The notes below the pieces were generated by a model. It was not told the DNA's origin. It saw only the letters and a list, made by a program, of their open reading frames with translations, and did no database searches. This document shows, one piece after another, positions 1-64,000 of a stretch of DNA of 64,000 nucleotides. Each line of letters starts with the position of its first letter. Position 1 is the stretch's first letter. The translations under genes were made by a program, and so were the position numbers. The stretch spans positions 1-64,000 of the forward strand of contig JAMAHW010000011.1 of assembly GCA_023627715.1 (NCBI GenBank), given 5' to 3'. The stretch is from Periconia sp. R9002 (Eukaryota; Ascomycota; Dothideomycetes; Pleosporales; Periconiaceae).

Positions 1-1491
1 AACAGTAGGGTGTTTTATAAGGAGGGGGTCTAATAGGAGTACACGGAGTAAATGTAATATGAGGTAACGTACATGTAAAGTGATGTAATCACTGATTTTT
101 ACAAGAGCGCTAGACAGGGGGGGGGGGCATGTTTTTATGGGGAGCACCGATATGACTTAAAACTTTTTACAAGAACCAGTGCGGAAGTAAGAGTAACGGA
201 TAGGGAGAACACCTTGAAGGCATGTTTAGTTGTGAAGACTTGTAAATTTTTCTTATATTCGCATTTTTCATTGCCTTTACCTTTAAACACCCCAATTTTA
301 ATGGATGTAAATCGTAAATGCACTACAGCTGAGCGACGACCAACATCGTATCACCACATCCAATCTAAAAAAGTGCTAGCAACTCACGAGTCTCTTGCGC
401 CAAAACACGGAGCACAGTTCAGTACGCAGAAACAGTTAATATATATGTTTTTCAACAGCCAAGTTTTTCATAGTTTAGGATATCTTTAATGCTGTTAAAC
501 TTGCCACCCGTACTAGTGTAGTGCGAATAGTTACAGCCAGGGGGTGATAGCATGGGTTCAGTGTATACGGTGTATACGGTGCGAACGGCAAATACCGTGC
601 ACAAACTGTTACTACTTATTCGGACCGCGAAATCACGTTCCTAACAGCAGACATTACGTACCTACCACTTGAGGCTGGCCTTGCTCTGCGAGTAACACAA
701 TGCCTAGAATAATTTCGAAGCCTAGACAGAGATACAGAGCACATCTTAGCGATGAATGAGAGATTAACGTATTCATTTACACGGTGCAAATTAGACGTAA
801 CCTAGCCGAGAGATCGACGTTTCCCGCATCATAATGATTTTGGTGTTAGGTGCGGAGGATCGGACGAAATCTGATACGTTAGCATTTGTACACGTTGATG
901 CTTTGCCTTGATCAGCCCGGACACGAAAGAAACCTGCATACCGGATGCCGGATAACTAGTTCTCCGTCACACAATTTGGACGGCAAAAGAGAGGGAGCGC
1001 AGCGATTAGAAAGTGGGAGCGCAGTTCCGTGCACGCTACAGTAAAACCCCACAAAATATGTTCCAAATACCCCAAAATCTTTGCTCGAACCGTTACTCGT
1101 CCGACCATTAAACCATCTGAGTATCATGCACGGGAGCTACACATACACACACACACACTCTCTCTCTCTCACTAACGCTGTGCTCCCTAGTTACTAAGAC
1201 CAGAAACTAAAACCGGAAAATCGGCTGATACCCCACTGGCAAGTAGAAAATACTGTAAAAAATGCTTATTGTAGTACGGGGAACCTTGTTACCAGGCATG
1301 CAGACTCGAAATATTGCAGTCTGCAGGGACTCCAAGATAAAACGACGCCATGCTCTTTGGTACCGGACGGTGGGGACGGATATGAAGAAATCCCATCTCC
1401 GCTTAGTAACTTCTCAGACATCTGTTGATATAAAGAGAAACAGACTGACCGAGTCGTCGTCGACAGAACTGTGCATACATTGATTACAATC
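1..1491. other. Intergenic, no gene recognised
   Basis: I see no convincing coding region. It holds an 11-base G run at 117-127 and a (CA)n(CT)n microsatellite at about 1140-1171. The right end is the promoter and leader of the P450 gene that starts at 1492. Short open frames here have no recognisable domain or splice structure. Confidence 0.6.
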
Positions 1492-3336
1492 ATGGATCCG
1501 ACACAGAGTGTTACCAAAACAACCGCTCATCTCCCCTACCATCTTTCGCCTGCTTCAACCATTACAGCGGCGGTGGCATGCTCTCTAGGAATTTTCTATT
1601 TCTTCGTGTTTAGTAAACGCGTGGCTACAAATGCGACTTGGTATGCTCTCACTGAGGATGCATTGAAAAATCCCTCAAAAGCGAGAGAGCAGTGGCTCAC
1701 AAAAGCTCGGGAGCTTCTTTACGGAGGAAGACAAAAGGTAACAAGAAAATGGGCAAATAGTGCATTCGCTGACGTTTCTTGCAGGTTAATGGCGCTATTG
1801 CCGTGCTTTCTGCTACGGGACCTGTAGTATTCTTGTCAAACTCGTTTGCGCATGAAATACGTAATATGAAGGAACTTCACTTTAGCACAGGGATAGTACA
1901 TGTGAGTCAAGCTGATTGAAGCCATCGATTGATCTCATTGTGGGATATCGCTGATTGTGTCACTTTTGATAGGACTTCATGGGCAATTATCAAGGAATGA
2001 CTCCGTTTCGTATGCTTCTAAACCACGATATCATGCAAGACGTCGCGCGGCTCGATCTTACTCGATCTTTGGGTATGAATCACAAGTTCTACATGGATTT
2101 CTAGGATATTCACATCTTTAGATTCTATTACCGGTGACATGAACTCTGAAATCGAAGCCGCTCTCACGGACTTGCTAGGCAATATTTCAGGTATGTGCTG
2201 TCCCTCCGATAAAATCCAAGACTACCACCACATACACTAACAAGATCTCTTCACAAGACTGGAAAACCATAGATCTAAAACCATTCCTCTACCGTTTCGT
2301 CGCCCGCGCCTCTAGCCGCGTCTTCCTTGGCCCAGAACTCTCGAACAATCAGGAATGGCTTGACATTGTCGTATCCTACACCACAAACTCCTTTGTGGCA
2401 GCCCATAAACTTCGCTCCTTACATCCACTCTTGCGACCTATTGCACAATGGTGGATGCCTGAACTTCGCGTATGCCAGCAACAAGTCGCCAAATCACGAG
2501 AAATTATCAACCCGTATGCGCAGGAACGTCTGCGGAGAAAGGCCAACGGGGAAGCTACTGAAAAGACTTCTGATATGATTAGCTGGATCGACGACAAAGC
2601 CAAGGCGAAGGGAGTGAAGGTTGATTTTGCAGAAATGCAACTATTGCTCGCGATGGCGGCAATACACACTACTACAGAAACAACTTCGTTTTTAATGTCT
2701 GATCTTCTCGAGAATGAGAAATGGATTCCACAGATCAGGGAAGAGATGGTTTCAGTTCTCTCGACAAATGGCTGGAAAAAGGTGTCGTTGGCTTCGATGA
2801 CGTTACTTGATAGCGCCATGAAGGAATCGCAGCGCTTCAGCAGATTGAGTGATCGTGAGTTGTTTCAGTCTATAACCTCACTATGCATTGGTCCTACATA
2901 TCTGACATTTACAGTGTCAATGCAACGCGAAGCCCTGAGCAACGTAACACTTTCCGACGGCACCATCATCCCCAAAGGTTACAGGGTCGCCCTTGAAAAC
3001 AGATTTGAAGACACGGCTATCTACCCCAACCCCGACAATTTTGAAGCAGATCGATTTGTTAAGCTGCGTGAAACCGATCGGAACAAATGGTATTTTGTCA
3101 CGGGGTCGCCCGAGCATCTAGGTTTTGGATATGGAAAGCATACTTGTCCAGGACGCTTTTTTGCCAGCAATGAGATAAAAATTGCTATGACGCATCTGCT
3201 CCTTAAGTACGATTGGAAATTTACTGAAGAAGGACGATTGTTTACCACTTCGGCAGGGCCGAGTTATTCTGTTGATACCAGGCAGAAAGTTATGGTGAAG
3301 ACTAGGTTAGCGGAGATTAACTTGGCTACTCTTTAG
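1492..3336 (+). CDS. Cytochrome P450 monooxygenase, 6 exons
   Basis: Exons at 1492-1737, 1785-1901, 1973-2072, 2122-2190, 2258-2854 and 2915-3336 join in frame to 516 aa, a normal fungal P450 length. A hydrophobic N-terminal segment (about residues 25-42) fits an ER membrane anchor. The I-helix region reads AAIHTTTETT, a fungal variant of the A-G-x-D/E-T-T oxygen-activation motif. The K-helix ExxR is in KESQR (about 366-369). The heme-binding loop FGYGKHTCPG (about 446-455) carries the cysteine ligand. The text before it, with IIPKG and D-x-F-x-A-D-R-F, is typical of fungal secondary-metabolite P450s of the ent-kaurene-oxidase-like type. Substrate is unknown. An SDR gene and an NmrA-like gene follow on the same strand, so a small tailoring cluster is possible, but no backbone synthase lies in the window. 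The start is the first ATG before the anchor. Confidence 0.93.
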
Positions 3337-4199
3337 ATTGTATTCTGCGTAGTAGAGGAGAAAGACTCGTGCAGCAAGGGAAAAGCTGAAAGCCTTCCAA
3401 GGGAAAAAAAAATCAGAGGTGAGGGTATGGAGGAAGCTGCCCTAGGTGAGGGCGGGAACATAGCCGGACATCCACATGTACAGCAGATAGCTAGCAAGTA
3501 CTATACCAATACACATCCATCCATCCATCACACTGCTAAAACATTGCTTCCCACTCTAGGTCGAACATTTCTATAATTCTTTAGATTTGACTTTGAACAT
3601 CAAAAAAACGAAGATATTTAGCAGTTTATGAACCCACTCTTGCAATTTTACAATCTCCTGCTTCTGGTAACGCGAGAGATGTTGGGATGAAGGCACTTCA
3701 CTCGCGCGAGACCACCGTAACTACGGCTATGCAAAGATACCGCAGCAAAAGAGACTTCCTGCGCTAATTTATAATAGAATCACTCGTCTACGACTGAAAC
3801 GGCAAGAATTCAACCCCCGGATCCCATAGACAGGATCGCGGAGTGATAACTATCCGCCCGGTGTTTGCGGATTTTGTCGGTACTTGGTCTTGGTAGACGA
3901 GATGGAAGGCTACTAGCCGATTGTTGCAACAATATTTATTGGGGATGCACAATGATTGGTCGACCAGTCTACAATGTATTTTACTTGTTTCGCATTTTAA
4001 GAGATCCATCATTGATGCATTCCTAACGTAGGTAAGCAGGACACCTGAGACTCTTAACGCCGTCCCACCATCCTAACGCCGACAGTGCTCCGTTTTTGCA
4101 GTTCAAGATCATTATTTATGGCAGTACGAATCTTCATAGATTCAGTTAGATAGATTTGGTCAACACTTCAAGTTTTATATTGCTAGAATAATTTTCAAA
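3337..4199. other. Intergenic, no gene recognised
   Basis: This is the P450 3' flank and the SDR promoter. It contains a short CATC/CCAT tract near 3506-3527. No open frame here has a recognisable domain or usable splice sites. Confidence 0.6.
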
Positions 4200-5218
4200 A
4201 TGAGTGCCGGACGTTTGTTTGTGACTGGCGGTTCGGGATATGTTGGCGGAGTTCTCATTGAATTTGCCGTCTCTGATGGATATGAGGTATGTATCATGTC
4301 AATACTATACTCACTTACAACATTTTGTAATAAGCTAATCTTTGACGAAATGCGTAGGTTCACGCCCTTTCCAGGAGTGAGGATAGCGACGCAAAATTGC
4401 GCAAAATGGGTGCCAAACCCGTCCGCGGGGACCTCACGTCCCTTGATACCATCCGCAACGAGAGCAAAAGTGCAGACGCCGTGGTCAATCTAGCTACCGC
4501 CTACGTATTTAATCAGGGAAAATACGAGGACGCACTACCCATCGACAACGCTGCCATCGACGCCATGTGTGATGGCCTCGTCAACACCAATAAACCTCTC
4601 ATCACAATTTCAGGAACTTTATGCGTTCAGGCGGATTCCAAGGGCAACGAGACAGATGAAACTGCACCTCCGGAACCTAGCCCTGTCAATGTGCGTATCC
4701 AAGCAGAGAACCACGCTCTCGCCCAGGCCAAGGAACGAGGTGTTCGTGTCATTGCTGTTCGGATGGCACCCTTCATTTACGGTCGCGGTGGCAGTGGCAT
4801 ATCTCTCTTCATGGGTATGGCAAAGAATATGGGTGGTTTACCTGCCGTAAATGGTGGCACAAATAGAACCAGTACTGTGCACGTTGACGACGCCGTACGC
4901 CTGTTGCTATTGGCCCTCCTGGAAGGCGAAACAGGGGAAATCTTCAATGCTACTTCACAAACAGACATCACCATGAAGGACCTCTTTCATGCCATTAACT
5001 CGGCTGTCGGTGTCGCCGATAAGGATATTTCTTACGACGAGGCACTTGCTGGCTTTGGAGAGACGATTGCATTCTTTCTGAGCGCGGAGAACAGGGCTTC
5101 TGCGGCGAAAGCGCAGAAGAAACTGGGTTGGCAACCGAAGGCTGTATCTATTCTTGATGACATCAATTCTGGGTCTTATGTACCCGTAGCTAATTCCCTT
5201 GTCGGGAAGGATGCTTAA
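4200..5218 (+). CDS. NAD(P)-dependent epimerase/dehydratase, atypical extended SDR
   Basis: Two exons (4200-4286, 4358-5218; 71-nt intron) give 315 aa. The N-terminus carries the extended-SDR dinucleotide motif GGSGYVG (residues 10-16) in a Rossmann beta-alpha-beta fold, followed by acidic and basic positions suited to cofactor binding. Further family landmarks are the NLAT segment, VRMAPFIYGRGGSG, HVDDAVRLLLLAL and GEIFNA. I do not see the classical YxxxK catalytic pair in its usual place; the corresponding stretch reads VRIQAENHAL. It therefore resembles the atypical SDRs whose catalytic tyrosine is lost, and dehydrogenase activity should not be assumed. It lies between a P450 and an NmrA-like gene, all on +. 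The substrate is unknown. Confidence 0.9.
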
Positions 5219-5934
5219 ATCATTGGAAATCATTGGCAACATACGACAAAATTACCTCTTTAGGTGTCTCAGCCCTCATTTTTGTGACGGGGCTGGGTCT
5301 GAACTTGAGTTTTGATATTATTGTTGATTTATACACGATGTACTCATCGCGGAAAATTGAAAGCTTGACAAAATCAATTGCAAAAAATAAACTTCTGAAG
5401 AAAAATCGAACCCATCAGCATGTATACGGTACTTAGTCAGACTTGTAAAAATATATGATACAGTTAGTGCCTTTGATAATGGGCATTGCATCACCATAGC
5501 GCAGTAAGAAGAATCAATCAGCTAACGCGCAGTAACGACCCATTCAGGAGTTGGATCATTTTGAGTAGTGATTGCATTTAAACAAACATTATCGCAAGAA
5601 TATGGGTATATTACTAAAACAGGGGTTCAACGAATGCTCTGTTGACAAAAATGTGTTTCGGACCCGAAACTACCACTAACCTACTTGGCTGCTAATAGAA
5701 ATCTAATTTTCTACGATGTCGATATTAAATCCAAACTCCGATATTTAACACCGTCGATATGAGCATGAGTATCATATTTATGAGCATGATCAGTTCATCA
5801 ATATCATATGCTCGGCATACGGTACACACCTTTTTACTATTGGTTTCACTTTCCTGCTAAACACCTTCATCCACTGGCCCAAAAATCTCTACACGAACAC
5901 CAACAGTGACATCTTCCAACGCTTCAACCGAAAA
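5219..5934. other. Intergenic, no gene recognised
   Basis: An AT-rich spacer of about 700 bp between the SDR and NmrA-like genes. A 67-codon open frame near 5233-5436 starts only from TTG and has no family resemblance, so I do not call it. Confidence 0.55.
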
Positions 5935-6972
5935 ATGTCTAATTGCATACAAAACGTCGCTATCATCGGAGTAAGTTCACGCAAGTTTTAGCGACAAAAT
6001 CAATAGAGTTTGACAAAGTCACAGGCTGGAGGCCACATCGGTAGGCACGTCACACAAGAGCTATTAAAAACCGGGAAACACACTATAACGGCAATCTCGC
6101 GTCCATCCAGCACCAGCAGTTTCCTGGAAGGCGTAAAAGTAGTTCGTGTCGATTATACAAGCGAAGATGACACAGATTTGGTGCAAGCACTTTTGGGACA
6201 ACAAGCTCTCATCATCAGTCTTTCAGTTGCAGCTCGAGGCGGTGCAGTTAATATCATTCGCGCAGCCGCCAAAGCTAAAGTCCAGTTCCTCTTTCCGAAC
6301 TGGTTCGGACACGATGCCGAAAATGACTCACTGTGCCAGGACAGTCTCGTAGCTGGGATGCGCGACGAGATTTGCAATGAGATCAAGTCACTTGGAGTGA
6401 GCTCTTACTTCCTGTTAGGTTGTGGTTTTTGGTATGAGTGGAGTCTTTCTGGTGGACCTGATCGCTACGGCTTCGACTTCAAGGAAAGGAAGTTGGTACT
6501 TTTCGATGGTGGGGAGGTTTACATCAACACGAGCACTTGGCCCCAGTGCGGTAGGGCGATTGCAGCTCTCTTGAGTCTCAAAGTTTCCCCTGATGGAGAT
6601 AAAGATGACTCGGTAACGCTGGCCCAATTCCGCAACCGTTCTATCTATATATCTAGCTTCAGGGTGACCCAGCGCGATATTTTCGAGAGTGTGAAACGCG
6701 TCACACGTACGAATGATGAAGATTGGGATATCACGCAAGAATCTGCGAAGAAGCGCTGGGAAGAGGCGAACGAGGAAATTCAGAAGGGGAATTATGCGGT
6801 TTTCACGAAGCTGATGTATAGTCGCATGTGGTTCCCATCGGGAGATGGAGATCATGAGACGACTCGCGGGTTGCACAATGATCTTCTTGGCTTGCCCAAA
6901 GAGGACTTGGATGAGTTTACATCGATTGCAATTAGGATGGCTGAGAATAGTGAAGTTCCGTTTTCGCATTGA
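5935..6972 (+). CDS. NmrA-like / isoflavone-reductase-like NAD(P)-binding protein
   Basis: A 36-nt first exon (5935-5970) and a second exon (6025-6972) splice over a 54-nt intron into 327 aa. The intron sits inside the glycine-rich loop, so only the spliced product restores the N-terminal NAD(P) motif, which then reads VAIIGAGGHIGRHV. The body, with TAISRPSS, VDYTS, LIISL and FLFPNWFGHD, is typical of fungal NmrA-like and isoflavone-reductase-like atypical SDRs. Members of this family are either reductases of secondary metabolites or NAD(P)-sensing regulators, and sequence alone does not separate them. The C-terminal half with WFPSGDGDHE and NDLLGLP is common in fungal homologues. It is the third oxidoreductase-type gene in a row on +. 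Confidence 0.9.
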
Positions 6973-7335
6973 GGGTAATTCGTTACCAGAAATACAGTAT
7001 GCAGATATTTTCTCACCCATGGAGCCTTAAGGTTTTCATCATTTACACCGGTAGAATGAGTGACATAAGCTTGGGATAACAAATAACAAACGACACACAG
7101 GAGTGGATATTACATTCATATGTATGGAGCTACAATCTAATAGAGTCCTTCTCGATGATACCTGACTAAAGCTTCTCATCCGATCCACGACCTACTAACC
7201 CACGTCACATCAGATCTGTTCATACGCCCCAGCTACAAAGAGTAGTAATCATTATAGCAAACCCACTACGCCAGAAATTCCCACCAATGACAAATGTTAC
7301 AAATACACAAATCCGCCAAAAAAAGCCTCCTCCCA
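6973..7335. other. Convergent 3' flanks of two genes
   Basis: The NmrA-like gene (+) and the F-box gene (-) end toward each other here, so this stretch should hold both 3' UTRs. I see no separate gene in it. Confidence 0.6.
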
Positions 7336-8873
7336 TCAATTCTCCGAATAAAACCCAAACTCTTCCTCGTCACTATCCAAATCTTCATCATCATGACCGT
7401 CGCACAGTTTCCAGAAGGCGGTTGGACCAGCAGGTCCGTGTTCATCGAAATCTTTGTCGAACCATGTCCCTATCACACCACGAGAACTGCGGATACCGCC
7501 GACTTGAATACCATCGCTCGCCCATCGCTCCTCGCTACACACATGTTAGCTTGGATTTTCGTAATACTGCCCAGGACGTTTCAGAGGTTTACTTACCCGT
7601 GGAAAACACTTACTGTGTTCCACCTCACATCGCCGTGTTTCGTCATCCTGACCGAGCCTCGGATCCTGGAACTCGCGTTTGGGTCCCATGATGCATGGAC
7701 GGCATAGCTGGTGCCCTGAAAGTACACCACGGGATAAGAAGGGTGAGAATCCTCGTCGGGTTCTTCGATTTTCACAACACGCAGTCGCATGAGTATGTGC
7801 CGGATAGCTTCTTCTGTGGATAGGGGAGCTCGTGGTTCGGTAAGAGGTAGAAGGAGAGCTTCGGTGCTGAAATTGAAGTTGTAGAGATCGGTATAGTCTA
7901 GCTGATGTTAGCTCTTAGCTAATCGAATACAGTGCTCGCATACCAAGAAAGCAAACGATTCTCGACCAGATGCCAGATACTCCGTATGGATCTCTGCTAT
8001 CCATGGAAACATCTATTTGTTTTGGTATTCCCATTGGATACTTCGGTCCGTTGGCGTTCGCCTCGTGAACTAGTCCTTCGAAAGGATCGGACCATGGCAG
8101 GCGAAACCTCGTCAAGAGCCGTCGACAGCACATGCCGGAATTATAAGCGATATCCACCATCATGGCTTCGACCATTTCCCAATCTACCCTCATCGACCCA
8201 TCAGAAAGATACGGACCCCACCCGTTCTGTGTCGTGTAGCGACGCAAATCGTATACACGTGATCTCGCATAAGGATGCGTCGATAACGTTCTCCTGCCCA
8301 CCGGTGAGCTCGGTATCCCGTAGTAACAATGAAGTTTGGCACTGGCTTGACGATGCTCCTCTGTGGAAGCAGCTTTTTGCGTCGGGGTCCCTCCGCGTGC
8401 GTACAGGGATGATTTGGAAAGGAACGCATCGGTGTTCCCGGGGATTGCAATGAGCCTGCTGAGTTCGGCAACGTTCCGGGACTCACGGTTCTCCAATGAA
8501 GCCGTGGAGATCAAAGATTCTGTCATTTCATACACGAAGTCAAAGTTCTCGCTCTTAACATCTAAATTGCCTGATTCCATGACCTTTTGCAGGCGAACGA
8601 CCTTCTGGAGCTCTGGTATCCATTCTGGCTCGGTGTCTGCCGCTTTTCGTCGCGGATCATCCTGTTAGACTTAGCAGGTGGTTAAGATACTCTTAGATAC
8701 GTATTATTTCTCACAAAGTTCTTTAGATAATGATGTTTGAACAATCGCTCGTTATTCTGGATAAAGCGATAGAAGCTCCAGCTGGTCTGGGCGCACGATG
8801 CCAGGTCTGCCGCATCCACCTCCTCCAAGATGCGGATCAAGACATCGTAGCATAGGTCAAGAAGCTCGGTCAT
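7336..8873 (-). CDS. F-box domain protein, 4 exons
   Basis: Exons on the minus strand at 8873-8715, 8661-7944, 7897-7597 and 7534-7336 join in frame to 458 aa. The N-terminus (about residues 4-50, with YDVLIRILEEVDAADLASCA and W-x-F-YRFIQ) is an F-box, the segment that binds Skp1 in SCF ubiquitin ligases. The rest shows no WD40 or LRR repeats. The C-terminus has a GTWFDKDFDEHGPAGPTAFW block of a kind common in fungal F-box proteins, then an acidic tail. The likely role is substrate selection for an SCF ligase; the target cannot be inferred. Intron 1 splices 53 codons of F-box onto the body, and all three introns are 46-62 nt with GT-AG borders. Confidence 0.88.
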
Positions 8874-9424
8874 GATTTTTCAAGTTTAAACTGGCTATGC
8901 AATCCGTTGGTTGAGGCTCTCTGATAGAGTGAGTAGAAGTCAAGGTCGTCATGTATCATGGGTGGGGCACCGGTCTAGTGGCGTCGGAGATATGAACCTA
9001 TCTCCGAGAACTACCTATGTAGGTATGCAAGGCAGTCTCTCCTTCGTTCGTTCTTCTGCCTCGTACTACATGTGGTGCACTTGAAATTTATGAAGAAACA
9101 TCGCAGTGGGATTCTCACTTCATAGAAGTACCGTATAGCTTCAACTTCCATCAGCAAAGTGCTGAACATCCCGATTGTGTGGGTCACAAAAAAAGAGAAC
9201 CGTGCACGCTGACAAATTGGGCCATCTCAGTCCTGACATCAGCGAACCTTCAATGTTCAAATGGCTCTTTCATGACTACTGTCACGGGGTATTTTGAGTA
9301 ATTACCTAGCACCCGGGTGTCAATATATCCCGTACTCACAAACATTTCGGCTAAAGTAATAATACTACGTTTGGTATCTTCATAGAAAAAAAGTCTAGAT
9401 TCTTAAATAGTCAGTGCTTGAGAT
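8874..9424. other. F-box promoter and intergenic spacer
   Basis: This is the upstream region of the minus-strand F-box gene. No gene is seen. The right end becomes AT-rich and passes into a dispersed repeat copy at about 9425. Confidence 0.5.
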
Positions 9425-9555
9425 CATAAAGAATTAGTAAAATTAAACTATAGAAACACTATCCTAGTATTCTACTTACTATTAAGAGGACTATAATTTT
9501 AAGGGGAAGAGAACCTTACAGCGTTGTATGTGGAGTAGTAAGTGTTGTGAGGTAA
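9425..9555 (-). repeat. Dispersed degenerate repeat, copy A (inverted)
   Basis: Read on the minus strand, this AT-rich segment aligns with 16225-16352 on the plus strand. Shared blocks in the same order are CACATACAAC, AAGG, ATTATAGT, AATACTAGGA, GTTTCTAT and TTTACTAATT. By eye roughly three quarters of positions match over about 100 bp. It is probably an old MITE or another small transposon relic; I see no clear terminal repeats. Confidence 0.6.
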
Positions 9556-9805
9556 AGGAGAATTGCAAGAGCTTGTACAAGATCAACACCTATACCCCAC
9601 CAGTATTGGAAAACGTAGTGAGGTGAAAGAGAAAATGCCTTATCTATACTAGCCTGCTATTTCCTTATCGGTTGCAACCGATTACCTGATGTAGCAATGC
9701 CCCTGCCAAACCACCTCCCAACAGCCAGTACCCTCTCAATCAATCTTTCCATATCTACTCCATCAATCTCTCCGTATATACTCTCAATCTCTTCATATCT
9801 TATCA

Positions 9806-10542
9806 ATGAAGCGCAAATTGGCACCTAGTGACACAAGAAAGGATGCTTGCAAGCGGCCGAGGACCAAAAAAGACTCCGAGATTTGATATTTCTACTGCCG
9901 GTAACATTACGAATACGAAAACCGACAGCACAGGACATGCTTCAAATACACATACCGACGATACCCTTACCTGGGAAGAGATGAAGTGCCTGGCTAGAAG
10001 ACTTAAAGGGCTTTTCTTCGTCCACCTCGACCTCAACGACCAGTTGATTAGAGAAGAAATTGGACATCTTGAAAACCTCCCCTAGTCGAAGGTCCAGGAG
10101 GTGATGCGCTACAGTCGTAATAAATTGCAGAGGATCCAAAGGGAGCAATTGATGCGCCCCAAGTTCACGAAACTGGTAAGTTAACCAAAGATGCGTATAC
10201 GAGAAGGCTAACATAATGAAGCTCGCAGATGGCTTTGACGCACTTGAAACCGATCTAAAAGGGACTACGGAAACAGAACGGTACAGGATTTACAGGCAAA
10301 AACTATACACCAAGGCCGCCGCCAAAGAGCTTCGAGTACCGCTGAATAGTATCTTGGACCTACAAAAGAACCTCGCCAGCAAGTCTGCGGAACGGTTAAA
10401 CGTCCAATCTTTTTTCTTGCGACTCACGGAACTCACTTTCTACATCTATATGCTCAACGGGTGCAAGCGGAACTCAGATGGATCCCCAATCATTGAGGTG
10501 GCAGATAGACAATGGATCTACGCCCAAATTGATGCGTATTGA
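9806..10542 (+). pseudogene. Probable decayed gene, unknown family
   Basis: An ATG at 9806 opens a basic, nuclear-signal-like start (MKRKLAPS..., CKRPRTKKD) that stops after about 26 codons. Protein-like sequence continues in another frame (9828-10084, with THTDDTLTWEEMKCLARRL), meets an in-frame TAG at 10083-10085, and then carries on in the same frame (SKVQEVMRYSRNKLQRIQRE) to a GT donor at 10176. Open sequence resumes in a third frame (10216-10542, with ETERYRIYRQKLYTKAAAKEL). I could not find one splice solution that removes all the breaks, so at least one frameshift and one stop remain. I do not recognise the family. A live gene with unusual introns is possible but less likely. Confidence 0.45.
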
Positions 10543-11019
10543 GATACCTTTCTGCATCGGAGGACTCGCATTGCCCCTCAAAAAGAACGTTGCGATTTGG
10601 GAGTAGTGCAAACACGGATTTGGCATTCCATCACTCCAGCACCACATATCAATTCTTCGGGTTTGAATCTGGGGTATTTCTTCATACATATCATACATAT
10701 ACATATATGTATATATCAATGATATATTAGCGATCTCTTCGTGGGTGCAATTGCCTCCATATTTCATTTCCCATAACCGCCCAATCCTACAATTCGTGGC
10801 TTCTGTCAGATAATCTGAGAGATTAACCAAATTTTTCGCCTCTTCATCCCAATACGCCACAAATGTGCACGTGATCGTGGTGGTCTGGGCGACGTATGTT
10901 CCCAAGTCGACCGACAGGCATAAACTCTTTGACACCCGTCATTGATTTCGACATCCATTACAGCCCATCGTTCTTCTACTCACGCACCCCTGCAGTCGAG
11001 AGGTCCAGCCCGACAACCC

Positions 11020-11416
11020 TCACGATCGCCACTTTACCGCTCGTTGCCGACCTCACTCTGCAAGTTGGCACCGAAAGCGCGTCTTGTACCCGCTTCCTAG
11101 TAAATCGTGCCACGCTTACTGAGAAGTCAGTCGATTTCAAGGATATGTTGGACGGGGCCTGGGCTGAGGGAGGACAAGACACGATAGTCCTCGAAGAAGA
11201 GAATCCCCTGGCGGTTCAACTCTTCTTAGCTACAACCCACGGCGCGCAACAATTCCTGCCATAAACTATTTAGCCATTAGAATGCTTTGCGTTCGCGACA
11301 TAGGGTGTAGTGGAACGGGGAAGGAATATGGGGGTTGGCTGGAGATTTGCGGTCTTGCCGCGCTCGGACAGCTGCTTACGATTGAAGAGTTCTTCTATTT
11401 CTGTTCTGTATCTTGA
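11020..11416 (+). pseudogene. BTB/POZ domain gene relic, frameshifted
   Basis: The frame ending at 11264 reads like the core of a fungal BTB/POZ domain: ADLTLQVG, then FLVNRATLTEKSVDFKDML, then AWAEGGQDTIVLEEENPLA and VQLFL. In intact relatives this leads into a helix such as LAVLCDKYxC followed by WLE and LGQLL. That continuation is present here in a different frame (11258-11416: NYLAIRMLCVRDIGCSG, GGWLEICG, ALGQLLTIEEFF) before a TGA. The break lies at about 11255-11265 and no intron there would repair it. I see no proper start upstream. BTB domains mediate dimerisation and often Cullin-3 binding; this copy looks non-functional. Confidence 0.6.
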
Positions 11417-11701
11417 CATTTTGTACTAGTTATGACCAAACATGTTAATTGTACGTAGTCAAATACACAGATCTAACTCTTGAGTATCTAGAGCTTCTGT
11501 TGAAGCAATGCATCGTCGCCGTGACACGCTCGCATACATACACATAAAACTTCGGGGAATTTTCCCAGTTACCATCTATTCGATTGCGTAAAATTTCAGC
11601 ATATAGCTATAAGAGTGTCCAGTCACAAAGGGCCGCATCGCAGCATACCTCCAGACTACCCAGCACATTACCTCAGGTCGAATTTCTTAGACAGAAGACG
11701 A

Positions 11702-12352
11702 CTAGAGCAACCGCGGAATTAGCTTAACGGTCTTATTAAATTCCCCGCAAAACCGAGCGCCGGCGTACTCGTAGCCAATTGAGTACCATTCGCTAGGGTA
11801 CAGCCCAGTGTACCATCCAGCCTGATACCACCCACACTCCTCGGTAACCCCCTGGAGTGCGCCTTCGATAACCGAAACGGGGTATACGAGATCGTTGCCA
11901 CCGAAGTTGCAGTAATAAGCCACGGTGTTGCCGCTCCTCACGGCATACGAGGTACGTGCACGGACCGTTGAACCTGACCCACCCTTTAGGCCTCTCACAG
12001 CGTCGTCGCATTCGAGGTGGTTCTGCCCGCAGAATTAAAATATTGTGCTTTAGAGACAACGGGGGCTAGAGGGATTTACCAATTCGTACGGAGGGTCTGC
12101 ACAACTCCAGGTGTCCCCATCTCTGGGCTGAAGAGCTCCCAGGGCCCTGGCGCTAGCTCCTCTTGCCTCGTTCGAAGTGGTAGGCGGGGCAATGAATTCA
12201 AGTATGGATTCACCATAGTCACCGATTGACACGAAGTAGGCTCTATCAGGGGCGTCCTTGGGAATAGTAAAACCATTGAAGCCTTTTGGGCCGGCGATGG
12301 AAGCAGCTTCTGCGGCGCCAATGACAGTCCAGGCAAAGATCGTGAACCGCAT
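11702..12352 (-). CDS. Small secreted cysteine-containing protein
   Basis: Exons at 12352-12080 and 12022-11702 (57-nt intron) give 197 aa. Residues 1-18 (MRFTIFAWTVIGAAEAAS) are a clean signal peptide, so the protein is secreted. The mature C-terminal half has four cysteines, in CADPPYEL, LECDDAV, YYCNFGG and EECGWYQAG, plus a fifth in FCGEF near the end, and is rich in Tyr, Trp and Gly. The spacing loosely recalls Ecp2/Hce2-type effectors, but the match is too weak to assign. The ATG was chosen because it begins the signal peptide; the open frame continues upstream without a better start. A TATA-like box lies about 110 bp upstream. The gene sits among decayed genes and repeats, a common setting for lineage-specific effectors. 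Confidence 0.75.
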
Positions 12353-12940
12353 CTTGGAAAAGAGTAAAAGGCTTGATGTAAAGTGACTAACAAAGCGAAG
12401 AGTAAGCGAGGAACTGATGTTATGGTCGTGAGATTTCTGTCGATGGAAATGCGCGGCGTACTTATAGTCGTCGTCGTCGTCGTGACCTATGATTTCTTGT
12501 AAGTGTTGCCTATCGTATCTATAGGTCAGGGCTCCAACCAATCCTCTCAATGCGTGTGGCATGGCTAATTTTGGCCCTTATGCAAATAGTGGTGGTGCCC
12601 TGCGAGATACTTTACTAGGTTGTTCGAAGCCTGCAGAGACTCACGAGTCGCGATTAGAGAATCAGCTCGCCTATGTAGGATTCGGTGTAACCTCAAGCTC
12701 ATATATATATTAGCCTCGGTATGAGGCGGAAAACCAGCGACTACCTACCTAGTAGGTAGTCTGGTAGTGTCTTGTGGTTCTGGATTGTTTGGTGAGTTGA
12801 GTTTTGGAACTATATTTCTACGATTACATATACTAATTTGCGCGAAATCAGAGATAGTTGTAATATCTTTCACATGAAGTGCTATACTGTTCGAACATAA
12901 CGGACAGTCAGAGGGATTATCTTCGCGGTCATGGCAGTGC
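12353..12940. other. Intergenic between divergent genes
   Basis: This is the upstream region of the secreted-protein gene. It includes a TA-rich stretch near 12700 and a near-perfect palindrome CTACCTACCTAGTAGGTAG at about 12741-12759. A 69-codon minus frame (12745-12954) contains CHDRE and CPLC cysteine pairs but is otherwise unsupported. Confidence 0.45.
12459..12466 (-). promoter_or_regulatory. TATA-like box upstream of the secreted-protein gene
   Basis: TATAAGTA on the minus strand lies about 107 bp before the ATG at 12352. A short CGT/GTC trinucleotide tract (about 12466-12484) lies just beyond it. The position fits a core promoter, but only sequence resemblance supports it. Confidence 0.35.
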
Positions 12941-13407
12941 ATGTTAGTGAACACGGATCGAGCCCACAGTGACTTGTATGATGCTGTAGCTGCGGCAATG
13001 AGCTCCTCGTTTAGGACACGGGAATTGAGCCCGGATTCGGATTCTTCTATATTGGAATGGCGAGGTTCTGAGTATAAAGCTTGGGTGTTCCGGGATCAAG
13101 AGGTGCGTGCGTTGTGGGGTTCCTGGAGTGTAACTTGTTGACATGTTACCTTGTAGAGCGCCTCCTTGAAGGTCTCTTTAGTACGGGGGCTCGTGAAATA
13201 CGACCAGGTATGCACACTGCTTTCCGTTCTGGTGATCAATGCTAACGCTTCAATGTTCCCTAGAACGATCCACATCACCTAGCGGACCGAGTGGACGCCA
13301 TCAATACCTGCATCATGCAGCTGTGGAGGAAGGCAACATACAGGGGTGTGACACGCTGGAAGGTCATATATCGGGTAGCGAGTATACTAGGCATTATTAT
13401 AAATTAG
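12941..13407 (+). CDS. Short hypothetical gene, C-terminus read from a MITE
   Basis: Three exons (12941-13102, 13157-13207, 13264-13407) with GT-AG introns of 54 and 56 nt join in frame to 118 aa. The first part holds DLYDAVAAAM and EWRGSEYKAWVFRDQE; the second and third give a helix-like LVKYDQNDPHHLADRVDAI and a Trp-containing segment. The last 22 codons lie inside the MITE that begins at 13341, so either the element cut short a longer gene or it has been recruited as its end. The clean splicing suggests a once-real gene. I do not recognise the family, and the true start could lie upstream. Confidence 0.4.
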
Positions 13408-13505
13408 ATAACTATACTAGATATACTACGTAGGTTATAGAGCTTCTAATCTATAGAACCTATTAGTCCTCCTAATATATAATATCCTAGCGTGTCACCC
13501 CTCTG
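13341..13505. mobile_element. MITE with 17-bp terminal inverted repeats and TA duplication
   Basis: The left end is CAGGGGTGTGACACGCT (13341-13357). The reverse complement of the right end (13489-13505) is CAGAGGGGTGACACGCT, matching at 15 of 17 positions; weaker similarity continues inward. The element is flanked by TA at 13339-13340 and 13506-13507, the target duplication of Tc1/mariner-type (including Fot1/pogo) transposons. The interior is AT-rich and non-coding, so it would need a transposase supplied from elsewhere. Confidence 0.75.
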
Positions 13506-13519
13506 TACATATATAATCG

Positions 13520-13566
13520 TCATCCAGGGTAGCATTACTCTGTGAGGTTCAATTTCAATTTCAATT
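13520..13566 (+). repeat. Dispersed repeat motif, copy 1
   Basis: CCAGGGTAGCATTACTCTGTGA and the following C/A/T-rich bases match 46009-46055, with CCAGGGTAGCAATACTCTGTG and then TCAATT...TCTCA, at about four fifths of positions by eye. It adjoins the MITE and merges into an (AATTTC)x4 tandem tract at 13551-13574. Confidence 0.5.
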
Positions 13567-13628
13567 TCAATTTCATACAATCGTCATCTCCTAGTAACCT
13601 TACCGTCGTAACGCTATAGCAAAGCCGC

Positions 13629-13832
13629 ATGCATTTTGCCTGTCTCTTGCTAATATTGTTGTGCAGCGAAATTAACGCCAACGGCTTCCATCTTGGAATG
13701 CAGATTCAGTCTTCCGCCCGGCATCAGGCATACAAGCTCGTACCATCAGGGGGCCTGGATGAAGACGTCGAAGCGTTTTATATTCTCTTCCGTTACGGTG
13801 GCGAGAAGGATTTGGAAGTCGCCTCGTCCTGA
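13629..13832 (+). other. 67-codon open frame, possible gene fragment
   Basis: The frame opens with a hydrophobic, signal-like stretch (MHFACLLLILLC) and continues with FHLGMQIQSSARHQAYK and EDVEAFYILFRYGGEKDLE, which reads like real protein. A splice acceptor-like TTGTGCAG lies inside it at about 13660, so the coding part may begin there as the 3' exon of a lost gene. It is near the MITE. I do not recognise it. Confidence 0.25.
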
Positions 13833-13929
13833 TGATCGAGGCCTTTGAAAATCAATAGCACTTGAGATAGGTAACAGGCTTTCAACAGAGAAACTCTGCG
13901 ACAATATATCAATCATTCTTTCTATAAGC

Positions 13930-15890
13930 TCACTCTATCCTCCTAACTACACCGTTGGCGTCACGAAACTCTCCCTCCAATAGTATTTCATGCCCATCCC
14001 CATCTCTAACGAACTGCCCCAAAAAGCTACCCGCAACAGCCACACATGCCAGAGTCCACCAAGCAAGCCCCACCATACCGATATCTAACCCTTTCCCAAA
14101 TAACCAGCCAAAGAAAATGGGTCCAAAGGTTCTAGAGAGACTCGAAAATGACTGTCCCAAACCGTGCACCGTTCCCAACACAGAGGGGTGTGGGCAGCAA
14201 TTATTTACCAAGATGGTCATACTGGGTAGGGCAAAAGTGCGAGCCATTACTTGAACGAATAATATGGCAGTGATAGCTATCCAAACCAAGGCTCCTGAGA
14301 CCCCGGAGGGAGGTTTTGATGAACTGGGTATGACGCTGAGGAATGGCACTAGGAGGTAGGTGATTGGGAATAGGGTAAGGAAGAAGCGCAGGCTCTTTGC
14401 CGGGCCCAGGCGCAGACTCAACGGTGGGTATAGGAAAATCTGGAGTGTGATTCCAATCGCGCCCAAGATGGCAAGTGCAGCGCCGATACGTGCTGGTGGG
14501 AGGGCTACACCGCCTGTGAAGTGGACGAATCCGTGCGGGACAAACCCGGGAGGCTGTGGATCTGCCGGATCGTAGCGAGGTGCCGAAAGGTAGATGAACC
14601 ACATGGAGTTGAACGTCCCCACGTGACAGGCCATGATGGCATGACAGAGAAGCGTCATGACCACCGTGCGCGTCCATATACGCTTAAACGGCAATTTCCT
14701 TTTCTTCGTGGAAGGCGGGAAGTTTGCTGTGGAAGTTTGGTCGTTGTGGACGGGCGTGACAGGTGTTCTTTGCAGTTCCACTGAGGCAGCAGGTGCCCAT
14801 TCATCGTGTGCGGAGGAAGGTATTGCCTCGTACCCGGCCGAGGTTCTTTCGCGGAAGACATGTTGCCGAATCCATCGACCAATCCGGAGTCCAGGGTCAT
14901 ACTTGTGCTTAGCGATTTCGCTCGTTTCTTCGAGGAAAAGGACGATAGTGAGCGTCGCAACGAACAGAAAGACGGCACTCAACAGATTAGGTAACGCATA
15001 CGGCCACTTCATCATCCACTGGACCCCATTTTTACCCCCCAGAAGCGAGCCCGGTCCGAAAATGGATGGGTAGCTTCCGACTGGATCAGCCAAGATACCA
15101 CCTATTTTCTGTTCAGCAGTCTGTCGCGACTCGCACAGTTTCAGAACTTACCGAGCACAGGACCAATGATTACGCCCACGTTGAAAGTCATGGGTAGAAT
15201 GATAAACGCCCTACTTTGATACTTTTTTTCCTTGACAATCTCGCTGATCATTGTCCGCATCACCCCAATGTTCCCATTCAACACCCCTCCCAGACATCGG
15301 AAGAAAATGGCCATTTCAAAGCTATGCGAAAACCCAAATCCAATCATCGAGAACATGGTCCCGAGAAGGCCGATCCAGATAACCCGCTTCCTGCCCCCGG
15401 AATCCGCGTAACGACCCCAAAGCATGGCAGTGAGGAACTGGGCTGCGGGAAAGGCAGCGTGGATCATTCCTGCCTGGAACGAGACCGTAGAATCCGGAAG
15501 CTCGGGGTTGAAGGACTGTAATTGATAATAAAGATAGGAACCAAGCGATGTCTGTGTTAATGGTTCTGATAGTCGAGCAAGTGTCAGAATGAGCAGCTGA
15601 TCCTTTCTTGGGAGAGAAAGCCATGTCACGGGTTTCTCTTGTAGAACCTCCGTTCGTTCCGCTCCATTAGCAGGCGGTGCTATTGTATCGGCTTGAATTG
15701 TCGTGTCGATGAAGAGAGGATCTGCGTCCCGGCTGGTGTTTTTGATACCAGGCTTGGAATTCTCCAAACTTGTTGAGTTCTCGATTGACTCATCGTCTGC
15801 CCCATGTTCAATTACGGGGGATGAAGTAGAAGCACCAGAGGCAGCCCCCCGATTTGGACCTGTAGGCAGTTTGGCATTGTTAGAGCTCAT
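13930..15890 (-). CDS. Major facilitator superfamily transporter
   Basis: Exons 15890-15152 and 15101-13930 (50-nt intron) give 636 aa. A polar, Ser/Pro-rich N-terminus of about 80 residues precedes twelve predicted membrane spans, split 6+6 around a long hydrophilic loop (with RTPVTPVHND and STKKRKLPFKRIW). The loop between spans 2 and 3 has WGRYADSGGRKRVIWIG, a version of the MFS motif G-x-x-x-D-x-x-G-R-R-x. The overall pattern matches the fungal YCR023C-like / zinc-induced-facilitator-like group of the drug:H+ antiporter type, whose substrates are mostly unknown. It lies about 1 kb downstream of the dioxygenase-reductase fusion gene on the same strand, so export of a related metabolite is possible but unproven. 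Confidence 0.92.
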
Positions 15891-16224
15891 CCGAGAAATT
15901 TAGTATGAACCAGCAGTCGCAGTGTTATCTGCTGGTAAGTCACAACAGCGAAGTGAAGAGAGAGTTAGCGATGGCGAAGAAACAAGCCTTGATGAGCGGG
16001 AACTAACGGAAAAGAAAGTACGGATAAGCAAAAGCACAGGGTATGTTATTGATTTTTTCTTCGTTGTTCGCTCACATGCTAAACCTGCTTGGGAACCATG
16101 ATCGTCTAATTGGCGCGATAGGTAGCGTGGGATCTGTAATCTACACATGATTTGCCACTCGAGTGGAAAAGCGGATCATGTTTTTCACCGGTCTTCTCAA
16201 CCCGGTGGCTATGCAGCACTAGCC
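15891..16224. other. MFS promoter region
   Basis: This is the upstream region of the MFS gene. No gene is seen. It runs into repeat copy B. Confidence 0.5.
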
Positions 16225-16352
16225 TCCAAAACAGTCACCATTCACCACTTCACATACAACACTTCAAGGCTCTTTTTTCTCCAAGATTATAGTGCTTTAA
16301 GAATTAGTAAAATACTAGGAAGTTGTTTCTATCAACTTTGTTTACTAATTTG
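16225..16352 (+). repeat. Dispersed degenerate repeat, copy B
   Basis: This is the plus-strand partner of the inverted copy at 9425-9555, with shared blocks in the same order over about 100 bp. It lies between the MFS gene and the fusion gene. I see no coding capacity. Confidence 0.6.
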
Positions 16353-16894
16353 TCCTTACTTTTGCTACCTAAGCGAAGTCTGAATCTTCAGAAGATACTA
16401 CCTTGTAAGCAGCGTCATCACTTGCATGTGTACTAAAGCGCTATTGAATGCGGGATACATTCACGCCCGCGTGACTATCTTCGCCGCATTGAACGGTAAC
16501 GAACAACATCTTTTGGCAGCGAAAACAGTTCTGCTCGTGAGTGATTATCAAAGCGATTAGACTTGTATTCGAGGCTGGATATTTGGGCAACTTATACCTG
16601 TACACATATATTAAAGAAGAGATTACAGGATCGACTTTTAATTGAGCCCATCTTGGCTCATCACGAGCTTCAATCATGCAACGGTGTGGAGTAGTCTCGG
16701 TATGACTTGTTATGCCTCTGGAACATGAGAAAGAAACGAGTACAACAGTATATCTGAATATAATACATCAAGATTTCTCCAATCCATATCTAGGTGCAGA
16801 ATAATAGCCAACAAACCGACCATAGTCTATCAAACAAACACCTCATGAAAACGTCTATTATCTATGCGCCATCTAAACTCTTCATTTTCCGCTT
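16353..16894. other. 3' flank of the fusion gene
   Basis: About 540 bp downstream of the fusion-gene stop, with no gene recognised. Part of it should be the 3' UTR. Confidence 0.5.
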
Positions 16895-19800
16895 TTACCT
16901 CGGACGACCATTCATTCCTCCCGCCAACGCACTCGCCTGCAGCTTGAAACTTCTTAAGCTTCCGCCTCCAGGCCCCGTCGCCGCCATCGCTGCGTTTATA
17001 GAACTCCTCGACCTCGCGTGCGTGTTCATGTCGGGACTTTCCACAGGAGAGTGCTGCAGCTGCATGGAGCGGATCCGTTCATTCAATTCATGAGACGCAG
17101 CCGCAACACCTGATACACTCCGTGGCGGGGACGGAGGAAATGCGGTTGAAGGAGAAGGCGAAGAAGCATTCGTAGATGATCTAGACCGCGTGTTCATCTT
17201 CGTCATGAGTGCGGTTATAGCGGCCACCGGGGATTGTGGCTGGCTCTGGTGGGAGTGCGTGGACGATAGTGAAGTGTTACGGCCGTGTAGCGATGTTTTT
17301 ACGGACGAAGAACGACTTAATGGAGGCGTGGGTAAGCCGTTGTTGAGCGGGGCGTAGTTTTCCGGGATGGAACCGTAAGTTTGCATCAACTGGTTTAGAT
17401 CGACGGACTGTGGGATTTTGCTGAGACGACGAATTGCACGTTTGTTGGTGTCAATGAATGCGGACATTGCTTTGAGGGCTGCGTTTTGAGTATGCTGTTC
17501 GTATGTAGACGCACCGGTGGATGATGTGTCGACGGCTCGGGCGGCGTGGTGAGCGGTGAGATCGAGAGTTTGTGTAGAAGAGGGTGAAGGTGCGTTCTTG
17601 AGGTTCTTTTCGATTTCGGCGATGACCTGGTCAAATTCAACGCCCTCTTTTGACTGCTTGGAAGGATGCGAAAAGATAGCAGAAGTGATTGTAGCATTGC
17701 GGGTCAGGGTGAAGAAAGACCCATCCTTTATCTTACGTCTGAGGATATTCCAGCGTGCTCGCGCCGGATTGCGTTCAATCTCTGGTTGGAAGATTGAATA
17801 CCGGCCGATTTTGGAGTAGAAGGCCTCGAGGCGATTGGCCATACGCTCCAGAACCGACATGAGGAAGGTCGACAGAGCAGCGACACGTTCGGTTTCGGAT
17901 TCAGCTTCCAGGTCCATGATGGAGTCAAATGCGTCCATCCCAGCGCATGCTTCCGCGCGAATAGATTCAAGAAATTCCATATCCCATCTCACCGAACGTT
18001 GCGCATAAGCGATGATACCTTTCTCGTGGTGCCGGGCAGACTCGCTGTTGCAAGTGAATTGCCCGATCTGGGAAACTTCCTTGGAAGATGCAACAGCATC
18101 CGCGGACCCTTTGGCCCGCGCGATGATACCGAGCACATCAGATAGTTTAGTGGGTCCAGGAGAAGAAGATGCGTTGGCCAGGGTGAACGAAATCTTCAAG
18201 ACTAGTTCTTGTAGTTTTGAACCGAAGAGGGCCGAGAATCCTCCTTGGAGAAGGCGAGATTGATAATGATAGAAGCGACGAACGCCCCCCATATTGAACA
18301 GGTCGCCTTGAAACCAGACCAGAGATGATTCCATAATCATGCCAACTTCAAAGTGCGATGCTACAACCTGTTCCGTCGCGATACGAAGGTAGCTCTTCCA
18401 CAGATCGTAGAGCATACCAATTTCCTCTGAGTGATATGATTTTTTCTGGGTCAGCTCACCAATGTAGTATTTGGTGAGCAGCGATGAGACTTCCGGATTG
18501 TTCGTGTGAGCAAGCAGATCGAAAGACTTGGAACAGTCAACACCGCCGTTGGATTTTATGATGTTGGTTCCCCCAGGGTGCATGGAGCAAAAATCAGTAA
18601 CGTCGTACACTTTCCCGTGGACACCTATCCAAACACGAGAATCGGGTTGATGTCCCGTATGCATTGCCAGTTGGGAGAGCGATACTGTCGGCTGATTGCA
18701 TGGCAATGGCTTCGGCGTCATGAACACGTCGAGCATAAACCGCCTCTCCGCAAATGCTGTGCTGAGGATCGTTTCCGCAGTCTCCATCGTCGGAGATCTG
18801 TATTTATATAAGGCTTTGCGAATACCAGACATGACAGAATCAAAAACACCGACAGATCCGCAAACATACAAATACCCGCCGATTCCACCCTGTTTCTTGG
18901 ACATGACGAGATCACATATTGACTGTCCCTGTTCGACGATGAGGGCATCGATGTAGCGGGGTTCGATATCCTTCCTGACAATGTCTCTGGAAAATGGATC
19001 GTATACAAACCCTCTCGAATCTCGAGAGAAGGCAGTATGTACTTCCAAAAGACCTTCATTAAGATATTGACGGAGTTCTTTCTCGTAGCAGAATTTGTCC
19101 TGTGACTGCACACCAAGGTAGAGTGAAGTTTTACCCCAAGCGCGACCGCAGCGGGCTTGCCAAAAACTGCGGAAAGGAGCGATTCCACTGCCTCCCGCAA
19201 ATAAAGCGACCGGCGCGGAATCATCGAATGGCAGTTGGAAGTTGAATGGGCGGGAGACCCCAATCAATATGTCTTCATCATCTGCAAGAACATCCATTTC
19301 ATCACAAACAGGTGGGTTTAGAAATCCGCTGCTGACTCCATGGCGCATAATCTTTTGATCATGGGCAAACGTTGAACAAAGCTGATACTCAGATCGGGAG
19401 ACGGTCAAGTCAACAGTGGAGGGTAGGAGCTCATCCGTATAGTTTGATATCGAATATGTTCGAGGAACCTCTATTGGGACGAGATCTGCGAGCCATGGAA
19501 CATTTCCAGAAAGGTCAAAAGCCTGGTCCCAGACTTTTGGAGGGGTATCTGAGACAGCTGCTTGCAATAAATCCCCCAGTGAGGCACGCACCGGCCATTC
19601 GTTTGTAGCGAGTACTTGCAGGACAATGTTCGATGATGCCCTGAGCAACGTGTGAAGCTTAGTAGCCAGATCTTTGGTTATGGGAGCAAGGTGTCCCCTC
19701 CTCAATATGTCAATAACTTTTAGTTGCGGCCGAGCAGCACGGGTAACGGATCCGATGTGGTCGGCATATCTCGACCATGACTTGTCTAAATTGACCGGAT

Positions 19801-21885
19801 CTTCCAGCATTGTGTCCAGCCCTAATGCTGCAGCCACTTTCGCGCACTCTGTCCAGCTGTTCATGGGCATGACAGCAAGGCGATCTCCAGGCTGGAAAGT
19901 GATCCCGGAGTTCTGAATATCCAAAGTCACCATCGCAATGGTACGGTCCGGGTCTGAATCGACGTAATTTCTGCCAAGAATCCGGCCTTGATATCGACAC
20001 TCTTCGTATGTACCGCGCATCTGATTAGGTTCGATATCGTTGTTACCACGAAATGGTTCTAACCGCTCCTTCATCGCCTCGGAAAATTGCTTGTGCGTCT
20101 CTTCCCACGGTCGGAGTCCATCAGCTGCGCCTGAAGCCCCGTTCGTTTCCGTACGTCCCGTTTTGGCTGCGCATTCAAGAAGCTGCACCAACGTCAGTTG
20201 GAAATTATGAGAGAATGGGATCTAGAGGTACTCACACCGAAAACCTTGTATCGATGGGCACCCATGAATCCTCGTTCCCCTGTATAAGCCTCGACTACTC
20301 CTTCCATGACGCCCATCAACCTGGGGTCACCCGAAGCTTTGACATACTCTGGGACACTATAGTGATATTCTATGGCCGCAATGAATGCTCGAAGATTGGA
20401 GGGTAACCATGCGCGCAAGTGCACGCCTTCAGCCCCAAGAAAAGAATCGTATTTCTTGCGGCCCAAAAAGGCGTCCATGACAAGATAGCTAGATTCGTTA
20501 GTTTCATAGCTCGGGTGAATAAGTGTATGATCTTACGGGGGGAACTGAAGCCCTGATGTTGCGGGACAACGCTTTGAGAGTGGCGCAGAGAACTTGGCCC
20601 AGCGGACCCATTCAGCAGGCGAGACGTAGTTTTCTCCAGAGCGGTTGTTTGGCGATATGCTATTGAATGCTGTGGGCATCCGTTCCAAGATCTCTTTAAG
20701 GCGAACTAATTCGCGCAGTAGCTTCTCATTGTTTCTTTGCATAACAGCCTCTTGGCATGCAGCGATAGCATCGGGCCCATGTTGGAAACTGGCCGATGTA
20801 TCAGCGCATCCTTTGAGGAAAGCAGTTTCGGCGCTGTCGCCGAACATTCCCCATCTCAAACGCTACTGATGATTAGTGCATGCTCATTCAGGCAGAATAC
20901 GAGAGGGCTTACAGTATTCTCAAAGCGGCCGACATAAGGGAACGTAGACTGTGGATCAATGTAGTCGACATTGTACGATGACTGGTCGAAGAAGGTGAGG
21001 TGAGGAATAGACCTTCCCATCCTTATACATATTTGGACGTAGGGCAATCCAATACTCCGAGGGATGTTCTTTACCTCATCTCCCAAGCCATCACTCATTG
21101 GCACGCCCTGTAGCTTGAGTGATCTAGTGGTGACATTGATTCCCTCATTGCCGTCATGCCTTTCTTCATAACGATATATTGAGCAAAGCATCCCTAGAGC
21201 TACAAGGGCAGCCCATAGAGCCTTATCAGGGATGACATCAGCAGTTCCCTCGATCAAAGGAAGAGCGGCAACAGATTCTCGGACGCGTCCGCGAGCGACA
21301 CAACCCGGCATCCTTTCACACAGATCCATCCATACTCGACCAGGAGAATTGCGGAGGGCGCCTGGTGCCTCGCCAGTGTCCGGTGGCTGGAATCCATATT
21401 CTGAGCTGAGGTAGCCATCTCTCCATCCCGTTGTCATCCCAATCTCCTCTGCTCTTAATATGACTTGTCGTGCGGGCGCCCCAAGGGCAACAGCGAGTAG
21501 ATCTCTCTCATCCACGTTCAAATTATCCAAGCTCTTCACTCCTTTGGCGTTTTGCATTTCCTGTATCTCGTACATTGATGGGATATTAGAATAGAGGAGT
21601 TCATTGATAGCTTTGCGTTCTCTAGGTTCATGTCGGTCAGATATGTTACACAGGTTACCAAGCTATGCATTAATACCTTTGACGAAGAAAGTGTTCCACG
21701 TCAGCATTGGCTGGAATCTACGGTTTGTTAGCGGTGCCGGGGACTGCAGTGAGTGAGATATAATCAGTACCCCGAAGGCAGCGTGAATGTCTCCCGGTTG
21801 GGCAAAGCCTGAGAATGTGCATCCTCGGGGTCCCAATCTGCTGCTTCTTCCACTCGAGGCTGCAGAACCTCCCGCTGGACATGAT
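16895..21885 (-). CDS. IDO-like dioxygenase fused to FAD/NADPH reductase and cytochrome b5 (5' end open)
   Basis: Exons 21885(or beyond)-21771, 21717-21677, 21622-20913, 20862-20537, 20488-20236 and 20182-16895 keep one frame for at least 1,576 codons. Residues about 1-480 form an indoleamine-2,3-dioxygenase-like heme domain; its C-terminal part (AWLPSNLRAFI, SVPEYVKASGDPRL, then GAHRYKVFG) carries the expected proximal heme histidine. From about 540 to 960 runs a P450-reductase-type FAD/NADPH module: RTYSIS flavin motif (about 722), GGSGIAPFRSFWQ (about 812) and YVCGS; the FMN flavodoxin domain is absent. A cytochrome b5 domain (about 990-1060) has HPGG and a second heme histidine in DLLAHTN. 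The last 510 residues are a helical region and a Ser/Pro-rich tail. Likely electron path: NADPH, FAD, b5, then dioxygenase heme. The first exon lacks an in-frame ATG after a TGA, so an upstream start exon is missing from this model. Substrate unknown. Confidence 0.88.
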
Positions 21886-23335
21886 CTACCGGCCCCAGTC
21901 ATGCCAGATGCCGGGCAATGGTCTAGCATATTTGTGGTTGAATTAAAAATATTCGGAAACTGGAAACAATACACTAATCAGGGACCTTCAAGGTCAAGAA
22001 AGTTGGAATTCCTTCAAGGACTAGGGAGAATGAAACGAAGATGGTGGAAACGGACACCTCAAGGACGAGAGTCTACAGCCGCATCAAGGAACAAAAGTGA
22101 AGATAGGAGGAGCCTGGGATTTTATAAGTTGCCAAGAGTTAGGTTTGACAAGACACCCAAGAGCTGAGTGGACATGTATCAAACTGACATGAGGCTCAAA
22201 CAGCACGGGATAAACGGAGCACCTATTGAGCGCATCCCCGAGGCCAACAGAATAATGGGGGTACGTACTTCTCTTGTGGCGCCCTTCCCTGTTCGAAATG
22301 CTAAACTCCAAGCAATACATAGCACAGCATCGCTATATTATACTCGAACTCGAATATATCTCAATCGTAGTGCGCGTTCAATCTAGGGGATCGTGACTGC
22401 AATGGTTGCGTAGGGATGTGTTATCCGCCTGCAATTGCTATAGGGACGGGGGTGGAGCCTCCTGTTTCAGCCATCTGACGGGTTCGCGGTAACGACCACC
22501 GCTTGACCCGCGCAAGTCGATCTTATCTTGCGAATTGTCGGAGAGAGAGCCACATACTGGTCAGTACACGGTGAATTTCGGTTGGGTAATCGTTGCCGTC
22601 AATTTTGGACATGGCATGTGTAACGTTAGATCGGAAACCTTCCATCGTCTCATCGAACCTAATCGGTCCTACCGTTCCCGCCCCGCTAGAAATGGGGTTG
22701 ATTGAGCCTGAGGTTGTAGAGGAAACCAGCAACAGCTCTCTGCAGCTTCATTTAAAGACCGATGCAGATCGTATGCACGTCTCGGGTAGTCAGGGGCTTG
22801 TTTGTACCTCAAGGTGTGGTCCTGTCTTCCTACGTTGAAGCATTGCGCAAATTGATGACAGCGCACTGCGCATTGTGAATTGCAATTGAAGCAGTTTTTT
22901 TTTGGTGATAACCGGTTTGAACATGACAAAAGAAATGATGGTTGAAGGAACTTGGGGTCTCGAGGAGGATGGAGTTGATAGGGAAGTTTGAGCACCTAAG
23001 TGTCCTGGGCGCGCGAAGTAGAACCCTAATCGTTCATACAAGAAAAAGTACCGCTTCGACTCCTCTTCCCCAGGATTCGCAATCATCTCAAATCAGCTTC
23101 GAATTGATCCGGTGTACAGAATGTTGATGGTCGAGATTCCTTTCACAACTCATGACGCAATTCCAAATCGCGGCGCATGTGCACGGCCAGTGGCGCAAGC
23201 TGCGAGCTCCCCACCAACCCAACATGGCGAAACAATGATTCCTCATCCGCGATACAACTTCACTGCAAACCTCCACAGCCTCCCAGCTTCTCCCATCAGC
23301 AAAAGCCACCTCGTGCCGTATATATATCCATCTTG
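21886..23335. other. Divergent promoter region
   Basis: About 1.4 kb between the fusion gene (-) and msrB (+). The missing first exon of the fusion gene probably lies in the left part (roughly 21890-22320), but I could not fix it. A minus frame at 22084-22320 is open but unsupported. No other gene is seen. Confidence 0.5.
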
Positions 23336-23996
23336 ATGCGCGTTCCGTCCATTGTCCGCACGCTCTACGCATTCACAAACACCACACTCCGCGCTACCAC
23401 CCCCGCCTTCAACGTTTCCCGCCTCTACAACATCCCGCAGCGCGCAACCGTATACCGATCTATGCCTTTGCCCTTCATCGGCGCCCTTTTCGGAACATCA
23501 AACAAAATGGCAGACTCCACAAACTACCCTGTTCAGAAGACAGAGGGCGAGTGGCAAGCCCAGCTGAGTCCCGGTATGTCGTCTCCATACAGCGCCGTGT
23601 AAAGATCCATCATCACTAACTCGTTTATTTCTTACAGAGCAATTCCGTATCCTCCGTAAAAAGGGTACCGAAATGGCCGGCTCCGGCCAGTACGACAAGC
23701 ACTACCCGGATGCCGGCGTCTACAAATGCACCGGATGCGACGCCCCTCTATACAAAGCTTCGCACAAGTTCGACTCAGGCTGCGGGTGGCCCGCTTTTTG
23801 GGACGCATACCCGGGTGCTGTCGGCCAAAGGGATGATTCATCGCTGGGCATGAGGAGGACAGAAATTGTCTGCAACAACTGCGGAGGGCACCTGGGTCAC
23901 ATTTTCAAGGGGGAGAGATTTGGCAACCCTAAAGACGAAAGGCACTGTGTCAACAGTGTGTCCATCAACTTTTCCCCGGAAGAGAAGAAGGAATGA
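23336..23996 (+). CDS. msrB: Peptide methionine (R)-S-oxide reductase MsrB
   Basis: Exons 23336-23573 and 23638-23996 (64-nt intron) give 198 aa. The enzyme reduces the R epimer of methionine sulfoxide in proteins, using thioredoxin. The C-terminal SelR domain (about residues 70-195) has the two structural zinc pairs, CTGC and CNNC, the WPAFWDAY block, GHLGHIF, and the catalytic cysteine in RHCVNSVSINF. The first 45 residues are basic, Ser/Thr-rich and lack acids, as in a mitochondrial presequence. Two in-frame ATGs (MPLPF at about 23463 and MADST at about 23508) would give a cytosolic form, so dual localisation is possible. A thioredoxin-like gene lies 0.9 kb downstream on the same strand. 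Confidence 0.95.
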
Positions 23997-24883
23997 CTTT
24001 CTACCAGGAGAGATTTAGGTGGACGTAATATAGCGAAGCCACCGGAAAAGCTGTAACTGCATTTGTATTAGTGATGAAGCAATGAATATCCAATTTGTAC
24101 TCCGTACATACCAGACCAGACCTTTCTTTCATTCCCAACTTCGAATACAATATGGTTCTGATTTGTGGCTTAGGAGATGATTAGTTGTTTGAATGATTTT
24201 TCAATGGATTTCTTTTTCTGTTGGTGCAGATAGGAAGGGAAGCAAATGATCTTGCTTTATACCTACAAGCCCACTTTGAACATGTCTAAAGTACTAAGTA
24301 CATACTCTAAATTTTGCAAAGGATGCCCTATGAATGCCAACCCGCACATCCTTTTCCTTCACATAAACTAAACAACAAAGTCTGCATCGACCATCTGACG
24401 ACTCTTTCCCATCGCGCCATCGAAATTTCGTTACTATAATCCCACTTCCGAACAGATGCTAGCAAAGCAGTGGGAGAGCAAACTCGTCTTCCGCGATTGA
24501 TGATTGATGCGGGTTTGCGGTGGTACACCAAAAGTTGCCGAGGCGCTAAGCCAGGGGTGGGAAGTCTCCCCGCGCCAGTAGCTATCAATCTCAAAGGAGA
24601 GAGGGATGATGGATTCACGATCCATCCGACAACAATCGACACGTGCACTGGCGTATATTCGTGGCAGCAAACACTCCATCACCAAACTAGTAACAAGATA
24701 AATCCACGCACACGTGTGAAAAGGGAAAAAAAGCCCTCTACGTGCCCTTGATTTGAATATACATTTATTCCATTCACCTCGGGGGATTGATTCATCTTCT
24801 CATACATTGATACATACCTATACACCTACATAGCTACCTATACACAGCACATCATCAACTTCCCCCTCAACTCCAACAACACC
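23997..24883. other. Intergenic, no gene recognised
   Basis: The 3' flank of msrB and the promoter of the thioredoxin-like gene. Short open frames exist on both strands without domains. Confidence 0.6.
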
Positions 24884-25518
24884 ATGGCCGCCGAACCAAC
24901 CACCATAACCTCCCCCACACACCTCTCCTCCCTCATAACCAACAACTCCTACACGCTCATAGATTTCTGGGCGACATGGTAAGTCAGCCACCCCACCCCC
25001 ATTCAATCCCCCAAACCTCCTCACACACAAAAAAAACATCGCAGGTGTGGCCCCTGCAAAGCCATCGCCCCCGTCTTCGCCAAACTCGCCGCCGAAAACA
25101 CAACACCAGGCTCCCTCGCCTTCACCAAAGTCGACGTCGACGCCCAGGCCGACCTCGCCAAACAGTACAAGATCTCGGCCATGCCTACGTTTTTGCTCGT
25201 CACGAAAGGGGGTGAGGTGGTGAAGGCGGTGCGGGGCGCGGATCCGAAGGCGATCAAGTTTCTGGTCGAGTATGCAAGGAGGAAGTGTGCTGGGGAGGTC
25301 GTGAGTGTGGAGGACGAGGAGAGGTTTGCGAAGGTGGAGTTTGAGGATGGGGGGGTGGGGTGAGTCTTTTTTCTTCTTCCCCCTTCTTCTTCTTTCGGAG
25401 TGAGAGGTGTGGAAAGAGAAAGAGTTGTTTTGCTGACGTTGGTTCTTGGGGGTTTAGGGGTCTCGTGATGCCGATGTTGCTGTTTGTCTTTGCGGTTTGG
25501 TATTTCTTCTTCAAGTGA
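24884..25518 (+). CDS. Thioredoxin with C-terminal transmembrane tail
   Basis: Exons 24884-24978, 25045-25359 and 25458-25518 give 156 aa. The first 105 residues are a thioredoxin fold: the WCGPC active site (about 32-36, with the codon for the Trp split by intron 1), the KVDVD strand, and the cis-proline in SAMPTFLL. After a linker comes an acidic stretch, and exon 3 adds a hydrophobic end (GLVMPMLLFVFAVWYFFFK) that reads as a single tail anchor. The catalytic domain should then face the cytosol on the ER, mitochondrial outer membrane or another membrane. Without exon 3 the frame ends at once after the thioredoxin part, so alternative retention of intron 2 would give a soluble form. Its proximity to msrB, whose enzyme needs thioredoxin, is suggestive only. 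Confidence 0.9.
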
Positions 25519-28500
25519 GGGAGTTCTGTGAGAGGATTGGCAGGTATACACACATATCCATCCCTATCAAAAGTGTTTTTCTTCTTCGCAATTGATTGGT
25601 GTAATCAGTCACGGTATCAACACTGGTTTGATTCTTAGGTAACGTCCTTGGCTGGAGACGTGCTCAGAGGTAACTATATCATCCCTATAATTACCTAGCG
25701 ATTGCGATACATAGACTCGTGGTGAGTGATACTCATACACTTTTTTCTTCTTCAGAAAAATAGATGTTTACGTGCCTATGTAGCTTTGCGAACGACCATT
25801 CAATCAATCAATCTTCTCCATATACATATACTGTTCCCGCGGTGAGAACATGCATAGACACGCACAAAAAAAAAAGAGAAGAAGAGCATGGGAACCGCGG
25901 AGACGAGGAAATACTCACACCTACCTACCTACCTGCCTCAAATCCCACAAGTCCAACTTTCTCTCCCTTGCCACATACATACCCTTAAAAACCCCCCATG
26001 TACGAAACCTCCTCCTCCAAATACTCCAACCGATCTATCCATCCCCTACAACGACGCGCGCGCAAAAAAAACCAACATCCCCCCTCAAACCAACCTCCCG
26101 TCCCAGATCTCCCCTCCTCAGCTCAATCCAGTGGCCACAAACCGCCGTCTCCTCATGGGGGGTTGAAACCCTCCAGATGTCCTTTTGCGGCGCAGTCGAT
26201 TTTGTCTGGGCATTTCCCGATCGGTGGGTACGCTCGTAAGCTATTCTTGTCGTTGGAGGGATTGCGGCCCCCAAAGGCCGACCGACCAGCGCTCCTTCTG
26301 TTTGCCCCCGTCGGTCGGTCGGGGCCGTTGGGTTAGGTGGGTAGGTAGGTAGGTAGGTGCTCCTCAGCCTTGACGCGCGCGACGTCTGTGACGTCTTTGT
26401 GTGTAAGGTGTGCGTTATCGATGGTTTACATTCACGAGTGTTTATTTCCACTCTTCGTGTTTTTTGTATCGTACTCGAAAATGAGAGATTGATTGCGTAT
26501 ACCAATGACGCTTCAGCCGCAGCGTAGTTAGCCCCTGAACATGATGAAATTGTGTGTTCGTGTATGTATGTGTGTATTGCGTGTGTGTGTGTGTGTGTAT
26601 ACGTAGTGCTGCATTTTGCAGCCCCCAAATACCCAATGCGCTTTGATAACGGTGGCCGCTGGCGGCGACAAGATACCCTACCTACACAATACGGGAATCA
26701 CGTGAGCAGAGCTGTGGCTGAACCGTTCACTTTCGTGTTCGCACGGACGTGTGGGCACAGCCTCATGTGGCAGAGAAGGTTGAAGGGGGGGGTAGAAGGG
26801 GACGAATCAGAAGGGGTTTTTCTGCCATCACGCAAAACAAGACACAGCCAGCTTTTGGTTTCTGCGAGGTTTCCTTTGGCGCGCGTGGGTGTTCCCTGGT
26901 GCAGTACAGTAAGACGAGCGACGCAATTGCACATGCACATGTAGCAAGGGTAGAGTGGGTGATCTGTGTAGTGTTTCGGTAGCCAACTTGCCTTCGTTGA
27001 TTGATCATTGACTATCAAGCAATCAATCGGGCTGATGCGGGCTCCAGAAGGACCCCATCTTCACCGAGAAACGTTTCCTCTCGGAGAATGTGAGATGCAA
27101 CGAATCGAAGCTACCTACTTGTCACCAAACCGTTCAGCGTCGGCGGACACCGCACCAATTGCGTTTTTACAAGTCGTCGACGACGCGTTGCCCTTTTGCT
27201 GACATGGGCACGGTATGGTCTGCACGCGTTTCATACATACAGACCACTGTGGAGAAGAGCGCAAGACGGTTGTTGTACAGTTGATGAGGAGAGAGGAAAG
27301 TGGGCCTGAACCGGTGAGGCTGCAAAGCTACCACCGGTGACCTACTGCACCTATTGCTGGGGGGTCCACTAGTTAGCTATCGCGTAACAACCCAGGCAAA
27401 TGCGGGCTGGTTGCTGCGATGCAATGCCATGCACCATTTCTGCAGGCGACCGGTGATGGGGGAGAAGAAGTCGGTGAAGTCGCGTCTCGCCCCTCATCTC
27501 TACGTACGCAGTTGCGAACTGAGCGCGCCACAGGCTGGTCGGCAATGGGTTGTTGATGGAGACTCGAAAGAGAGGCCAGGTATGGTGGGGATTGCTGGAA
27601 GAACTGGGCGGCGCCTTCGATTGCGCTGCTAGGACCAACCATGAAACAAGCGCATGAGTTGTCCCTCTCGCGCGCCAGCTGGCAGCACGCTACAGATCTA
27701 ACCTCTCTCTCTCCGTTCTTCCCGCGACCGACTCGACTCGGACGGTCCAAGGACGGGCTGCCGCTGTCACCAGAGGCCTCCGAATGTGGGGGGATTGTTT
27801 GGCGTTGAGGGCAGGCGGGGTCGAGTCCGGCAAGGTGTACCTGATCTTGGAAGCCCCATTGAATTGACGAGGACGCGCGCCTGCAGTAGCTTCGCTCTCA
27901 TGAGAGGATACTTTTGGTTCCCGTTGGTGGTTGCGATGGAGCCATTGGGCAATGGATGCGTGGTGGTTTGTTTGATGGACCGACCAAGAATCCATCCTCC
28001 GGTGTAGGTATGCAAGAAGTATTTGGAGAAGTTTGTTTTGGCTGCCCGACTCGCCACGATGCATCCCTCTCGTCCTTCTGATTGATGTCGTGATCCATTG
28101 ATGGTTCGATAATCCTATTCGTCTCTCCTCCTTTTCGCTGCCTCTGATTCCAAAGCAGCTGAGACCAACGGACGCGAGCTATACCCTCACTCGGGCTCTA
28201 ATAATACGGTGACCTGACCGAGGAAAGATGGACGGTTCGAAGGACCTGCTATCCCCAACACAGGTCTAGGCATTACGATAACATTGACCACGGATCCCCG
28301 CCCACATGAGGTACCAATCGAACAATGGGCATCCATACCGGGTAATCAGCTCAATCAAGCGAACCGACACGGGCCGGAGAGATGGAGGCGATGATATGGA
28401 TCTCATCGTGGGTTGTCTGTCAGGAGGTAGGTAGATGCAACGTGTGCGCTTGAGCGAGCCCCCGTGGGTAGCTCAAGGTACGTGGAATCTTTGATTGGCA

Positions 28501-30235
28501 TGTTGGGGAAATAGTCCAAGGTTCGGCTGGCAGATCTTGGATCGATGCGCGCTGCGACGGATTGTTGGCAGAGGGCGATTGGGCGCCTGCGCATAGACGG
28601 TGAACATGGCAGTATCTTGTCAGGGACGGTTGGTGAGATCGTCGAGATGGTTGAGGAGAGGGGAAAGAACCACTCGGTGGACATTTGGAGGATGAATCAA
28701 TGGAATGATATGTATCACGTGATATACCATTCTCAGCACTTGAGTGCAACTCCATGCCCAAGTAAATGTATGTCCGTAGGTAACACAGAATACCCACGTC
28801 AACCCTATGTATGTATGTACAGTATGCTCAGATGCACACACCACCCATCCCCACCCCTCCAGGCAGCAGACATCACCAACCCACACCAACACCAGTCAAC
28901 CAAGACAAGACACCACCACCACCATGCCCTCTTCCTCAAATCCACCGCACCCTCAAAAACCCTCCACCCACACCAATCACACCCCGCCATTCTGCCCCGG
29001 TTTGCGCTACATAGGTAGTGGTGTGCAAAAAAGCCCATCTGATTCCATCAATCCATCTCGAACATCGATGCCCCGCACCTTAAAGTCATCTACATGTAAG
29101 ATAACCTCACAGATGTACATAGCTAGCCTAGCAGAAAGGGAGTCATAGAGAGAAGAGTCACGCCCGCCCAGGCATCCATGTATCAAAATCGGGTTTAGCC
29201 AAAGAAAGAAAAACTTAATGGATGATTAATGTACATGTATGTATGTAGGATAGGTACATACCTACCTGGCACCCTCTACATCAAAACGGATCTGATCAAT
29301 CAATTCAACAATGCGCGCGAGCGTGTGGCGTGGGCGGCCTCGGCAACGCAACCAAGGCAGCAACACCCACCTCTTCCCCCTCCCCACCATCTACGTCTAT
29401 GTGCTGCTTGTTTGCGCAAACCCGCCATAACACTTACAGCGCGCGCGCGCACATTACACACACAAATATATAGCTAGCGAAACATACACGGTGAAGGCAC
29501 ACACACACTCTACCTAGATAGGCAAGTAAACTCGTCATCCATCCGGTAGTGATTGGTCATGGGGTCTACGGAGGGAGGTGGAGGGGTGTTCTGCCTGCTC
29601 GCCTGGATTCTCGTTTGTTGGCGCGTGAGCAGCGCGGGTATGTAGGGCGTTGAAGAGGGGGGTGTGCGGTTGCACCCGAGAAGTGGACGTAGTGGGTTGG
29701 CTTGTTTTTTTTTTGTGTGTGACCCGACTCTTTTGTTGGAATTTCAGTGGTCTGACGTTTGTATGTTAGGTACTTGGTAGGTGGTTCGTCACGGAAAAAG
29801 GCGTAAGAATATGTATGATGTAGACATGCTTTCATTAAATATGCTGCGCTACGTAGGTATGTATGTGTCTTGAAGGATATTGCTTGTTCAACCAAGGAAG
29901 AAAAACCCTTCGGTGGTTTCTTTTTGGCCTCAGACACCGTTTCATGGTGGAGGTTTCCCCCCTCCCCTTTGCTACTATGCAAAACCCGTTTTCTTTCCCC
30001 CAGTATATCAGACAACAGCAAATGCAGTGCTTGATTCTCAAAAGCAAAGCAGCAAGGACAAAAACGTCACACTTGCTCGAGCCTAGTCGATTCCATTGAG
30101 TGGTGAAGGGCGGTGGTGTGTGCAGAGCTCGTCGCCGTCTGCGAACGAAGCGTGTGGAGTGTGAGCAGTACCGGTGGTAGTGGTGGTTGATGTGTTTTGT
30201 TGGAAGAAAGAGCATAAAGGCAGTCCTTTGATCCT
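25519..30235. other. Gene-poor 4.7-kb stretch with simple repeats
   Basis: I find no reliable coding region. It contains CCTA/TACC tandems (about 25918-25936), GGTA tandems (about 26338-26358), a (GT)n tract (about 26577-26599), an alternating CG tract (about 29440-29452) and an inverted repeat with a GACC/GGTC core (26273-26328). Open frames are short and of biased composition. Non-coding RNA cannot be excluded. Confidence 0.6.
26273..26328. repeat. GC-rich inverted repeat, hairpin-forming
   Basis: GGCCGACCGACC is followed after about 20-25 nt by GTCGGTCGGTCGGGGCC, so the arms pair over at least 11 bases. The arms are built of a GACC/GGTC tetramer. It could be a cruciform, a transcript hairpin or a chance product of tetramer tracts. 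Confidence 0.5.
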
Positions 30236-30952
30236 TCACCTGTAGTAGCCAGAGAGACGGTTCTCGAGAAGGTCGCGGCGGGATGGCTCGCGGACCTCGA
30301 TGTTGTAGCGTTGCGCATTTCGTCGTTGACTAGCCAAGTCTTGGTCGTAAAGAGAGCCGCGCTTGGAGTGAGGGACGGAAATGGCCTTGTCTCCTCGTGT
30401 GTCATGGTCGGGCCAGTCCACAATCTCGCCCGATCGGGCTCGAGACTTGACCTTGGATGGTTGCTCAATCTTGACGGATCGAGAGCGGGTGGGCACGCGG
30501 GCGGCAACGTAGTAGTTCTTGTCCATGGAGATGAATGGTGAGCGAGATCGGCGGCGGAGGGAGCGTTCAATGGCCTTCAACAAACCACGCACTTGAACGT
30601 AGCCCGAGGGGATCTCGACACGGACGAGCTTGTTGTCTTCCTCGGTGGTGCTGTAGGTCTCGCCGCTTTGGTTGTAAAGGAATGCAGCAACCTCCTGGGC
30701 AAGCTTTTCTCCGCGCTCGCACAAGTGCTCGTGGTTGCGGTGGACTTCATAGGGATCGTGGCAGTATGCACATTTCTGAGCATGGAGCTCGAAATCGTAG
30801 GCAGCCCAGGACTCGGCCGTGGTCACGGGCCTAGAGACGTGGGTCACCGGGTCTTTGTGGAAGCCCACCACTCGGTCCTTCTTGGACGCGGAGGGCGTCT
30901 TGGGGTGTATGACGGTGGTGGGCATGGTGGAGTGACGAGAGAGCGAAGGCAT
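30236..30952 (-). CDS. Basic hypothetical protein with Cys/His cluster
   Basis: A single exon encodes 238 aa from the ATG at 30952. I chose this start because the frame upstream is low-complexity Thr/His sequence unlike the body. Near residue 75 lies CAYCHDPYEVHRNHEHLC, a compact run of three Cys and three His that could bind zinc. Downstream are GYVQVRGLLKAIERSLRRRSRS and several Arg/Ser segments (RSRS, TRSRSVK, KSRARSGE), which suggest nucleic-acid binding or SR-kinase phosphorylation. I do not recognise a named family. The organisation looks like a conserved but uncharacterised filamentous-fungal protein. Confidence 0.7.
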   Translation of the reverse strand: MPSLSRHSTMPTTVIHPKTPSASKKDRVVGFHKDPVTHVSRPVTTAESWAAYDFELHAQKCAYCHDPYEVHRNHEHLCERGEKLAQEVAAFLYNQSGETYSTTEEDNKLVRVEIPSGYVQVRGLLKAIERSLRRRSRSPFISMDKNYYVAARVPTRSRSVKIEQPSKVKSRARSGEIVDWPDHDTRGDKAISVPHSKRGSLYDQDLASQRRNAQRYNIEVREPSRRDLLENRLSGYYR

Positions 30953-33900
30953 CTTGTGGTTGTGACTGGGTGATTTGCTGGTAGGGGATCGAGGTGGAGA
31001 AGCTGTATTGATGGTGATGACGAGTGTAGGTGTAATGGTGCAATGGTGGCCCTTCACAGTAGAAGGACCAGCAGTGGACTGGAGGAGGGTGTGTGTATGT
31101 GATGTGGTGGACACTGTGGTCAAGCACGAGGTTGAACACAGTGCGGCCTGGCAAGTGGTGGACGTCGTCGAAGACTGGTGGTGAAGAAGATGCAAGTTGG
31201 TGGATGTTGGGAGAGAAAGTCTATCTTGGGAGGGTGATGGACTCATATATATGTTTTCCGCTTTTGGGGCAGGACAAGATCCTAGCAGGGCAGGGCCGTG
31301 GATGCCTGGGGGTGTGCTAAAACGAACAGGGGGGTCCGTGGTTGAGGACAAGATCCTGGTAAGGCGGTCAGTCCCCCCCTGCCCGCACTCACTCACCACT
31401 TCTGCACACATTCTGCACACAGTAACCATGTGGATGCTCGATGTATACTATTGATGGCGAGGATAGGCGTCTGAGAGTTTCGAGTTCGAGTTTCGAGTTT
31501 GGAATGGCGACCTCAAGTCTGGCCCAGCGCGCGCTACGTGACGTGACCAACCGTTTGCCTGGCGCCCTGGCGTCTACATCATTACATGCACATATTTTTA
31601 CAAGTGTGATGTCGCAGAAAGGGCGCCGCGGATAGAAAGGGCTGGTGGAGAGGGTCGCCGCCCATGTATGAGTAGACGCCGCGCGCAGAGACGCACAACA
31701 CCATACACACCCCCCCTCCCCCCTCCGTGGATCCTATTCGCGCCTGATCACGAACGACACACAGGCGGACATTGCCCCTGGGTGTACACTGAATCAGTTA
31801 GCCGTGCTGGAATGGTTCTGATGATGGCTCGTGATGGCATTGTTTGAAACTTGAAAGTGCAAAATGCTTCGCCTCCCATGTTCCAAAGGGCTGAGGCATT
31901 CAAGTGGGGAATGGGTCCAAAAAGCCCACCAGCCACTCTTAGTTAGGCCTAGCGCAGCCACAGTCTCTCCTTTGAAAGTCCATACCCGTATCCGTACTCA
32001 CACGAGCCTTAGGCAAGCCTGGCAAGGTGAGGAAGGAATTGCGCAGTCGTGATGCTCCATGCAAACCCTCCTCCCGTGCAGCTGCATAGCCACATCTCCC
32101 ATGTCCCCTACCGTCTCTCCTTGTTTTGCGCCCTTATCGTCAATCATTCATTCATTCTGTGGCTTGATGAGCCAGCCCACCCTCCCCCATCAACGTCCTT
32201 GAGCGTACCGGCGGCCGCCCTTCATCCATGAGCCCGCCGATCTCCAACGCGCCATGTTGCCATATTTTTGCATTCTAGGTATGCAGAAATACGTTGGCGA
32301 CTGCGTCGACTCATCACATTGATAGCAAATTTACCAACTACGGTTAACTACCGACGGTAGTAGTACGCAACATGCTTAGCCGGCTCTTCGCCTGCAGCCA
32401 CTGACAGTCACAAATGCGTCTCCTACTTGGCGACTGATCTCGTCTCGTCTCACCGGAAAATGCTACACTCCCATTCGCCCGTAATATCAATTCATTCCAA
32501 GGCGGAGCAATTCATCCCCCCTCACACAGTCCAGTCGTTCACGCACCCTGCTCGAAGCTGAACACGGTATCTGCAACTGTCGAGGGGAAAACAAAAGCAC
32601 TACGAAGCCCTCAGCCTCCACAGATAAGGGGACAGACATGATTATCAACACATGCAGTGATTGACGAATGACTGGATTTCTGTTCCTTGTGAGTCAAAGT
32701 GATGTAAAGTCCGACTGTTCCTCCGAGAGCGGTTCTTATGTAATGTTCCGTGTATGACTCCATCGCGAACCGGCCCGCTCCATGTGTTACTGCAAACAAA
32801 TCATTGCCCTCGCAACCTGGCTGTAAAGTCACGCCTTCTGGCCGCCGGTCGGAACCTTTTCTCTCCAGTGAGTGAGGCTCTGCGCACGTCACCGCACCTC
32901 GAACTGCTGTCGGTCGGCCCACTGAGGAACCCCGTCGCCGTTGTCCCGCCTGCAGCCAACAATAGGGCTACAGTGACTAGACTAGTCAATCGTTTCCCCA
33001 CACCGCCATCTACAAATCCCTTCCATCAATACTCTCCTCTCTGGCTCGTGATGCTCATTCATGGCGGACAACAACACCGCAAGTACTGAAGCACACATCA
33101 ATACCTGCTCCGAGGGCTACGTAAGCGTCCGTTGATGCTGCATCATTGCCAAGACCCGTCTTCGTTGCCTTGTGCTGGGACTTGGGCTTACATGTCCTTC
33201 CCATTCAACCTCCTGTCAGCGCATCATATACCTATCAATCTACATGGTCGGCTGACTCCGACATGACCCGCATTGACATCTGACGTATCTCTTCTTTTGC
33301 CTGTGACGAGGGAAGATTTCAAGGCAACGAAAGGAGACGCAGTGTCTCATGACTGTCTGCTTACTGATGCTAAGTAGTACCTACCTATGTAGGACCGCGT
33401 TGCCTTGCACGATCGCGCATTACCTGATCAGCCATGACACGCAGGCATTCGGATTGGGCCATAGCTACAAGATGGACGTCGTCGATAAACAAACATCAAT
33501 GCGTCATTTCACGCCCAATTGTTTGATCATCGACTTCGGATAAACAAGAGGGGGCCGGCATGGTCGTGTTGACTTGAATCCAAGTGTGGTCACCGCTTGT
33601 GTCCAAGTTCCAATAGATATTAACGACGACTCCTTCAGCTCCCGCCACGGAGGACATTGCGGGGCCCTTCTCGCATACTGAGCATCCACGTGTCTAATGG
33701 CGTAGAGAGATGGACGTTTGTGTTCTAATCGCTGGGCCGTGGAGGCAAGGACACCCTGCCCCCAAAGGTTCCAGCGGTGTAGCCTTTTGGTACCTACATC
33801 AGCGACTAAGCCTGTTTGGTGACCCTTGCCGTTCCCACGAGAACAGATTCAAGACATGCCCTCTCCACCAATTGGTGATCCACTCCAGCGGGATAAAGGC

Positions 33901-34787
33901 TGATGAGAAGGCTTCCCACTGTGCGACGGAGTCGGGGACGCAATGATGAGTTCAGATCAGGATATGAAGCATCACAGAATGCATGGTAGTTGGTGATTAC
34001 ATGTCTGTCGCTCTCCCGACCATCCATGTATTTCTTCGTCAGATACGCATCGAAAATCAGCATGTGGTTCCACGAACATCTTACCTATGCAGCAGATATT
34101 ATGTCGGGTAAAGCGCTGAGCTGGACGATTCTCCACCTCACGTGGCCCATCTGCATCCACATTGCTTCTGTTGCGTGGTGGTTGTTTGGTGGTAGACTGC
34201 GCGTGAATGGATGATGGTTTGATCTATGTTGCTTTTTGCTCTCACCGCAACGTCCAGCGCACTGGAATCGTCGACTTGTTTGCTCCCACCACGCTCCTTT
34301 GCGATTTGGAAAAAAAAAAAAAAAAAAAAAAAACATGGACTGAATCGATGCGTATCATCTCTCTCTCTCACCGGACCACGATGCAATATTCAGCTTGCTG
34401 TCATGTTTCTTCTCAATCAAAGCCAGATCCATCAGCAACACCTGACGGGGAGACGGTGCGCATCGAAGCACACGGATCAGCCCTAGCCCCAACGTCGACT
34501 AGCGCGCGAACCGTGCTCACCAAAGCTGTCAAACCTCACACCGCTTTTCATACGCACCGAGCCGCAACTATTTCTGTACCTCCATGTATTTCTTTTCTCC
34601 TTTCCCTCCCTTCTCTACCCTCTTTCTGTTCCAAGCCTGTTCCTGCATAAAAGTCTCCCGGCGCCTCGGTTCTCCTCCGTTTTTCTCTTCTTCATCCACT
34701 TCGAACGTTGAGCGTTCGAGCTTGCTTTGCGACCATCGCTGAGGATTCAAGAAAGCATATATCTATCCTACCTCCATCTTGAACGTA
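30953..34787. other. Long divergent intergenic region
   Basis: About 3.8 kb between the minus gene ending at 30952 and the MYND gene on +. It holds a 24-base A run at 34310-34333 and no recognised gene. Open frames just left of 31430 on minus are the low-complexity upstream extension of the previous gene. Long 5' UTRs or regulatory DNA are likely. Confidence 0.55.
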
Positions 34788-35857
34788 ATGCCACCGAGAA
34801 GCGTTTGTTTGAATGTTTTCACCACCAGCTTGAGCAATGGGATCCCCAAAGAATCAAATGTGTCCGTCAAGGAAGTCGACAGTGATGTTCACATGAAAGA
34901 GATGGATGTTGCAGTGACGGAAAGGGCAAGGCATGACAGTGTTCAGGGCTCTCCCAATGGTGAGTATTTTTCATCGACTTTATTCACACCAGCTCCGTTT
35001 TTCTGCTACCCCTTACCTATGCCAACAATGGATCCGAATTTTCGTGACTGGGGACCCTTGCTCATAGTTCCATGCTAGATACTATTGCCACTGCTCCGTA
35101 TTCTGTGTCAGTCACTGCAGCCGCTCACTCTTCTCCGCCCGTTCATGGTGACGCTGGCTGCGGCATCACCACGCTCCAAGCGCAACATGCAGCAATGTCG
35201 TCTTTGGCTCATGTCCGGCCATCCGTCTGCCAGACTTGTGCCCAAGCACCTGCACCCGGAGCTTCTCTCCAACGCTGCTCTCGCTGCAAATCCGTCTATT
35301 ACTGCTCCAAAGTCTGCCAAAAGGCAGCGTGGAAAACGCACAGGCTCGACTGCGGTTCCTCCTCCGCAATCGCCACGCCCAACATTTCGACCCCTGGAAG
35401 TCCTACCAATGTGCAGGAATTGTCCGCCACGGTCGAGATTTCAGCCTACATGCGCCGTCTCCCACAATCCACCATGGACTGGGTCCAATCTAGCGGTTCC
35501 GAAAACAAGCTTCGCCTCTCCTTCAGCGACAACATCCAGTACGACGATTTGAGGGACCTTTTGATCTGCGGCTACTGCGTGCATGCGAGTGAGAATGGCG
35601 GTGTGGCTCCTACGCGCGTCGATTTGTTCGAAGAGTTCAAGAGCTATGTCGCGGCGGCCGGCGAGCGTATCGATACCGACGGTATCCTGGACGAGACTGC
35701 ATCCAAAGACCAGCTCCACAACGATGTAGCAAACGCACTGGAGAATGGAACCTCCCCACTCTTGAAAGAAGTAACAGCTGCCGAAGTAATGGAACTTTAC
35801 GGTGCCGATGTCCTGAAAGACGTCGAGCAGATCCGGAAAGCGGTGTACGGGGCATAG
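34788..35857 (+). CDS. MYND-type zinc finger protein
   Basis: Exons 34788-34959 and 35079-35857 (119-nt intron) give 316 aa. The MYND finger (about residues 107-148) has the expected zinc ligands in CQTC, C-S-R-C, YYCSKVCQ and THRLDC. MYND domains bind proline-rich peptides in partner proteins. The flanks are low complexity; the C-terminal 150 residues, with DLRDLLICGYCVHAS and EVMELYGADVLKDVEQIRKAVYG, look helical and conserved but match no domain I can name. There is no SET domain, so it is not a SMYD-type methyltransferase. The first exon is Ser/Val/Asp-rich. The TTG-AAC-GTA before the ATG is not used. Confidence 0.85.
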
Positions 35858-36797
35858 GACGCTGACCACACGCAGCCGTCTTCCCCGCAGTATTCCTTTT
35901 TGAGTGTGTGGAATAAGAACAAATTCCACGGCGTTTCGATATGAAATTATGACGGGTCTGCATTTCATGGTGTTTATGATGGTTATGATCAGGCGTCGGG
36001 TTTTGGGAACTCCCCCCTTTTTTTGCACTAGAAAGAGAGCAGCATTCATCTTGCAACAACCAAAAAAATTAGTTAGTTTGAAGTCGTATACCCACGAACT
36101 GGGCGGGTTTAAGTATCGGAATTCTCTGTGGACCCTTTTTTTCAATCGTACATAGTGTGTTTACGAGGTGGTCTTAATGCTGCGAAGCTAGGTAGAAGTA
36201 AGTCGATTGCATTTTCATCCCTCAGTAGTGCTCGCGTCTTCTGCTCGATGTGGTTATTGTATGTGCAAAATGTGGACATGGTCTGCCGCATCCAAGTCAA
36301 AATCAAAATGTGCCACATTATCATTTGTAAATAATGAGTTGAATCCACTATTCTAGGAATAATAGCCAATTGTAACAGAATATTTAGAACATAACAAATA
36401 TTCTTTTTCATGCCGGGCATTGCTTAAAGCCAGTCAATCCTCCTAGCAATTGCCATTCAATCCAACTTCGCCGTATACAAAAAAAAACACGTCAAGGTTA
36501 CAACAATCAGAAACTTCGCACCCTGCAAACGAATAAAAAAAAACTTGTCCTCACTAATCACCTGAAACCCCACTTCTCCATTGATATTAATCCATTCTTT
36601 ATCTCACCGCCGCACGCGTGTCTCGTCGGTCGCTCTTCCTCCGCACCTTCCCCGTCCCTTGTGATTGGTCGAACCCACCAAACCCCGACAATCCCCCGTC
36701 GTCCCCCAGCACGGCCGCATCTCGAAAACCGCAAACCTCACAACATCCATCCATCCATCACCCGTCTCCGCAGCAACAACACCCACGCCGCGGCACA
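35858..36797. other. Intergenic, no gene recognised
   Basis: The 3' flank of the MYND gene and the promoter of the bL33m gene. It is AT-rich with several A runs (about 36480 and 36535). No coding region is supported. Confidence 0.6.
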
Positions 36798-37208
36798 ATG
36801 GCAAAGAAAGGTATACCGTCCTCCCCACAAACACTCCAATTGGTCCCTCCACCTGGTGTTGGAGGTGGATGTTTGTATACAGGGGAAAAAGAAAAGCTGA
36901 CGACTTCGAATAGCGAAATCCCGCACCATAATGGTGCGCCTCATCTCCATGGCCATGACGGGCTACTACCGAACGCTGATGCGACCCCGCGCGCATCGTC
37001 CGCTGAGCATGATGAAATATGATCCTATCGGTACGCGCGTGACACTTCTTCCTGCTTGACTCGATGGCCCTCCCTCGGAGAGATAAAAACTGGAAAATGA
37101 CTGAGGCGTGGATAACGTGCGGGTGAAAGAGAGAAGTGCTGACGATATTCTCAATTAGTGCGGAAACAAGTCTTGTTCTTGGAGCAGAAGCGAGGGAAGA
37201 ATAAATAA
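36798..37208 (+). CDS. Mitochondrial 54S ribosomal protein bL33m
   Basis: Three small exons (36798-36810, 36914-37030, 37159-37208) join in frame to a 59-aa basic protein. It begins [21 protein letters not shown] and continues with [12 protein letters not shown] and [14 protein letters not shown], the standard form of the L33 family of the mitochondrial large ribosomal subunit (yeast Mrpl39, formerly YmL39). The first exon is only 13 nt and no exon alone exceeds 40 codons, so simple open-frame searches miss it. The bacterial zinc cysteines are absent, as in fungal mitochondrial homologues. Confidence 0.92.
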
Positions 37209-38061
37209 GCAGTTGGAGGATGAGATACGCGGATTGTTCGGGATGTGGGTTGGACGGGAAGGGAAGGGGTTAAAGTTGCGCGGATTATGGACGCCGGGCT
37301 ACGACGCCGTGCGTGTCGAGTCGAGGGTGGGAACTAGATGGGCAGGATGCGCCGTTGGCTGAAAAGCTTCACGCGTACAAAGGTCGGGGAATGATGGTGG
37401 ATGTACGACATATTGTACCATAAAACATGCATGAACAGGCGTTATAGATCGATTAAGCCAATACTGGCTCTCGCGAAGGTATGTACATACATAGGGTCAA
37501 TTGGATTGATCCGTGGAATTCAATGTCTTCTCTCCGTATATACAATATCGCATATAACAAGTGGGAAACTGTGTAGGCACCACATCAAGCCATTGGCCTA
37601 CATACCTACTACCCAGACATCATCATCACAAACCAATCAATCACCCACTCACAAAACGGAGGAAGTTTTGCTTTCAACATTTTCATCAATTTTTTTGGGT
37701 TCCTAGTACAAAGAAAAATTACCTTCTTCTTGAAAATATGTATCGATGAGCGCCGGTGCCAGTCGTCTCATCAGTTACCTCCTTTCTCTCTCTCTGTATA
37801 TCTCACCAAGTGCGTGCTTATCAATAGCACATACCGTGTTCGCACCTCAAGTAATACTTTCGTCCCCTCCCTCTCCCCAATCTCCATCACTCCACACACG
37901 ATTACAACCTCAAAACCCTTTCCCCCACACCATTCGATTTAAGATTGTCCCAGGCATGCACAACGACATATCCCGCCATGTGTGCAACAACGAACAAACC
38001 CACAAAGTTAAACTCCCATCCCATCTCTCAACTCACCCAATCAACCAAACAACCCACTTCT
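37209..38061. other. Convergent 3' flanks, no gene recognised
   Basis: The bL33m gene (+) and the RRM gene (-) converge here. Open frames are short, with Thr/Pro/His-biased composition. Confidence 0.55.
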
Positions 38062-39974
38062 TCAATCATCAGCAACCCACATCTGCGCATCATACTCCTG
38101 CTGCCACGTAGTATCCTCATCAACCTCACCATCCACATCCTCCTCCAACTCCTCCTCCTCAGACTGCTCATACTCGTCCTCGGACTCGACACCAACACTC
38201 ACATCCTCCACGCTCAAGATTCCGTTCTCAACCGCAAACCGATACCACTCATCCTCGGTAACAACATTATACCGCTTATCAAACGAATCCTTACCCGCGA
38301 GATTCCAAGGCCCGTACATTTCCATCGCGATCTCCTCTTCAACATTCTCCTCAGCAGCATCTCCATCAGTATTGTTGTTGTTGTTGGAGAAGTGGGAAAG
38401 CGTCTCGAGGTCCTTGTAGCAGTACCCAGACGGGACGCGCGCACCGTCGGTGGTGATGATGGGGGAGAAGCACGTAGAGAAGGTGGAGGGGGAGGTGATG
38501 CTGCTGGCGGACGAGAGTGGAGATGGTGGCGACGAGAAGACGCGGCTGGGGGGTTGGATGGAGGGGGGTGATGCGGCGAAGTTGAGGTCGGTGCGGTTTT
38601 GGGGCGTGCAGGGAAAGATGGGGTCGATGGGGGTGTTGTAGGGGGCGGGGGGCATGTCGACGGGGGAGAGGGGTTGGTCTTGCTGGTGTTGTTGCTGGAC
38701 GGAGAAGGCCATGGCGGAGGGGTTCAAGGTGGCCGTGGCGGAAGGGGGTGTGATGGGTTTCATCATTGCGGCGGTCGTGGCGGCGTCCTTGATGGGGGTC
38801 GTGCGGATGGTTGGGTGAGTGGTGTTGGGGTTGGAAGGGAAGGTGAGGTTGGTGTTGGGGCGGGTGAAGCCGGTGTTCCAGACTGTTATGTGGAGTTAGT
38901 TGGGTGTGATGGGTGATGGAAGGGTGGGTGGAGGGTAGAACTTACCAGTGACGTTGTGGCCAGTCTCCAGACGGACGGGACGACCGAACAGCAAACGACC
39001 GTTGTTCTCGGCGTGCGCGGTGATGCGCTGCTGGATGGTGCGGAAGAGGACGAAGCCGATGGGAGCGGGCTTGCCCGTCTTGTGGTTGACGCTACGCTTG
39101 AAGTCGACGATCTCGAGGCCGCTGAAGAAGGGGCGGAGGTCGTTGACTTTGACGTTGATGTGCAGGTTGGCGATGACGAGGACGCGCTGCTTGGGGTTCT
39201 CGAAGTCGGCTTGGGCGTGGGAGGTGGTGGACGAGGACGAGCTGCTGGAGCCGGCTGGAGAGCCGTACATCATGGGCTGCTTGGGAAGGTTGATGTGTTG
39301 AAGACCGCGGAGGTGGAGCGGGTCGGCGACGGGCTCATCGATGGTGCTGCAGAGCCAGGGTTCCATGGGGATGGGGTTCATAGGGAGGGTGGTGGGTTTG
39401 TACCACTCGGTGGAGCCAAAGGGTTGATGAACCTGCTGGTGAAAGCCTTGCTGGGAGCCGCAAATCCAGAAAGAAGAGACGGGAGAGACGGCAGAGAAGC
39501 CAGAGAAGCCAGAGACGGGAGAGTTGGAGATGTAGCTCAAGCCATCAATGTCAGTCATGGCCTTGGCTGGGACTTCGTTCTCAATTGAGAGACGCTGCTC
39601 GCCGGAGACATCAGATTCAGTGACTGCGCGGACAAGGTTAGTAAAGCTCACAAATGGCAAAGAATCAGGTACTTACTGGTGAAGCCGGTGTAGGCGTGCT
39701 CAATGTGAACGGCACGGCCACGAACTTGCTCCATGTCAAGCTCGAGATGAGCGCGAACGACCTCTTTGGCGGAACCAAGCAAGACGAAGGCAATGATGCT
39801 CTTGCCAGACTCAGTGTCGACACCGCGCTTGATGTCAGTGACATCGAAACCGCGAAAGAACTTGAACAGCTCAGGTACGGTGGTACCGGGGTGCAAGTTG
39901 GTGACAAGGACAACGCGCTGATAGGGAAGATCAAGACTGCTGATATCCATCTTGATTCCCTTCATAGAAGGCAT
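38062..39974 (-). CDS. Two-RRM RNA-binding protein
   Basis: Exons 39974-39677, 39623-38946 and 38882-38062 (introns of 53 and 63 nt) give 598 aa. The first RRM (about residues 18-95) begins VVLVTNLHPGTTVPELFKFF. The second (about 235-310) begins VLVIANLHINVKVNDLRPFF and ends with a degenerate RNP1, PIGFVLFRTI. Both have shortened RNP signatures, recalling the RRMs of fungal Mei2-like and related regulators, though I do not assign it. Ser/Gly-rich and Gln-rich linkers follow. The C-terminal third has a TPPSATATLNPS segment, a poly-Asn run, and a strongly acidic end (EEEELEEDVDGEVDEDT). The role is probably in mRNA regulation. Confidence 0.85.
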
Positions 39975-40834
39975 GTTGACTTGTAGTAGGTTGTTGCTGG
40001 TGATCTGTTAGCTGTGCTGCGCTGCACTGACTGCGTCTTGCAGAGGGGATGACTTACTATGGTAAGATAGTCGTGAAGCAATTGCTGGTGTTGAGTCTCA
40101 GAATGCTCAACATGCAAGAAAAGTCGTAAAGTATGAGAGTAGTTGGTACGTCAAAGAATTGAAGTCGCAAGTATGTGTTGGAGATTGGAAAGAAGGTGGA
40201 GAGAAGGCGGCAGATATGGTATTTATATGGTGGGCGGCGAGGAGGCTGGGCACCGCGGTGAGGAGTGAGGAGTAAGGAGTGAGGAGGTAGTTGAAGATGA
40301 ACGTGAGAGTGAGAGTGAGAGTGAACAATAGCGTAGGGGAGCTTTCACCTCTTGGCGCGCGTTTGGTGAACAATACTGCTCGACACTTGCCCCACTTTTA
40401 TCCTGTCTACGTATCATGGCGCGAGACTGTTTGTCTCTCACTCTCATCTACCTCAAGTCTCATTGGCGCCTTATTGAAAGTCCATTGGGACTGATTGCCA
40501 GAGCAGCTGCAGCGGCAGGCCGGCCACGCTGCTTGCAAGTTGCAACCCACGCAGCCACTTGCTATTCTGCAGTCCTTCAATGAACAATAGATAGTATTGT
40601 TCCAATCAATTGGGTCAAGTCATTTCTTTTGCAATTGACCAAACATGCATGGCGCAGGTGACCTATATCAAGTCGTCGTCCGCGAGCTTCTCAATATAGC
40701 AATCTAGCCCCAATGCGGACTAGCGCAAACGACTTGGACTCGCACGCTTGCGCAAGTTCAAGTACCAACCATTCAACACGGCGTGAATCACATCGCATCC
40801 ATTCCATAGTTTATCGCATGTTGTCTCGACTAAC
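39975..40834. other. Divergent promoter region
   Basis: Upstream DNA of the RRM gene (-) and the Rieske gene (+). It contains GAGTGA and GTGAGA repeats (about 40255-40325) and no recognised gene. Confidence 0.55.
40220..40227 (-). promoter_or_regulatory. TATA box candidate for the RRM gene
   Basis: TATAAATA on the minus strand lies about 246 bp upstream of the ATG at 39974. That distance fits a fungal core promoter with a 5' UTR of about 200 nt. Confidence 0.4.
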
Positions 40835-41534
40835 ATGTCGTTTATTGTGAATGCTTTCACCACACCACCCCGGGCGGGCGCTGCATGGTACGAGGCCGCG
40901 CACTTGGCTTGATGTAGAAAAATCAATCTCTGACGACGCCGTTGACGCGCCAGGTTCAATGCTGGCTCAGAGCAGTCCTATCCCGATCTGGACGATACAA
41001 GACGAATTGGCGATCAAAGGCAATGCCAGGGGGCGTTTGTCCCTGGATGCCGTGTATTTTACGTGCCTCGTGAAGACAGCGCAAAAGCATCTGAGATCGC
41101 AATTGACGATTGGAAGGATGCCGACGCCGGTGATACCAAGGATCAAGTCATGGTTTTCAAATACAAAGGCAAATTCATTGCTATCAATCATGTATGTCGT
41201 CTTTTCATTTAATCGCGCGCGGTTCATTTTCCCCTACAGGGAAACTGTTCTCGAATCGGTTGCGGCGACACCTCTTTGCTAATCAATCTGCGTACAGGAG
41301 TGCCCGCATTCTTCATATCCCCTCTCGAACGGTACGCCGTTTGATATCGAGGATTTCGGGGTGACTCTAAGCTCTGGAATTCTCTGTCCAAAACATGACT
41401 GGTCATTCGACCTCTATACAGGGAAATCAGATAGAGGGAGCTATAAGCTTCAAGTTTGGGAGGTTCAATTGAGGCCAGATGATAAAAGTGAAGGGAAAGA
41501 GGTTTGGGTGAGGCGGAAGCAGAGAATCGGCTGA
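40835..41534 (+). CDS. Rieske [2Fe-2S] domain protein
   Basis: Exons 40835-40887, 40954-41191 and 41298-41534 give 175 aa. The short first exon (MSFIVNAFTTPPRAGAA) splices through a split Trp codon into the body. The cluster-binding motifs are CPH (in NHECPHSSYPL) and CPKHDW, that is C-x-H and C-x2-H, as in Rieske ferredoxins and oxygenase N-terminal domains. The metal-binding cysteine begins exactly at exon 3. No catalytic oxygenase domain or membrane anchor follows, so it is a stand-alone soluble Rieske protein, probably an electron carrier. Its partner is unknown. Start choice rests on the in-frame junctions. Confidence 0.88.
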
Positions 41535-41879
41535 CCAGACATGTCCAAAGTGAATTAATCATAGACTTTCACAATGGTTACTCGCAGACTGTGAGGATAT
41601 CTACAAGTTCAGCTATGGCATGTCGTCTACCAATCTCGATGAACTATTCTCAAAAAGGAAGGTGTAGAATGGTCGTAAGACTACGCTGTTAGTCGCGCCC
41701 TACAGCCACGCCCTACGCTTCAGGCAAACATATTTACAAGATACAACTTGAAAAGAATAAATAAGTTGTTGTTGCCTCACTAAACACTGCAAAACACAGG
41801 ATTCCGGATAACTACCTCATAGGCTACCTGCTCTAGACATCACCACAACCATCAATCACTCACCCAACCGTCAACCACC
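41535..41879. other. Intergenic, no gene recognised
   Basis: A short spacer between the Rieske and GNAT genes, both on +. It holds the 3' UTR of the first and the promoter of the second. Confidence 0.6.
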
Positions 41880-42419
41880 ATGTCCACCACCAACCCCCTC
41901 CAATTCCACAAAGCAACCGCATCCGACACATCCCAAATCCAATCCCTCGTAGAAGCCGCCTTCCAAGCCGACGACACGCGGCCAAACTGGACCGCAGCCG
42001 TCTCACTAAACCGTTCCTTCAAGTTCCCGACCTCAGCCGTAGAATCCATCATCGCCTCCCCGGACAACGCCTTCCTCGTTGCAACCTCGAGCGCTGACGG
42101 CAGCCTCGTTGGCGTCGTCGCCGTGAACAAACGCTCCCCGGACATTGGCCGTATCGCGCACCTTGCCATCGACCAGAAGTACCAGCGCGCCGGGCTCGGA
42201 AGGCATATACTCGCTCATGCAGAGCTGTACTGCCACGATACGTGGGGGGTGGACAGGATTGGTTTGAATGCGCTGTCCACGAGGGAGGAGCTGATTAAGT
42301 GGTATGAGCGCAGAGGATATGTGAAGACTGGGGAGACGTCGCCGTTTCCCAGCGAGAGGGTGGAAGAGCTGGGGTTGGAGACGAGTTTGCATTTTGTAGA
42401 GATGGAGAAGAGGGTGTGA
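41880..42419 (+). CDS. GNAT-family N-acetyltransferase
   Basis: A single exon encodes 179 aa, the normal size for a one-domain GNAT. These enzymes transfer acetyl from acetyl-CoA to amines. Motif A, the acetyl-CoA pyrophosphate loop, is seen as QKYQRAGLGRHIL (about residues 100-112), preceded by the strand IGRIAHLAID. Motif B follows as GLNALSTREELIKWYERRGYVKTGE, ending in the usual Tyr/Gly-rich turn. The acceptor substrate cannot be told. The 3' end lies about 100 bp from the convergent membrane-protein gene. Confidence 0.9.
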   Translation: MSTTNPLQFHKATASDTSQIQSLVEAAFQADDTRPNWTAAVSLNRSFKFPTSAVESIIASPDNAFLVATSSADGSLVGVVAVNKRSPDIGRIAHLAIDQKYQRAGLGRHILAHAELYCHDTWGVDRIGLNALSTREELIKWYERRGYVKTGETSPFPSERVEELGLETSLHFVEMEKRV

Positions 42420-42526
42420 TAGAACGGGGTTTGGGGTTTTCGAGGGAGTTTTTTTCTTTCTTCGCACGTTGAATCTTAGTGATCGCGAACCATAGCTGAC
42501 CGTGCGCTTCTACGATTGAGTTTGCT

Positions 42527-44739
42527 CTAGCCATAATTTCTTCCCTTCTTTAGCTTTGTTGTCTCCGCGACAGTCCCAAACGCCGCCAGGCTAGTATCGT
42601 CCTTTACTTCGCCAAACCGTACTTTGAGATTCAAGAGCTCCGGTGAATGATTATTAGATCCACCTAGACATGCCTTCCTGGCCAACCCGTTCAGCACAGA
42701 AGTTTCATTGGTCGTGGCGCAAAGCACCTGCAGGAAAACCCCCGAGTCCGCTGCCACTCCATTCTGTTGGAGAGCAATCAGTCCAAACAAGTTGAAGATA
42801 AGGCAGGTGGCCAGAGCAACTGCGTAGGATAAGATGAGGCGTCTGGGATCTTCAAAAACATATGCGTTTTCGTATGAAATTGTTTCAACCATAGTGTTAG
42901 TGCTGTTTGTAGCGTCGTTGAGTATTGAAATTGTGGTGTTCTTCATCAGATCCTCGATTACTGAAGGGGACAGTTTTAAGCGTAGGTCGACAAATCGGTA
43001 GAAAGATGCGTTGCGAATGGGAATTGCTAGTGGTGTTTCTTGGATTATCGTGTTCATGATATCTTGAGCTTCAAGTCCTGCTCCCATTGATTGTTAGATA
43101 ACTAGTTTAGATTTTGGCTCTAACCATGAACATTATGGATAATTCTACTCCGTTATCCTCTGAATGTGGAATGGAATGGAATGGAACAGAAGAGGAGGGT
43201 GAAAAGATGCGAGAAGATAGTTATAGACTAACGTACCGTATTCACGAATGTACCCAGAAAGGCAAGATATCATTGCATCGCTCATAGCTCGCAGCTGAGT
43301 TCCGTGCATTAAAGCTACAATTTGGTCCTTGCTTTGCTTCGAATATTGTGTTGGATACTTCATCGGGTCCTTCCCTGGCTCAGAATTCATTAGGTCGTAA
43401 AATAACGAGCTAGTTTCTAGAGAAGACGCATTCAAAGGTTTCTTGTCAGTGATCTGGAGCTTGACATTTTGAGTGCCATTCTTGTACACCACTTGTGTAT
43501 TGTACGTGGCATCCATTGTTACGCAACTGATGAATCGGAAAGTGTCTTCGGACGGAGCCCTATAGCTGACGTATAAGACCAATGCTTCGTCTTGTAACTG
43601 GCCAATGATGGTTTGATTTGATGTGATTGGTGCTGCCATGTAATTGTAATTTCTGGGATTGAAATCCTTGACATCCTTGAAAGACTCTGAGTATGCGATG
43701 GGCATCTGTAAAGAGCTAATGTTGGGGATAGTTTTTGCCTCAGAGCACTGTAGACGTGGGGCCGCGAATGTTAAATTGTAGGAGCAGTCGAGCCCGCATG
43801 GCGAAGGTCGTGGAACAAAAGCGCCTTGGAGTAAAGTCTTTCTAGCTAGACCCCTATATCGATCGGCAGGCCACCTACTACCAGTTAGATCAAATGTCCC
43901 AAATAATGAAGGATTATAGATATAGTCGCTGGAACCTCACCGGTATTCTCTATCATAGCCGGGAGTAAACATGGCATTTTGGAAGAAGGCGACAGCGGAT
44001 CCGTTACCATGGTAATCAACATCTAACGTGGAAATGTTTGCCAATCCACGGTGAGGGTAGGCAAGTTGTTGAATGACAAGGGCGCCTGATGGGAATAGGG
44101 TGCTAATAGGAATCAACGGAAAGAAAAGCCCAAATACCCAGAGGACTGGGACATAACGCAGTATGTCGAGCCGGTACAACTTTAAAGGACCAGTGCTCAG
44201 GGAGAAGAGAGCATCAATCATTGAGATGGATATGGGCCGTCTTCGGAAGTACCACCAGAGGACTTGGGTAAATGCCTGAGATGCCGATGCCATTAGAAGC
44301 AGAGAGAATGCGCGAGCAAAGGCATTGGAGATTGCGTAATTCCACGTTTGAGGTACGCTCTGGGTTACGCGTTTTTGATCGAGGCGGCGGCAGTAGACGT
44401 AGTGTGCCACAGCTACCAGTACAGCTTTGCAGGAATGTTAACAGCAAGAAATCTCGGGGATCTTCAAGTCAATATCATACCTAATATAAAGCATAAGGAG
44501 ATGATGAGTGGCGTCAGCCAGCCGCCCATCCCCGCCCAGTTCGTGGATGAACGGTGCACGCTTTCCTCGCTATTTGAAGCCATGGAGGTCTTCATAGACT
44601 CCGAAGAATGAGTTGCCGTGTTCACTCCGTCAGATCTCAGTTCTTCTGTGTCATTGCTATACACGGTCTCGTAACTTCCATCTAGAAGAGATCGATAGGA
44701 CGATGTTGTTTGAGGGGTTGGTGCCTTCATCGAGGTCAT
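42527..44739 (-). CDS. Multi-pass membrane protein with large ectodomain, unknown function
   Basis: Exons 44739-44481, 44412-43941, 43874-43237 and 43077-42527 join in frame to 639 aa. A Ser/Thr-rich N-terminus of about 60 residues is followed by membrane spans (LTPLIISLCFILAVAHYVY, then ARAFSLLLMASASQAFTQVLWWYF, then VPVLWVFGLFFPLIPISTLF). Next comes a region of about 350 residues with paired cysteines and several N-x-S/T sites, then a last span (LILSYAVALATCLIFNLFGLIAL). The layout suggests an extracytoplasmic domain between two membrane anchors. It matches a type widespread and uncharacterised in Pezizomycotina, sometimes mislabelled a formylmethionine-deformylase-like protein. The start could lie slightly upstream, where only TTG is in frame. 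Confidence 0.75.
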
Positions 44740-46008
44740 CTTGGACACTGCCCTTACGTCCTCGAGTCGAGAATAGTCTGAATTCAAAGTCTTACCAAGG
44801 CTACCAATCTGAAATCAAGAATAAATCGAGTTGCGACTATACGATTCGACCGTATGGAACGGGGAAAATATCTAGATATTTGGTATTGGGAAGTGATGTG
44901 AGGGATCCGTCGAAGCCTTTGTACTTCTAAACTTTAGTAGAGCCTAGACTTTATACGAACTGATCATTCTACAGGACTATCAGCCACAGGGCGAAGTATC
45001 CTGATGCTCTGATTCTTGCCTTTAAGCTAGATTACGCCCCAAAGTGTACTAAAAATGTGGTGTAACTGGTCACCTGCGACGGTAATGTCCTGATAACTTC
45101 ACTAAAGTCGACGCGCTCGTCTGTTAAGAACATACGTGCCAGGGCTATAACGCATATAGGAAGATTGACTTCGACACTGAGCTATACATCAAAACCTATT
45201 CGAGAAGAGAGACAGCATAAACGTGCCGTGAGCAATTTTGCTATACTCTTCCATGTAATTGCTTTTGAAAAGGGCTGGGTGCGGCTGATAACGTAGCCTC
45301 AAGTGTGGCGCGCTAAAGCCACCACACATTGTGTTACTGCAGGTTAATTCGTATGTATCTTAGCTTATATATTTTTAGTTTGAGAATATACATATCCGAT
45401 CCCATAATCTATGATAAAACTAGATCTGTTCATGTAGAAGCATAGTACACGAGACGTTCATGTTCCACAACCATGAGCGCAGACTCCGCCATTACCTTAG
45501 TTCCGCTGGGTCTTCACAGCCTCCACAATATCTTGCTTCATGCGAAAAGGTACGTAATACAAAAGTTCTATATGCAATCCTATTTCCAGATGATATCTGG
45601 ATCTCAGTGTGCTGTATTTGACTTTGAGCGGAAGAGTAAAATGTTCGGCGCTGATGAGGGAGTCCGTCCTTGATATTTATAACTCAAGTGCTAGGAAACG
45701 ACGAACTGTACGACGTTAGCGCAAAACGCAAAGATGCACAGCCAAACGTGAGCGTTCAGCAATGCCCTGAGCATCTGAAAAACTCGAAAGGATAATAAAG
45801 TTTACATAAAGAGGGTCTTAGAGCGAAGGACGATTTGTTTATATGAGGAAAAACCGATAATGATGACTAAGCAAAACTACCCGTGGACTACAAATGAGCT
45901 GTTTACATAAGCTTATCACGTGCGCAAACAGTTGCCTGCCCAGGTGTGCACATGTGTACGTCCTGGCCGAGGACGGTACCTAGTGTTCCCCTACCTGTGT
46001 CGATACCC

Positions 46009-46055
46009 AGGGTAGCAATACTCTGTGATGATCAATTCAAATCTCATAAACTGTA
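46009..46055 (+). repeat. Dispersed repeat motif, copy 2
   Basis: Shares CCAGGGTAGCA-ATACTCTGTGA and the following bases with 13520-13566. Both copies are in the same orientation and both lie in gene-free DNA. Confidence 0.5.
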
Positions 46056-46137
46056 CTTGACGATTACCTGACTTGACCTGACATAATTCCTTAGTCATCA
46101 CCTAAACATGTTTAGATTTTTTTTTTCTCTTTTTTAT

Positions 46138-46157
46138 AGGGTTAGGGTTAGGTAGGG
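46138..46157 (+). repeat. Short interstitial telomere-like sequence
   Basis: The tract AGGGTTAGGGTTAGGTAGGG contains two perfect and one imperfect copies of the TTAGGG unit found at fungal telomeres. It lies about 18 kb from the nearest window end and is too short to show that the locus is near a telomere. Confidence 0.5.
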
Positions 46158-46547
46158 TAAGAGCTCATAAATCCTCCCTCCTTATGTAAGCTTGGTCACC
46201 TAGCCGTCACTAAATGCACCAGTTGACCGTGACTACCAGACGTGTGGGTTTCGCACTTGTGTACATCGATATGTAAGAACCGCTCATAAGAGTCACGAGG
46301 AAAGAATATTTGATCCCGGAAAAGAGCACACGTGCTCGGAAAATGGGGTTGCATTGCTGCTTATGTTAGGTTAGTGCCCTGTAAATTGTGGGGTATGGAG
46401 TGGCACAGTGGGTACGAATTTTTGCTTTCCAATAACTTAACCTGACGGGCGTCGGTGAAACGCTCTTCTGCTCGCAAAAAATATAATTATTTTTTGCTGC
46501 ATTCTTTTTCTCAAAGATAATACTATAGATTGGTTTTTACAGCAACG

Positions 46548-48098
46548 ATGATGGAAACGTCTCCTTCGGCCGCAGCTCGTAGCGACGCTTCGCCGTCACC
46601 GTCTTCGCCTCCGCCAGCACCGGCCCGAAATGCAGAAGTCCCAGCTGCAGGCAACACCTCCTCTTCCTCCACCTCGGGAAATGCTCCCCCAACTACGGTC
46701 AAGGCACGAATCAAGGCTTTCTACGACAGAAATTTTGGGCTTTTCTTGGTTTTTCTCGCGCAGACATGTGGCTCTATTGTAGGTTTTTCCTAGCGTAATA
46801 CTTTGCTTATGGCTTTGCAGCCAAAAAACAATCAATAGCTCATGCAAGACGTTTTTTTAGATGAACACGGCAGCAAAACTACTGGCAACCGGTTATGACG
46901 AGAAGTTCCACGCCTTGCAGATCATCTTTGTGCGCATGTCATGCACCACCGTGCTGGGATGCTTGTACATGTGGTGGTTCCAGACGCCGGCTTTTCCCTT
47001 TGGCGAGAGAGGCATTAGGAGGTTGTTGGTGCTTCGAGGGAGTGCAGGGTTTATAGGACTGTTTGGCCTTTACTGTAAAGTACTCTTGTTTTCATGTGCT
47101 TTTGACTGGGGACTGACGTGTTCTGCTAGATTCATTGTCATGGCTGGAGATTTCCGACGCGACTGTGATTACCTGTACGTACTTCTTCAGTCTATGCATC
47201 GCAGTTCGTGAAGACACTCGCCCCACGTTTCAATGCAGTGCAGCATACGTGGAGATGGCACGTGGCGTAGCATATCAAGGCTTGAGGAGACCGTTTGAAA
47301 AGACGTTGCCGAGCTTCACTGACCATGCACTTCCGCTTAGTTATCGTCCCGACCATGACTGCCCTCGTTTGCTTTGTATGGTTGCGGGAGCCTTTCACCA
47401 TTAACGAAGCGCTTGCAGGCTTGTTAGCATTCTGCGGGGTGCTATTCGTTGCTCGCCCACCCTGGCTCTTCCCCAGCAGACCAAGAGATCCCCTCACAGG
47501 CGAGCCGCATCCTGAAGCCTTCGTAACGGATGTCTTGACTTACGCAAAGGGGACAGCACCCACCGTCCCGACTTCCCCACGCCAGCGAATGCTTGCCATC
47601 GCGATCGCGATCCTGGGAACGTTTGGGGCCTCGACTGCCTATGCGAGCATCAGGGTCATAGGCAAGCGGGCGCATTCACTCATTTCAGTGAACTATTTTG
47701 CGGTTCTGTCGACTGTGGGGTCCACGCTGATCATTCTGATCCATCCCGACCTCCACTTTGTCTTTCCTCGACAAGCAAGCCAATGGGGATTGCTGGCCAT
47801 CATTGGACTTGCTGGATTCCTGCTACAGTTTCTGCTCACGGAGGGTCTGCAAAGAGAGAAGGCGGGCCGAGCTACCAACCTTACCTACCTGCAACTAGTC
47901 TTCGCTTTAGTTATAGAGCGCGTGATTTGGGGGACGACACCACCCGTCGAGAGTCTCGTAGGAGCCGTATTGATTATTGGCGCCGCAATCTGGGTGAGCC
48001 TACAGAAGAATGCACCTGTTGAAGAACAAAAGCAAAAGAGGGTTGTGGATGAAGAGACTAGCTTGTTGGGAGACGACAGCCGGGTTCAAGACCAATAA
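46548..48098 (+). CDS. EamA/DMT-family transporter (SLC35G-like)
   Basis: Exons 46548-46778, 46861-47074, 47130-47174 and 47341-48098 give 415 aa. A Ser/Pro/Ala-rich N-terminus of about 55 residues precedes ten predicted membrane helices in two EamA repeats. Landmarks of the drug/metabolite transporter family are SIMNTAAKLLAT, IFVRMSCTTVLG, SWLEISDATVITF with an Arg/Glu-rich following loop (WLREPF), and VLFVARPPWLF. The third exon is only 45 nt. The family includes nucleotide-sugar and metabolite exporters; yeast YMR253C is a similar uncharacterised protein. The C-terminal tail (DEETSLLGDDS) contains an acidic dileucine-like signal, suggesting a vacuolar or endosomal location. A second ATG lies one codon after the first. 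Confidence 0.9.
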
Positions 48099-49299
48099 GG
48101 CTGATGGATGGGGTTAGCGGGAGTAGTATGATCAGGGGTGTCTGCAGCGAGAGGAAAAAGTACATACCTACCTACATCGGTACATATACATGTGCGCTGG
48201 TGACGCAATCCGTCGTCGTTGATGGCAAACATGACATGCTTGTTCGTGCGTTGCAGGGTGGGAAATGGGGAAGTGCAAGTGTATCGAACATTGAGGTACA
48301 GATGAATCAATGTTTGAGTATGATGGAATGGGTTTGGACGAAGGAACACACGAGTCTTTTTGGTGGTGAAGCGATGTCGAACAAGTAATCAGCTGGGGCG
48401 TTGGGATTACGTGGGCCTAGTCCGCATGAGAGCTAGCTGATTTGTAAAGTAAGTAAGTAGTGAAGGTATCGATGGTGCAGGATAATCAATGCGGGCGCAC
48501 GCGAAACAGCCCACGCACGCTAGAACACGGCTTTAGAACATTCTATATAACATGGGCCCAATCACACAACACGCCAGGCCTCCCTGCCACCGGCTTCCAG
48601 GTAGTGCAACCGAGAGATATATTAAAAGTCATCCTGCGGTGCTTATTACACCTGGTCAGTGCACTTCGGGGACTATCAGTCTTTGCAAAGTCCGACACGA
48701 CTGACAGCCTGCTCCACCTGCTGCCTTTTCCCATAGCCATGCTGTGAGAATGCGACTGAAGACCACGCTCTTACGCACATCCGCCTGAATCCGCGTCAGC
48801 ATTCGACCCCCCGATCTCGTGTCCGTCTGCCTTCACGGCACCTAGAGAGAGCCCAGTTGCACAGGCTGTCCGTCTCGAGTACGACAGACCCACCCTGGGG
48901 CTTGCTACCTGCACATTGAGGTCACCAGCTGCCCTACTGTACAGTGTACATGGGCCTTCTACCGTACGCATTCTGACGAGTGTGTCGGGCCCAATCTATT
49001 TATCGAATCAGGCCGTGCCACCATATTAAATCCCTGGAGCACCCGTAAGCCTAATCCGCAGAAGCACTCCCATTTCTCAGCCTGTAGCGTGCCTCTGACG
49101 CACCTTGATCCGAGCGCCCTCGCCTTGCTTGTACATATCTACAAGCCCAGACCCCGAATTAGATGCCCTCTCTGCGTATTCGTCCTGGACTCCTGGAGGG
49201 CTCACACGTCAACTTCGCTGGCCGCTTGGCCGGTGTTAACCCGCAACGTCACATGACCACCATCAGCGACCATCGTCAACACGTCGACATTGTTTGAAA
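48099..49299. other. Intergenic, no gene recognised
   Basis: About 1.2 kb between two membrane-protein genes on +. Several open frames of 60-95 codons exist on both strands without domains. Confidence 0.55.
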
Positions 49300-50976
49300 A
49301 TGTACCATGGCTCGCCCATCCTTCTCCGGAGGGAGACGGCCCCGTTGGCTAACCGAGGCACCATCGTGAACGTTGTGTCGTGGCTACTGCTAGTCGTCTC
49401 CATGTGCTCTCTCCTCGCTAGATCCTGTATGAAACTATCAATCAAAACTCGAGCAAGGCGGTTCGGCCTGGATGATGTCTTCATTCTTTGCGCTGCTGCA
49501 AGTTTCCCATTCGGCTCTTCTCAAACCTCCCAAGCTAACGTTCAAGTTGTAGATATGTAGCGTCGGTCAAACTGCCACAGCGTCCGTAGAAGCCATGCAA
49601 GTCCTGGGTCACCCGTTTGATAGTTTGAATGCAAATCAACGGCTCGTGTTTAGCAAGGTCAGTGTATTCTCTTGCCATGACACCAACCCGCAACTGACCT
49701 TAGTAGACTGAATGGGCCAGCTGCATACTTTACATAGCCAACATGGGGTTTTCGCGGGTCTCACTATGTCTTCTCATCAAGAAAGTTCTCCCGGGAATCG
49801 TCCCCAACACGGCCGCGCTCGTCTTCAGTATCTTCACTCTCCTATGGGGCATTTCTGGAATTCTAGTCACCGCGTTTCCTTGCAGTCTGCCAGACCCGTG
49901 GATACACTCGAAAACCAAGAAATGCATCGACATGGTCAAATGGGTCAACTACGTCAGCATCACCAACATCATCACCGAAATTCTTCTTATATTGATACCC
50001 CTTGTTCTTTGGAATTTGCGCACTTCTGCTGGAAGGAGGTTTTCTGTTTCTTTTGCCTTTATGGCCCGCTTGAGGTACGTCAATATCCCATGGACGCCAA
50101 ACATGCAGCATACTGACGAATTCTAGCATCGTCGCAGCTGTCAGCACTCAGCTTTACTATTTCAACCGTTACGCCTCAGATCTCTCCCAATACTGGCGCG
50201 TCGTCCTCTGCGTCCAAGTCGCGCAAAACCTATCCGTCATCACGGCCTGCCTCCCATGTCTGAACCCCTTCATCATCAAAGTCCTCGCCGGCTCCGTGCA
50301 AACCGAACAAATCCGTTTCCACTACCCAACACGCCCCTTCGGCATATGCAAACTCCTCAACCCCCCAAAAGACGGGCCCGAAAACCCTGACGGGAAAATC
50401 AGCTACGACCCAATGTCGTCGCAGTCGTCCGCCTTGGTCGGCAGCGAGAAGAAAAAAGCATCAGACTACTGCAGACCGCTCGCAACATACGGGCTCGACC
50501 GCTCGTCCGCACATCTCCACTCCCAACACTTCAACCGCTTCCCCTCCAACAGCACGCTCCAAATCTCGGATCCGGAAAGCCCGCCTCCGCAGGACGTCTT
50601 CATGGCACCCGTCCCCATTCCCGAATCTCGCCCCGCCTTCCCGCCGCACTCGCGCCAAAACTCGCGCACAATCTCCCACTCGCGAAGCCCGTCCCACACG
50701 CGCGCGCACTCCCGCGCCCCCTCGGACGTCCCTCAGATCCCACAAACACTTTCCGACGTCGGCGTCCTGCCTGCCGCAGAATGGGATTCGGATAGCAGCG
50801 ACGCAGGGTCCGGACGCAGCAGTCCTACGCGGCGACCTAACTCGGAGTACGTTTTCAATCGCAGCAAGGTCATCAGCGTGCCGGAGGAGAGTCACTTGAG
50901 GGACGGCGACGAGCAAGGGCAGTACTACACAAAATACTACCCGCCGTTACCCACGGACAAGACGCCGAAGAAGTAG
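49300..50976 (+). CDS. Rhodopsin-like integral membrane protein (fungal PTH11-type family)
   Basis: Exons 49300-49497, 49553-49657, 49707-50074 and 50127-50976 give 506 aa. The first intron starts with GC, not GT (GCAAGT at 49498), and has a clear GCTAAC branch site; it is the only splice that keeps the conserved helix FILCAA joined to ICSVGQTA. The protein has about seven predicted helices over residues 20-290, with NRGTIVNVVSWLLLV, LDDVFIL, TEWASCILYIANMGFSRVSLCLL and LNPFIIKVLAG typical of the large fungal rhodopsin-domain membrane family. The last 220 residues are a cytoplasmic Ser/Pro/Arg-rich tail with many potential phosphorylation sites (SRTISHSRSPSHTR). Some relatives (Pth11-like) sense surfaces or nutrients; ligand and role here are unknown. 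Confidence 0.85.
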
Positions 50977-53796
50977 GGTAGCTTTTCGTCCTGTTTTTTG
51001 TTCACTAGAAAAATTCAATACCATGATATATTTATTTCATCTCATATTCCGCAGCCAAAAGTTCCACTGTTTCCTCGTATTCTACACGCCGTTCTAAACA
51101 CCACACTTGAGCCTCACAAACCCAACCACTTCTCTCTGTACATATCCATCCCCCTTTGCCATCCCATTAAACAAACACGAACCCCTTCCCGCAAACAGCC
51201 CAACGTCCACCCTTCCCTTCCCTTCCCTGACCTAACCCTAGCCTGGCCCCCAACCTCCAACACCTTACGCAACTTCACGCAACCATGAACGCATGAACAA
51301 GCACTTGAGCCAACATGGATCCGTGCGGGAGCTAGACTAGACTAACGCCGCATCAGGGAATTGTGTCCTACTGCTTACTTACGGTAGGGCGTGCATCAAC
51401 TAATTATTCGAAATTTTTTTTGTGTGCTTTGATTTTGGGTACGTAATTACGTGCCGGTTTGTTGGGTAAGGTAGGGGGCGGATTGGGATGTATGCATCTC
51501 GGTCTATTTTTTTTCTATGGTAAATGTTAGTGTACACTGTACGTATCCATCCTTGACACAAGTGCAGGTACGTGTGTTTAGGCGGTTCGATGAAAGCGAT
51601 CTATTAAATCTCAAGGGAATGTACACATACATACATCTATACATAAGTACCTATCTGCTTTCCACAACCACCAACCCTTCACTCACCTCCCATCCATTAA
51701 CAATCACCTCCCTCCCGAGGAGTCCCCACTATTCGGGAATGTAAACTACGAACTGAGCCGCAATTGTCGCAAACTTCAAAGCGACTTGATTGGTTTCGGA
51801 CTCCGTCCAACGCGTGCACGGACGTTTTTCTACGCAAGGGGGGGAACTTGAAAGGGAGCGCTTACTTACTTTTACGCTTAAGCTTAGTAGTAGGGACCAT
51901 GTGCGTTCGCGCGTGCGTGGTAGGTAGGTAGGTGGTTGTGTTTAAGAGGAAAGGGGGACTTGGGGGTTGGAGTTGGGTGCATGGGGTGGGATGGGGATCG
52001 TGTTTGGGTAGGAGTTACCTAGTTGAGAGTTAAGGGAACACGCCGGATTTCTGATACTTACAGGAAATGATTCCGTTTACTCCACATCAAGAATCCAACC
52101 TCTCCCAACCTAATCATCGCAGATCAAAACGTGGAAAGCCATAACCCTACCCCAGCAACCAACTGCCGGAGCACAACCCCCCCTTTACGGAGCGGTATAC
52201 GAATTACATGCCGAAACCGGTTGCCTTCAAACAGCTAGGGTAGCGTAGGGCTGTGCTACGTGAGTAGAAGCATTACCTACCTAGTCGGTCGATAGGAGGG
52301 ACGAGGAGGACTATTGATTCAGGCATTGATGCTTGTTCTGAGATTGATTGATTTGATGGTAGTTTATTGGGACTTTTTCGGCCCCACATGCATGTTTTGG
52401 TTTGGTGTTTGGAGGCTGTGTTTGATGGGGGAGACTATAGGTAGATGGATGGGGTTGTGTGGTGATTTTTTTGTGTATGGGGGGAGTTGTTTGGGTGGTT
52501 GGAGGAAGTGAGATTCAAAACATTGTTCAAGACATTCAAGCCAAACGAACTAAATCATTCCTCTCCTTCCTAATACCTCACAAATCATGAACCGCATATA
52601 CGGCCCCAGTCATCATAACAGCGAGTACAAACCACTCATGACATTCACATATATCAGCAATGAGTCACATCTCGTCTCTTACCCACCTAACAAAACCTAC
52701 ACACACACCTTCCCCTTTTCGACTCACCCCGAGAGTCCCAACACACCATGCATGCTTCCCTGGTTGTTGTTCTCTTGAAACGTCAGCATGATGTTGTTCC
52801 TTGATGCTGACGGATCTAGACTTGGAATGCTAGGGAGTCTTTGCTGATGACGGTACAGTGGCACGAAAGAGATTGATCTGGGGTAGGTTGGTAGGTAAGA
52901 CGATGGATGGATGAAAGGAATTAGATCGTGAGGTTATAGTGATCCGGTTTGTGGTCAGAAAGGAGCAGTGATGGCGCCTGGGAGATAGTAAGAGGGAGAA
53001 GGGTGGATAGAGTGTATCGTATATATCTATAAATCTAGGGATGGGAGAGTTGCTAGAATGGCATACTATAATATAATTCTTCTACGGGAACAGGATATAG
53101 AATGCATGATTTTGAGACAAAACTATATGGAGTGAGTTCATATCACAAACTACCCGCACAGCACAACTCGCTCTACATGTCGTCGTGACTCTACTTCCCT
53201 AGTAAGTGATAGCACTTCAAGGTGAAGATGGACTGTCATATTACGTCCTTCACTTTCCTTGCTTGTCTTATCCATTCTTCATTTGAGAGGAGGACTAGTA
53301 ATCCATATAACAAAACAGGCCCCTTACGTTCTCCGAGTTGTTTCCGGGTGATATGTACGCATATTTATCTGTAGATTCTGGAGTAGGACTTAGATACTTT
53401 TTATGTGGGTTGGATAAGAGTGGATATGATTGGACTGGGGGATTCTAAACTGATATCTGTTTCTCTTCACCCATCTTCCAAAATCTCATCATACACAGCT
53501 GCTGCTTGGTGGTCTGTTTTTGGGTCATCTATGTAAGTGTGTATGCAATTGCAAGTATTCAACGGATATATCAAGAAAGAAACATGACAAAAAAACATCA
53601 AATGCAAAATGAACAAACAACGGTAGTCGATTTTGCGCACCCTCTTTTTCCTGTCCCCCCTTTTCAATATACCATATTTGCAAACAAAGTGACCTTTCAT
53701 TTCTCAAAAAGAAATGCTTACTTAGCTTAATCAATTAAGGCGAGCCCTTCCTGATGTACCCATCGCCAAACAAAAACTCAATCACCACTCTTCATT
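50977..53796. other. Gene-poor 2.8-kb stretch
   Basis: Between the rhodopsin-like gene (+) and the RGG gene (-), which converge here. It has GTAG/CTAC tandems, G- and T-rich tracts and short open frames without domains. No gene is supported. Confidence 0.6.
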
Positions 53797-55335
53797 CTAC
53801 GAATTCTCAACCTGATCAGCCCAACTCCTTCCCGCTCCGGACGGCGAAAGCGGGGTCAAGCCAAACGACTCCGTCTTCTTGATCGGCGCAGGCCGATCCG
53901 TAGCCCCCTCCTCAGTTTTCAGATCTGCGGTTTTTGTTTGAAGAGGGAGGTCAATTTTCTTAGGGGCCGCAGTGGGTACTGATTTAGAAGAAGTGGAGGG
54001 TGGGAGGTCTGGGAAGTCTGCTGCTGTGGGAGGGGTTTGCTGGGTTGGTTTGTTATTGTTGTTGGAAGTAACATGATCGCCACGTCCACCTCGCCCGCCG
54101 CGCCCTCCACCACGACCACCACGTCCGCGTCCTCCCGTCTGTGAACGCGGTGGTGGCCCGGCGTCGTCTTGGGTTGTGAGGTCTGTTGATTCTTCGCCTG
54201 TTGCTGGTTTGGGAGACGGTGCGACTGCGCCGTGCATTCCCCTAGCAGCGCCCCTTCTCTTCTCTTCACCCGTGCCGACAAATCCTTCCTCCTTTTCCTC
54301 GTCCCATGCACGCCCTTTGGCTTCCAGTTTGCGCTGTCTGTTGCGCTCCCGCTCGCCCATCATCTGCTGCCTATTCTGCCTCTCTATTTTCTGCCTCTCG
54401 GCTTGTTGTTTCCGGCGCTCCTTGTCCTGCTTCGCGGCGATGGCTTGGCTGGCTTCGAAGTTGGCGGCGTCGGCTTGTTCGCGCGCGTGAGCGGCTTCGC
54501 GGGACTTGTTCTTGGATTGCATCAGCGCGAGTTTGGCGGTCAGCTCTTCCTCGGTGAGGCGCGCGCGTGGAGTGCCACCTGTGAGGGTGCGGTCGCCGCG
54601 CACCGAAGGGGTAGGCTTGTCGGCGTTCTTGGGCCCGCTGGGGGTAGAAGGGGGTTGCTGTTCGCCCGTCGTGGTAGGGGTGGGAGTCTTGGCTGGGGTT
54701 TCGGACGATGCTATGGTGGCGGTCTCGGTGGGTTCGGTAGCAGCTGTCTGGTCTGTTTCGACTGGCTTCTTGTCTTGTTGTGCCTTGTCCCGTACGTTGC
54801 TGCTATTATCTTGCGGTATGCGCGCATCTGTGTAGTTCCCTCCTCGCCCTCTGCCACGACCCCTTCCTGCTCGCCCTCTACCACCTCCTCGACCTCCACG
54901 TTCTCCGCCGTTAGTGTGGTTTCGAGGTGCATGCTGCGAGTGCGACAAGTTATTGCCCACGGACGCAGAGACAGTTTCTTGTGGTGCGGGCTCCGGCGCT
55001 GGGGCTTCGACAAGTTCTTGCTCCACAATTGGTTCGGCGACGGGTGTGAAGTCGTCATCAAAAAAGAGGTCGTCTGTGCTGGCAGTCTGTGCGAAAGGGT
55101 CCATGGAAGGATCATCTGGGTATGAGTATTCAGCATAAGGCTGAGGCGCATAGCCAGTGTCTACAGGCAGCGGTTCGGGTTGGACTTCGGGTTGTGGAAG
55201 AGGTTGCGACTCGACTTTTGGCTCTGGTGCCTGCGCTGGAGTTGAATTTGGCTGTTGCGCGGTCGGCGTCGACGATGCGTTGGGCTCTTTTGGCTCCGAA
55301 TCCTCGGGTTTGGGGGCCCATCTTGATTTAAGCAT
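53797..55335 (-). CDS. RGG-rich, low-complexity protein, probably RNA-binding
   Basis: A single exon of 512 aa starts MLKSRWAPKPED. Most of the chain is disordered: a Pro/Gln/Glu-rich first 130 residues; an RGG/RG block at about 150-170; a Thr/Pro-rich linker; a charged coiled region at about 260-350 (RLTEEELTAKLALMQSKNK and repeated QNRQQMMGERERNRQRK); a second RGG block at about 400-425; and an end with SFGLTPLSPSG and SWADQVENS. Only the coiled region looks conserved in sequence. RGG boxes bind RNA and are often arginine-methylated, so a role in mRNP or ribosome-associated assemblies is likely. I cannot name an orthologue. The reverse strand is open over long distances because of the codon bias. 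Confidence 0.8.
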   Translation of the reverse strand: MLKSRWAPKPEDSEPKEPNASSTPTAQQPNSTPAQAPEPKVESQPLPQPEVQPEPLPVDTGYAPQPYAEYSYPDDPSMDPFAQTASTDDLFFDDDFTPVAEPIVEQELVEAPAPEPAPQETVSASVGNNLSHSQHAPRNHTNGGERGGRGGGRGRAGRGRGRGRGGNYTDARIPQDNSSNVRDKAQQDKKPVETDQTAATEPTETATIASSETPAKTPTPTTTGEQQPPSTPSGPKNADKPTPSVRGDRTLTGGTPRARLTEEELTAKLALMQSKNKSREAAHAREQADAANFEASQAIAAKQDKERRKQQAERQKIERQNRQQMMGERERNRQRKLEAKGRAWDEEKEEGFVGTGEEKRRGAARGMHGAVAPSPKPATGEESTDLTTQDDAGPPPRSQTGGRGRGGRGGGRGGRGGRGDHVTSNNNNKPTQQTPPTAADFPDLPPSTSSKSVPTAAPKKIDLPLQTKTADLKTEEGATDRPAPIKKTESFGLTPLSPSGAGRSWADQVENS

Positions 55336-55910
55336 GATTCACGATAAATAGAAGTAATAGTGGTGCTCGTTCGGTGCGGTAGTGTTATTGTGGTCGTATA
55401 GAAGATTGATGTGTGGCGGTAGAAGGATATATACGGCGGTTGTTTCGTGAATTGGAGTGCTTTCACCTACAATTACCGAGGCGAGAGCCAACTGCATTGA
55501 GCGTACCCTTGTTATTAGTCAGCACGTGCTCCCTAGCTCAACTTGAAGTGCATTCTATATTGCATGATATTTTGGTAACTGTATGTGTGATGTTCCATTC
55601 ATTGTTTAAAGACATAACTCTTATTGTAGTCCTTACTGCGTGTCAATGGTTGGAATTTTCCCCCCCCAAAACTGAGGCCAGTTACCAGGTGTACATATAT
55701 ATGTATGTAGGTATGTCAAATCGTAATTCGAAGATAGAAACGGTTTGATAGAGTGCCAACAGTATGTAAACAAACTATTGTACATATGTGCACTTCCCAC
55801 ACAAAAACTACGGTGATCACCATTATTCGAAGTATGCAAAAAAGATCATTGAAGACCTCAGCCTTCATAATGCCATTCTAAAACCTATGTAAAAATGCAA
55901 CAACTGCCGA
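55336..55910. other. RGG gene promoter and NPC1 3' flank
   Basis: About 575 bp between two minus-strand genes. No gene is seen. Confidence 0.6.
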
Positions 55911-58900
55911 CTAATCGTCGCTGTCCCACCCATCGTCATCATCCCCTAGTAGTGCAGGATACTGTCTATTCCGCAGATCCTGCTCCAAGCCACCCTCGCT
56001 CTCAGGATCTACGTAGCCGCGGCCACCGAAGAAAGAGAGTAGGACGGGGAGGAGAATTAATGCGTGGGTGGAGGCCCAGACCACGAGTGCAAGCCAGATG
56101 CGGAAGTAGTAGATTTCAAAAATCTGTGGACACCAGTTAGTTGTGTTTTCATGATACAGCAAAAGGGAAATATAGAAACGTACCTTGCTACGCGTCCATG
56201 CTAGCACGCCAACACCTAGGATTTTTGTGATTGTGATACCGCTAACGACAGAACCTGCAACGTTGACCATGGCTGTCCATGAGCGAGCATCGAGCCCCTT
56301 GAACTTGTGGCGCGGAGCACGTTCCATAGTCGCCCGACTGGGAAAGGTGAAAGCTCGTGCAATGTGTGCCGTGAATTCGACACTGATGCCCACGCAGATG
56401 ATCAGGTTGACTAGGGATACGGCGTTAAGGGATACACCAAGCAGTGCCATAGACCCAATGATCGCAGACACAGTCATGGCAACTACAAGTGTGACGACTA
56501 GCGCCGTCGAAAATGAACCGAGTAGAATAGTTGTGACAACAAATGTGGCAGCGAGTGCAGAACCGATGAGTGTGCCAGCGAGCCGAACAATGGAGAGATA
56601 TTGATCAAAAAATATGTAGTGTTTGGAGTAGGGGAAGACTTCTGCTTCCACATCCTTCTCAATCTCTTTGGCAATCCGGCGCGCTGCCGTGTAAGAAGCG
56701 ATGAGATCCTCCTGTGAGTGGAGAGGAGTGTGCGAAGTACGGAAGTGCGAGGCTGGGATCGTGAGTTTCTCGTCGTCAATGACGAGGGCGTTGGAGTAAC
56801 CAGCGGCGCCACCGAGAGGACAGTCCTCTGTTGTTGGTGCTTGAATCCAGCGGTCTAGGTATGATATAAATTCTTGGCCTTCAGGCATCCCGCTCAGGGT
56901 CATGTTCCATGGCGGACTACGGCCCTCAAAGCATGGTTTCCCATCCTCCCCGACGCAGCACTTGGAGTTCTCAGGGTTGAGCCATAGGATGAAGTCATCT
57001 AACCAGTTGGCTGCCGAAGCTGCAAGGAAAGAAACTTCAGGCCGCTTGCGTTCCGCCTCGATAATGTTCGCAAGACTTTCCTGATGGCACGTAGAAAAGC
57101 GGCCACAAATCTCCTTTTGTGCTGTACGTTGTGTCACGTTCAATTCTTTGGTAACAAAGTACACAGGCGGGCCTGCATCGAAGTAATCGTACAGATCGTT
57201 GAAGTATGGGATGAGGTAAGAGCCAGTGGGTACGGCATTACGTTGGTCCAAGCCAAGCTGCACTTTTGGAAAGAGCGCCAGAGCAGCGGTGAATATGCCG
57301 AAGAAAACAACCAAGATCGAAACCTTGGCCTTCTTTCCCAACAGAGCCGGGGCGTATGTCTTGCGGATGAATTTTTGTAGGCCACCTTCCTCCCCAGCGC
57401 CATGGCCCATGCCGCCATTGAGGTAGCTCTCATCAGCTCTTCGTACACGGAAGAACGGAAAGCAATCGGCACGGTTGCTTTCTACACGTTGCTGATTCAA
57501 AGCAAGGACGGCGATAAACATCGTCACCTGAAGAACGGCGTTGATGAAAACAGCTCCCGCAGCATATGCAGCAAAGTTACGTACTGCGGGCATACCAACA
57601 GCACATCCCAGAGCGAAAGCAGTCGTCTCGGTAGCAGCAGATAGCAGGATTGAAGGGCCCATGCGACCCAGTGCTCGCGAAGCGCGCTCAGGAATGGAGC
57701 CTTCGGGGTGGCTGATGTTGACGCGCTCGAATTCGTGAACAATCAGAAAGATGTTGTCCACCCCGACAGCTAGAACGAGGAAAGGAATGACTTCGGCAAT
57801 AATCAGAGTCACCTTGATGCCTGCCGCAGAAAACAGACCAACAGATGCTGATACAGACATCAAAACGATAAGAATTCCGGAGATGCCGAGCATAAACTTT
57901 GATTGAACTAGCGCGTTGGACGGGTTGTGAAGGATAGAACGGACGGTAAGGGTGGTCGAGCCGAGTGCGAGAGAGGCGTACAGGAACATTATGATGTAGC
58001 TCACGACCACAATTTTCGCATCCGTGTTTGTGCTCTTGTTCAGTTCTTGTTCCAGACTGACTTCCGTACTGAAGCTAAGTCGCAGGCCCCGATCACGGGC
58101 TTCGCCTTGCACTGCAATCATCAAATCCTTTATGCTATCTTCCCAGTCCATTGCACGCTCGAGTTCGGGAGTGCCTTCTGCATAGTTGGTAACAACCCAC
58201 GTCGCAATGATCGCTTGGGCATCGAGAACACTCTCGTTGACGCCGCCAAAGAGAAGGTGAGGATCGAGAGGCTGCTGAAACGGCGGTAAACAAGAGGACG
58301 GGTTGTCGACGCAAGCTGCCAAGTCTTCTTGCCAGTACGATGGTGACACACCTTCAAAGTCGCCCCCAAAGTAGCCAGTTACGGATTGAACGACACAGGC
58401 ATCTCCAATGGGCTTGAAGCAAATCTTGTCCAGTGTGTACCCGCCCTGATAAGATTTTGAACGTTGGATGCGGCCTTCAACGTCGAACCACCACCGGAGG
58501 GTATCATAACTGAGTACGGGACCACCTGTATCGTTTACTAAAAAGGCTTGTTCAGCACGGAAAAAGGGGCCAAAGTTTTGATCGAAATAGGCCTTTTCCA
58601 GGGCGGCAGCGGAGTCCGGTGACACCCATAGTCGTACAGGATCGGTCTCGACTTGGAATCGCAGCCATCCCAGACTGAGGAGGACCACAACAAGAAAACT
58701 GGTCGCAATGGTGATGAGGGGGAACCTGGCACACACGTATCCAAGTCGGCTAAACATACGGTCGCACCAGGTGTTGACAAAATATTGCCGCGTGGGTCGG
58801 TCCAGCATACCAACATTGTGGACAATATCTCCTTCGTCCTCGTCGTCACTAGGCTCGATATCTTGTAGCAGTCGCAGACGCTCGTTCTTTTGGCTTGTGT

Positions 58901-59882
58901 GCTTTTGATAAGCCACGTGACCTGCAACTGCAATGCAGAGTAAAGCGAGTGCAAAGGAATAGATGATGATGACGGCAAATGACAAACAAGGAAGGAGGCC
59001 GACATAGCATTGCTTGGCTTCGGTAACCTCCGGGAGCTCAGCACAGGAGGAGCCACAATCCAGACACGCGCAACGGTATTTTTCATCTGTTGAATTGCAA
59101 GGATGGGCTTCTTTATCCATGGGCTCCATGGCGGGAAACTCGGACGCGTTCGGACGAGGAAAGTTCATCTGGAAAGGACTACCGAGGAACTTTTTGTCGC
59201 CCAAGAATTTGAGGAACTGAGTGTAGTTGGATGCGCCACCTCCGATGAAATCCATGGCCTTCCCGTTGGTTGCGCCAAACTTGACATCCTTACAGCTGTT
59301 GAAGAATTCGGCACCGTACTTGTTGGACACGAGATGGTCCAATTCGGTGACGAGGTATTTGTCTCCTTTGGGTTCGGTTTGGGTGACATTGATGAAGAGA
59401 GACTGATTAGGGGAGCAAGTGAATGTGCAGAAGAGATTGAAGAAGTTCTCCTTGCACGCCGGGCAGGCGTTGATGATGGGGGTGGCTCGGTCGAGGTTCG
59501 TCTTCAGTGCGTCAAGCTGTTCTTCCTTGCAGCACACGGGCGTGTCGGACCAGCTATCACCGCAGATGTCGACCAGCTTCTTTCTAACATCATCTTCGGG
59601 CTTCTCGGCCAGCCCGTTGTCGGGGCATGGCAGTTCGGAGCCAAAGAAACTTTGTTTCCCGCATTGCCCTCGTATCGCGCAACGGCCCTCCTCATGCTTC
59701 ACAGTCCAGTCAGGGCCAGCGGCGGCGACAGAAACGGCCGACATCAACAACAGACCGGCTGTTGCGTAGTTTCTCCTCCAGCCCATCCGGCTCCTTTCTC
59801 CCAAGTACCCTCCCGCCATGCTGGTGTTGCCTAGTCGCGCCACCGGGGCGCCGAACGAGTCGTCGGAATCGTAATCTGACAA
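55911..59882 (-). CDS. NCR1: Niemann-Pick type C1 sterol transporter (NCR1 orthologue)
   Basis: Exons 59882-56184 and 56123-55911 give 1,303 aa; the 60-nt intron (56124-56183) is a multiple of three, so the unspliced frame stays open. NPC1 moves sterols out of the lumen of the vacuole/lysosome. Visible parts are the N-terminal cysteine-rich sterol-binding domain with CPACKENFFNLFCTFTC; a span then a luminal domain; the sterol-sensing domain (AEVIPFLVLAVGVDNIFL); a second luminal cysteine-rich region (CPLGG, CHQE); and a C-terminal group of five spans with GVSLNAVSLVNLIICVGISVEF. The chosen start adds about 32 polar residues before the hydrophobic signal segment. An in-frame ATG at 59786 (MGWRRNYATAG) would place the signal peptide at the N-terminus and is the more likely start. 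Confidence 0.95.
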   Translation of the reverse strand: MSDYDSDDSFGAPVARLGNTSMAGGYLGERSRMGWRRNYATAGLLLMSAVSVAAAGPDWTVKHEEGRCAIRGQCGKQSFFGSELPCPDNGLAEKPEDDVRKKLVDICGDSWSDTPVCCKEEQLDALKTNLDRATPIINACPACKENFFNLFCTFTCSPNQSLFINVTQTEPKGDKYLVTELDHLVSNKYGAEFFNSCKDVKFGATNGKAMDFIGGGASNYTQFLKFLGDKKFLGSPFQMNFPRPNASEFPAMEPMDKEAHPCNSTDEKYRCACLDCGSSCAELPEVTEAKQCYVGLLPCLSFAVIIIYSFALALLCIAVAGHVAYQKHTSQKNERLRLLQDIEPSDDEDEGDIVHNVGMLDRPTRQYFVNTWCDRMFSRLGYVCARFPLITIATSFLVVVLLSLGWLRFQVETDPVRLWVSPDSAAALEKAYFDQNFGPFFRAEQAFLVNDTGGPVLSYDTLRWWFDVEGRIQRSKSYQGGYTLDKICFKPIGDACVVQSVTGYFGGDFEGVSPSYWQEDLAACVDNPSSCLPPFQQPLDPHLLFGGVNESVLDAQAIIATWVVTNYAEGTPELERAMDWEDSIKDLMIAVQGEARDRGLRLSFSTEVSLEQELNKSTNTDAKIVVVSYIIMFLYASLALGSTTLTVRSILHNPSNALVQSKFMLGISGILIVLMSVSASVGLFSAAGIKVTLIIAEVIPFLVLAVGVDNIFLIVHEFERVNISHPEGSIPERASRALGRMGPSILLSAATETTAFALGCAVGMPAVRNFAAYAAGAVFINAVLQVTMFIAVLALNQQRVESNRADCFPFFRVRRADESYLNGGMGHGAGEEGGLQKFIRKTYAPALLGKKAKVSILVVFFGIFTAALALFPKVQLGLDQRNAVPTGSYLIPYFNDLYDYFDAGPPVYFVTKELNVTQRTAQKEICGRFSTCHQESLANIIEAERKRPEVSFLAASAANWLDDFILWLNPENSKCCVGEDGKPCFEGRSPPWNMTLSGMPEGQEFISYLDRWIQAPTTEDCPLGGAAGYSNALVIDDEKLTIPASHFRTSHTPLHSQEDLIASYTAARRIAKEIEKDVEAEVFPYSKHYIFFDQYLSIVRLAGTLIGSALAATFVVTTILLGSFSTALVVTLVVAMTVSAIIGSMALLGVSLNAVSLVNLIICVGISVEFTAHIARAFTFPSRATMERAPRHKFKGLDARSWTAMVNVAGSVVSGITITKILGVGVLAWTRSKVRFYISLLLYHENTTNWCPQIFEIYYFRIWLALVVWASTHALILLPVLLSFFGGRGYVDPESEGGLEQDLRNRQYPALLGDDDDGWDSDD

Positions 59883-60326
59883 AGAGGTGTCTGGGCAAGC
59901 GAGAGGGAGGTATAGATGCGTAGTTGTACGATCGAGGGTTAAGAAGTACCTAGATGGTGAGCGTGGATGTGAATGCGGACATGTGTTGCGGGTGGAGGTG
60001 ATGGGATGAAGGATGAAGTCGAGCCGGAGCTGTTTGCTCGTGTCGTCATGTTGGTGGGCCTAAGCTTCAGACGCAGGCACCCAGACTTCCTTGCCGAGGT
60101 ACACTAATTACTCTGGTCACACGCGCTTACACTCAACCGCAGTGAATTCGATCAGCTTCACATTCCTTGCCAACCTGGGCCATTCCATTTGAAAATCTAT
60201 ATACTGCCATCTTTTTGCTCATTACTTCATCGTCATCGTCATAAGCGTTTCCGCCGGGTATTCAACGTGCCGTCCTGCCGTCCTACCAACTCCCCTGCAC
60301 CATGCAACTTCCGTATCACTGCAAAC
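59883..60326. other. NPC1 promoter and KAP123 3' flank
   Basis: A 440-bp spacer between two minus-strand genes, without a gene. Confidence 0.6.
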
Positions 60327-63300
60327 CTACTTTTGCAAATACTTGACCAGCTCCACAAGCTGCGACCTCGTCTCCTCTTCCAGCTGCTCCTCGGGCTCTC
60401 CCAACACCTTCTCGAAAATTGGCATGAGCGTAGGTGTGAGCTGCTGAATCGTAGGCTCGTTGGCTTGGTCTGGAAGGCGTTAGACTTATGCACGGATAGG
60501 ATGATTCTTGGGAATACTTACAGAGCTTGATAATCATGTTGAAGATGGGCTTGTTCTCCTCGTAATCTTCTCGGAGAGGCAGAAGCTGCACCAAGCGGGG
60601 CAGGACCTCACCAATGGGGAGCTTGTCACCGTGCTTGGAGATGAACCTGCTCACGCAACCAGCAGTGTTGTCCAACAATCGAGCCTGATCTTGGGCATCT
60701 AGCAATGGCTCCAACTTGCTGAAGATCGTGGGCAGCGACTTGAGAATCTCATCATCATTAGTAGTCATCTCGCAGAGCAATCCGATGCCATAGACGGCGT
60801 TGGACTTGGTCTCTGGGTCTTCATCCGACAAGCGGTGGACAAGCAGCTTCAGAAGGTTCGTGCTGTATGGTGTGCAAGACTGGCCCATGTTGCCAATGCA
60901 CTCGGCAATGGTGCCCACGGCAGCACTCCGTTCGACAGAGTCCTGACTGCTGGCATACTTGACGATAGGCTTCTCAAAGGCTTTCCAAAGTTCGCCAAAT
61001 GCAGGCCCGAGGGCAACAGCTAGCCCATTGACAACCTCCATGGCGGTTTCAATCACCAACCAGTCGTATTCGGAAGACTCGTCAAGGACATCGTCATCAT
61101 CTTCTTCGCCGAGATCTTGTTGGCAAGGGTGGTGCTTCGTGAGAACGGCCAAGAGTTGTTGGCAAATCTATAAATCCAATATTAGTCACTGTCTGAATGG
61201 TGGTATATGCACGAAAGACTTACTTCAGGCACCGCAGTGCCGTTTTCCTGCATAAGCATCGAGGGACCGCACAGACGAAGCGTAGCCGCAACGTCGCGGT
61301 TGATATCCGTGACTGTACCCCTGTTCCAAATATCAGTAAAAATATGACAAACATATATAATAACATGGCAAGAAAAATACGAGTCTCAGAAACAGAATCG
61401 CGTTCGCTTCAACCGCACTTTGTGCGTCAGAGTGAGCTGGGATTAACGAGTAAGGTTCATCTTTGGGCATGAGGAAAAAAAAAAAGGCAAAAAGTATCAA
61501 ACTCACCGATCCATCTCATCAGGCCAGATACTCATGGTGGCCTTCATGATAAGGTCGCCCAACTGAACGATTTGTTGAGGGGGCTGAACATGGGGTGGCA
61601 GGCCGGGTGTCCACTTATCCATGCCATCCTTCTCCGCCATCTGCCAAAGGGAGGCATAGGTGCGCCAGAGCGTTCCGAGAGCAGCTTTGCGAATACCTTC
61701 GTAGCTGTGGTCGACGAGCTCGAGAAGCTTTGTGACAGTGTTCTCAAGATAGGGTAGGTATTGCTCGCGCGTGTGGGTGATGATGTCGCCAAATACTTCA
61801 GCAGCAATTTCCTTTTCCATAGCGATAGCAGAGACGCCACCAATGTCATCCCATTCATCATCATCTACGGCGGCGTCATTGAGATCGCTACCGTCGTCAT
61901 CATCATCTGTGGCAGCGGCAACCTTGATCTTGCGACCCTCGATAACCACTTCAGTACCCACGAGGTCTTTTGCCTCCTCTCCGAGCTCGACGTTCAAGTT
62001 GGATTCCTCTTGGTCCAAGCACTCGTTCAAGCCCTTGACAGCACCGGCCAGATATTTCGAAAAGCCTTCCTCATACAACTTTGCCATGGTACTCCACAGG
62101 ATGTAACTGGTTTCACGCAGTCTGGGGTGGTCTAGGTGGAGAGCCTCTTCTGAAGCCTCCATCAATGGGAGAACGTAGGGCTCAAAAGGCTCCTTGCCAA
62201 CAGCAGAAGCCATCTTGCCCATGGAATCGCAAACAGTGCCGCGGAGATCCAAGTCGTCCTGGCTTTCCTTGATACGGATGTATTGAGAAAGAGAGTTCAT
62301 GGTCTGCGCAAAGTAGGGCAAGAATGCGCCCTCAGCAGCAGAAGCGATGGAGCCAACTGCGCTAATGGCTGCGCTCTTTGTCTTGAGGTCGTCGCTGTGG
62401 AAAAGATTGCTGAATCGAGGGACCAACTCAGGTACGTACTTGGCTGCCTCCTCAGCATCGAGACCTTCGATCAAGGAATCCACGGCGTTGCAAGTACCGC
62501 GCACAATCTGCAGAGTACGCTCATCACCAGAGTTGGAGCTCACAGCAAGGTCGAAGTTTTTGATCATGGCGGGAATGAGACGGCCATGCTCCTTGCCGAC
62601 ATCCTCGGCTAGATCATCAGCCAAACGGGCCACACCGTTCAATGCAGCACCGCGAACCTTGATATCCTGATCCTCAAGGAGATGCAAAACCATGGGCAAT
62701 ATCTCGTGAAGTTGGGTTGCGATGAAGTCGGGAGCGCCCTCTACGCACATGCCGAGAGCCAAAATACCAGCCTGGCGGTAGTCGGGGTCCTGAGAGTTGA
62801 AGTAGTTTCCGAGAGCCTTCAAAAGAGGGATGACGACTTGGCTTGGGGGCAGACTGGACGCAAGAATGTCGAGGAGGCCAAGGGCAGAGCGAGCGGGAGT
62901 GACATCTTCGTCGTCGCTGGTGATGTCGCCGAGCTCGGTAACGATCTGGAGAGCTTTGAGAGTGAGCTCCTCACCGATCCTCATACCCTGGATCTTCAGC
63001 TTCTTGAAGCGGACACACTGCATCAGGAAAGCAAGCGCCTGGGACCGGTAATCATCCTCAACTGATGAAGAGGAAGCCATCTCGAGCATGAACTTGACAA
63101 GGTCTCCGAAATGCTTTTGCAAGAGGGCGGATTCGCAGGCCAGAAGAGTTTGGAAGACTTCAAATGCTTGAAGGGCATGGTTCTCATCCCCTTGCTCCAC
63201 GGTGGTCTGCAGAACCTTGACCATGCCGGGAATAGCTTCCTGGAACATGGTAACCTCATTCGGGGTCTCGTCGGGCTCAAGAAGCATGGCAAGACGGCCG

Positions 63301-63910
63301 AGAGCAAGCATGGTGTTCACCCTCACTTCAGTGCTCTCAGCATCGTTGAGCGTAGAGCTGAAGAGCTTGTAGAGATCGGCCTTGTTGCCGGGAAACTCAT
63401 CACCGACAGTTTCCAAGGTGGTCCATATAATGAATGTGCCAACCTCCCTGTGACGTGCGTTGGCGCTGGTGGCTGCTTGCTGGAGAAAACTTAGCAGCTC
63501 GGCACCCTCTCCATCCGCAAAATCGTCAGACGCAAAGGCAGAGATGACGCGTGCTGCCGAGTGACGGACAAGCGGTGCCTCCTCTGTCAGCGAGAATTCG
63601 CAGACCTGCCTCCGAAGAGCGGATTTCTGGTCAGCGGGTAGCGCATTCCAGTGTTTAGGGACGAGCTTTCTGGCTTCGACAGCTGCCAGCTGGCGAAGTT
63701 CTTGCTTGGGGTGCTTGCAGACGATCTGGAGGAGAGCATTAAGCGAGCCAGGGGATTTGTAGTAGTTGTTGTTGAGCGTCGAGGTGGCAGACTTGACGCG
63801 TTCGGTATCAGCTAGAGAGCGTTAGTTGCTATTCGCGGTCGAGACACAAGAGAAAGCCACTTACGCTGCAAGAGAGCCTCGAGCAGCTCTACAAACTGCT
63901 GCTCATCCAT
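60327..63910 (-). CDS. KAP123: Karyopherin beta Kap123 / importin-4
   Basis: Exons 63910-63865, 63811-61507, 61320-61224, 61167-60522 and 60469-60327 keep frame to 1,078 aa, close to the 1,113 of yeast Kap123. It is a nuclear import receptor; the yeast protein carries ribosomal proteins and histones. The N-terminus (MDEQQFVELLEALLQPD, then LRQLAAVEARKLVPKHW) is the importin-beta N-terminal RanGTP-binding region. The rest is tandem HEAT repeats, such as DQDIKVRGAALNGVARLADDLAEDVGKEHG, with acidic inserts near the middle and at EEDDDDVLDESSE. The first exon is 46 nt and the third 97 nt, and all donors match GTRAGT. Confidence 0.95.
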
Positions 63911-64000
63911 GGCAAGTACTCTGTGGATTTGAAAAGAGAATACTGGCCTAAGACGATCAGTTGCTGCACGCAAAAGATCGGAGAAATGGTAGAGTGGTGA

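Follow-up and report, generated by a model that had tools for sequence, protein, structure and literature searches.

An IDO-fold domain joined to a CPR-class FAD/NADPH module and cytochrome b5 in one predicted fungal protein

P450 BM3 and nitric-oxide synthase have a thiolate-ligated heme and an FMN domain, and in cytochrome b5, Ncb5or and nitrate reductase type chains the b5 heme is fed by an FAD module of the b5-reductase class. Indoleamine 2,3-dioxygenase (IDO) shares a superfamily with PrnB, MarE and other histidine-ligated heme-dependent aromatic oxygenases, which have related folds and catalyze different reactions (PMC11791213, PMC11904535). Human IDO1 is thought to need reduced heme, and its cellular reductant is still called unclear (PMC13142367). 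Its activity is lower with b5 than with methylene blue (PMC4191572), and the passages cited describe the in vivo role of such reductants as unclear (PMC13142367).

Here we analyze a gene of the fungus Periconia sp. R9002 within a stretch of 64,000 nucleotides, hereafter the window (GCA_023627715.1, contig JAMAHW010000011.1, positions 1 to 64,000). The fusion that it encodes, of an IDO fold with a CPR-class FAD module and b5, is not described among the matches listed from the open-access literature.

Gene model and domain order

The gene occupies 16895..21929 on the minus strand, where all features described below also lie, with its ATG at 21929-21927 and its stop codon at 16897-16895. The predicted spliced model has six exons and a single open frame of 1591 aa, and its five introns (48-55 nt) are all bounded by GT..AG. 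The six exons in one frame proposed by the initial annotation were borne out, as was the end of the gene at 16895. Its start was moved to 21929, 44 nt upstream of the 21885 originally given, in agreement with the Periconia macrospinosa homologue P0001; this protein is 91% identical to the gene product over 100% and nearly identical at its beginning to the N-terminus read from 21929.

Exon 1 (21771..21929) encodes aa 1-53, with Cys-Pro dipeptides at aa 5 and 17, and is followed by exon 2 (21677..21717). The first half of the IDO-like domain is encoded by exon 3 (20913..21621), whose ORF carries the Pfam IDO match, and the domain continues through exon 4 (20537..20862) and exon 5 (20236..20488), the latter contributing Asp417 and the proximal His490. 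Exon 6 (16895..20182) encodes the last IDO helix, the reductase, b5 and the C-terminal region. Between exons 5 and 6, at the IDO/reductase junction, lies intron 5 (20183..20235; 53 nt, GT..AG), whose retention would introduce an in-frame stop.

The listed features are confirmed as real, and the domain matches are not due to chance, because the Pfam scores of the window ORFs exceed their cutoffs (IDO 28.2 bits against 26, FAD_binding_1 43 against 32.3, NAD_binding_1 33.4 against 22, Cyt-b5 58.5 against 23.7) and all four domains occur in at least 118 relatives (118 of the 120 listed homologues). An IDO-superfamily match is present upstream of the reductase, and this check therefore did not refute the proposed fusion. 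The motifs first noted also recur under strict patterns in the 120 homologues: GAHRYKV in 117, RTYSIS in 120, GGSGIAPFR in 114, YVCGS in 119, HPGG in 119 and the second b5 histidine in 109. Key residues are kept in 120-121 of 121 aligned rows. An artificial fusion of two adjacent genes by a faulty model was rejected on the shared domain set and on the ORF P0124, which stays open from the IDO match (42.2 bits) through to the FAD domain (32.5 bits against a cutoff of 32.3). Both ends of this ORF resemble unspliced intron; its evidence is independent of splicing in the window.

The reductase consists of an FAD_binding_1 domain with a CPR-type connecting domain (19382..19963) and an NAD_binding_1 domain (19010..19201), the latter with an NADPH-type Ser-Arg pair at aa 882-883 (S and R in 121/121 rows). 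This succession of FAD, connecting and NADPH domains is that of the NADPH diflavin reductases (CPR, SiR-FP), and by sequence and predicted fold the module is assigned to this CPR/sulfite-reductase class rather than to the cytochrome b5 reductase systems to which it had been likened. The fold-search matches listed were to IDO, or to reductases and related FAD/NADP entries. Flavodoxin (FMN) is absent from the Pfam matches of the window ORFs at E values to 10 and from those of P0001, P0028, P0056, P0115 and P0134 at E values to 1, and only 39-53 residues separate aa 511 and 560 in 121 rows. The initial annotation was accordingly right that a single chain carries an IDO fold, an FAD/NADPH module and b5 with the FMN domain missing.

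The cytochrome b5 domain (18452..18673) has the HPGG motif and second histidine of Cyt-b5 (PF00173). Of its heme ligands, His1031 is found in 120/121 rows (one gap, P0070) and His1055 in 121/121. A conserved region at about aa 1082-1328 (17687..18427), helical in the AlphaFold2 model, follows b5; it has no Pfam match over the curated cutoff in the window ORFs or five homologues and a single match in this genome. The Ser/Pro-rich C-terminal tail (16898..17686) is less conserved, with conservation blocks of 0.53-0.62 from aa 1301 and mostly low pLDDT where modelled (the model ends at aa 1370). Both regions are additions to the domain list of the initial annotation. A globin in the C-terminal region was considered and dropped: the Protoglobin match (E 0.15) of a single homologue out of five lay below its cutoff, and no histidine is conserved at 90% in aa 1075-1344. 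A FEZ match in the window ORFs (E 0.038) was likewise below cutoff and dropped.

The IDO-fold domain and its predicted chemistry

The IDO-fold domain spans about aa 114-542 (20045..21482, introns included), with limits transferred by hand from residues 61-489 of P0124. The IDO fold extends over the whole domain, and the Pfam match (PF01231) reaches 42.5 bits in P0001. Alignment to three IDO loci of the same genome places His490 of the GAHRYK block (codon 20254..20256) at the proximal heme-ligand position, as originally proposed; it is histidine in 120/121 rows, with one gap (P0017). The same alignment puts Leu444 at the place of His303, which rules out that this residue occupies the ligand place and that the proximal histidine is lost.

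We think it fairly likely that the protein is a self-sufficient member of the IDO (histidine-ligated aromatic oxygenase) superfamily that works as a heme oxygenase, its electrons passing from NADPH through FAD and b5 to the IDO heme. The sequence itself shows which domains are present, in what order and with which cofactor residues; for the path of the electrons, the loading of heme and the substrate we rely on inference. NADPH would reduce the FAD of the CPR-like module, which would hand single electrons to the b5 heme next in the chain, as no FMN domain is present. The b5 domain would then move to the IDO-fold domain and reduce its histidine-ligated heme, and the reduced heme would bind O2 and oxidize a substrate. 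Such an enzyme would probably run on NADPH alone. Taken as a whole, the initial interpretation is partly supported.

Some published work, including the b5 and in vivo statements on human IDO1 given above, weighs against this scheme. For CPR and BM3, FAD domains on their own can reduce ferricyanide, and the final carrier ahead of cytochrome c and heme partners was found to be the FMN domain (PMC3509625); direct FAD-to-b5 transfer is therefore not a given. According to the passages cited, PrnB, which belongs to this superfamily too, formed no product when supplied with b5 or CPR (PMC11791213). Canonical dioxygenation requires just one priming electron (PMC12921851), so that reaction gives no obvious need for a permanent stoichiometric reductase. 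We conjecture that a reaction drawing electrons at each turnover, for example monooxygenation of an aromatic compound such as an indole, suits the permanently attached reductase better than one-time priming would. The fuller proposal, a natural histidine-heme monooxygenase of the IDO superfamily that draws NADPH-FAD-b5 electrons at each turnover like P450 BM3 or NOS, though on an IDO fold, with b5 standing in for the FMN domain and a non-kynurenine substrate, is possible and is put forward tentatively.

An unlikely alternative is that no organic substrate is oxygenated: the IDO-fold heme would bind O2, NO or another ligand and gate the reductase, or the protein would act like a flavohemoglobin and detoxify NO or O2 species. 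Cys-Pro dipeptides are a feature of heme-regulatory motifs, and 72 of 120 homologues have at least two within their first 45 aa. The places of IDO Arg231 and His303 are changed, and the domain may thus have lost oxygenase activity. There are precedents in IDO-like myoglobins, which have lost tryptophan activity (PMC4191572), and in flavohemoglobins, which join heme to an FAD domain (PMC1457004). The pocket residues point the other way: the place of F226 is Phe in 121/121 rows, and the loop KTGRTETNG (aa 503-511; 20138..20164) is near-invariant, which together suggest a shaped substrate pocket. Within this loop, aa 503, 505, 506, 509, 510 and 511 are identical in 121/121 rows and aa 508 in 120, and K(T/S)GRxETNG is found in 116/121.

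It appears quite improbable that the protein cleaves tryptophan as a 2,3-dioxygenase carrying its own activator, with FAD and b5 serving only to hold the heme in the ferrous state and N-formylkynurenine as the product. The IDO fold and proximal histidine are retained, and b5 has been suggested as an IDO reductant (PMC4191572), but the residues associated with tryptophan cleavage are not. The KTGRTETNG loop lies, as judged from the fold range, at the place of the IDO JK-loop, and the GTGG of that loop in tryptophan-cleaving IDOs is absent from the aa 480-560 segment of all 121 rows. Arg231 of human IDO contacts the substrate carboxylate (PMC12921851). At aa 374, the column that the profile aligns with Arg231, Arg is absent from all 121 rows (T 54, P 44, L 11, V 9, M 3), in a region where the alignment is uncertain given a structural identity to IDO1/2 of 17-20%; the alternative partner, Lys393, is K in 109, Q in 3, R in 2, F in 1, L in 1 and a gap in 5. 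In addition, with three further IDO loci in the genome, there is no need for the kynurenine route to rely on this gene. One of the three adjoins a kynureninase piece. Given the lack of the tryptophan-carboxylate Arg and the presence of other IDOs, the proposed oxygenase probably acts on something other than free tryptophan of the kynurenine route.

A heme-free IDO-fold domain, left as a relic or scaffold on an NADPH-b5 reductase serving other partners, is very unlikely. In its favor, identity to IDO1/2 is only 17-20% in structural alignments and the His303 equivalent is gone in 116/121 rows (residues at that place: L 97, W 11, H 5, M 4, V 4); against it, the proximal histidine is kept and the IDO part ranks among the best-conserved stretches of the protein in 121 rows.

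Distribution and naming of the family

In support of the initial annotation, the domain set recurs across fungi, with Podospora represented among the listed homologues. With the IDO part alone as query, a search for stand-alone relatives retrieved 100 proteins, and their Pfam sets, their lengths and seventeen inspected sequences suggest that they are instead pieces of the fusion. In a further homologue search the best 120 of 204 were again similar, two of them named as basidiomycetes. Both searches for relatives scored only about 8000 candidates sharing most words. Both phyla of the Dikarya have the fusion, which may thus be old. Two peptide patterns run against prokaryote contigs matched 225 times, with no relative among the matches by tblastn, which is a weak test. 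P0001 had no match in PADLOC, and a phage-defence family was set aside.

The database names of the family are misleading. Members are called sulfite reductase or NADPH--hemoprotein reductase, and P0040 nitric-oxide synthase. No Pfam match to the NOS oxygenase domain was found in the window ORFs or five homologues; the oxygenase part of the fusion matches IDO. PMC4948021 names N. crassa loci among NOS-like genes, and nothing in its passages ties them to the fusion.

Comparison with known systems

With reductase, b5 and IDO fold in one chain, the question of IDO heme reduction can be addressed in a single protein. If the proposed path is correct, the family would offer a natural example in which b5 takes electrons from a CPR-class FAD module with no FMN between them, and a self-sufficient oxygenase for use in biocatalysis might be drawn from it. 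Its sulfite reductase and hemoprotein reductase labels would also be corrected.

Compared with indoleamine 2,3-dioxygenase (PF01231; IDO1/IDO2, fungal IDO alpha/beta/gamma), the protein has changed Arg231 and His303 places, its own loop in place of GTGG, and a reductase and b5 fused on. PrnB and MarE belong to the superfamily that also includes IDO, and the passages cited mention no fused electron supply for them (PMC11791213, PMC11904535). The FAD and NADPH module with its connecting domain resembles that of NADPH-cytochrome P450 reductase and the sulfite reductase flavoprotein, whereas here the FMN domain is absent and the chain runs on into b5 past the C-terminal aromatic residue. An FAD module feeding b5 would likewise be shared with Ncb5or and nitrate reductase type chains, though here the module is of the CPR class and an IDO domain is present. 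Like P450 BM3 (CYP102) and nitric-oxide synthase, both of which its FAD module matches by fold, the protein unites an oxygenase-type domain and a diflavin-family NADPH reductase in one chain; it differs in its predicted histidine-ligated heme and in having b5 in place of FMN.

Gene model and conserved residues

The fusion gene spans 16895..21929 on the minus strand. In the spliced model, six exons (21929-21771, 21717-21677, 21621-20913, 20862-20537, 20488-20236 and 20182-16895) form a single frame, as the initial annotation had proposed, and encode a predicted protein of 1591 aa and 175 kDa; the five introns are 48-55 nt each and all GT..AG. That annotation had begun the gene at 21885, a position replaced here by the ATG at 21929, from which the N-terminus is nearly the same as that of the Periconia macrospinosa homologue P0001 (91% identical, aligned over 100%). 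Two Cys-Pro dipeptides, which we take to be possible heme-regulatory motifs, lie near the N-terminus (21870-21929). Among the best 120 of 351 homologues, 81 carry at least one such dipeptide in the first 45 aa and 72 at least two.

Residues were counted in 121 rows, comprising the fusion protein and its best listed homologues (P0001-P0120). Equivalences to IDO residues were drawn from low-identity alignments, and the human numbers D274, F226 and H303 are presumed for the aligned places. Proximal His490 is found in 120 rows (one gap), Asp417 (D274 place) and Phe369 (F226 place) are invariant, and aa 444 (H303 place) is L in 97, W in 11, H in 5, M in 4 and V in 4. Arg231 of human IDO, named in PMC12921851, aligns uncertainly with aa 374 (T 54, P 44, L 11, V 9, M 3); Lys393 (K in 109/121) is the other candidate equivalent. 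The segment at aa 480-560 lacks GTGG in all 121 rows and contains K(T/S)GRxETNG in 116. Every row retains Arg737, Tyr739 and Ser740 of the FAD site, Ser882 and Arg883 of the NADPH site, Cys937, Asp981 and Phe983 (in the places of CPR Asp675 and Trp677), and b5 His1055, while b5 His1031 is present in 120 with one gap. In 50-residue blocks, conservation of the IDO part (0.72-0.92, aa 101-550) is about as high as that of the reductase and b5 (0.68-0.87, aa 551-1100).

The helical region after b5, at about aa 1082-1328 (17687-18427), has block conservation of about 0.62-0.81. No Pfam family over cutoff was found for it, and its sole match in the Periconia sp. R9002 genome is itself.

Distribution and database names

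Of 351 proteins recovered as homologues, the best 120 were counted. All four Pfam domains occur in 118 of these; P0070 has no Cyt-b5 match and P0073 no NAD_binding_1 match. Domain order was determined from Pfam coordinates for five full-length homologues (P0001, P0028, P0056, P0115, P0060), and 110 of the 120 passed a strict motif-order test, the other ten being eight motif variants and two gaps. A search of fungal proteomes for the same order had been suggested by the initial annotation; named hosts among these best 120 include Dothideomycetes, Eurotiomycetes, Leotiomycetes and Sordariomycetes. Homologues from Colletotrichum differ both in length (about 1613 aa vs about 1680-1695 aa) and in name, with two variants of each (P0028, P0072), and may be paralogues.

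Searching with more distant pieces added two named basidiomycetes (best 120 of 204). P0259, from Serendipita sp. 399, is a single incomplete chain with IDO, FAD and NAD domains that breaks off where the reductase ends, its FAD_binding_1 score (30.7) falling just under the cutoff of 32.3. P0222, from Ceratobasidium sp. 392, has the IDO part only, with an upstream SWIRM domain that may reflect a gene-model error or a different fusion. Because P0259 joins these three domains, the IDO-reductase fusion is present in both Dikarya phyla, through common descent or transfer.

The single parts of the fusion are already known; an open-access literature search found no earlier description of the IDO, reductase and b5 combination among the matches listed. 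Database names among the best 120 of 351 homologues include sulfite reductase flavoprotein alpha-component, NADPH--hemoprotein reductase, putative indoleamine 2,3-dioxygenase and related to nitric-oxide synthase, so the protein has already been seen and named, and we know of no study of it.

Genome context

The fusion is unlikely to be the first enzyme of the kynurenine route on account of its genome context. The assembly (42.9 Mb, 267 contigs) holds three other IDO loci, one of which adjoins an N-terminal kynureninase piece (contig C1, L002, plus strand 3441-3947); as a partial gene, this query matched TIGR01814 at E 6.3e-20 and 71.4 bits, under the family cutoff of 246.4. The neighbors of the fusion gene are a divergent ORF for methionine sulfoxide reductase B (SelR, E 7.8e-44), which lies on the plus strand at 23568-23996, 1.6 kb upstream, and, downstream within the window, an MFS transporter ORF. 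Elsewhere in the window lie a cytochrome P450 ORF (2179-3336) with two NAD-binding ORFs nearby (4358-5218 and 6007-6972), and a Niemann-Pick C1-like ORF (55911-60059) adjoining importin-like ORFs (60316-63821).

Proposed electron path and reaction type

We class the fusion protein as a putative self-sufficient oxygenase with the IDO fold as its basis. Its domains, their order and their cofactor residues are established; along them, NADPH would reduce FAD, FAD would reduce b5, and b5 would reduce the IDO-fold heme, which would then bind O2. In the literature, b5 is proposed as an IDO reductant, although the activity of human IDO1 was lower with b5 than with methylene blue (PMC4191572), and CPR supports recombinant human IDO1 in vitro with or without b5, its in vivo role being called unclear (PMC13142367). 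PMC11791213 reports no product from PrnB with b5 or CPR. Counting against a straightforward chain, the FAD domains of CPR and BM3 reduce ferricyanide when isolated, whereas the FMN domain is the electron donor to cytochrome c and heme partners (PMC3509625); in the fusion, b5 would therefore have to take on the work of FMN.

As an argument of fit for the predicted activity, a monooxygenase-like reaction is preferred over simple activation of a tryptophan dioxygenase, because the reductase is tied to every oxygenase molecule and the substrate site is changed. It also fits better because dioxygenation needs no electrons past the initial reduction, in contrast to the IDO monooxygenase path (PMC12921851), and because in MarE compound II reduction is suggested to lead to monooxygenation (PMC11904535).
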